Source: Rhodococcus sp. H36-A4
GTDB taxonomy: Bacteria > Actinomycetota > Actinomycetes > Mycobacteriales > Mycobacteriaceae
DNA length: 64,000 nucleotides
NCBI RefSeq assembly: GCF_027158005.1
Contig: NZ_JAPVLQ010000001.1
Span: 877,745-941,744, forward strand
Direction of reading: 5' to 3'
Shown here: positions 1-64,000 of the stretch, one piece after another
Position numbering within the stretch: position 1 is the first letter of the stretch
Layout: each line of letters opens with the position of its first letter
Translations under genes and position numbers: made by a program
The notes under the pieces: generated by a model
Seen by the model: the letters and a program-made list of their open reading frames with translations, nothing else
Database searches by the model: none
What the model was told of the DNA's origin: nothing

Positions 1-1584
1 GCGGTCAGCACCCCTCGGTCCTACTTCACCGATTCCGCGCTCGGCACCACCGACGCTGCCGCCCGTGCGGTCCCCCAGGATGGTGTCGTCGCAGCGTTGT
101 CCATCGCTTTCGACGGCGGACTCGTGGTCAAGACGATTCTCACACTGGCTCTGTGGTTGGCCGGTTGGGGTGCCGCGGTGATGGTCCGCCGGTTACTGCC
201 GACCGTGACGACGCCTGCGTTGCTCACCGCCGCGACCCTGGCCATCTGGAATCCCTACGTAGCCGAGCGATTGCTGCAGGGGCACTGGAGTCTGCTCGTC
301 GGCTATGCCGCGCTTCCGTGGACGGTGACCGCAGCGATGACGCTGCGTCGGACGGGACGGTGGCAAGGACTGGCAGTCTGCCTCGCCGCTGCAGGGCTCA
401 CGCCCACGGGAGCGATCCTTGCGGCCGTCACCGCCCTCGTCGTCGTTGCGCTGCCCTCCGGAGTGCAGTGCTCCCGGCGGGTACTGCTGACTGCCCTGCT
501 TGCGTTGGCCGCCTCCTCGCCCTGGCTGGTGGCCACCGCAGTATCGGGTGGCGGAACCCTCGGAACCGACCCGGCAGGCGTCGGCGCCTTCGCCGCCCGG
601 GCCGAACCCGGCCTCGGCACATTTGCCAGCCTGGCAGGCCTCGGCGGCATCTGGAACTCCGACGCAGTTCCCGCCACCCGCACGACGCACTTCGCTGTCC
701 TCGGAACACTTCTGCTGCTTGCCGTCGTCGCACTCGGGTTGCGACCGCTGTGGCGTCGACGCAGAAACCCGATCTTCACCGCCCTCGCCGCCATGGCCGT
801 CCTCGCCGTAGTCACGCCCGCGCTCGGTGCGACCGGAATCGGCCTCCGCGTCGGCGAGTGGGCAGCGCAGGATATCCCGGGTGCGGGCCTGCTGCGTGAC
901 AGTCAGAAATTTCTCGCACTTGCGATGCCCTTCTACGTGCTCGCCGCCGCCGCCGGAGTCACGTGGCTCGGAGCAAGAATGCGTATGCCGCGGGTCCCTG
1001 CCGTAGCAGCCATCGCAGCACTGCTGCTGGCGCTACCGGATCTGGCGTGGGGAGTATCGGGCCAGCTCGAACCCGTCGAATATCCGAAGTCGTGGAACGC
1101 CGTCGCCGAAGAACTCCAGGGTCGCGACGGGGATGTGGCGGTGCTGCCGGCAGGAATCTTCCGAATCTTCCCCTACAGCGGCGACGCGCCGGTCCTCGAT
1201 CCCGCACCGCGAATGCTCCCGCTCGACGTCCTGCAGACCGGTGAACTGATCGTCGCAGGAGGGTCGGTTCGCGGCGAGGGCAGCCGCGCTTCCGCCGTCG
1301 AAAAGACGTTGCTCGACGGCGGATCGGCAGCCGAACTAACAGAGCTGGGCGTCGGCTGGGTCCTCGTCGAGCGCACGACACCCGGACCACTCGGCGAGTC
1401 GGCGGACACCCTGGACCAACTCGAACGCGTCTACGCCGACGACGAACTGGCGTTGTACAAAGTTCCGGGGGCAATCGGAATCACCGACGTCAGTCCAGCG
1501 TCGTACTGGATCGTCGTTGCCGCGCACCTGATGTGGGCCCTGTTACTGGTGGGCGGACTCTGCTGGGGCCTGCTGCGAAGATGA
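1..1584 (+). CDS. Polytopic membrane protein, 5' end cut by window (Rv0226c-like)
   Basis: The reading frame is open from base 1 without a credible start, so the gene begins upstream; a TTG at 97 is only an internal codon. The visible 527 residues hold about nine hydrophobic helices, an extracytoplasmic-looking loop of roughly 150 residues near the C-terminus, and a final helix ending in a basic tail. The order membrane protein, GT4 glycosyltransferase, methyltransferase, aldehyde dehydrogenase matches Rv0226c-Rv0223c of M. tuberculosis as I recall it, where this position holds a conserved membrane protein of unknown function. A role in envelope glycan assembly is inference from the neighbouring glycosyltransferase. 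The 3' end overlaps the convergent glycosyltransferase gene by about 40 nt. Confidence 0.75.
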   Translation, partial: AVSTPRSYFTDSALGTTDAAARAVPQDGVVAALSIAFDGGLVVKTILTLALWLAGWGAAVMVRRLLPTVTTPALLTAATLAIWNPYVAERLLQGHWSLLVGYAALPWTVTAAMTLRRTGRWQGLAVCLAAAGLTPTGAILAAVTALVVVALPSGVQCSRRVLLTALLALAASSPWLVATAVSGGGTLGTDPAGVGAFAARAEPGLGTFASLAGLGGIWNSDAVPATRTTHFAVLGTLLLLAVVALGLRPLWRRRRNPIFTALAAMAVLAVVTPALGATGIGLRVGEWAAQDIPGAGLLRDSQKFLALAMPFYVLAAAAGVTWLGARMRMPRVPAVAAIAALLLALPDLAWGVSGQLEPVEYPKSWNAVAEELQGRDGDVAVLPAGIFRIFPYSGDAPVLDPAPRMLPLDVLQTGELIVAGGSVRGEGSRASAVEKTLLDGGSAAELTELGVGWVLVERTTPGPLGESADTLDQLERVYADDELALYKVPGAIGITDVSPASYWIVVAAHLMWALLLVGGLCWGLLRR

Positions 1585-2763
1585 CACGAGCCCGGAGACA
1601 TGAGCGCCCGATACCGACGCCGCCAGCACACTCTCCACACCCTGCGCGCACTGCTCCCACGAGAACTCGAGCGCGCGCACCCGAGCTTTCTCGCCCAGGT
1701 CGGCGCGGACATCGGCGTCGAGCAGCAGTTCCCCGATGGCATCGGTGAGGGCGGGCACGTCACGGTCATGCCCTTCGGAACCGACCAGCACTCCGGTCAC
1801 GCCGTCGATGATCGAATCGGTCAGGCCCTTCGAACTGCGGTAGCCGACGGTCGGGACGCCGTGCTGAGCAGCTTCGACGACGGCGAGGCCCCAGCCCTCC
1901 TTACGCGAGGGCATCACGTGCACCCAGGAGCGGCCGAGCAGTTCGTGTTTACGGTCTTCTTCGACGTGTCCGTGGAACGTGACAGCGTCTTCGATGCCGA
2001 GCTCACGCACACGCTCACGCAGGTTCTCTTCCCACCAGCCGCCACCGACGACGTCGAGATGCAGGTCCGGGAGCTGCCGTCGCAGGGTGGCCACGGCAGC
2101 GAGGGCATCCTCGATCTGCTTGTGCGGCACCAGCCGCGACAACACCGACAGCGACGGGTGTGAGGTTCTGGTGTGCGCCCCACCGACCGACGCTGCCGGG
2201 GACGCGCCGTTTCGAACCACGGCAACCCGGTCGCGGTCGACTCCGAGTGCAACGAGCTCATCCGCCGAAGGCAACGACACCGTCAAATACTGATTACGCC
2301 GATGAACGCGCGGTGAGACCGTGCTCTCGAGCCACCAACCGAACTTGGCCATCAACGGGCCTGCCACCGGCCACTGCTCCCGATGGCAATGGTGAACCAG
2401 CAACGTCACCGGCGCGCCCGCGACGAGACGCGAGAAGAAAGGAATGCCGTTCTGAGTATCGACTACAGCATCCGGGTTGATCCCGCGCAAAGGCCCGAAC
2501 CCGAGCCTGCCTGCAGCGATCGCAACGAGAGCCCTCGGATACACGCTCAATCGGCCACCACCGCGGCTGATCTGGATACCGTCGACCGTCTCCTGCGCCG
2601 GAGCACCCGGATACGACGCCGTCCGCAGCGTCACCCGCACTCCGCGTCGCGCCAGTCCGGCACCGACCTGCTCGAGGTAGCGCTCGCTGCCGCCGCCCTG
2701 GGGATGGCCCGTATCGCGCCAACAGAGCAAGAGCACCTCGCGCACAGCTGGCTCCCCCATCAC
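1543..2763 (-). CDS. GT4-family glycosyltransferase (Rv0225-like)
   Basis: A 406-residue protein with the two-lobed GT-B layout. The N-terminal lobe carries a glycine-rich GGGSE nucleotide-sugar loop near residues 23-27, and the C-terminal lobe carries the retaining GT4 E-x7-E motif at E289 and E297. The family moves a sugar from a nucleotide donor to a lipid or glycan acceptor at the inner face of the membrane. GTG at 2763 and ATG at 2760 are adjacent possible starts. It is divergent from the methyltransferase gene and overlaps the convergent membrane-protein gene tail to tail. Synteny points to Rv0225. The acceptor is unknown; a cell-envelope polymer or glycolipid is inferred from the company it keeps. 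Confidence 0.85.
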   Translation of the reverse strand: MMGEPAVREVLLLCWRDTGHPQGGGSERYLEQVGAGLARRGVRVTLRTASYPGAPAQETVDGIQISRGGGRLSVYPRALVAIAAGRLGFGPLRGINPDAVVDTQNGIPFFSRLVAGAPVTLLVHHCHREQWPVAGPLMAKFGWWLESTVSPRVHRRNQYLTVSLPSADELVALGVDRDRVAVVRNGASPAASVGGAHTRTSHPSLSVLSRLVPHKQIEDALAAVATLRRQLPDLHLDVVGGGWWEENLRERVRELGIEDAVTFHGHVEEDRKHELLGRSWVHVMPSRKEGWGLAVVEAAQHGVPTVGYRSSKGLTDSIIDGVTGVLVGSEGHDRDVPALTDAIGELLLDADVRADLGEKARVRALEFSWEQCAQGVESVLAASVSGAHVSGLVSSSQQAPAESAHQ

Positions 2764-2852
2764 GGCATAATCGAATACGAACTTCCGACACCTTAACGGT
2801 TCACCCGCCCCGCGGCGTCGCGACAGGGTTCATTCCCCTACTCTTTTGCAAC

Positions 2853-3665
2853 GTGCCACGTCCTCAGGGTCGATTCGCGAGCTCTCGCCGTGTCGAGCGA
2901 CCCGTAACCCGCTTCTTCGCCCAGCGCGCAACTCTTCGCCGATCGGTGAGCCTGCTTCGGGATTTCGGACACGAGCAGAGCGCGCCCGACATCTTCTACA
3001 GCGCCCTGGCCCGCGATTCCGTCGAACTCATCGGTGATCTGTACCAGGGTCTGACCGGCGACAGTCTCGAGGATCGCATGGTCATGGACGTCGGCGGGGG
3101 ACCCGGTTATTTCGCGGATGTCTTCCGCTCCAGCGGAGCCCGGTATATCCCCGTCGAGCCGGATCCGACGGAGATGCACGCCGCCGGTCTGACCGTGCAC
3201 GGCAGCGTCCGCGGATCGGGAATGGCCCTGCCGTTCCGCGATGACAGCGTGGACGTGTGTTTTTCCTCGAACGTCGCCGAACACGTGCGGCATCCATGGG
3301 TCATGGCCGAGGAAATGTTACGTGTCACCAAACCCGGTGGGCTGATGGTCCTGTCGTACACGCTGTGGCGGGGACCGTTCGGCGGCCACGAAACCGGCCC
3401 CTGGCACTACTTCGGCGGCGAGTTCGCAGCCCGCAGATACCTCCGAAAGCATGGCCGCGAACCCAAGAATCGTTTCGGTGAATCCCTGTTCGATGTAGGG
3501 GCATCGGAGGGACTGCGGTGGGCCCGCGAGACTACGCAGGGCACTGTGCTGGCCGCATTTCCGCGCTACCACCCGAAATGGGCATGGTGGATGATCCGTG
3601 TTCCGGTACTTCGCGAATTTCTTGCCAGCAACCTCGTCGTGGTCCTGCGCGCCGACGCACGCTGA
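2853..3665 (+). CDS. Class I SAM-dependent methyltransferase (Rv0224c-like)
   Basis: A 270-residue methyltransferase starting at GTG. The SAM-binding motif I, VMDVGGGPGYF, lies near residue 77; an acidic motif II, a motif around DDSVDVCFSSNVAEH, and the post-III element VTKPGGLMVLS follow in the usual order of the Methyltransf_11 family. The N-terminal 40 residues are basic, and the C-terminal region has several Trp and Tyr residues that could contact a lipid or sugar acceptor. It is divergent from the glycosyltransferase gene with an 89-nt gap. The substrate is not evident. Association with the GT4 enzyme in both Rhodococcus and Mycobacterium suggests a methylated glycan or glycolipid, which is inference. 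Confidence 0.85.
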   Translation: MPRPQGRFASSRRVERPVTRFFAQRATLRRSVSLLRDFGHEQSAPDIFYSALARDSVELIGDLYQGLTGDSLEDRMVMDVGGGPGYFADVFRSSGARYIPVEPDPTEMHAAGLTVHGSVRGSGMALPFRDDSVDVCFSSNVAEHVRHPWVMAEEMLRVTKPGGLMVLSYTLWRGPFGGHETGPWHYFGGEFAARRYLRKHGREPKNRFGESLFDVGASEGLRWARETTQGTVLAAFPRYHPKWAWWMIRVPVLREFLASNLVVVLRADAR

Positions 3666-3681
3666 CAGTAGTTTGGGACAT

Positions 3682-4569
3682 ATGACAGCGTTGGCATTGG
3701 ACATCGGGGGCACCAAGATCACTGCGGCGATCGTCGACGCCGACGGTAGACCCGGCGAGGCTCTCGTCGTTCCCACCCCGAAAGTCGATGTGTGGCAGGC
3801 CTGTTCCGAATTGCTCGACGCGGTCGTAGCGGGAACGGACATCGCCGCCATCGGTATTGCGTGCGCAGGCCCGGTCGACTTGGTCGCCGGGACGGTCGCA
3901 CCGATCAACATCGGCGAATGGAAGGGCGGTTTCGCCCTCACCGGGGAAATCGCCAAGAAGTTCCCCGAGGCCACGACGCGTCTGGCCGGTGACGGTGGGT
4001 GCGCGGCACTCGGCGAACATCGGTTCGGAGCCGGACAGGGCGTGGACAACCTCATCAGCGTCGTCGTCTCCACCGGCGTCGGAGGCGGTCTGGTGCTCGG
4101 CGGCGAGATCGTGCACGGACGCAGCGGAAATGCCGGCCACATCGGCCACATCGTCGTCCCCGGCTCGACGGCCCCATGCACGTGCGGCGGTCTCGGATGT
4201 GTGGAAACCGTCTCGAGCGGGCCGTCCGCGGTCGGATGGGCGCAAGAACAAGGCTGGACCGGCACCACCGGCGCCGAGTTGGCCGAGGATGCCGCGAACG
4301 GAAACGTCGTAGCGGTGACGACATTGCAGCGCGCGGGCGTGGCGCTGGGTCAGGCAATCGCGTCGGCCGCTGCCCTGGTCGATGTCGAGCTCGTGGTCAT
4401 CGGCGGAGGGTTCGCGCAGGCAGGCCCACCGCTGTGGGATCCGATTCAAGAGGCCGCCGCGCTGCATGCGCGGTTGAGGTTCCTCGACGGGCTCACGATC
4501 GTGCCGGCGAAACTGGGCGCGGTAGGGACGTTGACCGGGGCTGCGGCGCTTGCGGCCTCAGTCACCTGA
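3682..4569 (+). CDS. ROK-family sugar kinase (glucokinase-like)
   Basis: A 295-residue ROK protein. The N-terminal phosphate motif LDIGGTK lies at residues 5-11, the ROK signature with GVGGG is in the middle, and the structural zinc motif CTCGGLGCVE follows a conserved GHIGH catalytic stretch. No N-terminal helix-turn-helix is present, so it is a kinase and not an Xyl-type repressor. ATG at 3682 is chosen because it places the phosphate motif at the N-terminus as in the family; an upstream in-frame ATG at 3598 would lie inside the methyltransferase gene. The gap to that gene is 16 nt, so co-transcription is likely. ATP-dependent phosphorylation of glucose or an N-acylated hexosamine is expected; the exact sugar cannot be read. 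Confidence 0.85.
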   Translation: MTALALDIGGTKITAAIVDADGRPGEALVVPTPKVDVWQACSELLDAVVAGTDIAAIGIACAGPVDLVAGTVAPINIGEWKGGFALTGEIAKKFPEATTRLAGDGGCAALGEHRFGAGQGVDNLISVVVSTGVGGGLVLGGEIVHGRSGNAGHIGHIVVPGSTAPCTCGGLGCVETVSSGPSAVGWAQEQGWTGTTGAELAEDAANGNVVAVTTLQRAGVALGQAIASAAALVDVELVVIGGGFAQAGPPLWDPIQEAAALHARLRFLDGLTIVPAKLGAVGTLTGAAALAASVT

Positions 4570-4616
4570 TCCAGCTGCTCTCGCAGATACGCATCGGTCG
4601 AATCCTTCCGCTTTAC

Positions 4617-4630
4617 TGCAACGTGTTCTA
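4617..4630 (+). promoter_or_regulatory. KstR-type operator upstream of aldehyde dehydrogenase
   Basis: The 14-mer TGCAACGTGTTCTA fits the published KstR palindrome TnnAACnnGTTnnA at every fixed position. It ends 10 nt before the ATG at 4641, where a TetR-type repressor would block transcription. KstR controls sterol and lipid catabolism genes in mycobacteria and rhodococci, and the homologous M. tuberculosis gene Rv0223c is, as I recall, part of that regulon. Confidence 0.65.
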
Positions 4631-4640
4631 GTCTCGTTCC

Positions 4641-6098
4641 ATGACCGACTTCGCCAAGCTGTTCATCGGCGGGCACTGGACCGCACCGTCAACCGAGGAG
4701 ACGCTCGACGTCTACTCACCCGCTACCGAGGAGCGCGTCGGGAGGACACCCGTAGCCGCCCCCGCGGACATCGACGCGGCGGCACAGGCCGCGCGCACCG
4801 CCTTCGAGTCCGGGCCCTGGGCCCGGTCCTCCCCCGTGGAACGAGCACAGGTTCTCGCGAAATTCTCGAAGCTGATCGAGGAAAAAAGCGCCGAGCTCGC
4901 CGAGGTGATCTCCAGCGAAATGGGCGCCCCGCACACGATGGTCGGGATGATCCAACAGACCCCGGCATTGGCTGCGCTCAACTACTACGTTTCGCTCGCC
5001 GAGACCTTCCCCTGGCAAGAAACCCGGCACGGCGCATTCGGCCAATCCAACATCACCCGCGAACCCGTCGGCGTCGTCGCTGCCGTCATTGCATGGAACG
5101 TCCCACTGTTCCTCGCTATCAACAAGTTGGCTCCTGCATTGCTGGCCGGCTGCTCGGTGCTCCTCAAGCCCGCTCCGGAAACGCCCCTGTCTGCCAATCT
5201 CCTGGCCGATCTCCTGACCGAGGCCGGACTACCGGAAGGCGTGCTCTCGGTACTTCCCGGTGGCGCCGAGACCGGCAAGTACCTCACCGCGCACCCGCTC
5301 GTCGACAAGGTCACTTTCACCGGTAGCACCGACGTCGGCCGCAGTATCGGTGCTACCGCCGCCCAACAGCTCAAACGATGCTCACTCGAACTCGGCGGCA
5401 AATCCGCGGCAATCCTGCTCGAAGACGTCGACATCGCGTCGGCAATACCGATGCTGCTGCTGTCCGGGCTCCTGAACAGCGGGCAGGCCTGCGTTGCACA
5501 AACTCGAATCCTCGCCCCGCGCTCGCGATACGACGAGATCGTCGACGCCATGGTCGCGGGAGCCGGATGGATGAAGGTGGGCGATCCGACGGACCCCGCA
5601 ACACAGCTCGGCCCCCTCATCTCGGAAAAGCAGCGCGACCGCGTCGAGGCGTACATCGCGAAGGGCAAAGAAGAAGGCGCGCGTGTCGTCCTCGGCGGCG
5701 GGCGTCCAGACGGATTAGACAAAGGCTGGTACGTCGAACCGACCATTTTCGCCGATGTCGACAACTCGATGACGATCGCCCAGGAAGAGATCTTCGGACC
5801 GGTTCTCGCGGTCATTCCGTACGACTCCGAAGACGAAGCCATCAAGATCGCCAACGACTCCGACTACGGTCTCGCCGGTTCGATCTGGACCACCGACATC
5901 GAGCACGGCCTCGAGATCGCCGCACAGATCCGCACAGGTACGTCGGCGATCAATTGGTACGCATTCGACCCGAGCGCCCCGTTCGGTGGCTACAAGAACT
6001 CCGGCATCGGACGCGAAAGCGGCCCCGAAGGCCTCGAGGCGTACTGCGAACTCAAGTCGGTCCTCATGCCGCCGGGGTACGTAGCGCCAACGGCTTGA
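4641..6098 (+). CDS. NAD(P)+-dependent aldehyde dehydrogenase (Rv0223c-like)
   Basis: A 485-residue aldehyde dehydrogenase of the usual superfamily length. The general-base glutamate is in LELGGKS and the catalytic cysteine is in NSGQACVAQTR; the cofactor-binding WNVPLFLAINK and GSTDVG elements and the C-terminal EEIFGPVL motif are present. It oxidises an aldehyde to the acid in the cytosol. A KstR-type operator directly in front of the start ties it to sterol or lipid breakdown, and the position matches Rv0223c. Physiological substrate unknown; a lipid-derived or side-chain aldehyde is inferred. An inverted repeat and a strong hairpin lie between its end and the convergent pckG gene. Confidence 0.92.
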   Translation: MTDFAKLFIGGHWTAPSTEETLDVYSPATEERVGRTPVAAPADIDAAAQAARTAFESGPWARSSPVERAQVLAKFSKLIEEKSAELAEVISSEMGAPHTMVGMIQQTPALAALNYYVSLAETFPWQETRHGAFGQSNITREPVGVVAAVIAWNVPLFLAINKLAPALLAGCSVLLKPAPETPLSANLLADLLTEAGLPEGVLSVLPGGAETGKYLTAHPLVDKVTFTGSTDVGRSIGATAAQQLKRCSLELGGKSAAILLEDVDIASAIPMLLLSGLLNSGQACVAQTRILAPRSRYDEIVDAMVAGAGWMKVGDPTDPATQLGPLISEKQRDRVEAYIAKGKEEGARVVLGGGRPDGLDKGWYVEPTIFADVDNSMTIAQEEIFGPVLAVIPYDSEDEAIKIANDSDYGLAGSIWTTDIEHGLEIAAQIRTGTSAINWYAFDPSAPFGGYKNSGIGRESGPEGLEAYCELKSVLMPPGYVAPTA

Positions 6099-6141
6099 TT
6101 TCCGCCGGCAGGGTTTCGACGTCTGATAATCCGCTCACCTA

Positions 6142-6181
6142 GTTGGAATTCGAACCGCCTGCAGGGGGTTCGAATTCCAAC
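6142..6181. terminator. 15-bp inverted repeat after aldehyde dehydrogenase
   Basis: Perfect 15-bp arms at 6142-6156 and 6167-6181 with a 10-nt loop, 44 nt past the aldehyde dehydrogenase stop. The arms contain GAATTC and are less GC-rich than the genome. There is no T-tract. Transcription termination is the simplest reading, but a protein-binding palindrome is possible. Confidence 0.5.
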
Positions 6182-6232
6182 AGCAGGAGTAAATTTCGCC
6201 GCCGAAGGCCGCCGCTGAACCCACCCACACAA

Positions 6233-6273
6233 ACGAAGCGGGGCTCACCCATAAAGGGTGAGCCCCGCTTCGT
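6233..6273. terminator. Strong bidirectional hairpin between aldehyde dehydrogenase and pckG
   Basis: Perfect 18-bp arms at 6233-6250 and 6256-6273 around the loop ATAAA. The hairpin lies 10 nt beyond the pckG stop codon on the minus strand and between two convergent genes, so it can end transcription from both sides. No long T-tract follows, as is common in actinobacteria. Confidence 0.85.
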
Positions 6274-6282
6274 ACTATCGGA

Positions 6283-8115
6283 CTATGCGCCCAGACGCTG
6301 CTTCAGCGCTTCGAACTCGTCCTTGATTCCGGTGGGAAGCTTCTCACCGACGAACTCGAACCACTCTTCGATCAGTGGGATCTCGGCCTTCCACTCCTCG
6401 ACGTTCACCGCGAGTGCCTCGGCGACGTCTTCGACGGTGGTGTCGAGGCCCTTGATGTCGAGTGCTGTTGCCGTCGGGACGACACCGATGGGCGTCTCGA
6501 CGCCTTCGGCCTTGTGCTCGATGCGCTCCACGATCCACTTCAGGACGCGGGAGTTCTCGCCGAATCCTGGCCAGAGGAAGCGCTTGTCGTCACCGCGGCG
6601 GAACCAGTTGACGTAGAACACCTTCGGGAGCTTCGACTCGTCGGCGTTCTTGCCGAGGTCGATCCAGTGCTGGAAGTAGTCACCGACGTTGTAGCCGAGG
6701 AACGGCAGCATGGCCATCGGGTCGCGGCGGATGGCTCCGACCGTGCCCTCGGCTGCTGCTGTCTGCTCGGATCCGACGGTGGCGCCCATGAACACGCCGT
6801 GCTGCCAGTCGCGAGCCTCGGTGACCAGCGGAACCGTCGTCTTCCGACGTCCACCGAACAGGATCGCCGAGATCGGCACACCCTCCGGGTCGTCCCACTC
6901 GGCCGCCATCGACGGGCACTGAGCCATGGGCACGCAGTAGCGCGAGTTCGGGTGTGCGGCGTTCTGATCGGACTCGGGCGTCCAGTCGTTGCCCTTCCAA
7001 TCGATCAGATGCTGCGGGTCTCCTTCGAGACCCTCCCACCACACGTCGCCGTCGTCGGTCAGTGCCACGTTGGTGAACAACGAGTTGCCCTGATCGATGG
7101 TCTTCATCGCGTTGGGATTGGAATCCCAGTTGGTGCCGGGTGCGACTCCGAAGAAGCCGAATTCGGGGTTGACGGCGTAGAGACGGCCATCCTTGCCGAA
7201 GCGCATCCACGCGATGTCGTCACCGATGGTCTCGGCGCGCCAGCCCGGAATGGTCGGCTGAATCATCGCGAGGTTGGTCTTGCCACATGCGGACGGGAAT
7301 GCCGCGGCGATGTAGTAGGCCTTGTCCTCCGGCGAAATCAGCTTGAGGATCAGCATGTGCTCGGCGAGCCAGCCCTCGTCGTGAGCCATTGCCGACGCAA
7401 TGCGCAGCGAGTAGCACTTCTTGCCCAGCAGAGCGTTGCCACCGTAGCCGGAACCGAAGCTCCAGATCTCGCGGTCCTCGGGGAAATGCGTGATGTATTT
7501 GGTGCTGTTGCACGGCCACGGGACGTCGTCCTGGCCGTCGGCGAGCGGGGCGCCGAGCGAATGCAATGCCTTGACGAAGAATCCGTCGTTACCGAGCTTG
7601 TCCAGCACTACCGAGCCCATACGAGTCATGACGCGCATCGAGACGACGACATACTCCGAGTCGGTGATCTCCACGCCCAACTTGGGGTCCTCGGCGGCGA
7701 GCGGGCCCATGCAGAACGGGACTACGTACATGGTGCGTCCGCGCATGCTGCCGCGGTAGAGCCCGGTCATCAGCTCACGCATCTCCGACGGGTCCATCCA
7801 ATTGTTGGTGGGACCTGCGTCGATTTCTTCCTTGGAACAGATGTAGGTCCGCGACTCGACGCGTGCAACGTCGGTCGGATCGGAATTGCCGAGGAACGAG
7901 TTCGGCTTCTTTTCGTCGTTGAGCCGCGTGAAAGTGCCTGCGTCCACCAAGTGTGTGGTGAGTCGCTCCCACTCTTCGTCGGATCCGTCAGCAAAAACCA
8001 CCCGCTCCGGCTCGGTGAGTTCTGCTACTTCCCGCACCCATGCAAGAAGTTCCTTGTGTTGGGTGGGAAGTGCGGCATCAGTGCCGTTCAAACCGGGAAT
8101 GGTCGCTGAGGTCAT
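6283..8115 (-). CDS. pckG: Phosphoenolpyruvate carboxykinase (GTP)
   Basis: A 610-residue GTP-type PEP carboxykinase, the length of the family. The kinase P-loop with the reactive cysteine reads [12 protein letters not shown]; the GTP-class active-site segments around [15 protein letters not shown] and the metal-binding region [12 protein letters not shown] are present. It converts oxaloacetate and GTP to phosphoenolpyruvate, CO2 and GDP, the first committed step of gluconeogenesis, needed for growth on lipids. The ATG at 8115 has an AGGAG ribosome-binding site 5 nt upstream. A TTGACG-17-TATACG promoter lies about 110 nt upstream. The position agrees with Rv0211 (pckA) of M. tuberculosis. Confidence 0.97.
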
Positions 8116-8426
8116 CTAACTCTCCTGGGGTGAGCCGGAACCAGATACAACTTCGTCGCTGCCGGGCTGAGCAGCGGTACAAAGCAAACCTGATCATCCC
8201 TTTCTGTGGGGCGCTGCCCGATTGCCGACTTGCGTATACCGCATCCTACCGGTCACGTCAATCGAGAACACGGGCGCCGGGTGTCCTGGTCTCAGGTTAA
8301 CGCCGAGTGACGCCGTTCCGGAACCGGGGTGTTGTCCGATTGGTCACAAGAACGATTCAGCTGATGGAAAGACGGTTCGCGCCGACGCGCTTATCGGTAC
8401 TGACATGGAAGAACGATCAACTACAA
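8116..8426. other. 311-nt intergenic region upstream of pckG
   Basis: No coding sequence is supported here. On the minus strand it holds the pckG promoter, a leader of about 110 nt, and the AGGAG ribosome-binding site. The part from 8262 to 8426 lies beyond the stop of the small hypothetical gene and shows no clear hairpin or operator. Confidence 0.6.
8233..8261 (-). promoter_or_regulatory. Predicted sigma-A-type promoter of pckG
   Basis: Read on the minus strand: -35 TTGACG at 8256-8261, a 17-nt spacer, and -10 TATACG at 8233-8238. Transcription would start near 8226, giving a leader of about 110 nt before the pckG ATG at 8115. Confidence 0.6.
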
Positions 8427-8720
8427 CTAATCGAAAATCTCGCCCGAATCTGTACTCTCCCATCGCGAAGATCCGTCGGCGGTACGAAAAATCTCCCAGG
8501 ATCGGTAACCGCCGTCACGTCCGAAACTTGTGAAGGTTTCGATCACGCCGTCGGCGTCCGCGTCGCGTGCAATGGTCACCCCTGCATCGGTGTGGGTCAC
8601 CCGAGTCTCGACGAATCCGTCGCCGTCGACGTCGAACATCTGTGTCGAGAGCGCCTCCGACGGTTCGTCGCGGTCGACCGCGGTGCTCGCGTCTACGAAG
8701 AACGCATCGGTAAAGTCCAT
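8427..8720 (-). CDS. Small acidic protein with DxDxDG calcium-loop-like repeats
   Basis: A 97-residue acidic protein without signal peptide or membrane segment. Two short repeats, DVDGDGFVE and DADADGVIE, resemble dockerin or EF-hand calcium loops, each followed by an aromatic or hydroxylated stretch. ATG at 8720 is preferred over GTG at 8729 because GAGGTGGGGA sits just upstream of it. It is the last gene of a minus-strand set with the two GTPase-like genes, 42 nt after the second. The function is unknown; calcium binding is only a motif-level suggestion. Confidence 0.65.
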   Translation of the reverse strand: MDFTDAFFVDASTAVDRDEPSEALSTQMFDVDGDGFVETRVTHTDAGVTIARDADADGVIETFTSFGRDGGYRSWEIFRTADGSSRWESTDSGEIFD

Positions 8721-8762
8721 GGTCCCCACCTCGAAGTCTCGTACGAGAAGTACTCTCGCGCC

Positions 8763-10295
8763 CTATCTGTTCAGACGCGCCGCGGACCGCGTCGGTTCCA
8801 CCCTTCGTTCGAGAGATTCTGGGTGAGAATTCGCCGGGTCGGACACGTCGAACTTCTCGATTCCGCGATCCAGCGATGCGAGGTCTCTATCGCACGCTGC
8901 GAGAACCGCCGCCCGATGTTGCGCGGCACCTCTCAGTGCGGCCTCGACTCGTCCGAGTTCGGTCTCGACCGAGATCGCCATCGCACGCGAAGTCTCACCT
9001 TCCGCCTGCGCGAAGGTGGTTTCGGCGGCGAGGATACGGGCGAGTGCACCCTGCTCCCACAACGACTTGGCCGATCCTGCCCTCTCGTACGCCCACGTAC
9101 GCACATGTGCCCGATCGGCAACCAGTGAGCGGGCGCGCACCAGCCACCAGGCAGCGAGGGCGCCGAGTATCAGCGAGAAGGGAATGACGGCAATCGCCAG
9201 CGCGGGCACCATCGACAACGGCGACACCGCAATTCGACCCAACCCGACACCCGCGGAGGCACCGACGAAAATCATGATGCGGTCTTCCATGCTTCGGCGA
9301 CGCGAGGTCGGTTCCTCGATCTCGGTCCGAGCCTCTACCTCAGCGGGCACTTCCGCGTCCAAACCTAGATCGGCATCGATCGAGCGCAGTCTCGTCACCA
9401 ACGAGGATTCCACTCCGTCACTGGCGCGTTCGAGCAACCGAGTCAGATGAGCGGGCAGTTGAGAGAGCTCCGCTCTGCTCGCGTTCTCGACAGATTCCCT
9501 TGCTTGAGAGATGAATTGGCGTGTCGCTTCATTGATCTCGTGCATCGTCTCTGCGCGAGTCAACTGAAGCCTGCTACGCAACGTCGCAGCGCGGTCGGTC
9601 CGCCCGCGATCACGAGAGTCGGCGAGACGAGCCCGCTCTGCGCGCAGCCCGGCTGTCGTCGACGCGCTCGTCACCGCCCGTGCCTTGTTCACGATCTCGC
9701 GACGCGCACCCGAGGCGGCCGCACGTACTGCTGCGTTGTATTTCCGCTCTCGCACCGCGTGGTCCGCCTGCACCATCGCTGAGCAGACGAACTCCCCGAG
9801 CGCATCGATGCCCGACTCGTCCACGAGTGAGGCGCGCGCGTCGCGATCTGCCGAGGTACGGCTGCACTCGGCGAGCTTGGCGGAAGTGGGCCACAGGGAC
9901 ACGTCGACTGCACGAGGAACTCGGTCGCTGATCACTGCCGACACCGATCGCCGAACCTCACGCCAATCTCGGTGAGCATCGATCTTGTTGATCACCACAG
10001 CGACGGTCGTCGACTCCAACGCGGGCGCCAGCTCGGCCAGGGCGTCACGGCCGAGCGGTGCGGACGCGTCGAGTACGTACACCACCACCGCTGCCGTGGT
10101 GACGTCGTGAGCCCACTCGAGCACCCCGTCCGCTGCGACGGCCAACTCCTTCTCGACGGCGGAGACGCCCGATCCACCGACGCCGGAGAGGTAGACGCCG
10201 CGGGGAACCGCGCGTCGTGCGTTCGCGATGTCGTCCGTCCCGGTCGGAAACCACCGGCGAACGACGCTGTCCATGTCGGCGGGTACGTCGATCAC
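8763..10295 (-). CDS. Dynamin/GTPase-like protein with degenerate P-loop (Rv0210-like)
   Basis: A 510-residue protein. The start is taken as GTG at 10295, because its GTGA overlaps the stop of the upstream gene. Near residues 38-45 a P-loop-like GVGGSGVS lacks the invariant lysine; a VINKID element matches the G4 guanine-specificity motif. A helical region rich in Ala, Arg and Glu with coiled-coil character follows, then a pair of hydrophobic segments (GASAGVGLG and ALAIAVIPFSLILGALAAWWLV) that could be a membrane hairpin, then more helix. This resembles bacterial dynamin-like proteins. The partner gene upstream has an intact P-loop. In M. tuberculosis, Rv0209/Rv0210 sit at the same place. 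Function unknown. Confidence 0.75.
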   Translation of the reverse strand: MIDVPADMDSVVRRWFPTGTDDIANARRAVPRGVYLSGVGGSGVSAVEKELAVAADGVLEWAHDVTTAAVVVYVLDASAPLGRDALAELAPALESTTVAVVINKIDAHRDWREVRRSVSAVISDRVPRAVDVSLWPTSAKLAECSRTSADRDARASLVDESGIDALGEFVCSAMVQADHAVRERKYNAAVRAAASGARREIVNKARAVTSASTTAGLRAERARLADSRDRGRTDRAATLRSRLQLTRAETMHEINEATRQFISQARESVENASRAELSQLPAHLTRLLERASDGVESSLVTRLRSIDADLGLDAEVPAEVEARTEIEEPTSRRRSMEDRIMIFVGASAGVGLGRIAVSPLSMVPALAIAVIPFSLILGALAAWWLVRARSLVADRAHVRTWAYERAGSAKSLWEQGALARILAAETTFAQAEGETSRAMAISVETELGRVEAALRGAAQHRAAVLAACDRDLASLDRGIEKFDVSDPANSHPESLERRVEPTRSAARLNR

Positions 10296-11353
10296 GGGCG
10301 GGCTCGCATTCGCAGATAACCCCGCGAGATCGCGCGTGCTGCCCGGCTGTAGTTCGGATCTTCGGTGGATTGTGCGCGTGCGAGCCACAGTGCGGCCGAT
10401 TCGACCTTGTTCCCCGGCCCCGCCGTCTCGCCGAGCGCATCCAACGCGGACCGCATGATCGCCAGGACTGCCTGGTCGGAGGCAAGGAAGGTCTCGAGTT
10501 CCTCGGCGCTCGTCGGATGCTCGGCAGCAAGTTCGGTCAACCGGTGCAGTAGGCGCGCCTGCCTTTCGATGCGCACCCGCTCGACGCTCTGCCGAACGGT
10601 GTCGATGAACCGCGCCGCTCCACTGACATCGAGAAGCAGAAGCCGGATCCGCACGTCATCCATCGTGGGATCGGAACCAAGCGCCTCTACTACAGTGCGC
10701 ACACCGAGAATTTCGATGCGTTCGACGAGTTCGTCCCGCTCGGCCGCAGTCGGCACGTCCCGCGACTCCGAGGTGTGGTGAATGTCGGCACGCAGAAACC
10801 TCTCCCTCGTCAGCATCATGTCCGGGGAAAGGTGTGGAGCCGCTCGGCGGAGCATCTCGAAGGACTTCGGCTCTCCCTCCGACACCGCCCGGGCGATCGT
10901 CCCCATCAGCGCAAACACTTCGATACCGACCGCGGACGTCAACCGGTCCAGCGCCCCCACAAGATCGTCGACGGTGTCGGCTTTGGCCAGTACCGGCACT
11001 ACGTGCGACGCCGACGCCATGGCGTCGACATCTGCCTTCTGGGCGCCACTCGTGAGCACGTAGACCACTACGTCCCCGTCGAGATCGGGATCGGGTGCGC
11101 TCGGCACGTCCATTGCAGCGGTCTCGGTGATCTCGACGTCTTCCCAACCGACGTCTGGGAACCGGGAAACAGTGGATGCAGTCAGCACCGCACGCACCGA
11201 GGACTTGCCCACCCCGACCCGACCGGACACTTGAATGCGAATCCGGGCGAAGCAGCGGTCGAGCGCGAGACCGATCTCACGGCCCGAACCTGGATTGCAT
11301 TCGGACACACTCGACGCTAGAGAGCGCATTCGGCCCTGGTTCACTCCGCTCAT
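10292..11353 (-). CDS. GTPase-like P-loop protein (Rv0209-like)
   Basis: A 353-residue protein. ATG at 11353 is chosen for its strong GGTGGGGGGAC ribosome-binding site; longer in-frame starts to 11485 lack one. A good Walker A, GRVGVGKSS, lies at residues 44-52, and VPVLAKADTVDD looks like the G4 region of a dynamin-type or Era-type GTPase. The C-terminal half is helical. It is translationally coupled (GTGA, 10292-10295) to a larger homologue whose P-loop lacks lysine, so the two probably act as a heteromer; that is inference. It is divergent from trmB. No membrane segments are seen. Confidence 0.75.
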   Translation of the reverse strand: MSGVNQGRMRSLASSVSECNPGSGREIGLALDRCFARIRIQVSGRVGVGKSSVRAVLTASTVSRFPDVGWEDVEITETAAMDVPSAPDPDLDGDVVVYVLTSGAQKADVDAMASASHVVPVLAKADTVDDLVGALDRLTSAVGIEVFALMGTIARAVSEGEPKSFEMLRRAAPHLSPDMMLTRERFLRADIHHTSESRDVPTAAERDELVERIEILGVRTVVEALGSDPTMDDVRIRLLLLDVSGAARFIDTVRQSVERVRIERQARLLHRLTELAAEHPTSAEELETFLASDQAVLAIMRSALDALGETAGPGNKVESAALWLARAQSTEDPNYSRAARAISRGYLRMRARP

Positions 11354-11539
11354 GTCGTCCCCCCACCGAGATTGCTGCACGTAACCGGGCTTTGCGCTCA
11401 CGACAGGGTCCCCACCCGTCGTGCGGACCGATTCTGACACAGACCCGCCAGAAACTTTCAACAGAAGACACCCGCTGGCCTGCATTTACACGCAAAGTCT
11501 CAACTTCAACTCCAGACCCATCTGTCACACGCTCGCCCG

Positions 11540-12298
11540 ATGGGCGACAATGGTCCAGTGAACGACGCACGAAGCACCACGCCGAACCTCGAACCAGGGG
11601 ACGACCAGGGCCAGAATCGAGGGTCCCGGCTGTACCCGAGGGTGACGAGCTTTCGCTCCCGGCGCGGAGCTTTGACCGCCGCGCAGCAGACCACCTGGGG
11701 CACGCTGTGGCCGAAGATCGGCCGCGATGTCGCTGACGACCCGATCGACATCGATGGATGGTTCGGCCGTCAGGGTCCGGCGATCCTCGAGATCGGATCC
11801 GGAACCGGCACCGCCACGACCGCGATGGCTCAGGCCGAACCGCATGTGAACTTGATGGCGGTCGAGGTCTACCGCCCAGGCCTCGCACAGACGCTGCAGC
11901 AAATCGAGCGCGAGGAGATCGACAACATTCGTCTACTTCGCGGCGACGCGATGGACGTGTTGGAGAACATGCTGACCTCGGAATCGCTGACGGGCGTCCG
12001 GGTGTTCTTTCCGGACCCCTGGCCCAAGGTCCGCCACCACAAACGACGGCTGCTGCAGGCCCCCACGTTCGCGATGATCGCCGACCGACTGAAGCCGGGC
12101 GGAGTTCTGCATGTAGCAACCGATCACGCCGAGTACGCAGAATGGATCGCCGAGGCCGGGAACGCAGAACCGTTGCTGACCGTTCTCGATTGGGAGTCTC
12201 CGATGACACACGAGCGACCCGTCACCAAGTTCGAGGGCAAAGCCCAACTTGTGGGCAGCTCGGTGACGGAGTTGATATGGGGGAAGATCACACCATGA
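11540..12298 (+). CDS. trmB: tRNA (guanine-N7-)-methyltransferase
   Basis: A 252-residue TrmB. The SAM motif LEIGSGTGTATTAMA starts about residue 77, and the family hallmark FPDPWPKVRHHKRR, containing the catalytic aspartate, is near residue 155; the C-terminal TKFEGKAQ segment that contacts tRNA is present. It forms m7G46 in the variable loop of tRNAs. The first 35 residues are disordered and poorly conserved. The end overlaps the next gene by ATGA (12295-12298), so the two are translationally coupled, as for Rv0208c and Rv0207c. Confidence 0.95.
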   Translation: MGDNGPVNDARSTTPNLEPGDDQGQNRGSRLYPRVTSFRSRRGALTAAQQTTWGTLWPKIGRDVADDPIDIDGWFGRQGPAILEIGSGTGTATTAMAQAEPHVNLMAVEVYRPGLAQTLQQIEREEIDNIRLLRGDAMDVLENMLTSESLTGVRVFFPDPWPKVRHHKRRLLQAPTFAMIADRLKPGGVLHVATDHAEYAEWIAEAGNAEPLLTVLDWESPMTHERPVTKFEGKAQLVGSSVTELIWGKITP

Positions 12299-12999
12299 GC
12301 GTCAGCGAAGAGGTACCGAATACAGCTTTCGCTCCCATACCCGCCCTCGACGCAAGTGATTCTCATCACAACAAGCGAGTACTTCTGGTGTGGGATGCCC
12401 CTAACCTCGACATGGGGCTCGGCGCAATTCTCGGCGGCAGGCCGACTGCGGCTTACCGCCCACGGTTCGATGCGCTGGGCCGATGGCTGTTGCAGCGCAC
12501 CGCCGAACTGTCGACGAACGGTTCGGGGATCCTCGAAGCCGAGGCAACGGTATTCACCAATATCGCTCCAGGCAGCGCCGACGTCGTTCGACCCTGGGTC
12601 GAAGCGTTGCGTAACGTGGGTTTCGCGGTGTTCGCCAAGCCCAAGGTGGACGAAGACAGTGATGTCGACGACGACATGCTCGACCACATCGAGTTTCGTA
12701 ATCGCGGTGGCGGGCTTGCCGGAGTCATGGTCGCTTCGGCTGATGGCCAGGCTTTTCGTGAGCCACTGGAGAGCATCGCCGCAACTGGTGTGCCCGTTCA
12801 GGTGCTCGGGTTCCGTGAGCACGCAAGCTGGGCGGTCACATCGGAGACTCTGGAGTTCCTCGACCTCGAGGACATTCCCGGAGTCTTCCGTGAGTCTCTG
12901 CCCCGCGTGAGTCTCGACTCGCTGCCGGATGAAGGCGCATGGCTGCAGCCGTTCCGACCACTGTCCGCCCTTCTCGTCGGGCGTCAAGGAGTTTCTTAA
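12295..12999 (+). CDS. NYN-domain protein (PIN-like fold, Rv0207c-like)
   Basis: A 234-residue protein starting at the ATG that overlaps the trmB stop. After about 20 variable residues it reads VLLVWDAPNLDM, the start of a NYN/PIN-like nuclease fold with a conserved acidic residue; a second cluster of aspartates (DEDSDVDDDMLDH) and a GVMVASADG strand later in the chain fit the remaining acidic sites. The family is thought to process RNA. It lies between trmB and mmpL3 with one base before the mmpL3 start, the same order as Rv0208c-Rv0206c. Substrate unknown. Confidence 0.85.
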   Translation: MSVSEEVPNTAFAPIPALDASDSHHNKRVLLVWDAPNLDMGLGAILGGRPTAAYRPRFDALGRWLLQRTAELSTNGSGILEAEATVFTNIAPGSADVVRPWVEALRNVGFAVFAKPKVDEDSDVDDDMLDHIEFRNRGGGLAGVMVASADGQAFREPLESIAATGVPVQVLGFREHASWAVTSETLEFLDLEDIPGVFRESLPRVSLDSLPDEGAWLQPFRPLSALLVGRQGVS

Positions 13000-13000
13000 A

Positions 13001-16000
13001 GTGTTCGCCAGATGGGGAGATCTCGTCTACCGCTTGCGGTTCACGGTCATCGGAGTCATGGTGGCCGGGCTTCTGGGCTTCGCAGCGTACGGATTGGATC
13101 TCAACGACCATCTGAGCCAGAGCGGCTGGGACGACCCGGGATCGGAGTCGGCCCAGGCCGCTCGCCTCGCCGACGAGACCTTCGGGCGTGATCAGTCCAG
13201 CGACGTGATCGTTCTCTACACCGCGCCCGAAGGTAAAACCGTCGACGACCCGGACTTCAACGCGAAGGTCACCGACAGCCTCAACTCTCTTGTCGGCGAG
13301 CATCCCGATCAGATCTCCAAGATCAACGGAACCTACTTCAAGGTCGACAACGCCGTCAGCGCCGTGGCGCTGGCTACCCCGGATAGAACCCACGCCATCG
13401 CCAGTATCGCGATAGTCGGTGACAACGACACCGAGCTGACCAACAATTTTCAGGAGATCAAGGACGTCTTCTACGTCGACGGCGTCGACGTGCAGGTCAC
13501 CGGCCTGCAGGCGGTCGCCGGAGCCTTGCAGTCGACCATGGCCGGCGACATCCACCGGATGGAATTGCTCGCCATTCCCGCCGTCGCAGTACTGCTCTTC
13601 TTCATCTTCGGCGGCGTAGTGGCCGCAGCGCTGCCCTTGATCGTCGGTGGCCTCACGGTCGTCGGAGCCAACGGAATCGTCAAGGTCTTCACCAACTTCA
13701 CCGAAGTCAACAGCTTCGTCGCACCGGTGGTCTCTCTCGTCGGTTTGGGCTTGGCCATCGACTACGGGCTCTTCATCGTGTCCAGATTCCGCGAAGAACT
13801 CGGCGATGGCTACTCGACCACCCAAGCTGTCCGACGCACGGTCATGACTGCAGGCCGCACCGTGGTCTTCTCGGCGACGATGATCGTCGCCTCGTTGGGC
13901 GGCCTACTGCTCTTTCCGCAGGGCTTCCTCAAATCTGTCGCCTACGGCTCGATCGCCACCGTCGCACTCGCCGCACTGACAGCGATCACGATTCTGCCCG
14001 CGATGCTCGCGATCCTCGGCCCACGCGTCGACGCGCTGGGTTTGAAGTTCATGCGCAAGACCAAGTCGTCCGAAGAAATCGAGAACGGCATGTGGGGCAA
14101 GCTGACCCGCTGGGTCATGCAGAACCCGCTCAAGGTGACGATCCCGATCGTGCTCGGCCTGGTGCTGCTGACGCTCCCCGTCGGCAACATCAAATTCGGT
14201 GGAATCAACGAGACCTACCTGCCGCCCGACAACATCACCCGTGAAGCGCAGGGCGAGTTCGACGAACTGTTCCCAGGGTTGCGTACCGAACCGCTCAAGC
14301 TAATCATCTCCAATGCTCAAGGCTCATCCCTCGCGCAGATCACCAAGCAGGCCAACGAGGCCCCCGGGTTGATCGAGAAGTTCGCTCCCGACGGCGCGAG
14401 CAAAGACGGCGTCATCGTCTTCAAGGCCGGCCTCATCGACCGCAACGACTCCAAACCTGCCATCGACTACCTGCGAAGTATCGACGTGCCCGCCGGGGCC
14501 ACGGTGATGGTGACAGGAACTCCTGCGATCGAGCAGGACAGTATCGCCGCCCTCATCGACAACCTGCCGCTGATGGCACTTCTGGTCATCTTCGTGGTGA
14601 CGCTGTTGATGTTCTTGACCTTCGGATCGCTGGTGTTGCCGATCAAGGCTGTCCTCATGACGACGCTCGGGTTGGGCGCGACGATGGGCATTTTGACGTG
14701 GATCTTCATCGACGGCAACGGCGCGAGCTTCATGAACTTCACGCCTGGGCCGATCATGGCACCAGTGTTGGTGTTGATCATTTCCATCGTCTTCGGACTG
14801 TCCACCGACTACGAAGTCTTTCTCCTCTCTCGCATGGTCGAAGCCCGCGAAAAGGGAGCCAGCACCAGCGAGGCAATCCGCATCGGTACCTCGCATACCG
14901 GCCGAATCATCACCGCGGCCGCCCTGATCCTCATCGTCGTGACAGGCGCATTCGCGTTCTCCGACCTGGTGATGATGAAGTACATCGCCTACGGCATGAT
15001 CGCCGCGCTCATCATCGACGCGACGCTCATCCGCATGTTCCTCGTCCCTGCCACCATGAAACTGCTCGGCGACGACTGCTGGTGGGCACCGCAATGGATG
15101 AAGCGAATTCAGCAGCGGCTCGGCCTCGGCGAGACGATCCTCGAGGACGAGCTGATGCCGGACGACGTCCCCGAACTCGCGCTCGTCGGCGGACGCCCGG
15201 TCACCACCGTGAAGCCGCCGATGAGGCCGACGCCACAAGCCGCGGAACCTCTGACCGAACCGATCCCGATGATCGCGCCATCGAGCGCGGGTCCCGTTCG
15301 ATCGACCTATGCGGCAAAAGAAGCAGAACGGCGTTCGGCGACGGGCAAGCCTGCCAATGCACCATCCGAGGACACTCAGGCAGCCGAGATCGTTCGGGCT
15401 GCTCCCCCCGTCGTGCAGCCGGAGCCCCAGCAGCCACCAGTTCGGCAGCAACCGGTAGTCCCAGAGCGGCCAGTGGTGCGGCAGCAGCCGGTGGTCCCGG
15501 AACAGCCTGCAGTTCCTGAGCAGCCGATGGTTCGGCAGCAGCCACCCCGCACCCCGGAGCCTGTACGGGCCGCCGCACCGGACTCCCGCTCGATCGAGAG
15601 CTGGCTTGCGGATCTACGTGCGCCCACCGACTCTCCCGAAGCTCCGAAGGAGGCCACCGCGACGCCTGCCGAGCGCTCGGTGTCCAATGGCGCCCGTAAC
15701 GGCTCCTACAGCAGTAGTTCGACCGGCCGCGAGTCCGACAGCTCGCGCACCGGAACGGGTGGGAACCGCGACTACCCCCAAGGCAGCGGTTCCGGCGCAG
15801 ATCGCACGACCAACGGATCTCCGCGTAACGGCTCCCACGCCAACGGCTCCCACACCAACGGCTCCCAGACCAATGGCTCGCACACCAACGGTTCCGCCGG
15901 CAGCGGCGCCGGTGCCCGTCCAAGCGAACCGCGTACGCGCTACGACATCACGACCCGAAATGCTCCTGGCCGACGCAACGAGACCCCTAGTGATCCGCCG

Positions 16001-16186
16001 ACGCCTACCAGCCCTGAGCGCTCGGACTCGACGGCGGACACGGACACGCCGTCGCAAGGTCGACGTCGAATGAACGAACCCGTCAATCCTGATCCGTCGG
16101 AAGCCGATATCGACAGCGGACGCCACCGCGGCGGGCAGCAGGCCTTGAGCGTCAGCGAACTCCTCGCACGGGAGCGTAGGAAGTAG
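13001..16186 (+). CDS. mmpL3: MmpL3-type RND transporter of trehalose monomycolate
   Basis: A 1061-residue RND protein. The chosen start is GTG at 13001, with AAGGA 10 nt upstream and one base after the preceding stop. It has two repeats of one plus five transmembrane helices with large periplasmic loops. The proton-relay Asp-Tyr pairs of MmpL3 are visible in LAIDYGLFIVSRF and in LSTDYEVFLLSRM. The C-terminal 340 residues are a cytosolic, low-complexity tail with Pro-Gln-Val repeats and a run of NGSHT units. MmpL3 flips trehalose monomycolate to the periplasm for outer-membrane assembly and is essential in mycobacteria. A decayed partial copy lies just downstream. Confidence 0.95.
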   Translation: MFARWGDLVYRLRFTVIGVMVAGLLGFAAYGLDLNDHLSQSGWDDPGSESAQAARLADETFGRDQSSDVIVLYTAPEGKTVDDPDFNAKVTDSLNSLVGEHPDQISKINGTYFKVDNAVSAVALATPDRTHAIASIAIVGDNDTELTNNFQEIKDVFYVDGVDVQVTGLQAVAGALQSTMAGDIHRMELLAIPAVAVLLFFIFGGVVAAALPLIVGGLTVVGANGIVKVFTNFTEVNSFVAPVVSLVGLGLAIDYGLFIVSRFREELGDGYSTTQAVRRTVMTAGRTVVFSATMIVASLGGLLLFPQGFLKSVAYGSIATVALAALTAITILPAMLAILGPRVDALGLKFMRKTKSSEEIENGMWGKLTRWVMQNPLKVTIPIVLGLVLLTLPVGNIKFGGINETYLPPDNITREAQGEFDELFPGLRTEPLKLIISNAQGSSLAQITKQANEAPGLIEKFAPDGASKDGVIVFKAGLIDRNDSKPAIDYLRSIDVPAGATVMVTGTPAIEQDSIAALIDNLPLMALLVIFVVTLLMFLTFGSLVLPIKAVLMTTLGLGATMGILTWIFIDGNGASFMNFTPGPIMAPVLVLIISIVFGLSTDYEVFLLSRMVEAREKGASTSEAIRIGTSHTGRIITAAALILIVVTGAFAFSDLVMMKYIAYGMIAALIIDATLIRMFLVPATMKLLGDDCWWAPQWMKRIQQRLGLGETILEDELMPDDVPELALVGGRPVTTVKPPMRPTPQAAEPLTEPIPMIAPSSAGPVRSTYAAKEAERRSATGKPANAPSEDTQAAEIVRAAPPVVQPEPQQPPVRQQPVVPERPVVRQQPVVPEQPAVPEQPMVRQQPPRTPEPVRAAAPDSRSIESWLADLRAPTDSPEAPKEATATPAERSVSNGARNGSYSSSSTGRESDSSRTGTGGNRDYPQGSGSGADRTTNGSPRNGSHANGSHTNGSQTNGSHTNGSAGSGAGARPSEPRTRYDITTRNAPGRRNETPSDPPTPTSPERSDSTADTDTPSQGRRRMNEPVNPDPSEADIDSGRHRGGQQALSVSELLARERRK
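15445..15550 (+). repeat. Pro-Gln-Val low-complexity repeat in mmpL3
   Basis: Imperfect repeats encode alternating QQPVVPE and RPVV/QPAV units in the cytosolic tail of MmpL3. They are in frame and belong to the protein. Confidence 0.7.
15827..15895 (+). repeat. 15-bp tandem repeat (NGSHT units) in mmpL3 tail
   Basis: Four and a half near-identical 15-bp units of the type AACGGCTCCCACACC encode NGSHA, NGSHT, NGSQT, NGSHT and NGS. The unit length keeps frame, so copy number can vary without breaking the gene. Confidence 0.8.
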
Positions 16187-16234
16187 TCCTAGCGCAGTCG
16201 AATTACACCCCCCGGATCGATCTCGGTGCCGTCT

Positions 16235-17222
16235 ATGCGTAAAACCAAGCCGTCCGAGGAAATCGAGAACGGCATGTGGGGCAAGCTGACCCGCTGGGTC
16301 ATGCGTCGTCCCCTCGAGTTTGCTGTCACGATCGTGCTCGCACTACTGGCGCTTACCCAGTAGGAAGGATCGAATTCGGGCTGGTGATCTCGAACGCGCA
16401 GGGTGCGTCCCTCGGGCCGATCACCAAGCAAGCCAACGAGGCTCCCGGACTCGACGAGAAGTTCGTACCTGTCGGTGCAAGCAAAGACGGTGTCATCGTC
16501 ATCAAAGCAGGCTTCGAAGACCGCAACGATTTCCAGCCTGCGATCGATCACCTGCGCGGAATCGAAGTTCCGGACGGCGCAAGCGTCCAGATCACAGGAA
16601 CCCCTGCGACAGAACAGGACTCGATCACTGCACTGGTGGATCGACTGCCACCGCGATCCTGGTAGTCCTCATCGTGACACTGTTGATGTTCCTGACGTTC
16701 GGATTGGGCGCGACGATGGGCATTCTGTCGTGGATCTTCATCGACGGGCATGGTTCAAAGTTGTTGAACTTCACGCCGGGTCCGACCATGGCGATGATCC
16801 TGCTGCTCATCCGCGCGAGCGGTGGTCGAGGCGCGAGCGGATGGTCGAGGCGCGAGCGGATAGTCGAGGCGCGAGACAAGGGCGAAAGCGCCATCGACGC
16901 AATCCGAATCGGCACTTCACATTCCGGACGCATCATCACCGCGGCAGCACTGATATTCATCGTGGTGACAGGCTCGTTCGCATTCTCGGACCTGGTGATG
17001 ACGAAGTACATTGCCTTCGGCATGATTGTCGCGCTCATCATCGATACGACGGTGATCCGCATGTTCCTAGCCCCGGCAACCATGAAGCTTCTCGGCGACA
17101 ACTGTTGGTGCACACCGGAATGGATGAAGCGCATCCAGCGTCCAACCGGCCTCGGCGAGCCGGTCCTGGAGGATCAGAGCGTCGAGACTTCGGCTGGACA
17201 CCAATCAACAAGCGCACGTTGA
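16235..17222 (+). pseudogene. Decayed partial tandem copy of mmpL3
   Basis: The first about 80 nt nearly repeat mmpL3 from about 14050, including an exact run over 40 nt long. The frame ends in a stop at 16361-16363 (ALLALTQ*). Similarity then resumes after a deletion at the segment encoding LVISNAQGASLG, shifts frame again near 16660, and lacks the residues GSLVLPIKAVLMTTLG through a 45-nt deletion in the next segment. The helical part with SHSGRIITAAALIF through WMKRIQ remains, ending at a stop at 17222. The 988 nt correspond to about 1.13 kb of mmpL3 (14.05-15.18 kb). No single frame can make a working transporter. Confidence 0.88.
16823..16879 (+). repeat. 19-bp triplication inside the mmpL3 remnant
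   Basis: Three head-to-tail copies of TGGTCGAGGCGCGAGCGGA at 16823-16841, 16842-16860 and (diverged) 16861-16879. In intact mmpL3 the matching place has a single ATGGTCGAAGCCCGCGAAAA. The expansion shows replication slippage in sequence that is no longer selected. Confidence 0.8.
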
Positions 17223-17270
17223 TCTCTGGGTTTCGAGTTTGTGTCGGTGGGAGAAGTTACACTCGACAGT

Positions 17271-19187
17271 ATGTTCGAATCAAGGTTCGTCGACACCGCT
17301 GACCAGGCGGTTGGCGGCATGCTCGACATCCTCACCGAATGTGCGTCGGCGGAGAATGTTCGTCGCGGCCGCCTGGTCGAGGCAGTATGCGAGATCCTCG
17401 ATCGCCGCCTCGCCGATGCCGAAGAGCGCGGCGGAGATCCGTCGGAGTGTCATCGTGAAGTGCTCTGTGAGATCTCGACGCAACTGACGGTGTCACTGTC
17501 GACAGGTCGCACTCTCCTCGATACCTCCGAGGCGTTGAACCATCTGCCGTTGACGGCGCTGCGGTTGATATTCGGGGGCATCGACTGGACGCGAGCAGTG
17601 GTGTTGGCATCGGTGCTCGGCAAAGCCAGTGCACGCACCGTAAAGGCAATCGAATTCCAAGCTCTCGCGGCAGCCGAAAGTATGGCACCACGCCGCTTGC
17701 GCAACCGCGTGTGGAGCTTATGGATGCAGTTCGACAGAGCGGAAGCGACTGCGGCACAGACGGAAGCGAAGGCAAAGGCGACCGGAGTCGATATTCACGA
17801 GGATGGGACCGGGATGTCTGTACTGCGCGCGCAGATGTCGGATCTGCAAGGCGCCGAGGCAGAGGCCTTGATTTCGGAGATCGCCGCGACCGTATGCAAG
17901 AAGGATCCGCGTACCGGGCAGCAGCGCCGCGTGGATGGACTGTTGGCTTTGCTGTACGGCGAGCATGCCTTGGTGTGCCGCTGCGAGCTCACCGAGGAGT
18001 GTCCGGCTGCGGGTATCGCGGAAGAAATCGCTCCGCGCCGCGGTCATCTACTCAGCATCCTCGTCGACGTCGAAACCTTGTTGGGATTGTCCTCGACGCC
18101 GGCGACGTTGCCGGACGGGACGGCATTGGATCCGGATCTGGTGCGGATGTTGGCCCAAGACGCACGGTGGCAGGCAATCTTGACCGAGTTGGTCGAGGTG
18201 CTCGAGGTAAGCCGAGGTGGAAGCACCGGCTCGGGTACCGAATCTGACACTGTCGAGACCGACGAGACGAGTGTCATGAGGCCCACTAGGAAGAACGCCG
18301 CTGAACGCACGGGGGAGGTAGACAATCCTGTTGCCGGACAATCGGCTCCAGGATTCACGGCCGATCCCGTCGCGGGATCGAACGGCACTCGCGATGATCG
18401 GCCGGAGTCACCCTTACCGCGGGTCGAGCAGGTGCTTCGGCGGATCCTCGGGCGCGGCAGAGTTCGCGGGGCAGCGGAGGTTCCCCGACCGGGTCTACAC
18501 CAGATCGATCAACACACCTCAGGGGAGGATTCTGCCCTACGCCGCTACATCGATTCACTCCTGCGCGAGATCGAGCGTGATCCATCGAAGACTGCGGGAG
18601 TGTTCCCCGATGGACACGGCGGACTCGAGAGGCCACCGCCCGGAGCGTTGACGTATCGGCCTACGAAAGCTGTGGCCTCGATGATCCGAATGGCGTACCG
18701 TACGTGCACATTTCCGGACTGTGACACGCCGTCGTCGCGTTGCCAACTCGACCACATCGTCCCGTTCGACCACGATAATCCTCGGGCAGGTGGATGGACG
18801 GTCGGGTCCAATCTGCACCCGCTATGTACTTGTCATCATCAAGCGAAGACTGCCCGAATGTGGGCGTGCGCGATGCTGTCCGGTGGCGCGATCCTGTGGA
18901 CGGGCAACGCCGGTTCCAGACGGACAACGCTGCCCGACTTCTCGGTTCCGAATTCCCCGCCACTTCGTGTTCGTAAAAGGCGGCCGGCGCCCCCGGAGAA
19001 TTGCCCGGACGGCCCGACCTGGTGGGAGAAACATATGCCTCCCCACACTCACCCGCCCTCGCGTTCCGAACTTGCCCGGGCGGGCACCGACGAAGCTCGG
19101 TCCAGAATCCGCGAGCTTCGCCGCCGCTTCCGGCAACACCGCGCTGCCGAAAATGCCCGCGAACGCCGCCGGCCAGCACCCTACTGA
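17271..19187 (+). CDS. DUF222 / HNH endonuclease-domain protein (13E12-type)
   Basis: A 638-residue protein, with ATG at 17271 preferred over GTG at 17241. Residues about 20-330 form the helical DUF222 domain typical of the actinobacterial 13E12 repeat family; the C-terminal third holds an HNH nuclease domain, with the first His in CQLDHIVPFDH, Asn in SNLHPLC and the last His in CHHQAKT, plus two CxxC-like pairs for structural zinc. The linker is acidic and disordered. Members of this family are multicopy and variable in place in actinobacterial genomes. It sits immediately after the mmpL3 remnant, so both may mark a rearranged spot. DNA cleavage is expected from the domain, but the role is unknown. 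Confidence 0.88.
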   Translation: MFESRFVDTADQAVGGMLDILTECASAENVRRGRLVEAVCEILDRRLADAEERGGDPSECHREVLCEISTQLTVSLSTGRTLLDTSEALNHLPLTALRLIFGGIDWTRAVVLASVLGKASARTVKAIEFQALAAAESMAPRRLRNRVWSLWMQFDRAEATAAQTEAKAKATGVDIHEDGTGMSVLRAQMSDLQGAEAEALISEIAATVCKKDPRTGQQRRVDGLLALLYGEHALVCRCELTEECPAAGIAEEIAPRRGHLLSILVDVETLLGLSSTPATLPDGTALDPDLVRMLAQDARWQAILTELVEVLEVSRGGSTGSGTESDTVETDETSVMRPTRKNAAERTGEVDNPVAGQSAPGFTADPVAGSNGTRDDRPESPLPRVEQVLRRILGRGRVRGAAEVPRPGLHQIDQHTSGEDSALRRYIDSLLREIERDPSKTAGVFPDGHGGLERPPPGALTYRPTKAVASMIRMAYRTCTFPDCDTPSSRCQLDHIVPFDHDNPRAGGWTVGSNLHPLCTCHHQAKTARMWACAMLSGGAILWTGNAGSRRTTLPDFSVPNSPPLRVRKRRPAPPENCPDGPTWWEKHMPPHTHPPSRSELARAGTDEARSRIRELRRRFRQHRAAENARERRRPAPY

Positions 19188-19212
19188 GCCGGGGGGTTCG
19201 TCCCGTCTCGGG

Positions 19213-21075
19213 TTATACCTGTTCAGCCTCGCGGTCTGCGAACACCTTTGCGTACCTGGTGCCCGCGAAGAGCAACAGAAGTCCGACGACGATGAAGGCG
19301 CCGACACGGAAGAGACCGTCGAGAGCAACCAGATCGAACAGGAACAGCTTGGCCACAGCAGCAGCCGTCAGCGACAGTCCCGCCAACAGTGCAGTGTGCG
19401 CATACTTCTCACTCCGGAGCCCCATAATCAGCAATGCCATGGCCACCGCCATCCATCCGATGGTGGCCGCACAGTGACCCGCGATGAAACCTGTTGTGCC
19501 GCCGATTGCTCCCACTCCGAGCGCGACCGTCGCGGACGTCAGACCGTAGAGCGAGACAACGCCTGCGAACACCCAGCAAGACTGCACGTTCTGCTCGACG
19601 ATTCCGAGTTGGACGGCAACCAGAACCAGGCCCGCCGCAACCGCTACCAACAGCAGGCCTGCAACCACGACGCCGAAATGTCCGGTGGCGTAGTCCGCAT
19701 CCATGAGACCGTCGACGGGAGCGACGACGACGAAACCGATAGTTCCGAGTGCGGCAAATGCGCCGCCGATGAAGTAGGCGATCTTGGACGAGAGCTTCTG
19801 CGCGAGAACGAGTGCCGCAGCAGCGACCGCCAACAGCGTCAGCGGACGCAGCTCCACTGCGGTCGGAACGACGACGGCCTGCAACAACGCCGCCGCACCG
19901 ACAAGCGAAAGCACGATCCTGGCATGCACCGGCAACCAGCGCGCCAAGGCGATAGTTGCCGCGCAGGTAACGGCGACCAGGAGTTCGACCAGCGCGAGTG
20001 TCCACCGCTCGAACAGGGTGCCCACCACAAGGATCGGCAGTGCACCGAGCGCCATCATCATCGATGCCATCGTGTCGGCTGCGTTACGGCGAAGGAGTTC
20101 GAGCGAGCTTCCCAACCCGAATGCGGCGACGACGGATGCAACGACCAGCAGTGTGATGGCATCACCGGTCTCGACTCCATAGGACGAGGCCTCCGCTATT
20201 CCCAGCAACGTGGCGGCAACGATCGGCAGTGTGCGCACCACATTCAACAGCGGCCAGTCACGTCCGAGCTGGGCGGGGAAGGTCGCGATGAACGTTGCAG
20301 CGAAAAAACCGATGACCGACAACGTGATTCCGCCGCCGACCACTGGTGCAGACAGGGCAACTCCGGTAAGAATCAACGCCGCCATCGGCTGCGAACGCCA
20401 CGACACCGCCAGCGCGATACCAGCCGCTGCGATACCGAAGGCAGCGGCCAAACCGAGAGCCGGCTCGAGCCAGTCGTAGATCACGGTGACGGCCACGACG
20501 TCGAGATACAATCCGGCAACTCCGGTCGCCGCGACAGCGATACCACCGACCCTCCCGCCGGATCGACCGAATATGCGAGACCCGATGTAGACCAACGCCA
20601 ACGAGAATGCCGCTCCCGCACCGACACGTAGTTCCGGCCCGAACCACCCCGCTTGCGCTGCCAGAACCAGCAGCATCACGATGCCGATCAATGTCACTCC
20701 GGCACCGGCGATCGCGAGCAGCCGAGAGATCACACCGTCCCGCTGCCACCATGGCTCCTTCCTCGGCGCGGCAGGCCGAGGCGGGGCAGGTCGAGGCGGG
20801 GCAGGTTGGGGCGGTCGAGGGAACTCCTGGGGCTGAGGCTGGGCAAACTGCTGGGGCTGGGCAAACTGCTGAGGCTGGGGCGGAGTGAAGGGACGGGGCT
20901 GAGCAAACTGCTGGGGCTGGGCAGGGAACATCGGCGCCTGCTGCGCTGCCAGTTGCGTATGCAGCTGTCCGAGTTCGCCGGAAACCTGCCGGAGATGCTC
21001 CCCCAGTGCTGCGAACTGGCCTGACAGTCTCGCCACCAATTGCGGATCGACACCGGCACTACGCGGATTCGTCAT
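19213..21075 (-). CDS. DUF2339-family polytopic membrane protein
   Basis: A 620-residue protein; ATG at 21075 is preferred to the longer start at 21132. The N-terminus is a short coiled coil (GQFAALGEHLRQVSGELGQL), followed by a Pro-Gln-rich stretch with repeated QPQQFAQP and PPRPAPP units and the basic RKEPWW that precedes the membrane. From about residue 120 there are some 20 hydrophobic helices, the pattern of DUF2339 proteins. The function of the family is unknown. It is convergent with the DUF222 gene, with 25 nt between the stops. No operon partner is obvious; the DUF1707 gene lies upstream on the same strand. Confidence 0.85.
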   Translation of the reverse strand: MTNPRSAGVDPQLVARLSGQFAALGEHLRQVSGELGQLHTQLAAQQAPMFPAQPQQFAQPRPFTPPQPQQFAQPQQFAQPQPQEFPRPPQPAPPRPAPPRPAAPRKEPWWQRDGVISRLLAIAGAGVTLIGIVMLLVLAAQAGWFGPELRVGAGAAFSLALVYIGSRIFGRSGGRVGGIAVAATGVAGLYLDVVAVTVIYDWLEPALGLAAAFGIAAAGIALAVSWRSQPMAALILTGVALSAPVVGGGITLSVIGFFAATFIATFPAQLGRDWPLLNVVRTLPIVAATLLGIAEASSYGVETGDAITLLVVASVVAAFGLGSSLELLRRNAADTMASMMMALGALPILVVGTLFERWTLALVELLVAVTCAATIALARWLPVHARIVLSLVGAAALLQAVVVPTAVELRPLTLLAVAAAALVLAQKLSSKIAYFIGGAFAALGTIGFVVVAPVDGLMDADYATGHFGVVVAGLLLVAVAAGLVLVAVQLGIVEQNVQSCWVFAGVVSLYGLTSATVALGVGAIGGTTGFIAGHCAATIGWMAVAMALLIMGLRSEKYAHTALLAGLSLTAAAVAKLFLFDLVALDGLFRVGAFIVVGLLLLFAGTRYAKVFADREAEQV

Positions 21076-21166
21076 GGACAGATCATGTCGGACAGTGCCC
21101 GGCAACGGCTGAGTATTTCTACTCCTGATCACCTAGGGGTTTGCCGAACCGCCCTTACGAAAGAAC

Positions 21167-21820
21167 TCAGTTGCCGAACATCCGTCGCAGGGACGTGCCC
21201 AGTGGATGCTTGGCGGTGAGTGTCCCGAACCGGACCTTTCCGCGCACGATGACGTGCAGCGGCCCGATCGGCGGGCCGGTGCGTACCTTGTTGTTCGCAC
21301 TCCCCCCGACTGTTTAGAGGCCGTTGAGGTCAGCGGTAGCAGCCGGGGGCAGGATCAGCGAGATAGTGCTGCAATAGTCGCTCACCATGATCTCGACGAC
21401 CTGGGTCGACATGATCGCCTGCGTGAAGTCCAGCGTGACGTTCGAAAGTTTGCTCTCGATCGTCATCCGGGGTGGCACGTTCCAAGGACCTTTGCGTGAC
21501 ACCGTCGACATCGTGCCGCGGACGACCGATGCCTGACTTCGATCCCACGACACCGCATGCGCCCGGTCGTAGGTGGGGGCGCTCTGCTGATACGGCGCCG
21601 AGGCTGCGGGGACCGTCGGTCGATACTCCTCGGCAATCTGCATCCCGGGCAGATCCGCCACGACAGAGTTCAGCTCACCACGCGTCTTCGCGGTAAGCGC
21701 AGTGTCCATACGTTCGGTGAACTCCCCGAGAGACAACATCCCCAGACCCACCGCACGCTGCAGCAACTCACCGACATGTTCTTTTTCGACGTCCGATACT
21801 CGCAGATTCCTGGCCTCCAT
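21167..21820 (-). pseudogene. DUF1707-domain protein interrupted by an in-frame TAA
   Basis: From ATG at 21820 the frame encodes a DUF1707 domain (MEARNLRVSDVEKEHVG, residues 1-60) and a C-terminal domain ending at TAA (21314-21316) after DLNGL. The same frame continues without another stop for 49 codons to TGA at 21167, beginning TVGGSANNKV and containing the strongly conserved-looking KVRFGTLTAKHPLG. Related proteins carry this tail, so the TAA is most simply a one-base change of a sense codon such as CAA or GAA. The truncated product keeps the DUF1707 part and may be stable. The family is small, often membrane- or wall-stress-related, and poorly understood. Confidence 0.8.
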
Positions 21821-21901
21821 GAAACCAGGATAATGCCCAGGCGGAGCGACTGCCTTGAACTGCAAGGTTCACTGGGCCAGCTCGCGGGTACAGCCCACAG
21901 T

Positions 21902-22291
21902 ATGGAGATCACGATCGATGCGACCGGCTCAGCTCCCGCAGGGATTGTATGGGAGCGCTACATGAACCCCGATCTGTGGTCGACGTGGGCGCCACAGATC
22001 AGCGGCGTCGACTACGACGGCGAACGGCTGGTGGCCGACACTTCCGGCCGAGTCGAGGGACCACTGTGGATTCGGATCGACTTCCGCGTGCTCGCCGTCG
22101 ACGAGGCGGCCCGCACCTGGACGTGGCAGGCCTGGTGGCAGAACCGCGCGCTGGGGTTGACGCTGACCCACGGCGTTGAGTCGCATCCGGCCGGTTCACG
22201 GACGTGGTTGACGGTCGACGGCTTCCCAGGGCTGGTGCTTCCATATGCCCCGATCGCCAAGCTCGCCCTCACCCAGTTGGTCAAGAGCTGA
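21902..22291 (+). CDS. SRPBCC-family (polyketide cyclase/dehydrase-like) protein
   Basis: A 129-residue protein with the START/SRPBCC pattern: an initial strand and helix with WERYMNPDLWSTWAP, a strand pair around SGVDYDGERLV, alternating strands, and the long C-terminal helix APIAKLALTQLV. Such proteins form a deep cavity for small hydrophobic ligands. The start at 21902 gives the usual domain length. It is divergent from the broken DUF1707 gene. No catalytic residues can be assigned, and the ligand is unknown. Confidence 0.8.
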   Translation: MEITIDATGSAPAGIVWERYMNPDLWSTWAPQISGVDYDGERLVADTSGRVEGPLWIRIDFRVLAVDEAARTWTWQAWWQNRALGLTLTHGVESHPAGSRTWLTVDGFPGLVLPYAPIAKLALTQLVKS

Positions 22292-22292
22292 G

Positions 22293-22517
22293 CTACTCGG
22301 TCCGCGTCGTGGTCTTCGGGTCCGTCTCGGTGTCGGTGACCTCCGCGGCATCAGGGGTCGGGAACGTCGGCTTGTCGCCCGACCCGTCGAGGTGGTCGTC
22401 GAACTCGCGGACGGCCTCCCCACGCTCCGCCACACTCTGCCCACCGTCCGCATCGAGGCCGGCCGACTTCTCGGTCGGGTCCACAGTCGTATCCACTGGC
22501 TTGTCCGTCTCACTCAT
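22293..22517 (-). CDS. Small acidic disordered protein
   Basis: A 74-residue, strongly acidic protein of Asp, Glu, Thr and Pro with no hydrophobic core, so it is probably disordered. It follows the response-regulator gene by 27 nt on the same strand and ends one base from the stop of the convergent SRPBCC gene. No family is recognised. It may be a real last gene of the two-component operon, but the ribosome-binding site is weak. Confidence 0.5.
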   Translation of the reverse strand: MSETDKPVDTTVDPTEKSAGLDADGGQSVAERGEAVREFDDHLDGSGDKPTFPTPDAAEVTDTETDPKTTTRTE

Positions 22518-22544
22518 GGGGTGGGGTTGCCCCGACAGGGCGGC

Positions 22545-23201
22545 TCACAAACCCTGTTCGATCGCGTAACGCGTCAGCTCGACCCGATTGGCCAGCTGCA
22601 GCTTGCGGAGTGTGGCCTGCACGTGATTCTCCACCGTGCGATGACTCAGCGTCAGTTTGGTCGCAATCTGCTTCGCACTCAACCCTTTTGCCACGAGGCG
22701 TAGCACTTCGGTTTCGCGGTCGGTCAGTGTCGGTCGTAGTACTTCGGTGTCGTTCGTGTCCGCGGGGGCGGTAGCGATACGTCGATACTCCCCGAGCACC
22801 AACCCGGCCAGACCAGGAGTGAACACGGCTTGTCCGGCGGCGGTCGCCCGGACAGCGTCGAACAATTCCTCGGCCGATGCACTCTTGACCAGGTATCCGC
22901 TGGCACCGGACTTGATTGCGTCGAGCACGTCACCGCGCTCGGCGGAGGCCGACAGCACCAGAATCCGACTGTTCGGCGAACCGAGAAGTACCTGGACCGT
23001 CGCGTCGGCACCGTTGCCGTCGGTCAGGTGCATGTCCATCAGCACGACGGCTGGTTGCGTGGCCTGAGCGCGACGCCCTGCGGACCCGACTCCGTCAGCG
23101 GTGGCAACGACGTCGAATCCGGCCGCGTCGAGGTCGCGTGCCACACCGTCTCGCCACATGGGGTGGTCGTCGACGACCATGACAGAAATCTGCTTCTCCA
23201 T
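22545..23201 (-). CDS. NarL/LuxR-family response regulator
   Basis: A 218-residue regulator starting at the ATG inside TGATG at the kinase stop. The receiver domain carries acidic residues in VVDDHPMW, the phospho-acceptor Asp in VVLMDMHLTDGNG, and the conserved lysine in GYLVKSASAEE. A LuxR-type helix-turn-helix follows, TDRETEVLRLVAKGLSAKQIATKL. It is cotranscribed with the sensor kinase (overlap) and the AI-2E-type exporter. Pairing with a MacS-like kinase suggests envelope or stress sensing; the target genes are not visible. Confidence 0.93.
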   Translation of the reverse strand: MEKQISVMVVDDHPMWRDGVARDLDAAGFDVVATADGVGSAGRRAQATQPAVVLMDMHLTDGNGADATVQVLLGSPNSRILVLSASAERGDVLDAIKSGASGYLVKSASAEELFDAVRATAAGQAVFTPGLAGLVLGEYRRIATAPADTNDTEVLRPTLTDRETEVLRLVAKGLSAKQIATKLTLSHRTVENHVQATLRKLQLANRVELTRYAIEQGL

Positions 23202-24331
23202 CACTTGTGCTCCTTCGGTACTCGAATCTCCCACTCGGTCCCCATCCCGACATCGCTATCGAGAACTGCTGTGCCGCCTAGCATCTCAACTCTCCCCAGT
23301 ATCGACTTGGAGACGCCCATTCTGCCTTCTGCCTCAGCTTCGGCGAGGCGTCCGGCGGCTATCCCGACGCCGTCGTCGCGGATACTCAGGATGATGTCGC
23401 CGACTACATCTTCGAGCAGAACGTACGCGCGCGCACCCGATCCCGCGTGCGATGTCACGTTCGACAACGCTGTCGCAAGAACGGCAGCGAGCTCCTCGGC
23501 GACGGGTTTGTGTACGAGTACGGGATCCGTCGGGGCAGAGATCGACACCGTGGTACTGCCCTGTTGTCGGAGCAGACTCCCCAAATCCACCTCTGCATCG
23601 CCGGCAGCGACGCGGCTCGGGTTCCCCTGCTCGGAGATCAGCATCCGCAGCGCAACTTCTTGCTCACCGGCAAGATCGGCGAGTTCACCTGCGGCACCGC
23701 CGATTTCGGTTCCGCGTCGACGAACCAGCGCCAACACTTGCAGGACGCCGTCGTGCACCTGGCGGGCGAGCCGTTCACGTTCTTCGGTGATCGCCGCGAG
23801 TCTGATGGCCCGCTCCAATTCCGAGTGTGCGCGCTTGGCCGTGTTGCTCGCCAACCCGAGTGCAAGCCCGACCGACACCAGAACCGGCGCTGTCGCATCC
23901 GTCCACAGATCGAAGTTCACCTGATCGCGCACCAGTGCGCTCACAGCCGCGAGCACGATTGCCGACGCGATTCCACCCCTGGGCCCGAAGAGAATTGCCG
24001 CCGAGATCACCGCATTGGTGGCCCACAATGTCGTCGGGAGAGTTTGGTGAGTGCTGTACCACTGGGGATCGGCGACCAACCGCGTCGACGCCATCAACCC
24101 GATGACGACGAATTGGTCGGCGAACACCACCTTCCATCGCGGCATTCTCGGGTTCGAGAGAAGCGCTGCCGAGACCCCGGTCCACACCGCCATCAGCGCC
24201 ACGAAAAACCAGCTCAGGCGCGGATCGTTGTAGGACGACATCGAGGCGACCTGGTAGCTGACCGCATAGAGCAGGGTGACGAATCGAAACACCTGCGACG
24301 CGCGCCAGAGCGGAGTCAGTGCGTCAGTCAT
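23201..24331 (-). CDS. Membrane sensor histidine kinase (MacS-like, DUF5931)
   Basis: A 376-residue kinase. Five to six transmembrane helices fill the first 170 residues, as in the DUF5931 sensory module. The HisKA_3 phosphorylation site is RLARQVHDGVLQVLAL, and the ATP-binding N and G1 elements are seen as ALSNVTSHAGSG and IRDDGVGIAAGR. It phosphorylates the LuxR-type regulator encoded next. Its start overlaps the end of the exporter gene by 8 nt and its end overlaps the regulator start, so all three are translationally coupled. Signal unknown. Confidence 0.92.
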   Translation of the reverse strand: MTDALTPLWRASQVFRFVTLLYAVSYQVASMSSYNDPRLSWFFVALMAVWTGVSAALLSNPRMPRWKVVFADQFVVIGLMASTRLVADPQWYSTHQTLPTTLWATNAVISAAILFGPRGGIASAIVLAAVSALVRDQVNFDLWTDATAPVLVSVGLALGLASNTAKRAHSELERAIRLAAITEERERLARQVHDGVLQVLALVRRRGTEIGGAAGELADLAGEQEVALRMLISEQGNPSRVAAGDAEVDLGSLLRQQGSTTVSISAPTDPVLVHKPVAEELAAVLATALSNVTSHAGSGARAYVLLEDVVGDIILSIRDDGVGIAAGRLAEAEAEGRMGVSKSILGRVEMLGGTAVLDSDVGMGTEWEIRVPKEHK

Positions 24332-25547
24332 CTGGCTTTTCGAGAGTTCCTGGGTCGAGTTGTCGACTACGTGGATGTGGGCTGTCCCCTGTTGCCGGGA
24401 ACAGCGGCTCCGACGGATCGTGTTCCTCCAGCTCCTCGTAGACCTCGTCCGGGTCGTCTGCCAGCAACGAGCGGATTGCCGTGTTCAGCACTGCCACGAT
24501 CGGAACGGCCAGCAGGCCACCGACGATGCCTGCCAGCAGGATTCCCAAGGTGATGGCGAAGACGACGGCCAAAGGATGCAGTCGCACCGCGCGTCCCAGC
24601 AGCAGAGGTTGCAGTACGTGCCCCTCCAGTTGCATTACTGCGACGACGATGCCGAGCGTGATCAATGCGGTGATCAGACCTTTGGTCACCAGTGCGATGA
24701 ACACTGCGACGAATCCGGTCAGGAAGGCCCCGACAATGGGGATGAACGCGCCGATGAACACCAACGATGCCAGCGGCAAGGCCAAGGGCACACCGAGAAT
24801 GGCCAGCCCGGCCCCGATACCGATGGCGTCGGCAGCTGCGACGGCAACCGTGGCGCGAACGTATCCGATGAGGGAGCCGAAACCCTGACTTCCGGCAAGG
24901 CGAATACGACGCCGTGCCGACGTCGGGGCAAGCCTGGTGACGAAGTTCCAGATCTGATCTCCTCCGTACAGGAAGAAGATGAGCGTGAACAGCGTCAGCA
25001 ACGCGCCGGTAAAGATCTCACCGATGAGCGTCGCGGTGGTCAATGCGCCGGACGTCACCGCTGCCTGATTGTCCTGGATGGCTTTGACGGCGTCGTCGCT
25101 CGTCTGCCGGATCTGATCCTCACTGATGTGGAGTGGACCAGTGGACAACCAGGACTGGATGTCGTTGATGCTCGCGGTGAATTGATCGCCGAGTTGCGGT
25201 AGGCCCTCGATGAATTGCTCGACGACGAACGTCATGATTCCGACGACGACACCGATGCTGGCGATGATGACGACGACGACTGCTGCGGACCTCGGGACTC
25301 CGCGTCTCTGCATCCAATCGACGATCGGCACCAGCATCGCCGAAGCCAGCAGCGCCAGTCCGATGGGAATGAACACTGTTTCGAGCCTGATGACGACATA
25401 GCAAAGGGTCAGGAATCCGGCGAACAGAACCAGCAGACGCCACGTCCATTCCGCTCCGACACGCACCAACGGATGAACCGAATCCGCGGGCGATCGGGCA
25501 CCGGAAGGGTCCTTTGGTGCTTCTGCCCGCAGCTCGCCTGTGCCCAC
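24324..25547 (-). CDS. AI-2E family transporter (Rv0205-like)
   Basis: A 407-residue membrane protein of the AI-2E/PerM exporter family. There are about eight helices: a first pair around residues 35-80, a large soluble loop (about 100-215), then the conserved cluster with GAFIPIVGAFLTG and LQPLLLGRAVRLHPL. The last 45 residues are acidic and Pro-rich. Homologues move small signalling molecules or ions; the substrate here is unknown. It heads the operon with the sensor kinase and regulator. It is divergent from the adenylate cyclase gene with only 16 nt between start codons. Rv0205 occupies the matching place in M. tuberculosis. Confidence 0.9.
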   Translation of the reverse strand: MGTGELRAEAPKDPSGARSPADSVHPLVRVGAEWTWRLLVLFAGFLTLCYVVIRLETVFIPIGLALLASAMLVPIVDWMQRRGVPRSAAVVVVIIASIGVVVGIMTFVVEQFIEGLPQLGDQFTASINDIQSWLSTGPLHISEDQIRQTSDDAVKAIQDNQAAVTSGALTTATLIGEIFTGALLTLFTLIFFLYGGDQIWNFVTRLAPTSARRRIRLAGSQGFGSLIGYVRATVAVAAADAIGIGAGLAILGVPLALPLASLVFIGAFIPIVGAFLTGFVAVFIALVTKGLITALITLGIVVAVMQLEGHVLQPLLLGRAVRLHPLAVVFAITLGILLAGIVGGLLAVPIVAVLNTAIRSLLADDPDEVYEELEEHDPSEPLFPATGDSPHPRSRQLDPGTLEKPDD

Positions 25548-25563
25548 CCGGTAAATTTAACCT

Positions 25564-27075
25564 GTGCTGGCATCTTTCCGAGCGGTCTCGCTCACCCTGA
25601 AGAGTCGCTGGCCGCTCTATATGGTCTCGATGGGCCTGTCCAACCTCTTCGGCGCGGTGCTCGTATTCGGCTTCGTTCGCTATGGGCTGCCCATAGCCGA
25701 GTCGGAGTCGATCATCGCGGACCGATCACGCAATGTCTGGATCTTCAGCATCTACCTGCTGTTCGGAGGCGGGGTCAGCCTCTATTACGCGTCCCGCCTG
25801 TTGCGGACGGTCGTTCGGTGGCAGCTGCGGGGTGGCCCACCCACCCGTAAGGAGCAGATGACTGCGCTGCACGCGCCGTTGCGTCAAGCGATCGTGCATG
25901 CCGTTCTGTGGGTCTTCGGGGGTGTTCTGTTCGTCGTCCTGACGGTCGCCGAAATGCCGTCGCTCGCTGTCGCCGTCATCGTCACCGTGGTCATGGCTGC
26001 CACCGTCACTTTCGGATTCACCTACATGCTCGGCGAACGCATCCTGCGCCCCCTCGCTGCGATGGCACTGAGCGAGGGTCGATTCGACCGGACCATGACA
26101 CCCGGCATCGGCACCCGGATGGCGATGACCTGGGGGCTGGGCACCCTGATGCCCGTCATCGGCATCATCTTGCTCTGCGTGACCCAGCTGACCACCGATC
26201 TGGTGTTCTCCCCCAATTCGCTCGCGATAGCGATCATCCTGCTCAGCGTCCTCGCAATCGGGCAGGCGTTCATCCTGTCGATGTTGACGGCCAGCCAGAT
26301 TTCCGACCCGATCCGGCAACTGCGTCGGGCGATCGAGCGGGTCCAACGCGGTGAGAACGACGTCGAGGTCGACGTGTTCGACGGCAGCGAGATCGGCCGA
26401 CTTCAGGTCGGCTTCAACCGGATGATGGAGGAGTCCGCGGAACGACGCGTCCTGCGTGAACTGTTCGGCGCACACGTCGGCGAGGACGTGGCTCGCCGTG
26501 CATTACAGTTCGGTACCGAATTGGGAGGCGAGACTCGCTTCGTCGCGGTGCTCTTCGTGGACATGGTCGGGTCGACGGCAACGGCTTCGGAGCGTCCTCC
26601 AAGTGAGGTCGTCGTCCTCCTCAACGAATTCTTCCGCGTCGTCGTCGACGTCATCGATCAGCACAACGGATTCGTCAACAAGTTCATGGGTGATGCGGCA
26701 CTCGCCATTTTCGGCGCACCCCTCGACCGACCCGATGCGCCGACCGCTGCGCTCGCTGCAGCTCGTGACCTGCGGTTTGCCCTCAACGACATCACCGGAC
26801 TCGACATCGGTATCGGTGTGTCGGCGGGACTGGCCGTCGCCGGGAACATCGGCGCAGCCGAACGGTTCGAGTACACCGTGATCGGAGATCCCGTCAACGA
26901 AGCGTCTCGATTGACCGAACTGGCCAAGCTGAGACCGGGCCGCGTTCTCGCGTCGACCTCCGCGCTCTACTTCGCCAGCGACGAGGAACAGGCGCATTGG
27001 GAACTCGGTGATCAGGTTCAATTACGCGGCCGGCGTAGACGCACACATCTTGCGTGGCCGGTCGAGCATCCCTGA
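25564..27075 (+). CDS. Membrane class III adenylate cyclase with HAMP domain
   Basis: A 503-residue cyclase: six predicted transmembrane helices in the first 245 residues, a HAMP linker (SDPIRQLRRAIERVQRGE), then a class III catalytic domain. Metal-binding Asp is in FVDMVGSTA and a second metal site in MGDAALAIF; the adenine-specifying Lys is in NKFMGD and Asp in VIGDPVNEASR, with Asn and Arg of the transition state in the same motif. The layout matches Rv1318c-Rv1320c of M. tuberculosis. It makes cAMP, the co-effector of GlxR/CRP; a GlxR-type box is found elsewhere in this window. GTG or ATG choice is not critical. Confidence 0.93.
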   Translation: MLASFRAVSLTLKSRWPLYMVSMGLSNLFGAVLVFGFVRYGLPIAESESIIADRSRNVWIFSIYLLFGGGVSLYYASRLLRTVVRWQLRGGPPTRKEQMTALHAPLRQAIVHAVLWVFGGVLFVVLTVAEMPSLAVAVIVTVVMAATVTFGFTYMLGERILRPLAAMALSEGRFDRTMTPGIGTRMAMTWGLGTLMPVIGIILLCVTQLTTDLVFSPNSLAIAIILLSVLAIGQAFILSMLTASQISDPIRQLRRAIERVQRGENDVEVDVFDGSEIGRLQVGFNRMMEESAERRVLRELFGAHVGEDVARRALQFGTELGGETRFVAVLFVDMVGSTATASERPPSEVVVLLNEFFRVVVDVIDQHNGFVNKFMGDAALAIFGAPLDRPDAPTAALAAARDLRFALNDITGLDIGIGVSAGLAVAGNIGAAERFEYTVIGDPVNEASRLTELAKLRPGRVLASTSALYFASDEEQAHWELGDQVQLRGRRRRTHLAWPVEHP

Positions 27076-27099
27076 CAGCGGGCGCAGTGTGGTTACCCT

Positions 27100-28290
27100 G
27101 TGAAGGTGGCCGAACCAAGACCGGAGTCCGTTGCCGACGGGCCACGGAAACGGAATCGTCTCCGCTGGTTCAAATGGGTCGTCGGGATTGCCCTGCTCGC
27201 ACTGCTCATCGGCGAGGGAATCTACCTCTGGCCGCGGTTGCACGAGTCGTGGAAGGCCCTCACCGAGATTCATTGGGGCTGGCTCGCCGCATGTGTATTT
27301 GCGCAAGCACTCTCACTGAGCGCGTTCGGCCGAGTCCAGAAGCAACTGCTCGAAGCCGGCGGAGTTCGCGTCCGTCAGTCCAAGTCGGTCTCGGTCATCT
27401 ACGGCAGCACTGCCATGTCGCTGACGCTGCCCGCCGGACAGGTCTTCTCCACCGCGTTCACCTACCGTGAGACCCGACGGTGGGGCGCGAGTCCGGTAGT
27501 CGCCTCTTGGCAGCTCGCGATCTCCGGAGTCATCGCGGCGGCGGGGCTCGCACTCCTCGGCGTCGGTGGCGCCCTCCTCGTGGGTGGATCGGTCAACACG
27601 TTCACCCTGGTACTGCCAATTGCGGGTGTCATCCTGATCGTCCTGGGAGTGCGGTACATCTCCGCACACCCGCAGGCGATACGCAGCACGGCCCAGTGGA
27701 CGTTGCGCAAGATCAACGATTTCCGTAACCGGCCCACCGATACCGGCGCGAAGCGTATCGACGAGATCATCGAACAAGTCCAATCGGTTCGACTCGGCAC
27801 ACGCGACGGCGTGCTCACCGTGTCGTGGTCGGCGGTTCACCGACTCGCCGACGTCGCCTGCCTCGGCTTCGCTTGCTTCGCCGTCGGTGCAGACCCCCGA
27901 CTCTCCGGTCTGCTCATCGCCTTCGCCGCAGGCAAGGCCGTCGGATCCGTGCCGCTCGCGCCGGGTGGGCTCGTCATCGTCGACGCCACCCTGATCGCCT
28001 TTCTCACCAGCGCGGCCAGCATCAGCGCGTCACAGGCCGTCGCAGCCGCGTTCGTCTATCGCGGTGTCAGTTTCATCCTCGTCGCGATCGTCGGCTGGGT
28101 TGTTTTCCTCGTCGTGTTCCGCAACCACCAGCACGAGAACCTCGAATACGACATCGCCGTCGAACAACGGGAAGCCGTCGAACAGCGGGAAGCCGTCGAA
28201 CAACGGGAAACCAGGGACCTGCACGAAGGGTCACGGCTGCCTCGGGAAGCTCCGCCGCGGGCGGACAACGCCGATCCCGAGTCTGGATAA
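27100..28290 (+). CDS. UPF0104/YbhN-like (lysylphosphatidylglycerol synthase TM-type) membrane protein
   Basis: A 396-residue protein starting at GTG. A short basic N-terminus precedes some eight transmembrane helices. The motif TAMSLTLPAGQVFSTAFTYR and the segment GKAVGSVPLAPGGLVIVDA are typical of the UPF0104/LPG_synthase_TM family, which includes flippase-like domains. There is no lysyl-transferase domain. The C-terminus has three VEQREA repeats. The neighbour order resembles Rv0205-Rv0204c. The gene follows the cyclase by 24 nt on the same strand and may be co-transcribed. Function unknown; lipid handling is inferred from the family. Confidence 0.8.
   Translation: MKVAEPRPESVADGPRKRNRLRWFKWVVGIALLALLIGEGIYLWPRLHESWKALTEIHWGWLAACVFAQALSLSAFGRVQKQLLEAGGVRVRQSKSVSVIYGSTAMSLTLPAGQVFSTAFTYRETRRWGASPVVASWQLAISGVIAAAGLALLGVGGALLVGGSVNTFTLVLPIAGVILIVLGVRYISAHPQAIRSTAQWTLRKINDFRNRPTDTGAKRIDEIIEQVQSVRLGTRDGVLTVSWSAVHRLADVACLGFACFAVGADPRLSGLLIAFAAGKAVGSVPLAPGGLVIVDATLIAFLTSAASISASQAVAAAFVYRGVSFILVAIVGWVVFLVVFRNHQHENLEYDIAVEQREAVEQREAVEQRETRDLHEGSRLPREAPPRADNADPESG
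28156..28209 (+). repeat. Three 18-bp tandem repeats encoding AVEQRE
   Basis: Units at 28156-28173, 28174-28191 and 28192-28209 differ by one base and encode AVEQRE three times in the C-terminal tail of the UPF0104 protein. The unit preserves frame. Confidence 0.85.
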
Positions 28291-28383
28291 CGGGCTTTCC
28301 CTCCCACTTCGAACTGTGATCGGCCTTTTTTATTCGACATCCGGGAATAGATGCGGACCCCGGTCCGCTTATGTACTATACAA

Positions 28384-28397
28384 GTTGAACCTTCAAC
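28384..28397. promoter_or_regulatory. Palindrome GTTGAACCTTCAAC upstream of yceI
   Basis: A perfect 6-bp inverted repeat with a 2-nt spacer, 22 nt before the yceI ATG and just after an AT-rich TACTATACA that could be a -10 region. Such AT-rich palindromes are typical of MarR-type repressors; no regulator gene lies next to it. Confidence 0.45.
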
Positions 28398-28418
28398 CCC
28401 ACAGCTAGAGGAGCTCAC

Positions 28419-28970
28419 ATGAACGCCGCGATCGCATTGCCAGAATTGTCCGCAGGCACCTGGAACATCGACCCTTCGCACTCCACCGTCGGCTTCTCCG
28501 TGCGCCACCTCGTCGTCAGCAAGGTCCGCGGCCGTTTCCAGGCCTTCACCGGCACGATCACCGTTGCCGCCGACGGCACTCCTTCCGTCGCCGCCGAAAT
28601 CGACGTCACCTCGATCACCACCGACAACGCGCAGCGCGACGGCCACCTCAAGACTGCCGACTTCTTCGAGGTCGAGAAGTACCCGACCGCCACCTTCGTC
28701 TCGACGTCGGTACAGCCCAAGGGTTCCGATTTCGTTGTGACCGGTGACTTCACCCTGCACGGCGTGACCAAGTCGATCGACCTGGTACTCGAGTTCAACG
28801 GCGTCAACGCCGGCATGGGCAACGGTCCGGTCGCCGGGTTCGAAGCCACCACCACCATCAACCGTCGCGACTTCGGTCTCACCATCGACATGCCTCTCGA
28901 AGGCGGCGGCGCAGTCGTCGGCGACAAGATCACACTGACCCTCGAAATCGAAGCAGGCCTGGCTTCCTAG
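28419..28970 (+). CDS. YceI-family protein
   Basis: A 183-residue YceI-domain protein filling the whole length of the family, with the signature opening GTWNIDPSHSTVGFSVRHL, the middle LKTADFFEVEKYPTATF and the end strand FGLTIDMPLEGGGAVVGD. YceI proteins are beta-barrels of lipocalin shape that bind isoprenoid chains. There is no signal peptide, so this one is cytosolic. AGAGGAG lies 8 nt before the ATG. A palindromic operator candidate precedes it and a hairpin terminator follows. The ligand and role are unknown; upregulation by stress is common for relatives. Confidence 0.92.
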   Translation: MNAAIALPELSAGTWNIDPSHSTVGFSVRHLVVSKVRGRFQAFTGTITVAADGTPSVAAEIDVTSITTDNAQRDGHLKTADFFEVEKYPTATFVSTSVQPKGSDFVVTGDFTLHGVTKSIDLVLEFNGVNAGMGNGPVAGFEATTTINRRDFGLTIDMPLEGGGAVVGDKITLTLEIEAGLAS

Positions 28971-28986
28971 ATCGCCATTTTCACCA

Positions 28987-29023
28987 GAACGGGCCCGCGG
29001 ACATACTGTCGGCGGGCCCGTTC
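28987..29023 (+). terminator. Hairpin terminator after yceI
   Basis: Perfect 12-bp GC-rich arms (GAACGGGCCCGC) at 28987-28998 and 29012-29023 with a 13-nt loop, 17 nt after the yceI stop. Confidence 0.8.
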
Positions 29024-29029
29024 TCTATT

Positions 29030-29452
29030 ATGGGACCGGTGAGCAAGCGCAACCCGATCATCGCCGCCGTACCGGGTCGTTTCGCCCCGATCTACATTCC
29101 TGCAGTCATAGATCTCGTTCTGGTGCTGATCTTCTGCGCCGTCGGTCGACGCAGCCACGACGAGTCGGGTGCACTTGCCGGATTGGCGACGACCGCCTGG
29201 CCGTTCCTGATCGGCGCGGTCGTCGGCTGGGCCGCCACCTGGGCGCTCTACCGCAACAAGTTCGACGCGTTTCTCCTTCTCCCAACCGGCATCATCGTCT
29301 GGGTGTCCACCGTCGCGATCGGCATGGTGCTGCGGGCGATCAGCGGGCAGGGCACTGCCTTCAGCTTCGTCGTCGTCGCCACGACCGTGCTGGCGCTGTT
29401 CCTTCTAGGCTGGCGCGCCCTCGCGCGAGCCGTATCCGCCCGGAAAAACTGA
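29030..29452 (+). CDS. DUF3054-family small membrane protein
   Basis: A 140-residue protein with four transmembrane helices, the pattern of DUF3054: the first includes FCAVGRRSHD, the second GLATTAWPFLIGAVVGWAATW, and the others follow a short loop. The start is ATG at 29030 or GTG at 29039; neither has a strong ribosome-binding site, and the second has GGGA in front. The gene begins directly behind the yceI terminator and is itself followed by a small GC hairpin. Function unknown. Confidence 0.8.
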   Translation: MGPVSKRNPIIAAVPGRFAPIYIPAVIDLVLVLIFCAVGRRSHDESGALAGLATTAWPFLIGAVVGWAATWALYRNKFDAFLLLPTGIIVWVSTVAIGMVLRAISGQGTAFSFVVVATTVLALFLLGWRALARAVSARKN

Positions 29453-29457
29453 CCCCA

Positions 29458-29476
29458 ACGGCCCCCTCGGGGCCGT
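29458..29476 (+). terminator. Short GC hairpin after DUF3054 gene
   Basis: Arms ACGGCCCC (29458-29465) and GGGGCCGT (29469-29476) around CTC, 5 nt after the stop codon. No T-tract. Confidence 0.6.
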
Positions 29477-29497
29477 CGCACGTGGGACAGTTCTGTC

Positions 29498-30937
<1,440 letters not shown>

Positions 30938-30946
<9 letters not shown>

Positions 30947-30968
30947 CAACGCCCCTGGCTATTTCCAC
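30938..30968. terminator. Bidirectional hairpin over two convergent stops
   Basis: GTGAAATAGC (30938-30947) pairs with GCTATTTCCAC (30958-30968) apart from one bulged C. The stem covers the stop codons of the peptide transporter and of the TauE/SafE gene, so it may end both transcripts. Confidence 0.4.
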
Positions 30969-31696
30969 ATCAACCAGGCTGCGAGCCCTAGCCCAAGGAT
31001 TCCGACGGCGATGCGCAGGAACGTCGGGGGGATGAGCTTGACCACGGGCGGGCCGCAGTAGCCACCGCAGAAGGCCCCTATCGCCAGCGCCAGCGCAGCG
31101 AGCCAGTCGACTTGGCCGGAGAAAGCAAAGATGACGGCCGCAACGAGGTTTGCGACGCCCAGAAAGAAACTCTTCAGAATGCTGGCGCGCCAGATCGTTT
31201 CGGATGTGGCGATCAGGGCGAGCGCCAGGAAGATCACCCCGGCACCTGCCCCGAAATACCCGCCATAGATAGCAACCAAGAACAGTGCGAACGGATACAG
31301 CGTCGGAAACTGTCGATTTCCGGACAGCTTTCGAATCCTCGGTTGCAGTAGCAGCGCGAGGGCAGCGAACGCAACGAGGAACGGCACCACCAACTCGAAG
31401 GATCCGGCGGGCGCAACGAGCAGAACAACGGCACCGACAAGCCCACCCGCTGCCGAATAAACGGCGTAACGAACCAGCTGCTTGCTGTCCTTGGCAAGTT
31501 CGGCCGAAGCATTCGTCGTTGCGCCGACGCCGACGGCGACCATCGCCACCGTGTTGGTGACGTTTGCGCTCACCGGAGGCAACCCGACAGCCAGCAAGGC
31601 GGGATACGACACCAGCGACGCCATTCCGGTCACGAAGCCCACGAGGCCGGCGAAGTAACCGGCGACGATGAGCAGACCGAAATGCAGTACAGACAC
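30959..31696 (-). CDS. TauE/SafE-family permease (sulfite/organosulfonate exporter-like)
   Basis: A 245-residue protein with eight transmembrane helices arranged as two repeats, the length and shape of the TauE/SafE family. The N-terminal helix includes GYFAGLVGFVTGMASLVSYPALL, and the second half GGYFGAGAGVIFLALAL carries the repeated glycine-rich motif. Family members export sulfite, sulfoacetate or related anions, but many have no known substrate. It is convergent with the peptide transporter and is not near sulphur genes, except for the SulP transporter 6 kb away. Confidence 0.85.
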   Translation of the reverse strand: MSVLHFGLLIVAGYFAGLVGFVTGMASLVSYPALLAVGLPPVSANVTNTVAMVAVGVGATTNASAELAKDSKQLVRYAVYSAAGGLVGAVVLLVAPAGSFELVVPFLVAFAALALLLQPRIRKLSGNRQFPTLYPFALFLVAIYGGYFGAGAGVIFLALALIATSETIWRASILKSFFLGVANLVAAVIFAFSGQVDWLAALALAIGAFCGGYCGPPVVKLIPPTFLRIAVGILGLGLAAWLMWK

Positions 31697-31732
31697 AAGG
31701 GCTAAAGCTACCCTGGCTAACTAATCGAAGGT

Positions 31733-33379
31733 CTACTCGGCAATGCCGGAGTCCATGCCTCGGATCAGTCGAGTACTCATCTTCACGGCCTGGTCCGTTC
31801 CGTCCGCATCCTCGATGTAGACGGCAAACGCAAGATCACCTCTGTTGGCAATGAACCACCGGTCGTCGCCACTGTTACCAGCGAAACCTGTCAAACCCGC
31901 ATACGCGTCGAGTCCTTCGGCACGAGCGGAGTCCACCAGCATCCCTCGAAGCCTGGCCAGGGCTTCAGGGGGAATCGAATCGGTCGGCTGGTCGGCGACG
32001 GCGGTCTGACCGACGACGATCGACGGGAGGGGCGCTGCTCCGCGGGAGATCGCCGCACCCATCTGAGCCAGGCCGAACGGCGTCATCGCCTCCGCAGAGC
32101 TCTCGTTTCCGACGGACCGGATCCGATCGATCGACCCACCAGGTCCGGAACGCTGACCGGCGAAGGCGTCGAGTCCGGGCATCGAGTAGTTGACCCCGAG
32201 GCCGAGCTGAGACGGCGTGCCTGGGTTCTCACCGGACTGCAGGGCGTCGAGCAATGCCGTTGCCGATCCCGCCGGATACATCCCCGAGAACGCGATCTGC
32301 CCTTGCTCGTTGGCGTAACTGTTCTGAGCAGCCGCGACAATGGCGCCGGTCGACGGCACGATTGCCACGATCGACGCGGAGGTCCCGACGCTGACCACGG
32401 CATCCTCGGCGGCCAACTGAATCCGAGGATCGAGCGTGGCATGCAGGTCAGGACCCGCGGGGCCCTGGAAACCCACCTGACGCACCGGAACTCCGTTGGC
32501 ACCGACGACATCCACTGCCCAACCGGACGTAGCGTCGCGGCCGAGTTGCCAGGCGTCGCGAATCGAGTCGAGTAACGGGGAGGTGATGCGTCGATCGCCC
32601 GCGATCAGTTTGGGTGTCTGCGAGATCACGACTCCAGGAATGGCACGCAGATCGTCCTCGAGAACCGCGAAGTCGTCGTCGCGCAGGTTCACCGCAAGTA
32701 CGGGGGCACCGGGTACTGCATTCAGCTCAGAAGTCAGCGACTCGGTGGTGATCAACGGCGCTACGACGTCGATGACGTCGGCGAGTCGCGACGCGGACGC
32801 TGTCGGGTCGGGCATCTGCGCTGGGTCGAGGGAGACGGCGTTGATGGTGCGTTCGCTCATCAGGACGTTCTGAGCAGCGTCGAAGACCAGGGGTGGCGGC
32901 GCGTCCGTTCGGGTGTAGTGCACTGCGCTGGCCAGGCCCGGTGCGAGGATTTCCGGCTCCCAGGTGATCCGCCAGCCGACGCTCAATTTCTTCGTGCTGC
33001 CGCGCGTCGAGTACTCCCAGTCCTTGCCCTCACCGAAGTTCCACGCAGAACCGAGGGTGAAGAACCCCGAGTCCTGGTCGAGGTCGATGAACTGCGAGAG
33101 TTCGAACTGCGAGGATGATTTTCCGCCTGCGGACAGGCCGTCGAACATCTGTGAGATCGACGTCGCCGCAGCGTTGGGGTACGAAGTCAGGTCAGCGGCC
33201 GCTTCGACGTCACGATCGTTCAGCGCCGCAACGAAGTCGGACACCGTGGATTCGGCCCCGCTCGTGGGGCGGTCGAGGGTCCACGTCGCAAGTGAAGCGG
33301 CCAAAACCAACGTTGCGCCGAGCGCCACCACATATCGGACACGAATACGACGAGGCATCAGTGACCTTCCAGAACTCAT
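31733..33379 (-). CDS. Penicillin-binding-protein homologue lacking catalytic motifs (pseudoenzyme)
   Basis: A 548-residue protein with an intact frame. After a signal-anchor helix (residues 16-33) comes a MecA_N/NTF2-like domain (about 38-155), a linker domain, and a transpeptidase fold from about 310. The active serine and lysine are lost: the SxxK place reads SATA at 372-375 (YPAGSATAL). About 70 residues that carry SxN in the neighbour are missing just after it. The KTG place reads FAG at 499-501 (LTGFAGNSG). It cannot acylate. It may have a structural or regulatory role, since no frameshift is present. It lies 97 nt downstream of the related, motif-bearing gene and is probably its duplicate. 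Confidence 0.88.
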   Translation of the reverse strand: MSSGRSLMPRRIRVRYVVALGATLVLAASLATWTLDRPTSGAESTVSDFVAALNDRDVEAAADLTSYPNAAATSISQMFDGLSAGGKSSSQFELSQFIDLDQDSGFFTLGSAWNFGEGKDWEYSTRGSTKKLSVGWRITWEPEILAPGLASAVHYTRTDAPPPLVFDAAQNVLMSERTINAVSLDPAQMPDPTASASRLADVIDVVAPLITTESLTSELNAVPGAPVLAVNLRDDDFAVLEDDLRAIPGVVISQTPKLIAGDRRITSPLLDSIRDAWQLGRDATSGWAVDVVGANGVPVRQVGFQGPAGPDLHATLDPRIQLAAEDAVVSVGTSASIVAIVPSTGAIVAAAQNSYANEQGQIAFSGMYPAGSATALLDALQSGENPGTPSQLGLGVNYSMPGLDAFAGQRSGPGGSIDRIRSVGNESSAEAMTPFGLAQMGAAISRGAAPLPSIVVGQTAVADQPTDSIPPEALARLRGMLVDSARAEGLDAYAGLTGFAGNSGDDRWFIANRGDLAFAVYIEDADGTDQAVKMSTRLIRGMDSGIAE

Positions 33380-33476
33380 GGGTCACAATATTCACTGTAG
33401 CCACAAGGGTAACAAGCACGACAGACATACACTCCGGTCACGATTGGGCCACACCAGGTATCTGCCTGCCGGCCCA

Positions 33477-35299
33477 CTACCGCAGGAGCTTACCCGCTGC
33501 TTCGAGCGCGGGACCCGAACTTTGACCACCCGCTACGAAGACCGCGAAGGCAAGATCACCGGCGATCCCGACGAACCAACCGTGCGCGATCTCGTTGTTC
33601 GGCCCGAACTCGGCGGTTCCGGTTTTACCCAGTAGGCCGGGGATGTCCTGCAACTGCGTGGCCGTGCCATTGGTGATGGTCTCGCGCATCATCGCCTTCA
33701 CCTGTTCGGCTACCTGCGGATCCACAGGTTTCGGCGTCGTATTCGCTACACCGGGCTGTCCGTCGAGAAGCGTCGGAGCCTTCAACGCGCCACTCGCGAT
33801 CGACGACGCGACCAAAGCCATCCCGAACGGTGACGCCGTCACCTGCCCCTGGCCGATGGCGGATTCGACGCGTTGCGCCGGCGTAGCGGCGAGAGGGACG
33901 TTGCCGGTGACCGAGGTCAACCCTGGCGTCACATAGTCGACGCCGAGGCCGTACTGCAGTGCCGTCTGCTGCAATCCGTCGGCGGGAAGTCCGACGCCGA
34001 GGCGGCCCATCGTCGTATTGCAGGATCGGGCGAATGCCGTGTGCAGCGGAACCTCACCTAGATCGAAGTTGTTCTCGTTCGGAATCTGGCGGCCCTCGAT
34101 GTTCTCGGTTCCTGGGCACGGCAGGATCGTGTCGGGGGTCGCCGTCCCGGCCTCCAGAGCAGCCGACGTCGTCACTGTCTTGAACGTCGAACCGGGCGGA
34201 TACAGACCTGTCAGCGCGATCGGGCCTTCGGCATCCGCCGCAGCGTTCTGCGCGACGGCGAGCACGTTGCCGGTCGAGGGCTGCAACGCGACGATCGCAG
34301 CCTGCTGCGGCAACGACGCGAGAACGTTCTCGGCTTTGATCTGAAGGGCGGAGTCCAGCGTCGTCGCGATATCCGGTGCGGGCTGGGCGTCGATTCCCGC
34401 CAGCGGTTCGACGGATCCGTCGGCCTTGACCGACTGAACGGACCAGCCCTTGTTGGCGTCGAGTTGTTGTTGCCACAGCTCTGATATCCCGTTCAGCGCT
34501 GGTGACGCGAGCGCGCGATCGGTAGTGAGGAGCCGGGCCTGCGGCGCAAGCGTCACGCCCGGCATTGCGGCGAGCTGCGCAGCAATGGGGTCGACGTCGG
34601 ACGCTCGCAACGACACGAGAGTCACCGTCTTACCCTGCGCACCCGCGACGTCGGCTGCGATCGACTGTGCAGTGATCGTCGGAACGATCGGCGTCAGGAG
34701 CGCTGCGACGGCCGCAGGATCGGCGGTCGCGTCGACGTTCACGAGGTTCACGACCTGCTGTGACATCAATTCGCCCCCGGCACGATCGAACACCTTGGCG
34801 CTCACGAGCGCATCGGTAGGCGTGAACCGGATGGTGCTGTCTGCCGCGAGCGTCGGGGCCAACACTGCGGGGTCCCAGTCGATCCGCCAGCCTTGGTCGG
34901 TCTCGGTGGCCGTTGCCGTGGTGTCGTATTGCCACTGCTTCGGTTCACCGTCCGGCTCCTCGGTGCCGTCCTGCGTTGTCGAGAAGCGCCACGTGGCGTC
35001 CAGCGTGATCGTCCCGCCTTCCGCGGAAGTGTCCTCCACAGTGAAATCGGGTGTCGCTGTCACCGTCCCCCCGCACTCAGACCGTTGTACAGGCCCGCCA
35101 GTGCTGCTGCAGCGGCGGCCGGGTCCGTCGTCAGCGCGGCGGCTGCCTCGGCATTTCCACCGTTGACGGCATCGACGAACTGCTGGGCTGTGGTGTGCGG
35201 TTCCGGCGGACCGCCGTCCGAGCAACCGGCAAGTAGCAGCGCGGTGACGGCAACGAGGGCGGACACCGTTCTCTTCGAAGTGAGCACGGGGACGATCAT
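33477..35299 (-). pseudogene. MecA-like class B penicillin-binding lipoprotein with a frameshift
   Basis: The N-terminal 79 codons (from 35299) encode a lipoprotein signal with lipobox LLLAGC and the first part of an NTF2-like domain, up to NGLSAGG, then stop at 35060. The rest, from TVTATPDFTVED to 33477, is open in another frame. The break falls at a G6 run on the coding strand (35067-35072); a seventh G would join the frames as SAGGTVT. The transpeptidase motifs are intact: STFK (Ser codon 34188-34190), SCN (34017-34025) and KTG (33618-33626). It resembles the Rv2864c-type peptidoglycan transpeptidase. The shift may be real, phase-variable or a sequencing error. Confidence 0.85.
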
Positions 35300-35330
35300 G
35301 CCTCAGTTGTGGCGGATATTGGATTTACGG

Positions 35331-35344
35331 TGTAATCATGTAAT
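35331..35344 (+). promoter_or_regulatory. TGTAAT-CA-TGTAAT direct repeat
   Basis: Two TGTAAT units with a 2-nt spacer (35331-35344), overlapping the partial palindrome TAATCATGTAATTA, 32 nt before the start of the hypothetical gene. It is strikingly AT-rich for this genome and may be an operator or a -10 region. Confidence 0.4.
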
Positions 35345-35375
35345 TAGAAAGTACACAACCAACGAAGGATTCGAC

Positions 35376-35918
35376 ATGAGACACCAAGGACACAAGTTCG
35401 GCCGCCCCGGTGGGTGGCAACAAGCCGACGCACCCGATGCCGGGGATGCGGCGCAGTGGTTCGCCGGCCGACTGCCCGACGAGTGGTTCGCCGGTGCGGC
35501 CACCGTCGAGGTGGACCGCGAGGAGATTGTCGTCATCGGTGAACTACCCACGCCCGACGACGCTTCGGCAGCGACCACCGAGGGCCGTATCGCTCGGTTC
35601 CGCGAGACGACGCGAGCGGACCGGATGAAGATCGCCGACGAGGCGGAGGCACGGTACGGCCGCAAGATCGCGTGGGGCGTCGCCGTCGATGGTGAGGCCG
35701 TGCTCTTCACTCACCTCGCGGTTCCGGTGATGACCAGGCTCCGCCAGCCCGAGCGCAAGGTTCTCGACACTCTCGTCGACGCCGGTGTGGCGCGCTCACG
35801 CGCGGACGCTGTGGCGTGGGCGGTCAAGCTCGTCGGCGAGCATACGCAGGAGTGGCTCGGCGAACTACGCGAAGCCATGAGCACTGTGGACGACCTACGC
35901 AAGAAGGGTCCGTCGTAA
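35376..35918 (+). CDS. Conserved hypothetical protein, actinobacterial
   Basis: A 180-residue soluble protein, with ATG at 35376 and an AAGGAT ribosome-binding site. The N-terminal third is rich in Gly, Trp and Asp (GRPGGWQQADAPDAGDAAQWFAG), the middle has two beta-like stretches (VEVDREEIVVIGELP and IAWGVAVDGEAVLFTHLA), and the C-terminal part, RKVLDTLVDAGVARSRADAVAWAVKLV, looks like the helix-turn-helix end of ribbon-helix-helix antitoxins or a similar small DNA-binding unit. No family is assigned with confidence. An AT-rich direct repeat precedes it. Confidence 0.7.
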   Translation: MRHQGHKFGRPGGWQQADAPDAGDAAQWFAGRLPDEWFAGAATVEVDREEIVVIGELPTPDDASAATTEGRIARFRETTRADRMKIADEAEARYGRKIAWGVAVDGEAVLFTHLAVPVMTRLRQPERKVLDTLVDAGVARSRADAVAWAVKLVGEHTQEWLGELREAMSTVDDLRKKGPS

Positions 35919-35924
35919 ATAGGG

Positions 35925-36049
35925 TTGCGAGGCCCGCAGTCTCGGTCTAGCCTGAATTTCGCCTTCGTCGCCAACAGATTCGGAGAGGCACTTGCTTTTC
36001 TAGAGGTTTCTTACGCCTGCACTCTCGCACGCACACCTCTGGAGCACCT
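35925..36049 (+). promoter_or_regulatory. Promoter and possible attenuating leader of the ABC-F gene
   Basis: TTGCGA (35925-35930), a 17-nt spacer and TAGCCT (35948-35953) form a plausible promoter. The leader contains GGAGAGG followed by the minimal reading frame TTG CTT TTC TAG (35992-36003), and a 6-bp pairing AGAGGT (36002-36007) with ACCTCT (36035-36040) that ends at the GGAG ribosome-binding site (36041-36044) of the ABC-F gene. ABC-F resistance genes are often controlled by such leaders, but this one is speculative. Confidence 0.35.
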
Positions 36050-37600
36050 ATGCCTACTTCATCCCCCCTTCGCGTTTCCGATCTCGAGTTCACCTGGCCG
36101 GACGGCGAGAAGGTCTACGACGGCCTCGACGCCGTATTCCTCTCCGGCAGAACAGGTCTCATTGGATCGAACGGATCGGGAAAATCCACACTCCTCCGAC
36201 TCATCTCCGGTGAACTGAAGGCGCATCGCGGGTCGATCAGCACCGAAGGGGAACTCGGCTACCTGCCGCAGGACGTCACTTCGACGCCCGGCCGGCGAGT
36301 CGACGAGGTCCTCCGTCTTCGTGGGATTCGAGAAGCACTGCAGCACATCGAGTCCGGTGACGGTACCGCATCCGACTTTTCGACAGTGGGGTCCCGGTGG
36401 GATGCCGAGGATCGTGCCGTCGCATTGCTCGACAAGGTCGGACTCGACCACATCGTCTCCACGCGAGACGATCTCGACCGCACGCTGGGAACGTTGTCCG
36501 GCGGGGAGTCGATGCTGCTGGCATTGACCGCCGAACTCCTCGCCGAACCCGAGGTGCTCCTGTTGGACGAGCCGACCAACAACCTCGACGTCGACGCCCG
36601 TGCGCGGTTGCACTCTGTCGTACTGGAGTTTCCGGGGGTTCTCGTGGTCTCGAGCCACGATCTGGAACTTCTCGACATCATGGACAGCACCGCTGAAGTG
36701 CGCGCCGAGCGCGACGGTGTGGGCACCATCCGGACGTTCGGCGGCAACTACTCGCACTATCGGTCGGTGATCGACGCCGAACAGCGATCAGCGGCAGCCG
36801 CATTCAGCGATGCCAAGAATGACGTGCGCAAACAGAAACGCGAATTGATCGAGACCAGGACGAAGATCGACAAGCGGGTTCGCTACGGCAAGAGGATGTT
36901 CGAGCAGAAACGCGAACCGAAGATCGTCATGGGCGCCCGAAAGCGCGCGGCACAGGTCTCCGCCGGAAAACTACGCGGAGCCCACGAGGGCAAGGTCTCC
37001 GACGCGCAGGCTGTGCTCAGCGCGGCCGAGGACCGCCTGCGTGATGACCGCGAGATAAGAATCCATCTTCCATTCACGAACGTGCACACGGGGCAGAAGG
37101 TAGTCGTCACCGAAGAGATCGAGATCGTCGGTCCCGAACGGATCGCCCTGATCGGACCCAACGGCAGCGGCAAGACGACACTGCTGCGAAAGCTCGAATC
37201 CGCAGGCCCCTCGGTACCGTGGCGCTACCTGCCGCAACGGCTCGACGTTTTCGACGAATCGAGAACGGTGGTCGAGAACGTTGCCGACGTGGCTCTGCAC
37301 GCGTCGAACGAACAGATTCGCGCCCAACTGGCCCGGTTCCTCTTTCGTGGTCACGACGCAGACGCCGTGACCTCCACGCTATCCGGCGGCGAGCGACTAC
37401 GTGCAGCGCTGGCACGCATCCTGCTGGCCGAGCCACCACCGAAATTGCTCATGCTCGACGAGCCGACCAACAACCTCGATATCGCCGGCCGAGCGCACCT
37501 CACCGAGGCGCTGGCGACCTACGAGGGCGCACTCGTCGTGGCCAGCCACGATCTTCCGTTTCTGCGCAGCCTTGCACCGACGCGATGGATCGAGCTCTAG
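36050..37600 (+). CDS. ABC-F family ATPase (ribosome protection-type)
   Basis: A 516-residue protein with two ABC domains and no membrane segment. Walker A motifs are GSNGSGKST (about 39-47) and GPNGSGKTT (about 366-374); signature motifs LSGGESMLLAL and LSGGERLRAAL; Walker B LLLDEPTNNLDV and LMLDEPTNNLDI. The linker between the domains is long, basic and helical (RKQKRELIETRTKIDKR onward), as in ABC-F proteins that reach the ribosomal P site. These either release antibiotics or act in translation control. The leader carries possible regulatory elements. Which antibiotic, if any, cannot be told. Confidence 0.88.
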   Translation: MPTSSPLRVSDLEFTWPDGEKVYDGLDAVFLSGRTGLIGSNGSGKSTLLRLISGELKAHRGSISTEGELGYLPQDVTSTPGRRVDEVLRLRGIREALQHIESGDGTASDFSTVGSRWDAEDRAVALLDKVGLDHIVSTRDDLDRTLGTLSGGESMLLALTAELLAEPEVLLLDEPTNNLDVDARARLHSVVLEFPGVLVVSSHDLELLDIMDSTAEVRAERDGVGTIRTFGGNYSHYRSVIDAEQRSAAAAFSDAKNDVRKQKRELIETRTKIDKRVRYGKRMFEQKREPKIVMGARKRAAQVSAGKLRGAHEGKVSDAQAVLSAAEDRLRDDREIRIHLPFTNVHTGQKVVVTEEIEIVGPERIALIGPNGSGKTTLLRKLESAGPSVPWRYLPQRLDVFDESRTVVENVADVALHASNEQIRAQLARFLFRGHDADAVTSTLSGGERLRAALARILLAEPPPKLLMLDEPTNNLDIAGRAHLTEALATYEGALVVASHDLPFLRSLAPTRWIEL

Positions 37601-37644
37601 ACCCAATCACCACGGTGATCCGCTCCAGGGTCGATACTCATGCC

Positions 37645-39363
37645 ATGTCGCGGACGGTAGGGACCAAGGCGTGGACGGCAAGTCTCGGCCGGCTGCCCGG
37701 AATCGCCACCGCCAGGACCTACCAGCGCGCATGGCTCCGCAGCGATATCACAGCTGGGCTGGTCCTCACCGCCCTGTTGATCCCAGCCGGAATGGGCTAC
37801 GCGCAGGCGGCCGGGTTGCCCGCCTACGCCGGGTTGTACGCCACGATCGTTCCGCTGCTCGCCTATGCCGTCGTGGGGCCGTCGAAAATTCTCGTCCTCG
37901 GCCCCGACTCTTCGCTTGCGCCGCTCATCGCAGTGGCGGTAATCCCGCTGGCAGTGACCGACGACCCGGAGAGCGCACTCGCGCTGGCCGGGATTCTAGG
38001 AGTTCTCGTCGGACTCATCCTCGTACTCGGCGGATTCCTTCGGCTCGGCTTCGTGACCGAACTGCTCTCCAAACCCATCAGGCTCGGCTACCTCAACGCG
38101 ATCGCGCTCATCGTTGTCATCGGGCAGGTACCCAAGCTGCTCGGATTTTCCGTCGATGCGTCCGGCGTCCTCGGCCAGGCCAAGGAGACCGCACAATTGA
38201 TCGCGGCGGGCGAGATCGACCCCATTGCAGCCGCCGTGGGCATCACCTCGCTGGCCGTCATCCCGATCTTCAAGCGATGGGTCCACCGCATCCCCGGGGT
38301 TCTGGTCGCCGTGATCGGGTCGATCGTCCTGTCCGCGATACTCGGACTCACCGAGGACATCGAGATGGTCGGCGCATTACCGTCCGGGCTTCCGCTGCCG
38401 TCGTTCGGCGGCGTCGACTGGCAAGATGTAGGACATCTGATCGGACCGGCGGCAGCTATCGCACTGATTGCGTTCGCCGACACCGGTGTGCTCTCTCGCA
38501 CGTTCGCGGCGAGGCATGGTGAGGACGTGAACGGTAGTACCGAAATGAAAGCGATCGGTGTCGCCAACATTGCCGGCGGGTTGTTCGGTGGCTTCCCCAT
38601 CTCGGCCAGCGGGTCGCGGACCCCGGTGGCCGAACAGAGCGGTGCCCGTACCCAATTGGCGGGCGTGGTGGGAGCGCTTGCCGTCCTGCTCTTCGTCCTC
38701 GTTGCACCCGGCGTCACCGCGTATCTGCCCGATGCGACGCTCGGAGCAGTGGTGATCGTCGCGGCCGGGGCGCTGATCGACGTGCGCGGCATGGTTCGCA
38801 TGTGGGATATGAGCCGAGTCGAATTCGCTCTCGCCGCAGCCACTTTCCTCGGGGTCGCCCTCGTAGGCGTGCTGCAGGGCATCCTTGTCGCGATAGGTCT
38901 TTCCTTCCTCGCAGTGGTCGTACGGGCATGGCAGCCGTACCGCACCGAACTGGTCCGCACGACCGACCGTCCTGGCTTCCACGACATCGAGCGGCATCCG
39001 GACGGGCAGCGCATCCCAGGGCTGGCCATGGTTCGATTCGACGCGCCTCTCTTTTTCGCGAACGGTGAGATCTTCGATCAATACGTGCGCTCGGTGGTGG
39101 CGGACGCGCCGTCCCCGGTCGAATGGGTAGTCATCGCCGCCGAGCCCATCACCGGACTCGACACCACCGCCGTCGACGAACTCGTCGACCTCGATCGAAA
39201 TTTGGAGAGTCGCGGGATTCGGCTGATATTTGCCGAGATGAAGGGTCCGATCAAGGATCGACTCATCCGTTTCGGAGTCGGCGGCAGATTCGACAGAACG
39301 CGTTTCTACCCCACCGTCGAAGCAGCCGTGGAGGACTTCCACCGGCATGCGGGCCAGCCGTGA
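37645..39363 (+). CDS. SulP/SLC26-family anion transporter with STAS domain
   Basis: A 572-residue protein. The N-terminal part (about 30-430) is a SulP membrane domain of 12 to 14 helices with the family signature GLVLTALLIPAGMGYAQAAGLPAYAGLYAT. A cytosolic STAS domain follows, with AEPITGLDTTAVDEL marking its conserved loop. ATG at 37645 lies 45 nt after the ABC-F stop; upstream in-frame codons lie inside that gene. SulP proteins move sulfate, bicarbonate, or other anions, often with protons or sodium. The anion here cannot be assigned. It ends about 115 nt before the nickel-transport genes. Confidence 0.9.
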   Translation: MSRTVGTKAWTASLGRLPGIATARTYQRAWLRSDITAGLVLTALLIPAGMGYAQAAGLPAYAGLYATIVPLLAYAVVGPSKILVLGPDSSLAPLIAVAVIPLAVTDDPESALALAGILGVLVGLILVLGGFLRLGFVTELLSKPIRLGYLNAIALIVVIGQVPKLLGFSVDASGVLGQAKETAQLIAAGEIDPIAAAVGITSLAVIPIFKRWVHRIPGVLVAVIGSIVLSAILGLTEDIEMVGALPSGLPLPSFGGVDWQDVGHLIGPAAAIALIAFADTGVLSRTFAARHGEDVNGSTEMKAIGVANIAGGLFGGFPISASGSRTPVAEQSGARTQLAGVVGALAVLLFVLVAPGVTAYLPDATLGAVVIVAAGALIDVRGMVRMWDMSRVEFALAAATFLGVALVGVLQGILVAIGLSFLAVVVRAWQPYRTELVRTTDRPGFHDIERHPDGQRIPGLAMVRFDAPLFFANGEIFDQYVRSVVADAPSPVEWVVIAAEPITGLDTTAVDELVDLDRNLESRGIRLIFAEMKGPIKDRLIRFGVGGRFDRTRFYPTVEAAVEDFHRHAGQP

Positions 39364-39410
39364 TCGGCGCGAACGAAGACGCGGTCTCGGGCAGTGCTTC
39401 GGAAAGTCAT

Positions 39411-39426
39411 CTGAACAACTGAACAA
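39411..39426 (+). repeat. Direct repeat CTGAACAA x2 before the hydrogenase island
   Basis: Two adjacent copies of CTGAACAA lie about 20-30 nt upstream of a TATGCT (39444-39449) that could be the -10 of the nickel-transport operon. A transcription start near 39456 would coincide with an ATG, allowing a leaderless message. Confidence 0.35.
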
Positions 39427-39479
39427 GTGTCGATAGTTGGCGGTATGCTCCTCCGATGGTCGATGAAAACGTTGTCGCG

Positions 39480-40172
39480 ATGCACATGAGCGACGGGATC
39501 GTGAATCTTCCGACGTCGGCCCTGTTCGGCGTGATCGCCATTGTGGGCATTGGCTTCTGCGCGTGGAAGGCCCGCGCCGAACTCGACGAGCGGACCGTGC
39601 CGATGGCCGGTCTCGTGGCTGCATTCATCTTCGCAGTCCAGATGATCAACTTTCCGATCCTTGCCGGCGTCAGCGGGCACCTCCTGGGAGGCGCGCTCGC
39701 CGCAATCCTGGTCGGGCCCTTCACCGGCGCGCTCTGCGTGGCCATCGTCCTGGTAGTGCAGGCGCTCCTGTTCGCCGACGGCGGTTTGAGCGCACTCGGC
39801 ACCAACATCACCAACATGGCCTTGATCGGAGTGTGCGTCGGCTACGGAGTTGCACTGCTGTTACGTCCGATACTTCTGCGCAGACGTACACCGACCGGAC
39901 AATCACTGGGCGGCCTCGGGACCGTCGCCTTTCTCGCCGCACTGTGCGGAACTGTCGCCGCATCCTTGGGGTTCGTTGTCGAATACGGGATCGGCGGGAG
40001 CGCAGCAATCTCACTCGATACCGTCGCCGCTTACATACTGGGAACCCATGTCCTCATCGGAATCGGAGAGGGACTGCTCACGGCGCTGACTGTGGTCGCT
40101 GTGGCGCGCGCTCGGCCGGACCTCGTCTACCTACTACGTACCGCACCGTCACCTCAGGAGCGCGTGCGATGA
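39480..40172 (+). CDS. nikM: ECF-type nickel/cobalt transporter, substrate-specific S component (CbiM/NikM-like)
   Basis: A 230-residue membrane protein with about seven helices. Starting at 39480 it opens MHMSDG, matching the MH-x-x-(D/E)G opening of CbiM/NikM, where the N-terminal amine and His2 bind the metal. A longer start at 39456 adds eight residues and is possible if the message is leaderless. The GVSGHLLGGALAA motif with a metal-binding His is conserved. It imports Ni2+ (or Co2+) with the following N, Q and O components. Nickel is favoured because the operon leads into hypA, hypB and a NiFe hydrogenase. It overlaps the next gene by ATGA. Confidence 0.88.
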   Translation: MHMSDGIVNLPTSALFGVIAIVGIGFCAWKARAELDERTVPMAGLVAAFIFAVQMINFPILAGVSGHLLGGALAAILVGPFTGALCVAIVLVVQALLFADGGLSALGTNITNMALIGVCVGYGVALLLRPILLRRRTPTGQSLGGLGTVAFLAALCGTVAASLGFVVEYGIGGSAAISLDTVAAYILGTHVLIGIGEGLLTALTVVAVARARPDLVYLLRTAPSPQERVR

Positions 40173-40531
40173 CGACGTCCTCGGCGAAGCGCTTCTATCT
40201 CTGGTTTGCGCTCGCAGCACTGATAGTGGCCGGCTTCGTGTCGTACTTCGCCAGTTCACATCCCGACGGCCTGGACTCCGCTACGTTGCGTGGGTGCGAG
40301 GTCGTCCAGACCGACGATGGTGCGGAAATACTCACCGGATCGTGCATCGCGCAGAGCGAGACCGATCACACGATGACCGGCTCACCCCTGGCCGACTACA
40401 CGGTCGGCGGCCGAGACGGGCTGACGGGCGTCGCGGGCGTTATCGGGGTTTCCGCCACTTTTGCTCTCGCAGGCGGAGCCTTCTGGCTGATTGCCCGCGC
40501 ACGTAAGCCTGCTGCCAGTCGAGAAGACTGA
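40169..40531 (+). CDS. nikN: PDGLE-domain nickel/cobalt transporter subunit (CbiN/NikN-like)
   Basis: A 120-residue protein with two transmembrane helices, one near the N-terminus and one near residue 100, joined by an outside loop. The first helix is followed by the diagnostic SSHPDGLDSA of the PDGLE family. These subunits sit next to CbiM/NikM and help load metal. It starts in ATGA at the nikM stop (40169-40172) and ends 2 nt before the following gene, so the whole transporter is one coupled unit. Confidence 0.85.
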   Translation: MTTSSAKRFYLWFALAALIVAGFVSYFASSHPDGLDSATLRGCEVVQTDDGAEILTGSCIAQSETDHTMTGSPLADYTVGGRDGLTGVAGVIGVSATFALAGGAFWLIARARKPAASRED

Positions 40532-40533
40532 CC

Positions 40534-41313
40534 GTGGGTGCCGGTCATGCGCACCCCCTCTACCGCGAGGGCTCCTCCGCTGTGCACCGCGCGCCCGTCG
40601 AGGTCAAGATAGTGTGCGCTCTCATCACCGTCCTGGCGATAGTGGCCACGCCGCGAGAGATGTTCTGGCCCTTTGCCATGTACGCACTTCTACTGATGTG
40701 TGTCTGGCGTTGGGCGAGTATCCCGCTGCGGTGGATACTGCCTCGCATGATCATCGAGTTGCCGTTCGTCGTGCTCGCGGTACTACTTCCGTTCGCCGAG
40801 GGTGGCGCACGGGTGTCCGTCCTCGGTGTCTCGATGTCGGAACCGGGACTGTGGGCGGCATGGGGCATCGTGGTCAAAGGAACGCTCGGCGTCGCCACCT
40901 CACTCACGTTTGCCGCCACCACGCATGCACGCGATCTTCCGCTCGGGCTCACTCGGCTGCGCGTGCCGGCACTCGTCACCACCATCCTCGTGCTGATGTT
41001 GCGCTACATCGATCTCCTTGCCGGAGAAGCTACCCGGATGCGGAACGCTCGGCTCTCACGTGGCGATTCTCCGCGAGCGATTCACCAGGTCGGCGCCACC
41101 GCACGTGGCGTCGGCGGCCTGTTCCTCCGCTCGTACGAACGCGGCGAGCGGGTACACCTGTCGATGGCATCACGTGGCTTCACCGGCCGAATCCCGGACA
41201 TGCCGGGGATCGCTGGGGTCGCTGCCCCCGCCGATATCAGATCCTGGTCGGTGGGATTGGTGCCCGCATATCTCGCTGTCTCCATCTCACTCTGCGCCTG
41301 GGTCTTCGCGTGA
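40534..41313 (+). CDS. nikQ: ECF transporter T component (CbiQ/NikQ-like)
   Basis: A 259-residue protein starting at GTG. Five to six transmembrane helices are followed by the coupling-helix region with the short Ala-Arg-Gly type motifs: RMRNARLSRGDS and, further on, SMASRGFTG, which contact the ATPase. It transmits ATP hydrolysis to the metal-binding S component. It is coupled to the ATPase gene by GTGA (41310-41313). Confidence 0.88.
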   Translation: MGAGHAHPLYREGSSAVHRAPVEVKIVCALITVLAIVATPREMFWPFAMYALLLMCVWRWASIPLRWILPRMIIELPFVVLAVLLPFAEGGARVSVLGVSMSEPGLWAAWGIVVKGTLGVATSLTFAATTHARDLPLGLTRLRVPALVTTILVLMLRYIDLLAGEATRMRNARLSRGDSPRAIHQVGATARGVGGLFLRSYERGERVHLSMASRGFTGRIPDMPGIAGVAAPADIRSWSVGLVPAYLAVSISLCAWVFA

Positions 41314-42107
41314 AGCCCGCCATCGAGGTACGCGGACTCACCTTCTCCTATCCCGACGGACGAGTAGCGATCGCCGGGATCGACCTCGACATCCGCGTCG
41401 GCGAGCGGGTGGCAATTCTCGGCCCGAACGGAGCCGGCAAGACCACACTGATGCTTCAGCTCAACGGCGTTCTCACTGCCACGTCGGGCAGCGTGAAAAT
41501 CAGTGGAGTGGAGTTGAAACGTGCTGCACTGCAGGATATTCGAAGACGTGTCGGTATCGTGTTTCAAGATCCGGACGATCAACTGTTCATGCCGACCGTC
41601 GCTCAGGACGTCGCATTCGGGCCTGCCAACTTCGGCGTCACCGGCGAGGCACTGTCGCAGCGAGTGAAGGCCGCACTCGAATCCGTCGGAATGCTCGACA
41701 ACGCCGACCGCAGTGCGGCTCACCTCTCCGGTGGCCAGCGTCGGCGAGTTGCCTTGGCATCGGTACTGGCGTGTGAACCCGACGTACTGATCTTGGACGA
41801 GCCATCGGCCAACCTCGACCCCGTCGCGCGGCGTGAGCTCGCCGAGACACTGATGACGCTCGACACCACGATGCTGCTGGTCACGCACGACATTCCCTAC
41901 GCCGCGCAGCTGTGCGAACGCGTGGTCGTTCTGGACCGCGGGATAATCGTCGCCGACGGTCGTGCTGCCGACATATTCTCGGACCACGCAATGCTGGCTC
42001 GGCATCGGCTCGAACTACCGTGGGGATTCAGCATTCCCCCTGACCATGGCGAGCGCTCCTGGACAGCGGTTTCGCCGTCGACTCCCCGCCCGGATCGCAA
42101 TCACTGA
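41310..42107 (+). CDS. nikO: ECF transporter ATPase (CbiO/NikO-like)
   Basis: A 265-residue ABC ATPase starting at the GTG that overlaps the T-component stop. Walker A is GPNGAGKTT, the Q-loop VFQDPDDQLF is typical of the ECF group, the signature is LSGGQRRRVAL, and Walker B is VLILDEPSANLDP. With a single ATPase gene it should form a homodimer. It powers nickel uptake. A gap of about 80 nt separates it from hypA, with no terminator, so one transcript may cover both. Confidence 0.92.
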   Translation: MKPAIEVRGLTFSYPDGRVAIAGIDLDIRVGERVAILGPNGAGKTTLMLQLNGVLTATSGSVKISGVELKRAALQDIRRRVGIVFQDPDDQLFMPTVAQDVAFGPANFGVTGEALSQRVKAALESVGMLDNADRSAAHLSGGQRRRVALASVLACEPDVLILDEPSANLDPVARRELAETLMTLDTTMLLVTHDIPYAAQLCERVVVLDRGIIVADGRAADIFSDHAMLARHRLELPWGFSIPPDHGERSWTAVSPSTPRPDRNH

Positions 42108-42190
42108 TAGCGAGGCAGAACTTGCGTCGAGGTGAAAACTACGATGCCAAACGAGTACCGCTCGACCTGTGCTGAGCGCACTATGGAGTG

Positions 42191-42520
42191 ATGCACGAAC
42201 TGTCGATCACACAGTGCATCGTCGATGCGGCGTGCGAGCGCGCCGCGGGGCGGACCGTTGCGAGCGTGCGGGTGCAGGTCGGTCGGCTCTGCGCCGTCGT
42301 CCCCGATTCGATGCAGTTCTGCTTCGAACTGATCACCGAGGGAACTGTGATGCAGGGCGCTCGACTGGACATCGACGAGACGGCCGCCAGCGCCCATTGC
42401 CATGGGTGCAACACCAATTTCGCGCTGGCCGACTCGATCCTGCTGTGCCCATGCGGTAGCGCGGACGTCGAGGTGACCTCGGGTCGAGAACTGAGAATTC
42501 TATCGATGGAAGTGAGCTGA
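42191..42520 (+). CDS. hypA: Hydrogenase nickel-insertion protein HypA
   Basis: A 109-residue HypA starting MHELSIT; His2 binds nickel. ATG at 42191 is chosen because GTG at 42188 would mask His2. The zinc site is C-H-G-C followed by C-P-C, one residue shorter than the usual CxxC at the second pair. HypA and HypB deliver Ni2+ to the large subunit. It is followed by hypB after 4 nt. Confidence 0.93.
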   Translation: MHELSITQCIVDAACERAAGRTVASVRVQVGRLCAVVPDSMQFCFELITEGTVMQGARLDIDETAASAHCHGCNTNFALADSILLCPCGSADVEVTSGRELRILSMEVS

Positions 42521-42524
42521 ACTG

Positions 42525-43271
42525 ATGTGCGCAACCTGCGGATGCGACGGTGACGGTGGGCCCGTCATCACCCTGCCCCACGAACATCCACACGAACACG
42601 GCCATGAACATCCCCATCGACACCCGCCCACCGAAACCATCACTCTCGAGCAGAAAGTACTGGCGAAGAACGATCAGTTGGCCGAGCGTAATCGGGGCTG
42701 GTTGGCGAGTCGCGGAATCACCGCATTCAACATGATGAGCTCACCCGGAGCCGGTAAGACGACGCTTCTCGAGCACACGATTCGACACCTCGGCGAGTCC
42801 CGACAGATTGCGGTGATCGAAGGCGATCAGGAGACATTGCTCGACGCCGATCGCATCAAGGCAGCTGGATGCGCTGTGGTGCAGGTGAACACGGGTTCCG
42901 GGTGCCATTTGGACGCCGATATGGTGCGTGGCGCACTCGATACACTCGCTCCCGCTTCAGGTTCACTGCTGTTCATCGAGAATGTGGGAAACCTGGTGTG
43001 CCCGGCAATGTTCGACCTCGGGGAGAACGGAAAGGTGGTCCTCATTTCCGTCACCGAGGGTGACGACAAACCACTCAAATATCCGCATATTTTCGCGGCT
43101 GCCGATTTATTGATCATCAACAAGACCGACCTGCTTCCGTATGTCGACTTCGATCTGAAAACCTGTGCGCAGCATGCACAGTCGATCAATCGCAAGCTCG
43201 AGATCATCACCACTTCAGCGACCAACGGTGACGGAATGGACGATTGGTACCAATGGATCGCCGAGCATTGA
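42525..43271 (+). CDS. hypB: Hydrogenase nickel-incorporation GTPase HypB
   Basis: A 248-residue GTPase. The start has the CxxC-type metal motif MCATCGC, then a His-rich stretch (residues about 18-34, alternating HEHPHEHGHEHPH) that stores or buffers nickel. The P-loop is SSPGAGKTT, and NKTDLLPY is the G4 motif. It hydrolyses GTP to drive nickel transfer with HypA. It is followed by a 126-nt gap with the hydrogenase promoter. Confidence 0.95.
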   Translation: MCATCGCDGDGGPVITLPHEHPHEHGHEHPHRHPPTETITLEQKVLAKNDQLAERNRGWLASRGITAFNMMSSPGAGKTTLLEHTIRHLGESRQIAVIEGDQETLLDADRIKAAGCAVVQVNTGSGCHLDADMVRGALDTLAPASGSLLFIENVGNLVCPAMFDLGENGKVVLISVTEGDDKPLKYPHIFAAADLLIINKTDLLPYVDFDLKTCAQHAQSINRKLEIITTSATNGDGMDDWYQWIAEH

Positions 43272-43288
43272 TCGGGTCACCCTTCTCA

Positions 43289-43317
43289 TTGACACATTCG
43301 GTGAGCAAGAGTACAAA
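43289..43317 (+). promoter_or_regulatory. Predicted promoter of hhyS
   Basis: TTGACA (43289-43294), 17-nt spacer, TACAAA (43312-43317). The -35 is a perfect consensus. Transcription would start near 43324, inside the GlxR-like box, and run 74 nt to the hhyS ATG. Confidence 0.5.
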
Positions 43318-43332
43318 GTGATATACATCACA
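43317..43332 (+). promoter_or_regulatory. GlxR/CRP-family binding site in front of the hydrogenase
   Basis: The 16-mer AGTGATATACATCACA matches the actinobacterial GlxR/CRP consensus TGTGANNTANNTCACA at every specified base except the first. It overlaps the predicted start of transcription, which suits repression, or could activate a second promoter downstream. cAMP-dependent control fits carbon-limited expression of scavenging hydrogenases (inference). Confidence 0.7.
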
Positions 43333-43397
43333 CAAGCAAGCCGACGGTCGACTCCGGTGATGTAGGGGTATCCCCGTGGCCCCGGAGAGTGGACGCC

Positions 43398-44453
43398 ATG
43401 CCCACCCAGGCAGCAGTCGATGCCGAAAAGGCGCTCATCCACGTGCTGTGGATCAATGCCGGACTCAGCTGTGATGGAGATTCGGTGGCCTTGACGGCAG
43501 CCACCCAGCCGAGCATCGAGGAAATTGCGCTCGGCGCCCTCCCCGGACTCCCCCAGGTTGCCGTGCACTGGCCACTCATCGACTTCGAGTGCGGGCCGGA
43601 AGGTGGAGCCGACGATTTCCTCGAATGGTTCAGGAAGGCGGATCGCGGCGAGCTGGAGCCATTCGTTCTCGTCGTCGAGGGCTCGATTCCGAACGAAGCG
43701 CTGCACGACGAGGGCTATTGGTGCGGCTTCGGCAACGACCCGGATACCGGCCAACCGATCACCACAAGCGAATGGCTGGATCGACTGGCGCCGAAAGCTA
43801 CTGCGATCGTGGCCGCCGGAACCTGCGCTACGTACGGCGGGATCCATGCCATGGCGGGCAATCCGACGGGCGCCATGGGTGTCCCCGACTACCTCGGCTG
43901 GGAGTGGAAGTCGAAGGCGGACATACCCATCGTGTGTGTCCCCGGCTGCCCCGTTCAACCGGATAACCTGTCGGAGACTCTGACATACCTGCTCTACATG
44001 GCGACCGGTCAAGCACCGATGATCCCGCTCGACGACGCACTTCGTCCGCAATGGTTGTTCGGCCAAACGGTGCACGAGGGGTGCGACCGCGCCGGCTACT
44101 ACGAGCAAGGCGACTTCGCCACCGAATACGGCTCCCCGAAATGCATCGTCAAACTCGGCTGCTGGGGCCCGGTCGTGAAATGCAATGTACCCAAGCGCGG
44201 GTGGATGAACGGCATCGGCGGATGTCCCAATGTCGGCGGAATCTGCATCGGATGCACGATGCCCGGTTTCCCCGACAAATTCATGCCGTTCATGGACGAA
44301 CCCCCGGGCGGCAAGCTCTCCACCACTGCGTCGGGAATGTATGGGTCGGTGATTCGCAGTCTGCGACACATCACCGGCAAGACGGTCGACGAGGAGCCGA
44401 AATGGCGGCAGCCCGGCCGCACACTCCAGACCGGTGCCACCCGTACGTGGTGA
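43398..44453 (+). CDS. hhyS: Group 1h/5 [NiFe]-hydrogenase small subunit
   Basis: A 351-residue small subunit; ATG at 43398, with GGAG 10 nt upstream, is favoured over GTG at 43389. No Tat signal or C-terminal anchor is present, so it faces the cytosol. The proximal-cluster motif CxxC is C25-D-G-D28, so Asp replaces a Cys, as known for the 3Cys-1Asp cluster of the oxygen-tolerant group 5 enzyme of Ralstonia eutropha; the other ligands lie in GTCATYG and PGCPVQ. The distal His-Cys3 (VHEGC onward) and a four-Cys medial cluster follow. It relays electrons from the NiFe site. It precedes hhyL by 52 nt. Confidence 0.96.
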   Translation: MPTQAAVDAEKALIHVLWINAGLSCDGDSVALTAATQPSIEEIALGALPGLPQVAVHWPLIDFECGPEGGADDFLEWFRKADRGELEPFVLVVEGSIPNEALHDEGYWCGFGNDPDTGQPITTSEWLDRLAPKATAIVAAGTCATYGGIHAMAGNPTGAMGVPDYLGWEWKSKADIPIVCVPGCPVQPDNLSETLTYLLYMATGQAPMIPLDDALRPQWLFGQTVHEGCDRAGYYEQGDFATEYGSPKCIVKLGCWGPVVKCNVPKRGWMNGIGGCPNVGGICIGCTMPGFPDKFMPFMDEPPGGKLSTTASGMYGSVIRSLRHITGKTVDEEPKWRQPGRTLQTGATRTW

Positions 44454-44505
44454 CGCGTAACCGACCCGATCACACACCGAAGCGAGTCCGAAGAAGAGGC
44501 CCTCG

Positions 44506-46302
44506 ATGACTGCCACCATCCCCAACCCGTCCCACAAGGCAACCGACAAAGACGGTTTGGTGGAGATGGCATGGGACCCCATCACTCGAATAGTCGGAAG
44601 CCTCGGTATCTACACGAAGATCGACTTCAAGAACAAACAGGTGGTCGAGTGCCACAGTACGTCGTCCATCTTCCGGGGTTACTCCATCTTCATGAAGGGG
44701 AAAGATCCGCGCGACGCCCACTTCATCACCAGCCGCATCTGTGGAATTTGCGGAGACAATCACGCGACGTGCTCGTGCTACGCGCAGAACATGGCGTACG
44801 GAGTGAAACCCCCGCACCTGGGTGAATGGATCGTCAACCTCGGCGAAGCTGCAGAATACATGTTCGACCACAACATCTTTCAAGAAAACTTGGTAGGCGT
44901 CGACTACTGCGAAAGGATGGTGTCGGAGACCAATCCGAGTGTGCTGGCCAAGGCCGAGAACACCCGGGCTCCGCACGAGGGCGAACACGGTTATCGCACC
45001 ATCGCGGACATCATGCGCTCGCTCAATCCGTTCACCGGTGAGTTCTATCGCGAGGCGCTCGTTGTCAGCCGCTCCACCCGGGAAATGTTCTGTCTCATGG
45101 AGGGTCGACATGTTCATCCCTCGACGCTCTATCCCGGGGGCGTCGGAACAGTAGCGACAATTCAGCTGATGACCGACTACATCACCAGACTGATGCGCTA
45201 CATCGAATTCATGAAGAAGGTCGTACCCATGCACGACGACCTTTTCGACTTCTTCTATGAAGCGCTCCCGGGGTACGAGAAGGTCGGACTTCGACGCACG
45301 TTGCTCGGTTGCTGGGGTTCGTTCCAGGATCCCGAAGTATGCAACTTCGATTACAAGGACATGACCAGTTGGGGACGCGCTATGTTCGTTACCCCTGGCA
45401 TCGTCGTGGACGGCAAGCAGATCACCACCGACCTGGTCGACATCAATCTCGGTATCCGCATTCTGCTCGGGTCGTCCTATTACGAAGACTGGACCGACCA
45501 GGAGATGTTCGTAACGAACGATCCGTTGGGCAATCCTGTCGACCGAAGGCACCCGTGGAATCAGCACACCAATCCCAAGCCCCAGAAGCGCGACATGGAC
45601 GACAAATACAGCTGGGTGATGTCACCTCGTTGGTTCGACGGCAAAGAGCATCTGGCACTCGACACCGGCGGCGGGCCGCTTGCGCGGTTGTGGAACACCG
45701 CACTTGCCGGGTTGGTGGACATCGGATACGTCAAGTCGACCGGCCAGAGCGTGCAGATCAATCTCCCCAAGACAGCGCTGAAGGGCCCGGTCAGCTTCGA
45801 ATGGAGAATCCCGGAGCACGGTAGCAACACCATCGAGCGCAATCGTGCGCGTACCTACTTCCAGGCCTACGCTGCGGCAGCGGCGCTGCACTTCGCAGAG
45901 AAGGCTCTCGTGGAAATCCGCGCGGGCCGCACCAAGACGTGGGAGAAGTTCGAGGTTCCCGAAGAGGGTATCGGATGCGGATTCACCGAAGCGGTGCGCG
46001 GAGTTCTCTCGCACCACATGGTTATTCGCGACGGCAAGATCGCGAACTACCACCCCTACCCACCCACTCCGTGGAACGCCAATCCCCGCGATACGTACGG
46101 CACCCCGGGTCCATACGAAGACGCCGTACAGGGTCAGCCGATCTTCGAGGAGAACGATCGCGACAACTTCAAGGGCATCGACATCATGCGCACCGTGCGC
46201 AGTTTCGATCCTTGCCTGCCATGTGGCGTGCACATGTACCTCGGCGACGGCAAGACCCTGGAGAAGCTGCACTCACCTACCCAATCCGTCACCGGTGAAT
46301 GA
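44506..46302 (+). CDS. hhyL: Group 1h/5 [NiFe]-hydrogenase large subunit
   Basis: A 598-residue large subunit holding the NiFe(CN)2CO site. The L1 motif RICGICGDNH (Cys79, Cys82, His86) and the L2 motif DPCLPCGVH (Cys570, Cys573, His576) supply the four active-site cysteines. A 22-residue tail after His576 is the expected target of the maturation protease encoded downstream. Length and motifs match actinobacterial high-affinity hydrogenases that oxidise atmospheric H2. The stop overlaps the next start by ATGA (46299-46302). The AGAAGAGG at 44492 serves as ribosome-binding site. Confidence 0.97.
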   Translation: MTATIPNPSHKATDKDGLVEMAWDPITRIVGSLGIYTKIDFKNKQVVECHSTSSIFRGYSIFMKGKDPRDAHFITSRICGICGDNHATCSCYAQNMAYGVKPPHLGEWIVNLGEAAEYMFDHNIFQENLVGVDYCERMVSETNPSVLAKAENTRAPHEGEHGYRTIADIMRSLNPFTGEFYREALVVSRSTREMFCLMEGRHVHPSTLYPGGVGTVATIQLMTDYITRLMRYIEFMKKVVPMHDDLFDFFYEALPGYEKVGLRRTLLGCWGSFQDPEVCNFDYKDMTSWGRAMFVTPGIVVDGKQITTDLVDINLGIRILLGSSYYEDWTDQEMFVTNDPLGNPVDRRHPWNQHTNPKPQKRDMDDKYSWVMSPRWFDGKEHLALDTGGGPLARLWNTALAGLVDIGYVKSTGQSVQINLPKTALKGPVSFEWRIPEHGSNTIERNRARTYFQAYAAAAALHFAEKALVEIRAGRTKTWEKFEVPEEGIGCGFTEAVRGVLSHHMVIRDGKIANYHPYPPTPWNANPRDTYGTPGPYEDAVQGQPIFEENDRDNFKGIDIMRTVRSFDPCLPCGVHMYLGDGKTLEKLHSPTQSVTGE

Positions 46303-47261
46303 CGGAGGCGCGCATGGACACCGATGCGGTGAGGGGTGGTGCACCGGACGCATGGCGTAGCGCTGGCGAGCGTATCGACGCTCTCGTCGACGGCCTGTCC
46401 ACCGGTGGAGTTCTCGCGCGCGAACGCGCCGAACAACTCGTCCGAGAAGTAGCCGACCTCTACGGCGAGGCACTCGCCCGCATCCTGGCCGCGGCGGGGC
46501 CGCAGCAGAGCACGCGCATGGTGGAGGACGACCTGATCGCCAGCCTCCTGCTGGTGCACGGGTTGCATCCGGACGACGTCGAGACTCGTGTTCGGACTGC
46601 ACTTGTCGGCGTGCGCCCCTACCTCGGTTCCCACGGCGGCGACGTCGAGTTGATCGGCGTGCAGGACGGCGTCGTGACCCTGCGACTGCTCGGTAGCTGC
46701 AAGACGTGCCCTTCATCTTCGGTGACACTGGAACTGGCGGTCACCGATGCCGTGCAGGCGGCTGCTCCGGAAACGACGTCCATCGAGGTCCGCACCACGG
46801 ACCCAGCTTCCTTGGGCAGCGGTTCGTCCGGGCCATCGTCGTCCGGGTCGTTGTTCTCGAGCGAGTCGCTGATGTCGAAGGTTCATGCACATACCGCGGT
46901 GGAAGGCGCCTGGTCGGCGGTACCCGAACTGGCCGACCTCGTAGACGGTGAGCTCGGTGGATTCACCGTCGCAGGCAGCGCGCTCGTCGCCGCGCGAATC
47001 GGCGACACCTGGTACGCCTATCTCGACAGGTGCCCTCGTTGCGAGGGCAGCTTCGCGGGCGCTGCGATGGCGCGCCGAGCCGGTAGGCCCGTCGGGGATG
47101 CTGTACTGCGATGCCCCACGTGCCGTGCGCATTACGATGTGCGAGGGGCCGGAGCCGGGCTCGACGTTCCCGGACTACACCTCGATCCGTTGCCCGTGCT
47201 CGTCAAAGATGGCGTGTTGTCGGTGGCGATGCCCAGCGCGCGCGTGGGGGCACGACCATGA
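46299..47261 (+). CDS. hhyE: NifU-domain / Rieske-like fusion protein (HhyE position)
   Basis: A 320-residue protein coupled to hhyL. Residues about 85-165 are a NifU C-terminal domain with the cluster motif LLGSCKTCPSSS; a Ser-Gly-rich linker follows (about 168-190). The last 110 residues look like a Rieske fold, but its metal motifs read CPRC and CPTC-RAHYD, with Cys at the places of both Rieske histidines. In M. smegmatis the gene following hhyL, hhyE, encodes an iron-sulfur protein needed for H2 oxidation (recalled). A role in electron transfer or cluster delivery is inferred. The symbol is given by position. Confidence 0.82.
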   Translation: MTEARMDTDAVRGGAPDAWRSAGERIDALVDGLSTGGVLARERAEQLVREVADLYGEALARILAAAGPQQSTRMVEDDLIASLLLVHGLHPDDVETRVRTALVGVRPYLGSHGGDVELIGVQDGVVTLRLLGSCKTCPSSSVTLELAVTDAVQAAAPETTSIEVRTTDPASLGSGSSGPSSSGSLFSSESLMSKVHAHTAVEGAWSAVPELADLVDGELGGFTVAGSALVAARIGDTWYAYLDRCPRCEGSFAGAAMARRAGRPVGDAVLRCPTCRAHYDVRGAGAGLDVPGLHLDPLPVLVKDGVLSVAMPSARVGARP

Positions 47262-47896
47262 CCGGACCGCTGGGCGCACTCAATCGCATTACGCGCACGA
47301 AGCCGACGGCCCCGGTCGGCGAACGCTGCGAGATGTGCGCCGAACCGATCGGCGACGAACACCAGCACGTGGTCAACACACAAGCGCGTCAACTGATGTG
47401 CGTGTGCCGGGGATGCTATCTACTGTTCACCGACGCTAGTGCCGAGTTGCGATATCGCGCTGTTCCGGATCGATACGTGTCCTTTCCGGAGTTCGAACTG
47501 GGTCCTGGCCAATGGGAGGAGCTCGAGATACCGGTCGGCCTTGCCTTCTTCTTTCGCAATTCGACGCTCGACCGAACAGTCGCGTTCTACCCTGGTCCCG
47601 CTGGTGCCACCGAATCGGAATTGCCACTCGAGGCCTGGGACAACGTGCTCGCAGCGAACCCGCAGTTGGCGTTGCTCACTGACGATGTCGAGGCGCTTCT
47701 GATTCGCACGAATGGTGGTATCACCTGCCATATCGTTCCGATCGACGCCTGTTATCAGTTGGTCGGTACGTTGCGCAGACTGTGGCGCGGATTCGACGGC
47801 GGCCAGGACGCGCACCGCGAGATCGAGAACTTTTTCGCGGCCGTGAACGCTCGCAGTCGCCCGGCTCAGGCGGTCGTCTCGGACGCACCATCATGA
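47258..47896 (+). CDS. DUF5947-family protein, hydrogenase-associated
   Basis: A 212-residue soluble protein starting in ATGA at the preceding stop. Near the N-terminus the spacing CEMC (about 24-27), a His pair, and C-VC-RGC (about 48-54) suggest a zinc or iron site. The rest is globular with alternating strands and ends in the helical LRRLWRGFDGGQDAHREIENFF. DUF5947 proteins are found in actinobacterial group 1h hydrogenase operons; none has a known role as far as I recall. It is coupled to the next gene by ATGA. Confidence 0.8.
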   Translation: MTGPLGALNRITRTKPTAPVGERCEMCAEPIGDEHQHVVNTQARQLMCVCRGCYLLFTDASAELRYRAVPDRYVSFPEFELGPGQWEELEIPVGLAFFFRNSTLDRTVAFYPGPAGATESELPLEAWDNVLAANPQLALLTDDVEALLIRTNGGITCHIVPIDACYQLVGTLRRLWRGFDGGQDAHREIENFFAAVNARSRPAQAVVSDAPS

Positions 47897-48564
47897 CGCA
47901 GCTGTCGTTCTCCGTGATCGACATCGTCCCCGAAGAATATGCGGTGGCGCCCAATCTGACTGTGCAGCTGAGGATCGAGGAAAGCACGGGCGTCGAGATT
48001 CACGCACTGGCACTGCGATGCCAAGTACGTATCGAGCCGCATCGGCGACGGTATACCGATGCCGAGGCTGCCGGAATGGTCGACCTGTTCGGTGGGCGCG
48101 AGCGCTGGGCGTCCACGTTGCGTTCGTTCTTGTGGATGCAGTGCAGCACGGTGGTACAGGGCTTTTCCGGTTCGTGTGACGTGGACCTCCCGATGCTGTG
48201 CACCTACGACTTCGATGTGGCGTCGTCGAAGTATCTGCATGCACTCGAGGAGGAGCGGGATGGTCACGATGCGAGCATTCCGCTCGAAATGCTCTTCAGC
48301 GGAACTGTTTTCACGAAAGGCTCGAACGGGTTCGGTGTGCAACAGATCCCATGGGACAGGGAATGTAGGTTCGACCTTCCGGTGCGGGCATGGCGACGGT
48401 TGGTAGACATGCATTTTCCCAACACCGGTTGGATTCGGCTGGACAGAGATACGCTCTACGCCCTGTCGGCCTATCGATCGGAGCGCGGAATGACTGGCCT
48501 CGACGACGCTGTCGTCGAACTGGTGAGGTCTGCGCACATCGGGATCGATGAGGTCACCGAATGA
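47893..48564 (+). CDS. DUF6084-family protein, hydrogenase-associated
   Basis: A 223-residue soluble protein without signal or membrane helix, starting in ATGA. It begins with several beta strands (LSFSVIDIVPEEY and VQLRIEEST), has a Trp- and Phe-rich middle (WASTLRSFLWMQCSTVV), and ends with a strand-helix region around FPNTGWIRLDRDTLYAL. No metal motif is obvious. It is named by a family that occurs with group 1h hydrogenases; function unknown. An accessory or structural role is inferred from strict operon coupling. Confidence 0.8.
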   Translation: MTQLSFSVIDIVPEEYAVAPNLTVQLRIEESTGVEIHALALRCQVRIEPHRRRYTDAEAAGMVDLFGGRERWASTLRSFLWMQCSTVVQGFSGSCDVDLPMLCTYDFDVASSKYLHALEEERDGHDASIPLEMLFSGTVFTKGSNGFGVQQIPWDRECRFDLPVRAWRRLVDMHFPNTGWIRLDRDTLYALSAYRSERGMTGLDDAVVELVRSAHIGIDEVTE

Positions 48565-49931
48565 CCGCGCGAAGCGATCTCGAGATCGCTCGAGCCGTCG
48601 CGGATGCTGTTCTCTACGAGGGGTACCTGCTCTATCCCTACCGGGCGAGCTCGCAGAAGAACCAGTCCCGTTGGCAGTTCGGTGTACTCGGCCCGATCGG
48701 TGCGGCGGCAGCGGGAATGGGTGAGGAATCGACGATGTCCACCCAGTGCGTCGTACGAGGCGACGGATCACTCGTGGTCACTCTACGATTTTTGCACTTG
48801 CAGGTACGCAGCATCGAGATGCGTTCCTCGGACGCGACGTTCGTCGAGGTGCCCGAGATGACGGTCGGATCGATTAGGTGGCTCAGTTGGGACGAAGCCA
48901 TCTCACAAGAGATAACACTCGATCGATACTCTCTCAGCGATCTGGTAGAGCCGCGGTATGTTCCGATCGACGTGCCCGGTGGGCGTGACATCGAATTCAT
49001 CGAGGACGATGAGGGTTCGGTGGTGGGGCGGATCGCGCGCACCCGATACCCACTGAAAGGCCGAATCTCATTGCAGTGCAACCGTAGCGATGCAGGTTCC
49101 GCTTCGGAGTTCGCGAAGGTGCAGATTACTGTCGAGAACGACCATCGGGAGGAGGAGCTGGACAGCGCCGGTGCCGTTCGGTGCTCCTTCATCGGCGCGC
49201 ACCTGCTTCTCACGTGCGAGAATGCGGAGTTCGTCTCGCTCCTCGAGCCGCCCGACAACGCGGTAGACATCGCCGCGTCGTGCACGCAGAGTCGATGTTT
49301 TCCGGTGCTGTCCGGTGCCCTGGGCGCCACCGACGTGATACTCGCGTCCCCGATCATCCTGTACGACTATCCCGAGATCGCAACGCAAAGCGACGGGGCA
49401 TTGTTCGATTCCACCGAGATCGACGAGATTCTGACATTGCGAATTCTGACGCTGACCGACGAGGAAAAGGCTCAGGCCCGTGCCACCGATCCGCTTGCCG
49501 CACAGATCATCGACCGGTGCGAGTCGATGTCACCGGAGTCATTGCAGCAATTACACGGCGTGCTCCGTGATCAGGATGGGCTGGTTCCCGAACTGCCAGA
49601 GGGTGTTCCGTGGTGGGATCCCGAAGCCGATACCGCTGTACGACCGGATGTCGACGCGGTACTCGTGAACGGCGTCCGGGTGTCGAAGGGCTGCCTCGTC
49701 CGGTTGCGGCCCTCACGCAGAGCCGACGCGCAGGATCTCTTCTCGGCAGGTCGCACCGCTCGGGTCGCAACGGTGCACGCGGATGTCGACGGCGACATTC
49801 ATGTGGGCGTCACGTTGCTCGATGATCCGGCGGCAGATCTGCACGACTGGTACGGCCGGTACCTCTATTTCGCGCCGGACGAAATCGAGCCGCTCGAAGC
49901 GCAGGGCAATCGAAGGGAGAGTCAGTCATGA
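48561..49931 (+). CDS. Conserved hypothetical protein of the hydrogenase operon
   Basis: A 456-residue soluble protein coupled by ATGA on both sides. The first helix and strand (RAVADAVLYEGYLLYPYRASSQKNQSRWQFGVLGP) are very aromatic. A long beta-rich middle, with two separated Cys near CTQSRC, is followed by a helical stretch around ARATDPLAAQIIDRCESM. The end (VNGVRVSKGCLVRLRPS to RYLYFAPDEIEPL) resembles a small barrel. No known catalytic motif is recognised. It is the largest unassigned gene of the island. Assembly, scaffolding or electron-partner roles are all possible. Confidence 0.75.
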   Translation: MTARSDLEIARAVADAVLYEGYLLYPYRASSQKNQSRWQFGVLGPIGAAAAGMGEESTMSTQCVVRGDGSLVVTLRFLHLQVRSIEMRSSDATFVEVPEMTVGSIRWLSWDEAISQEITLDRYSLSDLVEPRYVPIDVPGGRDIEFIEDDEGSVVGRIARTRYPLKGRISLQCNRSDAGSASEFAKVQITVENDHREEELDSAGAVRCSFIGAHLLLTCENAEFVSLLEPPDNAVDIAASCTQSRCFPVLSGALGATDVILASPIILYDYPEIATQSDGALFDSTEIDEILTLRILTLTDEEKAQARATDPLAAQIIDRCESMSPESLQQLHGVLRDQDGLVPELPEGVPWWDPEADTAVRPDVDAVLVNGVRVSKGCLVRLRPSRRADAQDLFSAGRTARVATVHADVDGDIHVGVTLLDDPAADLHDWYGRYLYFAPDEIEPLEAQGNRRESQS

Positions 49932-50047
49932 ACGTGGTGGGAACGATAGCGACCGCTCTGGTGGGTGTCCTGGTGCTGGCCGCAGCACTAGTCGGTGTTC
50001 GGTCGATCCCGGACATCAAACGGTATCTACGGATGCGTCAGATGTGA
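49928..50047 (+). CDS. 39-residue single-pass membrane peptide (DUF6893-like)
   Basis: A short frame starting in ATGA at the previous stop and ending in GTGA shared with the protease gene. It encodes 39 residues: a hydrophobic helix of about 23 (IATALVGVLVLAAALVGV) followed by RSIPDIKRYLRMRQM, a basic amphipathic end that would lie in the cytosol. It resembles DUF6893 small proteins. Coupling on both sides argues that it is translated. It is the only membrane-spanning product between the hydrogenase subunits and hypE, so it may tether the enzyme to the membrane (inference). Confidence 0.75.
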   Translation: MNVVGTIATALVGVLVLAAALVGVRSIPDIKRYLRMRQM

Positions 50048-50556
50048 GCGCCCCACAGATCCTCGTCGCAGGCATCGGCAACATCTTTCTCGGCGACGAC
50101 GGCTTCGGTCCCGAAGTGCTGCGGAGGATGGGCGGTCGCACGCTACCTCCCGGGGTGCGCGCGGTCGACTACGGCATCCGAGGTATGCACTTGTCCTACG
50201 ACCTGCTCGGTAGTGCCGATATTGCAGCCCCGCAGGAGTTGATCATCGTCGACGCAGTGCCCGATCGAGGCAGTCCGGGCACACTTCGCGCCTTCGAAGT
50301 CACCGCCGAGGATCTCGACGGCGGCGCGGTGGACCCGCACAGCATGGATCCAGGTTCGGTTCTGATCTCACTCGGAGCGCTCGGCGGCGAACTACCTCGG
50401 ACAATCGTAGTCGGCTGCCAAGTCTTCTCGGTCGAAGATGGGATCGGATTGTCTCCCCCGCTCCTTGCTGTCGTCGACGACGCAGTAGAGCTGGTACTCG
50501 ACACCGTCGACTTGCTCGTCACAACTGCCGAATCTTCGGCCGAAGCGAGGGGTTGA
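50044..50556 (+). CDS. hyaD: Hydrogenase maturation protease (HyaD/HupD-like)
   Basis: A 170-residue peptidase starting at the GTG of GTGA. The N-terminal GIGNIFLGDDGFGPEV is the family signature, with the nickel-binding acidic residue in LGDDG; a second acidic residue in IIVDAVPDRG and a conserved His in DPHSMDP complete the set. It cuts the C-terminal extension of the large subunit after nickel has been inserted; HhyL has a 22-residue tail. It is followed by hypC, whose GTG start lies 5 nt beyond its stop. Confidence 0.92.
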   Translation: MSAPQILVAGIGNIFLGDDGFGPEVLRRMGGRTLPPGVRAVDYGIRGMHLSYDLLGSADIAAPQELIIVDAVPDRGSPGTLRAFEVTAEDLDGGAVDPHSMDPGSVLISLGALGGELPRTIVVGCQVFSVEDGIGLSPPLLAVVDDAVELVLDTVDLLVTTAESSAEARG

Positions 50557-50561
50557 TCGCG

Positions 50562-50813
50562 GTGTGCTTGGGGATCCCCGGTCGGGTGGTGCGAATGCTG
50601 GAGGGTTACGGCAACCAGCTTGCGCTCGTCGATGTCGTAGGCGAACTCCGCAAGGTCAACATCGGGATGATGCCCGAGGACACTTTCACTGCGGGCGACT
50701 GGGTAATCATCCATATGGGCTTCGCGGTGGAACGCACCGACGCAGCAGGCGCCGAGAAAGCAATGACTGGACTCGAATTGATGGGCCGAGCGCGGGAGGA
50801 TCCATCGCTATGA
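50562..50813 (+). CDS. hypC: Hydrogenase chaperone HypC (first copy)
   Basis: An 83-residue HypC. The start is set at GTG 50562 because it puts the essential cysteine at position 2 (MCLGIPGRV); the TTG at 50553, which would overlap the protease stop, would bury it. GAGGGG lies 10 nt upstream. HypC binds HypD and the large subunit while Fe(CN)2CO is made. A conserved IHMGFAV element is present. It is coupled to hypF by ATGA (50810-50813). A second hypC follows hypF. Confidence 0.92.
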   Translation: MCLGIPGRVVRMLEGYGNQLALVDVVGELRKVNIGMMPEDTFTAGDWVIIHMGFAVERTDAAGAEKAMTGLELMGRAREDPSL

Positions 50814-53092
50814 GAGCTCGCAGACGGTTCGCAGTCAGTGGCGTCGTACAAGGCGTTGGATTTCGGCCCTTCGTTTACACGACCGCGTCCGAGCTTGCAC
50901 TCTCGGGCAGCGTAGGCAACAACAGTGCCGGCGTCGTGATCGAAGTGGAAGGCGAGACCGCCGATCTCGACAAATTCGAGCTCCGTTTGCATGATAGACC
51001 GCCGCCCTTGGCGCTGGTGGAATCGGTTGTCGTGGAGTCGATACCGAAACAGGGAGGGAACGGTTTTCACATTGCCGAGACGCGAAGGGCAGACGGTGGC
51101 CGCACTTTGGCGTCGCCTGACGTTGCGATCTGTAGTGATTGTCTGGTCGAGCTGGCAGACCCGGTGAATGCTCGGTACCGGCACCCGTTCATCACCTGCA
51201 CGAACTGCGGCCCACGTTTCACGATTATCACGGCCCTGCCTTACGACCGGGCGACCACGACCATGAAGGCATTCCCGATGTGCGGGCACTGTGCCGCCGA
51301 ATATGGGGACCCCGTTGATCGCCGCTTCCACGCCCAGACCATCGCATGTCACCACTGCGGTCCCACAGTGAGATTCATCGACGGTTCAGGTATCAGCCGA
51401 ACCCGCGAGGAAGCTCTGAGCCAGGCCCGCGCGCTGCTGCAAAGTGGCGGGATACTCGCTGTCAAAGGGATCGGCGGCTACCACTTGGCATGCGACGCGG
51501 CGAACGAGCACGCAGTACGGACTCTTCGTCGTCGAAAGCAGCGTGGCGCCAAACCGTTCGCGGTCATGGTTCGCGACATCGCGTCCGCGCGCACGTTGGC
51601 CATGCTGAGCGCCGAGGAGGAGGCACTACTCGACGGCGTACGAAAGCCCATCGTGCTGGTGACCAAGCGGGACGATATCGACGAGAAAGTAGCTCGCTCG
51701 GTCGCGCCCCGCAATCGCGACATCGGACTCATGCTCGCGTACTCGCCACTTCATCATCTCCTCCTCGGCCTCACCGGTGACGAGGATGGGCCCACCGCGT
51801 TGGTCATGACCTCCGGGAACCTCGGCGGCGAACCGATCGTCCACGACAATGACGATGCGCTGCATCGACTGGCGTCACTCGCGGACGCCTGGCTCGATCA
51901 CGATCGTGGCATCGTCCTCGCGTGCGACGATTCGGTCGTTCGCGTGGTCGATGGCGCGGAACTACCAGTACGCCGATCACGTGGGTATTCACCACTACCG
52001 TTATCGCTTCCCTTCGACGTTCCCGCGACCCTGGCGGTGGGAGCCGATCTGAAGAACACCCTCTGTGTTGCCGAGGGACGTTACGCGTGGGTCAGCCAAC
52101 ATGTCGGCGACATGGACGACCTGGCGACGCTGCACAATTTTGCGACCACGGCCACTCATCTGCAGGCACTGACCGGTGTGGCACCTGTTCAGCTGATCGC
52201 AGATGCGCATCCCGGCTACCGCTCGTCGATGTGGGCGCGGCGACATGCGGGTGATCGTCCGATTCGTTCGGTGCAACATCATCACGCCCACATTGCCGCC
52301 GTCATGGCCGAACACCGACTCGCCGGAACGTCGAAAGTCCTCGGGTTCGCTTTCGATGGAACCGGATACGGCCCCGACGGCGCCGTATGGGGCGGCGAGG
52401 TCCTCATCGCCGACTACAAGGAATACCAGCGTCTGGCGCATCTGAACTACGTCCCCCTTGCCGGTGGCGACGCAAGCGTTGAACGCCCCTATCGAATGGC
52501 ACTGTCGCACTTGCGTGCAGCGGGCATCGACTGGTCGGACGATCTTTCCAGTGTGAAGGCATGCCCTCCCGGCGAACGCAAAGCACTCTCCCACCAGCTC
52601 GAGACCGGCTTCGGATGCGTGCCCACTTCGAGTATGGGCCGACTGTTCGATGCCGTCGCATCTCTGGCCGGCATCCGACATGTCGTCGACTACGAAGCTC
52701 AGGCAGCCATCGAAATGGAGAGTCTCGCCCGCGGCGTCGACTGCGACGGAATGCGGTACGACTTCTCCATACACGGAGGCACGGTGGATTGCGCTCCCGT
52801 GATCAGTGCGGTGGTGAGGGATATCCGGGCAGGGGTTCCGCCGGCCGTCGTCGCTGCTCGTTTCCACGACGCGGTGACCAGTGCCGTCGTACACGTAGCC
52901 GAGTACGGCCGATCGTCGACCGGGCTCGATACCGTCGTTCTGACAGGCGGTGTCTTTCAGAACACGCTTCTCCTCTCTTCCACCATGCAGGCACTGCGCG
53001 TTGCGAGATTCGTTGCGCTGCATCCACACCGACTGCCTCCGAACGACGGAGGGCTCGCGCTGGGTCAGATTCTGATCGGGTGTGCCTCGTGA
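50810..53092 (+). CDS. hypF: Carbamoyltransferase HypF
   Basis: A 760-residue HypF. Domains in order: acylphosphatase (VSGVVQGVGFRPFVY, about 8-22); two zinc-finger pairs (CSDC and CTNCG, then CGHC and CHHCG); a YrdC-like domain with GILAVKGIGGYHLACDA; and a Kae1-like domain with HHHAHIAAVMAEH and FDGTGYGPDGAVWGGE. It uses carbamoyl phosphate and ATP to make the thiocyanate group on HypE, the source of the cyanide ligands. It starts in ATGA at the hypC stop, and is followed 13 nt later by the second hypC. Confidence 0.97.
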   Translation: MRARRRFAVSGVVQGVGFRPFVYTTASELALSGSVGNNSAGVVIEVEGETADLDKFELRLHDRPPPLALVESVVVESIPKQGGNGFHIAETRRADGGRTLASPDVAICSDCLVELADPVNARYRHPFITCTNCGPRFTIITALPYDRATTTMKAFPMCGHCAAEYGDPVDRRFHAQTIACHHCGPTVRFIDGSGISRTREEALSQARALLQSGGILAVKGIGGYHLACDAANEHAVRTLRRRKQRGAKPFAVMVRDIASARTLAMLSAEEEALLDGVRKPIVLVTKRDDIDEKVARSVAPRNRDIGLMLAYSPLHHLLLGLTGDEDGPTALVMTSGNLGGEPIVHDNDDALHRLASLADAWLDHDRGIVLACDDSVVRVVDGAELPVRRSRGYSPLPLSLPFDVPATLAVGADLKNTLCVAEGRYAWVSQHVGDMDDLATLHNFATTATHLQALTGVAPVQLIADAHPGYRSSMWARRHAGDRPIRSVQHHHAHIAAVMAEHRLAGTSKVLGFAFDGTGYGPDGAVWGGEVLIADYKEYQRLAHLNYVPLAGGDASVERPYRMALSHLRAAGIDWSDDLSSVKACPPGERKALSHQLETGFGCVPTSSMGRLFDAVASLAGIRHVVDYEAQAAIEMESLARGVDCDGMRYDFSIHGGTVDCAPVISAVVRDIRAGVPPAVVAARFHDAVTSAVVHVAEYGRSSTGLDTVVLTGGVFQNTLLLSSTMQALRVARFVALHPHRLPPNDGGLALGQILIGCAS

Positions 53093-53105
53093 AAGGAGCA
53101 AGACC

Positions 53106-53429
53106 ATGTGCCTGGCTGTACCCGGAAAGATCATGAGCTTGGAGGATCGCGACGGCACGCTGATGGCGGAAGTCGACTTCGGTGGACTTCGCAAGGAGGT
53201 GTGCTTGCAGTACATTCCGGACGCGATCGCCGGTGAGTACGTAGTGGTACACGTCGGTTTCGCGATTCAACGGCTCGACGAGGTGTCCGCATTGCAGACG
53301 CTCGCGGAGTTCGAACGGATGAACATCCTCGACGAGGAGTTCGGCGACGGATTCGCACGCGCGGCCCGGCAGGCAGGCAACGAGCCGATAGCCGATAGCA
53401 CCGATACCAGCAAGGGAGTTCGATCATGA
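53106..53429 (+). CDS. hypC: Hydrogenase chaperone HypC (second copy)
   Basis: A 107-residue HypC paralogue. ATG at 53106 gives the essential Cys2 (MCLAVPGKI) and has AAGGAGC 8 nt upstream. It differs from the first copy in having 24 more residues, mostly a charged C-terminal tail ([15 protein letters not shown] onward). Two copies in one operon suggest one works with HypD and the other accompanies the large subunit, or each serves a different step; this is inference. It is coupled to hypD by ATGA. Confidence 0.93.
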
Positions 53430-54538
53430 AGTATCTGGACGAGTTCAGTAATCCTGAGCTGGCGGGGCGCCTGCTCGAACAGATCCACGCTGCTACCACC
53501 CAACCCTGGGCGATCATGGAAGTCTGCGGCGGGCAGACACATTCGATTATTCGGCATGGGATCGACCAGCTTCTGCCCGACAGCATAGAGATGATTCATG
53601 GTCCCGGATGCCCGGTATGTGTCACACCGCTCGAAATCATCGACAAGGCTCTGGCGATTGCTGCCGAGCCCGGTGTGATCTTCTGTTCCTTCGGCGACAT
53701 GCTCCGCGTCCCCGGAAGCTCACAGGATCTCTTTCACATCAAGAGCGCGGGGGGCGACATCCGCGTCGTGTACTCGCCTCTCGACGCGTTGACCATCGCA
53801 AAAGACAATCCTGATCACGAAGTCGTGTTCTTCGGCATCGGATTCGAGACGACGGCACCGGCCAATGCAATGACTGTCTACCAGGCCAAGAAGCAAGGGA
53901 TTCGAAATTTTTCACTGCTCGTCTCACACGTTCTCGTGCCGCCTGCGATCGCTGCGATCATGGAGTCACCGTCATGCCGGGTGCAAGCATTCCTCGCAGC
54001 GGGCCACGTGTGCAGCGTGATGGGTACCGGTGACTACCCCGCCCTCGCCGAAAAGTACATGGTACCCATGGTGGTGACCGGTTTCGAGCCCCTGGATATC
54101 CTGGAGGGCATCAGACGCACTGTGCTGCAATTGGAATCAGGGCGTCACGAGCTGGAGAATGCGTATCCTCGTGCGGTGACGGCGGCTGGCAATTCGCCGG
54201 CACAAGCCATGCTGGCCGAGGTCTTCGAAGTGACGGATCGAACGTGGCGCGGGATCGGGATGATTCCGCAGAGCGGCTGGAAGTTGTCGCAGGCCTATCG
54301 CGATTTCGATGCCGAACCACGCTTCTCGGTGTCCGGTATCCATACCGCGGAGTCTTCGATCTGCAGGTCGGGCGAAGTACTACAAGGCCTCATCAAGCCG
54401 AACGAGTGTGCAGCCTTCGGAAAGGAATGCACGCCCCGAAATCCACTCGGCGCGACAATGGTGTCTTCCGAGGGAGCGTGCGCTGCCTACTACCTGTACC
54501 GGCGGCTCGAACAGCCTGCGGCGGTAAGTCATGCGTGA
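53426..54538 (+). CDS. hypD: Fe-(CN)2CO assembly protein HypD
   Basis: A 370-residue HypD. The motif [14 protein letters not shown] (about 33-46) and the redox-active pair in [11 protein letters not shown] are intact, as is the [10 protein letters not shown] region; the C-terminal cysteines that hold the [4Fe-4S] cluster are found in [22 protein letters not shown] and GACAAYY. It reduces and assembles the Fe(CN)2CO group with HypC and HypE. It begins in ATGA at the hypC end and overlaps hypE by 8 nt. Confidence 0.97.
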
Positions 54539-55610
54539 GAACGGGTCCGATGTCGCGGCAACGATCGACATGGAATCGTGGGTGTGTCCAGCGCCCCTTC
54601 GCGATTCACCGAACATCGTCATGGGTCACGGCGGCGGCGGAGCACTCTCCGCAGAGCTGATCGAGCATCTCTTTCTTCCTGCGTTCGGCTCCGCAGCCGA
54701 TGCGGGCCTCGGAGATTCGGCCGTGCTGACCCTCGGCGGCGCGAGATTGGCGTTTTCGACGGACTCGTACGTCGTGAAGCCGATGGTATTCCCGGGCGGA
54801 ACGATCGGTGATCTCGCCGTCAACGGGACGGTCAACGACCTTGCCATGTCCGGAGCGCGCCCAATGGTGTTGTCCACCGCATTCATCCTCGAGGAGGGAA
54901 CAGCACTATCCGACATCGCTCGTATCGCCACTGCGATGGGTACGGCAGCTCTTGCGGCCGGCGTGAGCCTCGTGACCGGAGACACCAAGGTTGTCGACTC
55001 CGGCCACGGCGACGGCGTGTTCATCAACACGGCCGGAATCGGCGTCATCGACGACGGAGTCGACATCAACCCCGGACGCGCCGCAGTGGGAGATGTCGTC
55101 ATTGTCAGTGGCGACATCGGCGTCCATGGCATCGCCGTCATGAGTTGCCGGGAGGGTCTCGAATTCGGCACCGAAGTGCTCTCGGACTCGGCGCCACTCA
55201 ACGGGCTGGTAGCCACGATGTTGGCAACCGGTGCCGACATACACACTTTGCGCGATCCCACGAGAGGCGGCGTTGCAGCAACTCTCAACGAAATCGCTAA
55301 GGCTGCCGCGGTAGGGATTGCAGTAGTCGAGCGCGAGTTGCCGATTCCCGGCGCTGTACGCGACGCGTGTGGGGTGCTCGGTCTCGATCCTCTCTTCGTG
55401 GCGAACGAAGGCAAACTTCTCGCCTTCGTCTCGCGCGCGGACGCCGATCGGGTGCTCGAAGCAATGCGCACGCACCCACTCGGGGCCAATGCGACCGCTA
55501 TCGGCGAATGCGTATCCGATCACCCGGGCATGGTGGTGGCTCGTACGACGCTGGGAGCGAGCCGGGTGGTGGATCTACCTCTAGGCGAACAGCTTCCGCG
55601 AATCTGCTGA
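54531..55610 (+). CDS. hypE: Carbamoyl dehydratase HypE
   Basis: A 359-residue HypE, PurM/ThiL-like. The N-terminal [15 protein letters not shown], the ATP-binding [10 protein letters not shown], and [20 protein letters not shown] are present. It ends in the required PRIC, whose terminal cysteine carries the thiocarbamate that is dehydrated to thiocyanate. It overlaps hypD by 8 nt. A 13-nt gap follows before the DUF6390 gene. Confidence 0.97.
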
Positions 55611-55623
55611 AGGCAAGACCCAC

Positions 55624-56382
55624 GTGAAGACAAGGAATCTCGACAGCAGGCAGAGCGGTCCTGTCCTGTTCAATCGGTACGCCTATCCACCGAACGAACT
55701 CGGATACTGCGGGCCGGATGGTTCGGAGGACCTTCTCGGGCATCTCAGTTCCGGCGTCGGTGACATGAATCTGCGCGAGCGTGCCCGCAGTTTCGACGGC
55801 GCCTGGCCGTATCTGGAAACGTTGGCCTCCGCGCTGGGCGACGGCGATCCCCTTGATGTCGAGGTGGTGCACGCGTATTGGGTGGGTAGTGCTCTCACCT
55901 CTGCGGTCGACCCGAATGCTCTGATGGCGCGGCTGCGTATCGACTTCGCCGGGCAAAACGGCGGTGTGGTGCACGAGCTCGACGCCGGCGCCGACTGCAT
56001 GGCTCATCACAGCTTTCACGTCTTCGCCGTCTACCCGTGGCTTCGGCTACTGCCGCGCGTGGCCGACGTACCGCTCACAGTGCTTCAACAATGCCGCATC
56101 CGTTGGGGCACCGTCATCTCGGTAGAAGGCGAACACGTGCATCTACTCTCGGAGCCACTACGGTTTCGGGGCGGCACACTTTCCCTCGCCGAACCGATAT
56201 CCGAGAAAGCCCGGTGGAGTTCCGCGGGCCGCTCACTGCTTGCTGAGCCCAAGGTGGGCGATGTGGTGTCGCTGCATTGGGATTGGGTGTGCGACCGGCT
56301 CGACATCACTGAGGTGGCGCACCTGCGTCGGTGCACCACCGCCTCGATCAGCGTCGCAAACCGCGCATTGCAGTCACTGTGA
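55624..56382 (+). CDS. DUF6390-family protein, last gene of hydrogenase island
   Basis: A 252-residue soluble protein that starts at GTG. The N-terminal RYAYPPNELGYCGPDG and the middle MAHHSFHVFAVYPWLRLL, with a His-His pair, are the most distinctive parts; the C-terminal half is beta-rich. Relatives, to my knowledge, occur with group 1h hydrogenases and their function is unknown. It is 13 nt after hypE, on the same transcript, and 18 nt from the stop of the convergent acyl-CoA synthetase. A maturation or nickel-related role is inferred from the place after hypE. Confidence 0.8.
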   Translation: MKTRNLDSRQSGPVLFNRYAYPPNELGYCGPDGSEDLLGHLSSGVGDMNLRERARSFDGAWPYLETLASALGDGDPLDVEVVHAYWVGSALTSAVDPNALMARLRIDFAGQNGGVVHELDAGADCMAHHSFHVFAVYPWLRLLPRVADVPLTVLQQCRIRWGTVISVEGEHVHLLSEPLRFRGGTLSLAEPISEKARWSSAGRSLLAEPKVGDVVSLHWDWVCDRLDITEVAHLRRCTTASISVANRALQSL

Positions 56383-56400
56383 GCACGCCCCGCGCCCGGA

Positions 56401-58089
56401 CTACTTCAGCCCGGTGAACTGATCGTCCCGCCACTCTGCCGAGAGCACCTCGCCGGAGTCTTCGCGAGCCCGAAGTTCGACGCGTCGGATCTTGCCCGAG
56501 ATCGTCTTCGGCAGTTCGAAGAACTCGATCCTTCGGATTCGCAGGTACGGGGCCAGATGCTCGCGTGCGTATTTCAGGATCTGAAAGGCGGTCTCCTCGT
56601 TCGGCTCCCAGCCTGCCGCCAGGGCCACGTACGCCTTCGGGACTGCAAGTCGTGTTTCGTCGGGTGCCGGTACGACGGCAGCTTCGGCGACGGCGGGGTG
56701 CTCGATCAGCACGCTTTCGAGTTCGAACGGTGACACCTTGTAGTCCGAGGCCTTGAAGACGTCATCGGTGCGACCGACGTAGGTGATGTAACCGTCTTCG
56801 TCGCGGGAGGCCACATCGCCTGTGTGGTAGTAGCCACCGGACATGACTTCCTCGTTGCGAGCCGGGTTGCCGAGGTATCCCGTCATCAGGTTGAACGGCT
56901 TCTTTGCCAGATCGAGACAGATTTCACCTTCGTCGGCTTCCTCGCCCGTCACCGGATCGATGATGACGACCGGGATACCAGGCAACGGACGGCCCATGGC
57001 ACCGAACTTCAGTTTCGCTCCTGGCGTGTTCGCTACCAGGGCAGTGGTTTCCGTCTGACCGAACCCGTCGCGAATGTTGAGGCCCCACTCGTTCTGCACC
57101 CTCGAGATGACCTCGGGGTTCAGCGGCTCCCCTGCGCCGATCGCTTCACGTAGAGCGCCACCTCCGCCGGAGATGTCGGCCTGAATGAGCATGCGCCACA
57201 CGGTCGGTGGAGCACAGAACGTCGTCACCTCGGCGCGACGAATCTGATCGAGGAGAGCACTCGCGTCGAAGCGCGTGTAGTTGTAGATGAAGATGGTGGC
57301 TTCGGCGATCCACGGCGCGAAGAAGCAACTCCACGCATGCTTCGCCCAGCCGGGTGAGCTGATGTTCAGGTGCACATCTCCCGGCTTCAGGCCGAGGAAG
57401 TACATCGTGCTCAAATGCCCTACCGGATAGGACACCTGCGTGTGCTCGACGAGCTTGGGCTTACTCGTCGTTCCCGAGGTGAAATACAGGAGCAAACGGT
57501 CGGACGGGGCAGTCACGGTCTCGAACGGCTCAGGACTCTCGACGTCGTAGGCTGCGTGAAGGTTGGTCCACCCGTCCGCATCTCCGACCACGATTTTCAG
57601 GTAGTCCCCGGGCACTTCCTCGAACTTGGAGGTATCCGTTGGGTTCGCGATGACGGCTCGAGCCTGGCCGCGTTCGACTCTGTCGGTGAGATCGGCCGAG
57701 CCGATCGCCGTGGTCGTCGGCATCAGTACGGCGCCGAGCTTCATCACCGCGAGCATCGAATCCCACAGCTCGACCTGGTTTCCGAGCATGAGAATCACGG
57801 AATCCCCGCGGCCGATACCGAGCCCGGAGAGCCACCGAGCAACCTGATCCGAGCGGTGCGACATCGCATCGAAGCTGTACTTCGCTTCGGACCCGTCTTC
57901 TTCGACGATCCAGAGCGCAGTCTTCTCGTTGCCGCGAGCGATACCGTCGAACCAGTCGATTGCCCAGTTGAACCGCTCACCCAGATCGGGCCAGCGAAAG
58001 TTCGATACGGCAGCGTCGTAGTCGCCGTAAGCATCGAGAAGCAGATCTCTGGCCGACTTGAAGGCGTCGTATTCCGTCACGTTCGTCAT
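56401..58089 (-). CDS. AMP-forming acyl-CoA synthetase
   Basis: A 562-residue member of the ANL superfamily. The P-loop A3 is LYFTSGTTSKPK, A5 reads DGFGQTETT, A7 is YYHTGDVASRDEDGYITYVGRTDDVFK, and the catalytic lysine A10 is in PKTISGKIRR. It activates a carboxylic acid to acyl-AMP and acyl-CoA. The sequence resembles the medium-chain or acetoacetate-type ACSM/Acs-like enzymes. The ATG at 58089 has GGGAG. It is monocistronic, and convergent with the hydrogenase island. Substrate not assigned. Confidence 0.92.
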   Translation of the reverse strand: MTNVTEYDAFKSARDLLLDAYGDYDAAVSNFRWPDLGERFNWAIDWFDGIARGNEKTALWIVEEDGSEAKYSFDAMSHRSDQVARWLSGLGIGRGDSVILMLGNQVELWDSMLAVMKLGAVLMPTTTAIGSADLTDRVERGQARAVIANPTDTSKFEEVPGDYLKIVVGDADGWTNLHAAYDVESPEPFETVTAPSDRLLLYFTSGTTSKPKLVEHTQVSYPVGHLSTMYFLGLKPGDVHLNISSPGWAKHAWSCFFAPWIAEATIFIYNYTRFDASALLDQIRRAEVTTFCAPPTVWRMLIQADISGGGGALREAIGAGEPLNPEVISRVQNEWGLNIRDGFGQTETTALVANTPGAKLKFGAMGRPLPGIPVVIIDPVTGEEADEGEICLDLAKKPFNLMTGYLGNPARNEEVMSGGYYHTGDVASRDEDGYITYVGRTDDVFKASDYKVSPFELESVLIEHPAVAEAAVVPAPDETRLAVPKAYVALAAGWEPNEETAFQILKYAREHLAPYLRIRRIEFFELPKTISGKIRRVELRAREDSGEVLSAEWRDDQFTGLK

Positions 58090-58147
58090 GTTTCTCCCTG
58101 CTGTGGCGCACGTCTCTCGCTAGCTCGACTCACGCTATGACTCACAG

Positions 58148-58624
58148 CTACCGATGCGCTACCCCCGAACAGGGGTAACCCGGGCAGGGTCCAGCGTCCA
58201 CGTAATGCAGCGCATCAGCGAGTCGAGAGAACACCACGAGGTCGGGATCCTGGCCGATGATCTCGATGGACCTACGCGCCGCATGGGTGGTGGCGACGAT
58301 CGCCAGCGCAGTCAGCATGTTGCCCCGTACCAGGTCGACGAGGCAGGACAGCCCCGGCACACCAAGGAATGTCACTTCGCGAATGTCGACGATGAGCGCA
58401 CCGATCGTCCTGTTCGATGCACTGAAGAGTGCAGCCCGGAACTGCGAGACCGTCCCGAGGTCGACTTCACCGCTGACGACGACGCGAAGACACTCTCCGT
58501 GCTTGCTTTCGGAAACATGGAGGTTGTGAACGACAAGAGGTGGGGATGGATCCTGGATGAGCAGGCGTGGCGCACCACGTGAGAGCATCGAATGCGCGTC
58601 CGAAAGACCTGACATAGGGGCCAC
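58148..58624 (-). CDS. STAS-domain protein without phosphorylatable serine
   Basis: A 158-residue protein with an N-terminal extension of about 35 residues and a STAS domain of the anti-sigma-factor antagonist type (VVVSGEVDLGTVSQFRAAL, then IVDIREVTFLGVPGLSCL). In SpoIIAA-like antagonists this loop is DSSG with the second Ser phosphorylated; here it is G88-V89-P90-G91, so the Ser is a Pro. The protein should be permanently active, inactive, or act by other means. There is no kinase partner next to it. The start could be 58624 or 58615. Confidence 0.8.
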   Translation of the reverse strand: MAPMSGLSDAHSMLSRGAPRLLIQDPSPPLVVHNLHVSESKHGECLRVVVSGEVDLGTVSQFRAALFSASNRTIGALIVDIREVTFLGVPGLSCLVDLVRGNMLTALAIVATTHAARRSIEIIGQDPDLVVFSRLADALHYVDAGPCPGYPCSGVAHR

Positions 58625-58735
58625 CTCAAGGTTCGTTGAGGGACCAATTTTGCACGGCGCCGATGTCGAGCGAGCAGCGGCAAAGATAACAGAACAGTCG
58701 ACGTTGAATCACGGATCGATAACGCCGGCCCTGCG

Positions 58736-58775
58736 CGTGTGCGGTAGCTCGGAGGGCACCGAGCTACCGCACACG
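58736..58775 (-). terminator. Strong hairpin terminator of the sugar ABC operon
   Basis: Perfect 17-bp arms at 58736-58752 and 58759-58775 with loop AGGGCA, 14 nt beyond the ATPase stop on the minus strand. No T-tract. Confidence 0.8.
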
Positions 58776-58788
58776 TAGGAGAAAGCGC

Positions 58789-59895
58789 CTAGATCCGCTC
58801 GCCGGTTTCCGGATGGAACAGGTGAACAGCGCCGTCGAGCCTGCTCAAACCGATGCTCTCACCGATCTTCGCCGGCGCACGCACCGCCGAGCGCGCGACG
58901 AGCGATACCGGTCCGCCGTCGAGGCCCTTGACCTTCGGATCATCCAGATGCGCGTACACGTAGGACTCGCTGCCGAGCTCTTCGATCAGATCGACCTTGC
59001 CCTCGAAGCCCTCCCCGGTGCCGTGCACGATCCCGAGCTGCTCGGGCCGCAGGCCGATCGTCACGTTGTCGAGATCGAGGCTCGCGAGCTTGGTGAGCTC
59101 CTCGCGCTCGAGCGGCAAGAGGAAGTTTCCGATCTGGACACCCCCCGATCCGATGGGAACCGTCATCAAGTTCATGGCAGGAGAGCCGATGAAACCGGCC
59201 ACGAAAGCGTTGACAGGGTGGTCGTAGAGATCCGTCGGACTTGCGAACTGCTGCAGCTTGCCCCCGCGCAGCACTGCAACGCGATCGCCCATCGTCATCG
59301 CCTCCACCTGGTCATGGGTGACGTAGACAGTCGTCGTGCCGAGCCTGCGCTGCAACGCAGCGATCTGGGTACGAGTCTGAACGCGCAGTTTCGCGTCGAG
59401 GTTACTCAACGGCTCATCCATGCAGAACACCTGCGGTTCACGAACTATGGCGCGTCCCATGGCAACTCGCTGACGCTGACCGCCGGAGAGCTTCCCCGGC
59501 TTGCGATCCAGGAAGTCCGTCAGGTCGAGAATCTTGGCCGCGTCGGCCACCTTCTTCTTACGCTCCTCGAGCGGAACGCCGCGCATCTTGAGCGCGAACC
59601 CCATGTTCTCCCCGACGGTCTTGTTGGGGTAGAGGGCGTAGTTCTGGAACACCATCGCGATATCGCGATCCTTCGAGGGGACCCCGACCATGTTCTGCCC
59701 ACCGATTTCGATGGCTCCACCGTCGATCTCCTCGAGGCCCGCGAGCATCCGGAGTGCCGTGGACTTACCGGAACCGGAAGGTCCGACGAGGACCACGAAT
59801 TCGCCGTCCTGGATGTCCAGATCGAGTGAATCGACAGCGAGCGAGTCGGCACCTTCGTAGACGCAGGATGCCTTTTTGTACTTGATTGCAGCCAT
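58789..59895 (-). CDS. Carbohydrate ABC importer ATPase (MsmK/UgpC-like)
   Basis: A 368-residue ATPase; ATG at 59895 is preceded by CAGGAGAAC. Walker A GPSGSGKST (about 38-46), signature LSGGQRQRVAMGRAI, Walker B VFCMDEPLSNLDAKLR and H-loop YVTHDQVEAM are complete. The C-terminal 120 residues form the TOBE/MalK-type regulatory domain. It energises the permease pair encoded just upstream and is the last gene of the operon. It may also serve other sugar importers, as MsmK does in several actinobacteria. Confidence 0.93.
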   Translation of the reverse strand: MAAIKYKKASCVYEGADSLAVDSLDLDIQDGEFVVLVGPSGSGKSTALRMLAGLEEIDGGAIEIGGQNMVGVPSKDRDIAMVFQNYALYPNKTVGENMGFALKMRGVPLEERKKKVADAAKILDLTDFLDRKPGKLSGGQRQRVAMGRAIVREPQVFCMDEPLSNLDAKLRVQTRTQIAALQRRLGTTTVYVTHDQVEAMTMGDRVAVLRGGKLQQFASPTDLYDHPVNAFVAGFIGSPAMNLMTVPIGSGGVQIGNFLLPLEREELTKLASLDLDNVTIGLRPEQLGIVHGTGEGFEGKVDLIEELGSESYVYAHLDDPKVKGLDGGPVSLVARSAVRAPAKIGESIGLSRLDGAVHLFHPETGERI

Positions 59896-59927
59896 GACTT
59901 GTTCTCCTGGTTCGTGAAAGGGCCGAG

Positions 59928-60818
59928 TTACTTGATGGCGCCGAAGGACAGACCGCGCACGAGCTTGTTCTGCGCAAACCACCCAGCGAGGACGACGGGG
60001 AGTGCTGCGAACGTCGCAGCGGCGGACAGCTGGGCCCAGTACAGTCCTTGACCGGTGATGAATCCGACGAGATAGACCGGAATGGTCTGTGCCTGAACAG
60101 CTGTGAGGTTGACTGCGAAGAAGAACTCGTTCCACGAGAAGATCACACAGATCAGCGACGTCGCGGCGATTCCTGGAGAGACGAGAGGCAGAATCACCTC
60201 ACGGACCGAGGTCCACAGCGACGCACCGTCCATGCTCGCGGCCTCGAGCAGTTCGCTCGGCACCTCGAGGAAGAACGAACGCATCATCCACACCGCGATC
60301 GGAAGGTTCATCGCGGTGTAGAGGATCACCAGCGTCCAGATGTTGTCCAACATGCCGATGTCACCCACGATGACGTACAGCGGCACGATGGCCGCGACGA
60401 CCGGGAGCATCTTGGTGGAGATGAAGAAGAACAGCACGTCCTTCGTCTTCTTGACCGGCCGAAGCGACAATGCAAAGGCAGCCGGAACACCGAGCAGCAG
60501 AACGAGAAGCGTCGATACGATCGTCGCGAAAGCAGAGTTGAGCAGCGCAGTGCCGATACCACTGTCGAGTACCCCGCGGTACTGATCGAGCGTCGGGGTG
60601 AAGAACAGTTTCGGTGGATCCGAATACGCGTCGGCCTCCTGCTTGAAGCCGGTGAGGACCATCCAGAGCACCGGGAAGAAGAAGACGATCCCGGCGACCC
60701 ACGCAACGACAGACCAGACGGTGCCCGGCCCCCAGTTGCTCTTACGCTTGATCGCCACGCCGTCCGAGGTCTGCGGCACTGCTTTCTTACGCTTCTTGTT
60801 CGTGGTTGCCGTACTCAT
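59928..60818 (-). CDS. Carbohydrate ABC importer permease (MalG-type)
   Basis: A 296-residue permease; ATG at 60818 starts in TGATG at the preceding stop. Six transmembrane helices; the EAA motif that docks the ATPase is EAASMDGASLWTSVREVILPLVSPG. The first 30 residues are basic and cytosolic. It forms the transmembrane path with the MalF-type partner. The gap to the ATPase gene is 32 nt. Confidence 0.92.
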   Translation of the reverse strand: MSTATTNKKRKKAVPQTSDGVAIKRKSNWGPGTVWSVVAWVAGIVFFFPVLWMVLTGFKQEADAYSDPPKLFFTPTLDQYRGVLDSGIGTALLNSAFATIVSTLLVLLLGVPAAFALSLRPVKKTKDVLFFFISTKMLPVVAAIVPLYVIVGDIGMLDNIWTLVILYTAMNLPIAVWMMRSFFLEVPSELLEAASMDGASLWTSVREVILPLVSPGIAATSLICVIFSWNEFFFAVNLTAVQAQTIPVYLVGFITGQGLYWAQLSAAATFAALPVVLAGWFAQNKLVRGLSFGAIK

Positions 60819-61768
60819 CACGCAGCCTCCTCGTTTCCACTGAAGCTCTTGAAGATCAGTCTCAGCGCCAGGGTGCTGACGATGATGGTTGCGACCACGG
60901 TGACCACGCCCATGGCCGCTGCCTGGCCGATGTCGAATCCGAGGAACGCACGCTGGTAGATGTAGAAGGGCAAGTTGGCACTGGCGACGCCGGGTCCGCC
61001 GGAGGTCATCATGTAGACGGCGTCGAAGGTGTTGACCAGGTAGATCGCGCCGAGAACGGCGCCGAGTTCGATGAAGCGTCGTAGATGCGGGAACGTGAGT
61101 TCGCGGAAGAGCTTGAACGGCCCTGCACCGTCGACGCGGGCAGCCTCGGCGATGTCCTTCGGCATCGACTGCAGACCGGCGAGGATCAACAGCATCATGA
61201 AGGGCGTCCACTGCCACACCAGGTTCGTCATCACCGCGGCCAACGGAAAGCGTGAGACCCAGTCGATCTGGCCGACCCCGAACGGACTGAGAGCGAAGTT
61301 GATCAAACCGAAGACCGGGTCGAACATCGTGGTCTTCCAGATCAGCGCGCCCGCAACCGGGGTGATCAGGAACGGTGTGATCAGCAGTGTGCGAATCAAG
61401 CTGCGGCCGATGAACTTCCGATCGAGCAGCAACGCGAGGAAGAGCCCCAGAATGACGGAGATGAGGACAGTTCCGACGATCATGATCACGGTGTTGAGGG
61501 CGACCTGACGGAACTGACTGTCACGGAACACGTCGACGTAGTTGTTGAGCCCGTTGAACTCCTGTGACCCTGGCCGCACGAGGTTCCATGATTGCGTCGA
61601 GTAGTACAGCGTGAACAGGAACGGCACCTGGGTGACGATGATCGCAAAGATCATGGCCGGTAGCAACGGCCCGCGACGACGCCAACCCTCCGCTTTCGAG
61701 ATCACCCACGGTCTAGGTACGAACTTTTCCGAATCCGCCTGTGGCGATTGCACTTCGGTTGTGGTCAT
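60818..61768 (-). CDS. Carbohydrate ABC importer permease (MalF-type)
   Basis: A 316-residue permease with six helices after a cytosolic N-terminus. The EAA loop is EAARVDGAGPFKLFRELTFPHLRR. It overlaps the binding-protein gene by ATGA (61765-61768) and the MalG-type gene by one base, so all three are translationally coupled. Members of this type carry polyols or disaccharides. Confidence 0.92.
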   Translation of the reverse strand: MTTTEVQSPQADSEKFVPRPWVISKAEGWRRRGPLLPAMIFAIIVTQVPFLFTLYYSTQSWNLVRPGSQEFNGLNNYVDVFRDSQFRQVALNTVIMIVGTVLISVILGLFLALLLDRKFIGRSLIRTLLITPFLITPVAGALIWKTTMFDPVFGLINFALSPFGVGQIDWVSRFPLAAVMTNLVWQWTPFMMLLILAGLQSMPKDIAEAARVDGAGPFKLFRELTFPHLRRFIELGAVLGAIYLVNTFDAVYMMTSGGPGVASANLPFYIYQRAFLGFDIGQAAAMGVVTVVATIIVSTLALRLIFKSFSGNEEAA

Positions 61769-63117
61769 CCCTGGCCCTCCTGATACGTCTTACCGACCAC
61801 TTCGGCGTATTGCTGCGCTTGCGCGAGCGCGTCCTGGACGCTGATCTGTCCTGCCACTGCAGCGCTGATCTGTTGACTGACGCGGGTTCCGAGATCCTGG
61901 AATTCCGGGATGGTCAGGAACTGCACTCCGGTGTAGGGAACCGGATCCACGGTCGGCTTGTTCGGGTCCGCACCATTGATGGAGTCGAGGGTCACCTGGC
62001 CGTACGCAGCCGATGCTTGTTTGTACTCGGGAATTTCGTAGGTCGACAAGCGGCTCCCCGGAGGCACACGCTCCCAACCTAATTCGTTGCCTACCTTGTT
62101 CAGGTATTCCTTACTGGTCATCCACGACACGAACTTCCACGCTTCGTCCGGATTCTTCGACGTCTTCGGGATGCCGAGAGCCCACGAGTACAGCCAGCCG
62201 TTGTCGCCCTTGACCGCGCTCGGCGCCTTCGCATACCCGATCTTGCCGACGACATTGCTCGACGTGGGATCCTCGAGCACAGACACTGCCGAGGTTGCGT
62301 CGTACCACATCGCAGTGTTTCCCTGCGAGAGCTGAGTACCGCACTCACTGAACCCACTGGTCGCTGCACCTGCTTGACCGTGTGTGCGAACGAGGTCGAC
62401 GTAGAACTGGACGGCCTCTTCCACCTGCGGACTGTCGAGCTGTGCGTTCCAGTTCTCGTCGTACCAACGTCCACCGAACGCATTGATGACGGTGTTCAAA
62501 GGCGCGAGAACTTCACCCCAGCCCGGTTTTCCGCGTAGACAGATTCCGGAAACATCGTCATTGTCGAGCTTCGCGGCGGCATCGGCGACCTCTTGCCAGG
62601 TGGGCTCCGCGGGCATCGTGATGCCTGCCTCCTGCATGAGGTCCTTGCGGTACATCAGGAACGAGGACTCACCGTAGAACGGCACCGAGTACATGCTGCC
62701 CTCGTAGGAGAGGGATTCCTTCAGTGTCGGAATGAAGTCGTCCTCGTCGTAACCGGGAGTGTCGTTCGCGTACTCCGAAAGGTTGGTGAGCCAACCGTTC
62801 TCGGCCCACTGCGGCGTCTCGAAATTACTGATCATCACGACGTCGAACTCACCGCCACCGGTCGCCACGGAGGCAGTGATCTTCGCGCGCGCTTCGTTCT
62901 CCGACAGTGAGACGAACTTCAGGTTGATTCCTGGGTTCTCCTCCTCGAACTCCGGCGCCAGCGAAATAGCGTCGGACATTTGCGAGTTCGAGACGATGGC
63001 CACGGTGATCGTCGTGCCGTCACCGTCACCGCCGAACGATCCCGCACCGGCACAGCCGGACAGCACCAGGGTCATCGCGAGCGATGCCGCGACGGCCACT
63101 TTCGGTAGAACTCTCAC
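61765..63117 (-). CDS. Carbohydrate/polyol ABC importer binding lipoprotein
   Basis: A 450-residue family 1 solute-binding protein. The N-terminal signal ends in the lipobox LVLSGC, so the mature protein is lipid-anchored at Cys22. Segments such as YSVPFYGESSFLMYRKDL and LRGKPGWGEV resemble SmoE-type sorbitol/mannitol-binding proteins. With a SorC-type regulator upstream, a polyol is the best guess for the ligand, which is inference. It overlaps the regulator gene by ATGA (63114-63117). Confidence 0.9.
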   Translation of the reverse strand: MRVLPKVAVAASLAMTLVLSGCAGAGSFGGDGDGTTITVAIVSNSQMSDAISLAPEFEEENPGINLKFVSLSENEARAKITASVATGGGEFDVVMISNFETPQWAENGWLTNLSEYANDTPGYDEDDFIPTLKESLSYEGSMYSVPFYGESSFLMYRKDLMQEAGITMPAEPTWQEVADAAAKLDNDDVSGICLRGKPGWGEVLAPLNTVINAFGGRWYDENWNAQLDSPQVEEAVQFYVDLVRTHGQAGAATSGFSECGTQLSQGNTAMWYDATSAVSVLEDPTSSNVVGKIGYAKAPSAVKGDNGWLYSWALGIPKTSKNPDEAWKFVSWMTSKEYLNKVGNELGWERVPPGSRLSTYEIPEYKQASAAYGQVTLDSINGADPNKPTVDPVPYTGVQFLTIPEFQDLGTRVSQQISAAVAGQISVQDALAQAQQYAEVVGKTYQEGQG

Positions 63118-64000
63118 TTGGATACCTTTCCCTCTTGGTCGTTCATGCAGGCTCCACTGTCAGCCTTCGTGTGCGCCATCAACCAACGTGCACTTTCGAT
63201 ATCGGTCACCAGCACAGTTGCGAATCCTCCGCGAAGTGCACCGAGAATGGCCTGATGCTTCTTGATGCCACCGGAGATCAGGATCGCCCGATCACAGTCA
63301 CGGATGGCGTCGAGTCCGACCGACACGGTTCGCCCCGGCAAAGATCCCCCGGTGGGAGTGCCATCGAGGTCGAAGAACCTGCCGCCGATCTCGCCGACCG
63401 CGCCGAGGTGGCGCAGTTCGTCGAGAATGTTCAGGTCGATGAAGCTGCCCTCGAACAGGGTCGTGGACGTGGAAACTGGACCGAGGCCGTACATCATCAC
63501 ATCAGCCTCGGTCCCGGCTTGGAGGGCGCGAGATATCACCGAATCCTGCTGCAGGGCGGTCACTGTGGCCGGATCGGCGTACAACGGCGCGTTCAGGCGC
63601 ACTGGCTTCGCCTGCAGGTACTGCGCACATCGCCCCAGGGTGTATTCGACGCCTGTTTGATAGTCGGCCGAACTCATCGAACCGTCGAGTTGGACCACAC
63701 GGTCGCATCGCGCTCCACGCGTCTTGAGTGACCGGGCGACGGCGACGGTTTCCGGCCCCCAGGTGAACCCGAGGACGTCGGCGCTCTCCAGGCGTCGAGA
63801 GAGCATCGCCGCGGCGGATCGCCCCAACGATCCGTACCCGGTGTCGGTGCCGTCGATGACATCGGGAACGACAAGTGCTTCGGTGAGGCCGAACTCGCGC
63901 TCCAAGTCGGCTTCGATGTCAGCGTGCACGGTGCCCTGGAGTTCCTCGGGCACATTGATCTCGATGGTCACCAAACCCAGCGCTCGGGCCTTGGCGACGA
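63114..64000 (-). CDS. SorC/DeoR-family sugar-binding regulator, 5' end cut by window
   Basis: The frame is open to the window end (minus strand), and codons before the GTG at 63974 read VAKARALGL, typical of the end of a SorC helix-turn-helix domain. The N-terminal DNA-binding domain is therefore beyond 64000. The visible 295 residues form the SugarBP_dom fold with LGRSAAAMLSRRLESADVLGFTWG, the ligand loop DRVVQLDGSM and GLGPVSTSTTLFEGSFID. It probably senses a phosphorylated sugar or polyol and controls the ABC importer that follows by direct overlap. Confidence 0.9.
   Translation of the reverse strand, partial: VAKARALGLVTIEINVPEELQGTVHADIEADLEREFGLTEALVVPDVIDGTDTGYGSLGRSAAAMLSRRLESADVLGFTWGPETVAVARSLKTRGARCDRVVQLDGSMSSADYQTGVEYTLGRCAQYLQAKPVRLNAPLYADPATVTALQQDSVISRALQAGTEADVMMYGLGPVSTSTTLFEGSFIDLNILDELRHLGAVGEIGGRFFDLDGTPTGGSLPGRTVSVGLDAIRDCDRAILISGGIKKHQAILGALRGGFATVLVTDIESARWLMAHTKADSGACMNDQEGKVSK

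Follow-up and report, generated by a model that had tools for sequence, protein, structure and literature searches.

The window examined here, a 64,000-nucleotide stretch of a Rhodococcus sp. H36-A4 contig, carries the sole [NiFe] hydrogenase that a Pfam model detects in this genome (Table 1). Four open reading frames of 212, 223, 456 and 39 codons, free of internal stops, lie between the genes for the HhyE-type protein and the maturation protease. The genes for DUF5947, DUF6084, F456 and DUF6893 each begin inside the ATGA of the preceding gene, and the protease gene begins in a GTGA. Three of the products score above the Pfam gathering cut-offs (DUF5947, 256.9 bits against 25; DUF6084, 297.1 against 25; DUF6893, 58.4 against 24.6); the fourth, F456, falls into no Pfam or NCBIfam family but has at least 8000 homologues at E <= 0.001. 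A sequence-only reading had singled out these four start-stop-coupled genes, and coordinates, ATGA/GTGA joins and Pfam families all bear it out. The HhyL ORF carries the L1 motif TSRICGICGDNH and the L2 motif SFDPCLPCGVH, as worded for group 1h in PMC5364354, and its closest relative in the PDB is HofG (5aa5), the group 1h enzyme of C. necator. From its closeness to HofG and from both motifs, the large subunit is assigned by sequence to group 1h. In the HhyE-type protein, a Pfam Rieske match (0.0055) falls under that family's cut-off. The operon also holds two hypC-type genes (50562-50813 and about 53106-53429, the second named by eye), and a 252-aa ORF (55624-56382) directly follows hypE in the same direction.

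Table 1. Features of the group 1h hydrogenase locus (positions in the window)
Feature	Position	Strand	Support
hhyS, hydrogenase small subunit (354 aa)	43389..44453	+	Pfam NiFe_hyd_SSU_C, Oxidored_q6
hhyL, group 1h hydrogenase large subunit (598 aa)	44506..46302	+	PDB best match 5aa5 HofG, E 0; Pfam NiFeSe_Hases
hhyE-type protein (320 aa), NifU domain and C-terminal region with two CxxC (CPRC, CPTC)	46299..47261	+	Pfam NifU 2e-19
DUF5947 protein (212 aa)	47258..47896	+	Pfam E 1.1e-76; model pLDDT 92.3
Putative metal site of DUF5947 protein, C24-x2-C27, H35-x-H37, C48-x-C50-x2-C53	47327..47416	+	Invariant alignment columns
DUF6084 protein (223 aa)	47893..48564	+	Pfam 8.6e-89
F456 protein (456 aa), without Pfam family	48561..49931	+	Model pLDDT 84.6
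F456 residues 57-273, domain related to DrmA N-terminal region	48729..49379	+	
F456 residues 366-446, SH3-like domain	49656..49898	+	
DUF6893 membrane micropeptide (39 aa)	49928..50047	+	Pfam 7e-16
Micropeptide conserved C-terminal tail, residues 25-39	50000..50044	+	Invariant residues, pN/pS
Hydrogenase maturation protease, start GTG 50044 within GTGA	50044..50556	+	TIGR00072 1.3e-31

Overlaps of 4 bp or 1 bp were scored in 104 fetched loci, comprising 4 plasmid loci, 80 genome contig loci and 20 from other genomes. They are frequent between HhyE and DUF5947 (85/99), DUF5947 and DUF6084 (77/96) and DUF6084 and F456 (91/94), and become rarer further on, at the joins of F456 to DUF6893 (29/77) and of DUF6893 to the protease (9/77). 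The sequence-only reading took this coupling as a sign of fixed stoichiometry or of a physical complex. We do not follow it there: overlap cannot separate a subunit from a maturation factor, because coupling of this kind also joins hyp maturation genes within the operon (hypC to hypF at 50810-50813, second hypC to hypD at 53426-53429).

At least 6.5 kb of sequence follows hhyL in 91 of the 104 loci, which we treated as complete. DUF5947 and F456 are present in all 91 and DUF6084 in 89; F456 lies upstream of hhyS in two of the 91, and its match is partial in L122, L134 and L135. A DUF6893-type peptide, sought with a model built from recovered peptides, is found in 97 of 99 complete clusters, defined here as those with DUF6084, F456 and the protease plus a further 400 bases. 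Frequent absence of the genes from complete group 1h loci, an eventuality raised in the earlier reading, is therefore not what we found. One of the 13 shorter loci, L124, lacks DUF5947 between NifU and DUF6084; a single ORF there (L124:8633-10324) runs from NifU across RD/DG-rich repeats to DUF6084, at a contig end in a fragmented assembly.

A survey of 198 Actinomycetota genomes gives a similar picture. HhyL matches at E 1e-50 occur in 32 of them, 25 at the identity of 66% or more that we took to define a close HhyL, and carriage amounts to 23 genomes each for DUF5947 and F456 and 22 for DUF6084. Of the 173 genomes without a close HhyL, a single one encodes any of the three larger proteins (G189, L151), and its contig ends inside DUF5947. 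DUF5947 and F456 are absent from three of the 25 HhyL genomes: G042 (L124), where low-complexity sequence replaces DUF5947 and F456 would lie past the contig end; G184, where the HhyL match spans residues 16-327 only; and G107, a cluster remnant (L153). DUF6084 is absent from the latter two and from the variants G128 and G171. A further remnant, in G150 (L147:8781-9939), consists of a 49-aa HhyS match and a 42-aa F456 match followed by intact micropeptide and protease genes, as if the block between the HhyS and F456 pieces had been lost jointly. Neither the three larger proteins nor the micropeptide were found in 10 regions from 7 genomes, some of them cut short, around hydrogenases of 35-44% identity, despite NifU matches in 7 of the 10. 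In this sample, therefore, the gene set tracks group 1h, and not NifU-partnered hydrogenases in general.

C. necator pHG1 and a Methylocystis parvus plasmid share the gene order NifU, DUF5947, DUF6084, F456, protease with the window. In C. necator H16, PHG064-070 follow the window from small and large subunits through to the protease, with hofK as PHG064, hofG as PHG065 and the protease as PHG070 (PMC4377017); read from gene order, PHG067-069 would be the three larger proteins. The pHG1 locus differs from the window in a shorter NifU protein (192 aa) and in a 33-aa micropeptide located past the protease, for which the gene table has no entry. In the Streptomyces-type variant clusters L132, L133 and L003 (S. 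cattleyicolor), NifU, DUF5947 and F456 are kept, with F456 upstream of hhyS, and DUF6084 was not found. The M. smegmatis Hhy (group 1h), compared through the literature and not through its locus, also pairs HhySL with a NifU/CxxC protein, HhyE; in the extracts of PMC6883350, MSMEG_2717 is named as the PHG067 homologue and the 456-aa and 39-aa genes go unnamed. In alphaproteobacterial methanotrophs, four CDS without a known function neighbour hhyL (PMC12319191).

Parts of this system are thus already in print: PHG066-069 appear in the literature as four ORFs without assigned function (PMC4377017), and PMC6883350 mentions PHG067/MSMEG_2717 as a possible acceptor of electrons, so that 'undescribed', the word used in the earlier reading, was too strong. 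Within the literature searched, which many subscription papers fall outside, the only match to DUF5947, DUF6084 or DUF6893 concerned an antibiotic cluster, and searches on Hhy structures, locus tags and a small Hhy membrane protein turned up neither the peptide nor the link between F456 and DrmA in recognisable form. New here are the restriction of the three larger proteins to group 1h within the sample, the anatomy and spread of the micropeptide, the relation of F456 to DrmA and SH3 domains, and the invariant site of DUF5947.

The DUF6893 peptide consists of a single hydrophobic membrane helix and a basic tail that ends D-x-x-R-Y-x(5)-M. D29, R32, Y33 and the terminal M39 are invariant in 80/80 peptides of exactly 39 codons, in which uncorrected pN/pS is 0.36 for the tail versus 0.71 for the helix; the tail is under purifying selection. 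By the positive-inside rule, the positively charged flank of a membrane helix lies on the cytoplasmic side, and the positive charge of the tail thus suggests that it faces the cytoplasm. The peptide lies in the gap between F456 and the protease in 79 of the 97 clusters that have it, after the protease in 16 and in both places in one; in the remaining cluster it follows the protease, with a second copy on the opposite strand. No peptide was found in the other two complete clusters (L134, L135), nor in any of three clusters without DUF6084, and this last result hints that peptide and DUF6084 work together.

In distant clusters the peptide sits after the protease. The C. necator pHG1 ORF (L001:13999-14100), between protease and hypF, has a membrane helix, an upstream AGGAGG and a DUF6893-like tail; a 32-aa ORF of the same design lies between protease and hypC on the M. 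parvus plasmid (L002:9744-9842), and five Streptomycetaceae plasmids have peptides of about 32-38 aa in the position after the protease. The peptide is conserved from Proteobacteria to Actinomycetota. Five annotated records were checked for it (L001, L002, L004, L159, L162), and none lists it in its gene table; the plasmid collection itself warns that its gene tables are incomplete. The Pfam DUF6893 model matches 19 of the 198 genomes, 16 of which have HhyL at 66% or more, the other three being the remnant-bearing G150, G189 with its broken contig, and G195, in which no cassette was found. A small number of additional copies lie away from hhy.

F456 aligns to positions 77-294 of the 1018-position DrmA profile, and the match ends before the helicase part. 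We rejected F456 as a DISARM DrmA helicase: the SF2 RecA modules are absent, Pfam detects no helicase family in it, and only the N-terminal domain is related. It also differs from DrmA in its size (456 aa against 1018 model positions) and in its place in a hydrogenase operon. The N-terminal half of DrmA is termed a structural chassis in the DISARM paper, whose authors found no homologues of the region (PMC9142583). The resemblance makes a scaffold role, one of the candidates of the sequence-only reading, plausible for F456 by analogy.

In the DUF5947 protein, C24, C27, H35, H37, C48, C50 and C53 are invariant across 46 aligned sequences. A Rieske motif takes the form C-x-H ... C-x2-H, and the rubredoxin fold carries a pair of CxxC knuckles; the DUF5947 motif is unlike the former, and rubredoxin is not among the fold matches listed, though the site may still be of that type. 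A structure search with the model gave no clear fold relative in the PDB. The seven invariant Cys/His residues fit the proposal made for PHG067, according to PMC6883350 (citing Schafer 2013), that this protein accepts electrons directly. A reading in which the DUF5947 protein (PHG067/MSMEG_2717) is the acceptor and the other proteins merely stabilise it nevertheless strikes us as improbable.

Atmospheric hydrogen has its primary sink in aerobic, H2-scavenging soil bacteria, and PMC6883350 terms the electron transfer from Hhy to the respiratory chain unresolved. Our first choice, held tentatively and at a little under an even chance, is that the four genes form a coupling module peculiar to group 1h hydrogenases, which would hold HhySL and HhyE together and tether them to the membrane. 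The contacts, electron path and membrane docking that we infer run as follows. A soluble HhySL dimer would have to feed the quinone pool of the membrane with no cytochrome b to pass its electrons on. F456, with its DrmA-chassis-like and SH3-like domains, would be the scaffold joining HhySL and HhyE to the metal-binding DUF5947 protein, with HhyE, and perhaps also DUF5947, relaying electrons. The micropeptide would sit in the membrane, its basic cytoplasmic tail docking the assembly, probably via DUF6084.

We favour the coupling module because the cassette is near-constant and ordered alike in group 1h clusters and was found in none of the 10 other-hydrogenase regions, because the peptide accompanies DUF6084 so regularly (97/99 against 0/3) and is under selection in its tail, and because F456 resembles the DrmA chassis. 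HhyE, moreover, is needed for H2 uptake in M. smegmatis, where loss of either HhyE or HucE reduces uptake and loss of both abolishes it, and it is said to co-run with HhySL on native gels (PMC6883350). The case of Methylacidiphilum fumariolicum SolV, the published evidence that does most to separate the readings, points the same way. No hhyE was found there (PMC6688271), its genome is reported to encode no homologue of the hypothetical proteins in the Pyrinomonas Hyd-1h operon, probably the cassette proteins studied here, and its own operon holds two other hypothetical membrane proteins; HhyS and HhyL were nevertheless purified as an active enzyme (PMC7174314).

A likeness to the proposed module exists in Huc (group 2a), where an accessory scaffold, HucM, keeps a cytosolic hydrogenase near the membrane (PMC10017518). 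HucM, however, is a single protein with a coiled-coil stalk that carries menaquinone, whereas the models of F456 and DUF5947 show no coiled coils. It is possible, though less likely than not, that group 1h has a membrane route of its own, distinct from both cytochrome b and the HucM stalk, in which a peptide of ~32-39 residues docks an F456/DUF6084 scaffold that carries HhySL, HhyE and the DUF5947 metal protein to the quinone pool. A nearly fixed gene set that marks the clade, a conserved membrane peptide missing from the gene tables checked, that of C. necator H16 included, and a scaffold-like protein with a relation to a DISARM region offer direct experimental handles on Hhy coupling.

The same genes may instead serve maturation, a reading that we rank second and regard as possible rather than probable. 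The three larger proteins would then be dedicated factors for Fe-S assembly or insertion, or for protecting the active site during maturation in air, and the peptide a regulator or membrane assembly site. HoxO/Q/R/T/V of the C. necator membrane-bound hydrogenase are analogues for maturation in air. The position of the genes between the structural genes and protease/hypC, the overlaps that run on into the hyp genes, the NifU-type neighbour and the Cys/His site of DUF5947 all suit this reading, as does the SH3-like domain of F456, which also matches nitrile hydratase beta chains; a maturation role for HhyE is left open by PMC6883350. An obligatory role in maturation is nevertheless disfavoured by the active HhySL of SolV, if the Pyrinomonas proteins are the cassette (PMC6688271, PMC7174314). 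Expression in Thermomicrobium roseum also argues against it: hhaABC, probably the cassette genes, were up-regulated 5.5-fold, against 3.1-fold for a separate maturation operon and 12.6-fold for the structural genes (PMC6776052).

That the cassette confers high affinity for H2, another candidate of the sequence-only reading, is a poor fit and to us very unlikely. The genes do accompany hydrogenases of a clade noted for taking up atmospheric H2, but C. necator has the full set and its enzyme a reported Km of 3.6 uM, and SolV, probably without the cassette, reaches a Km(app) of 140 nM in membranes (PMC7174314). On purification out of the membrane, the high affinity of the SolV enzyme is lost (PMC7174314), and membrane coupling by the proposed module could for this reason possibly affect affinity indirectly.

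The S. cattleyicolor plasmid cluster shows a distinct gene order (L003:4520-13938): protease, hypA, hypB, F456, a hemerythrin-like gene, hhyS, hhyL, NifU and DUF5947. It is followed by a cytochrome oxidase subunit I-like ORF (15139-16962); hypA, hypB and the hemerythrin-like and oxidase-like genes were named by eye from sequence.
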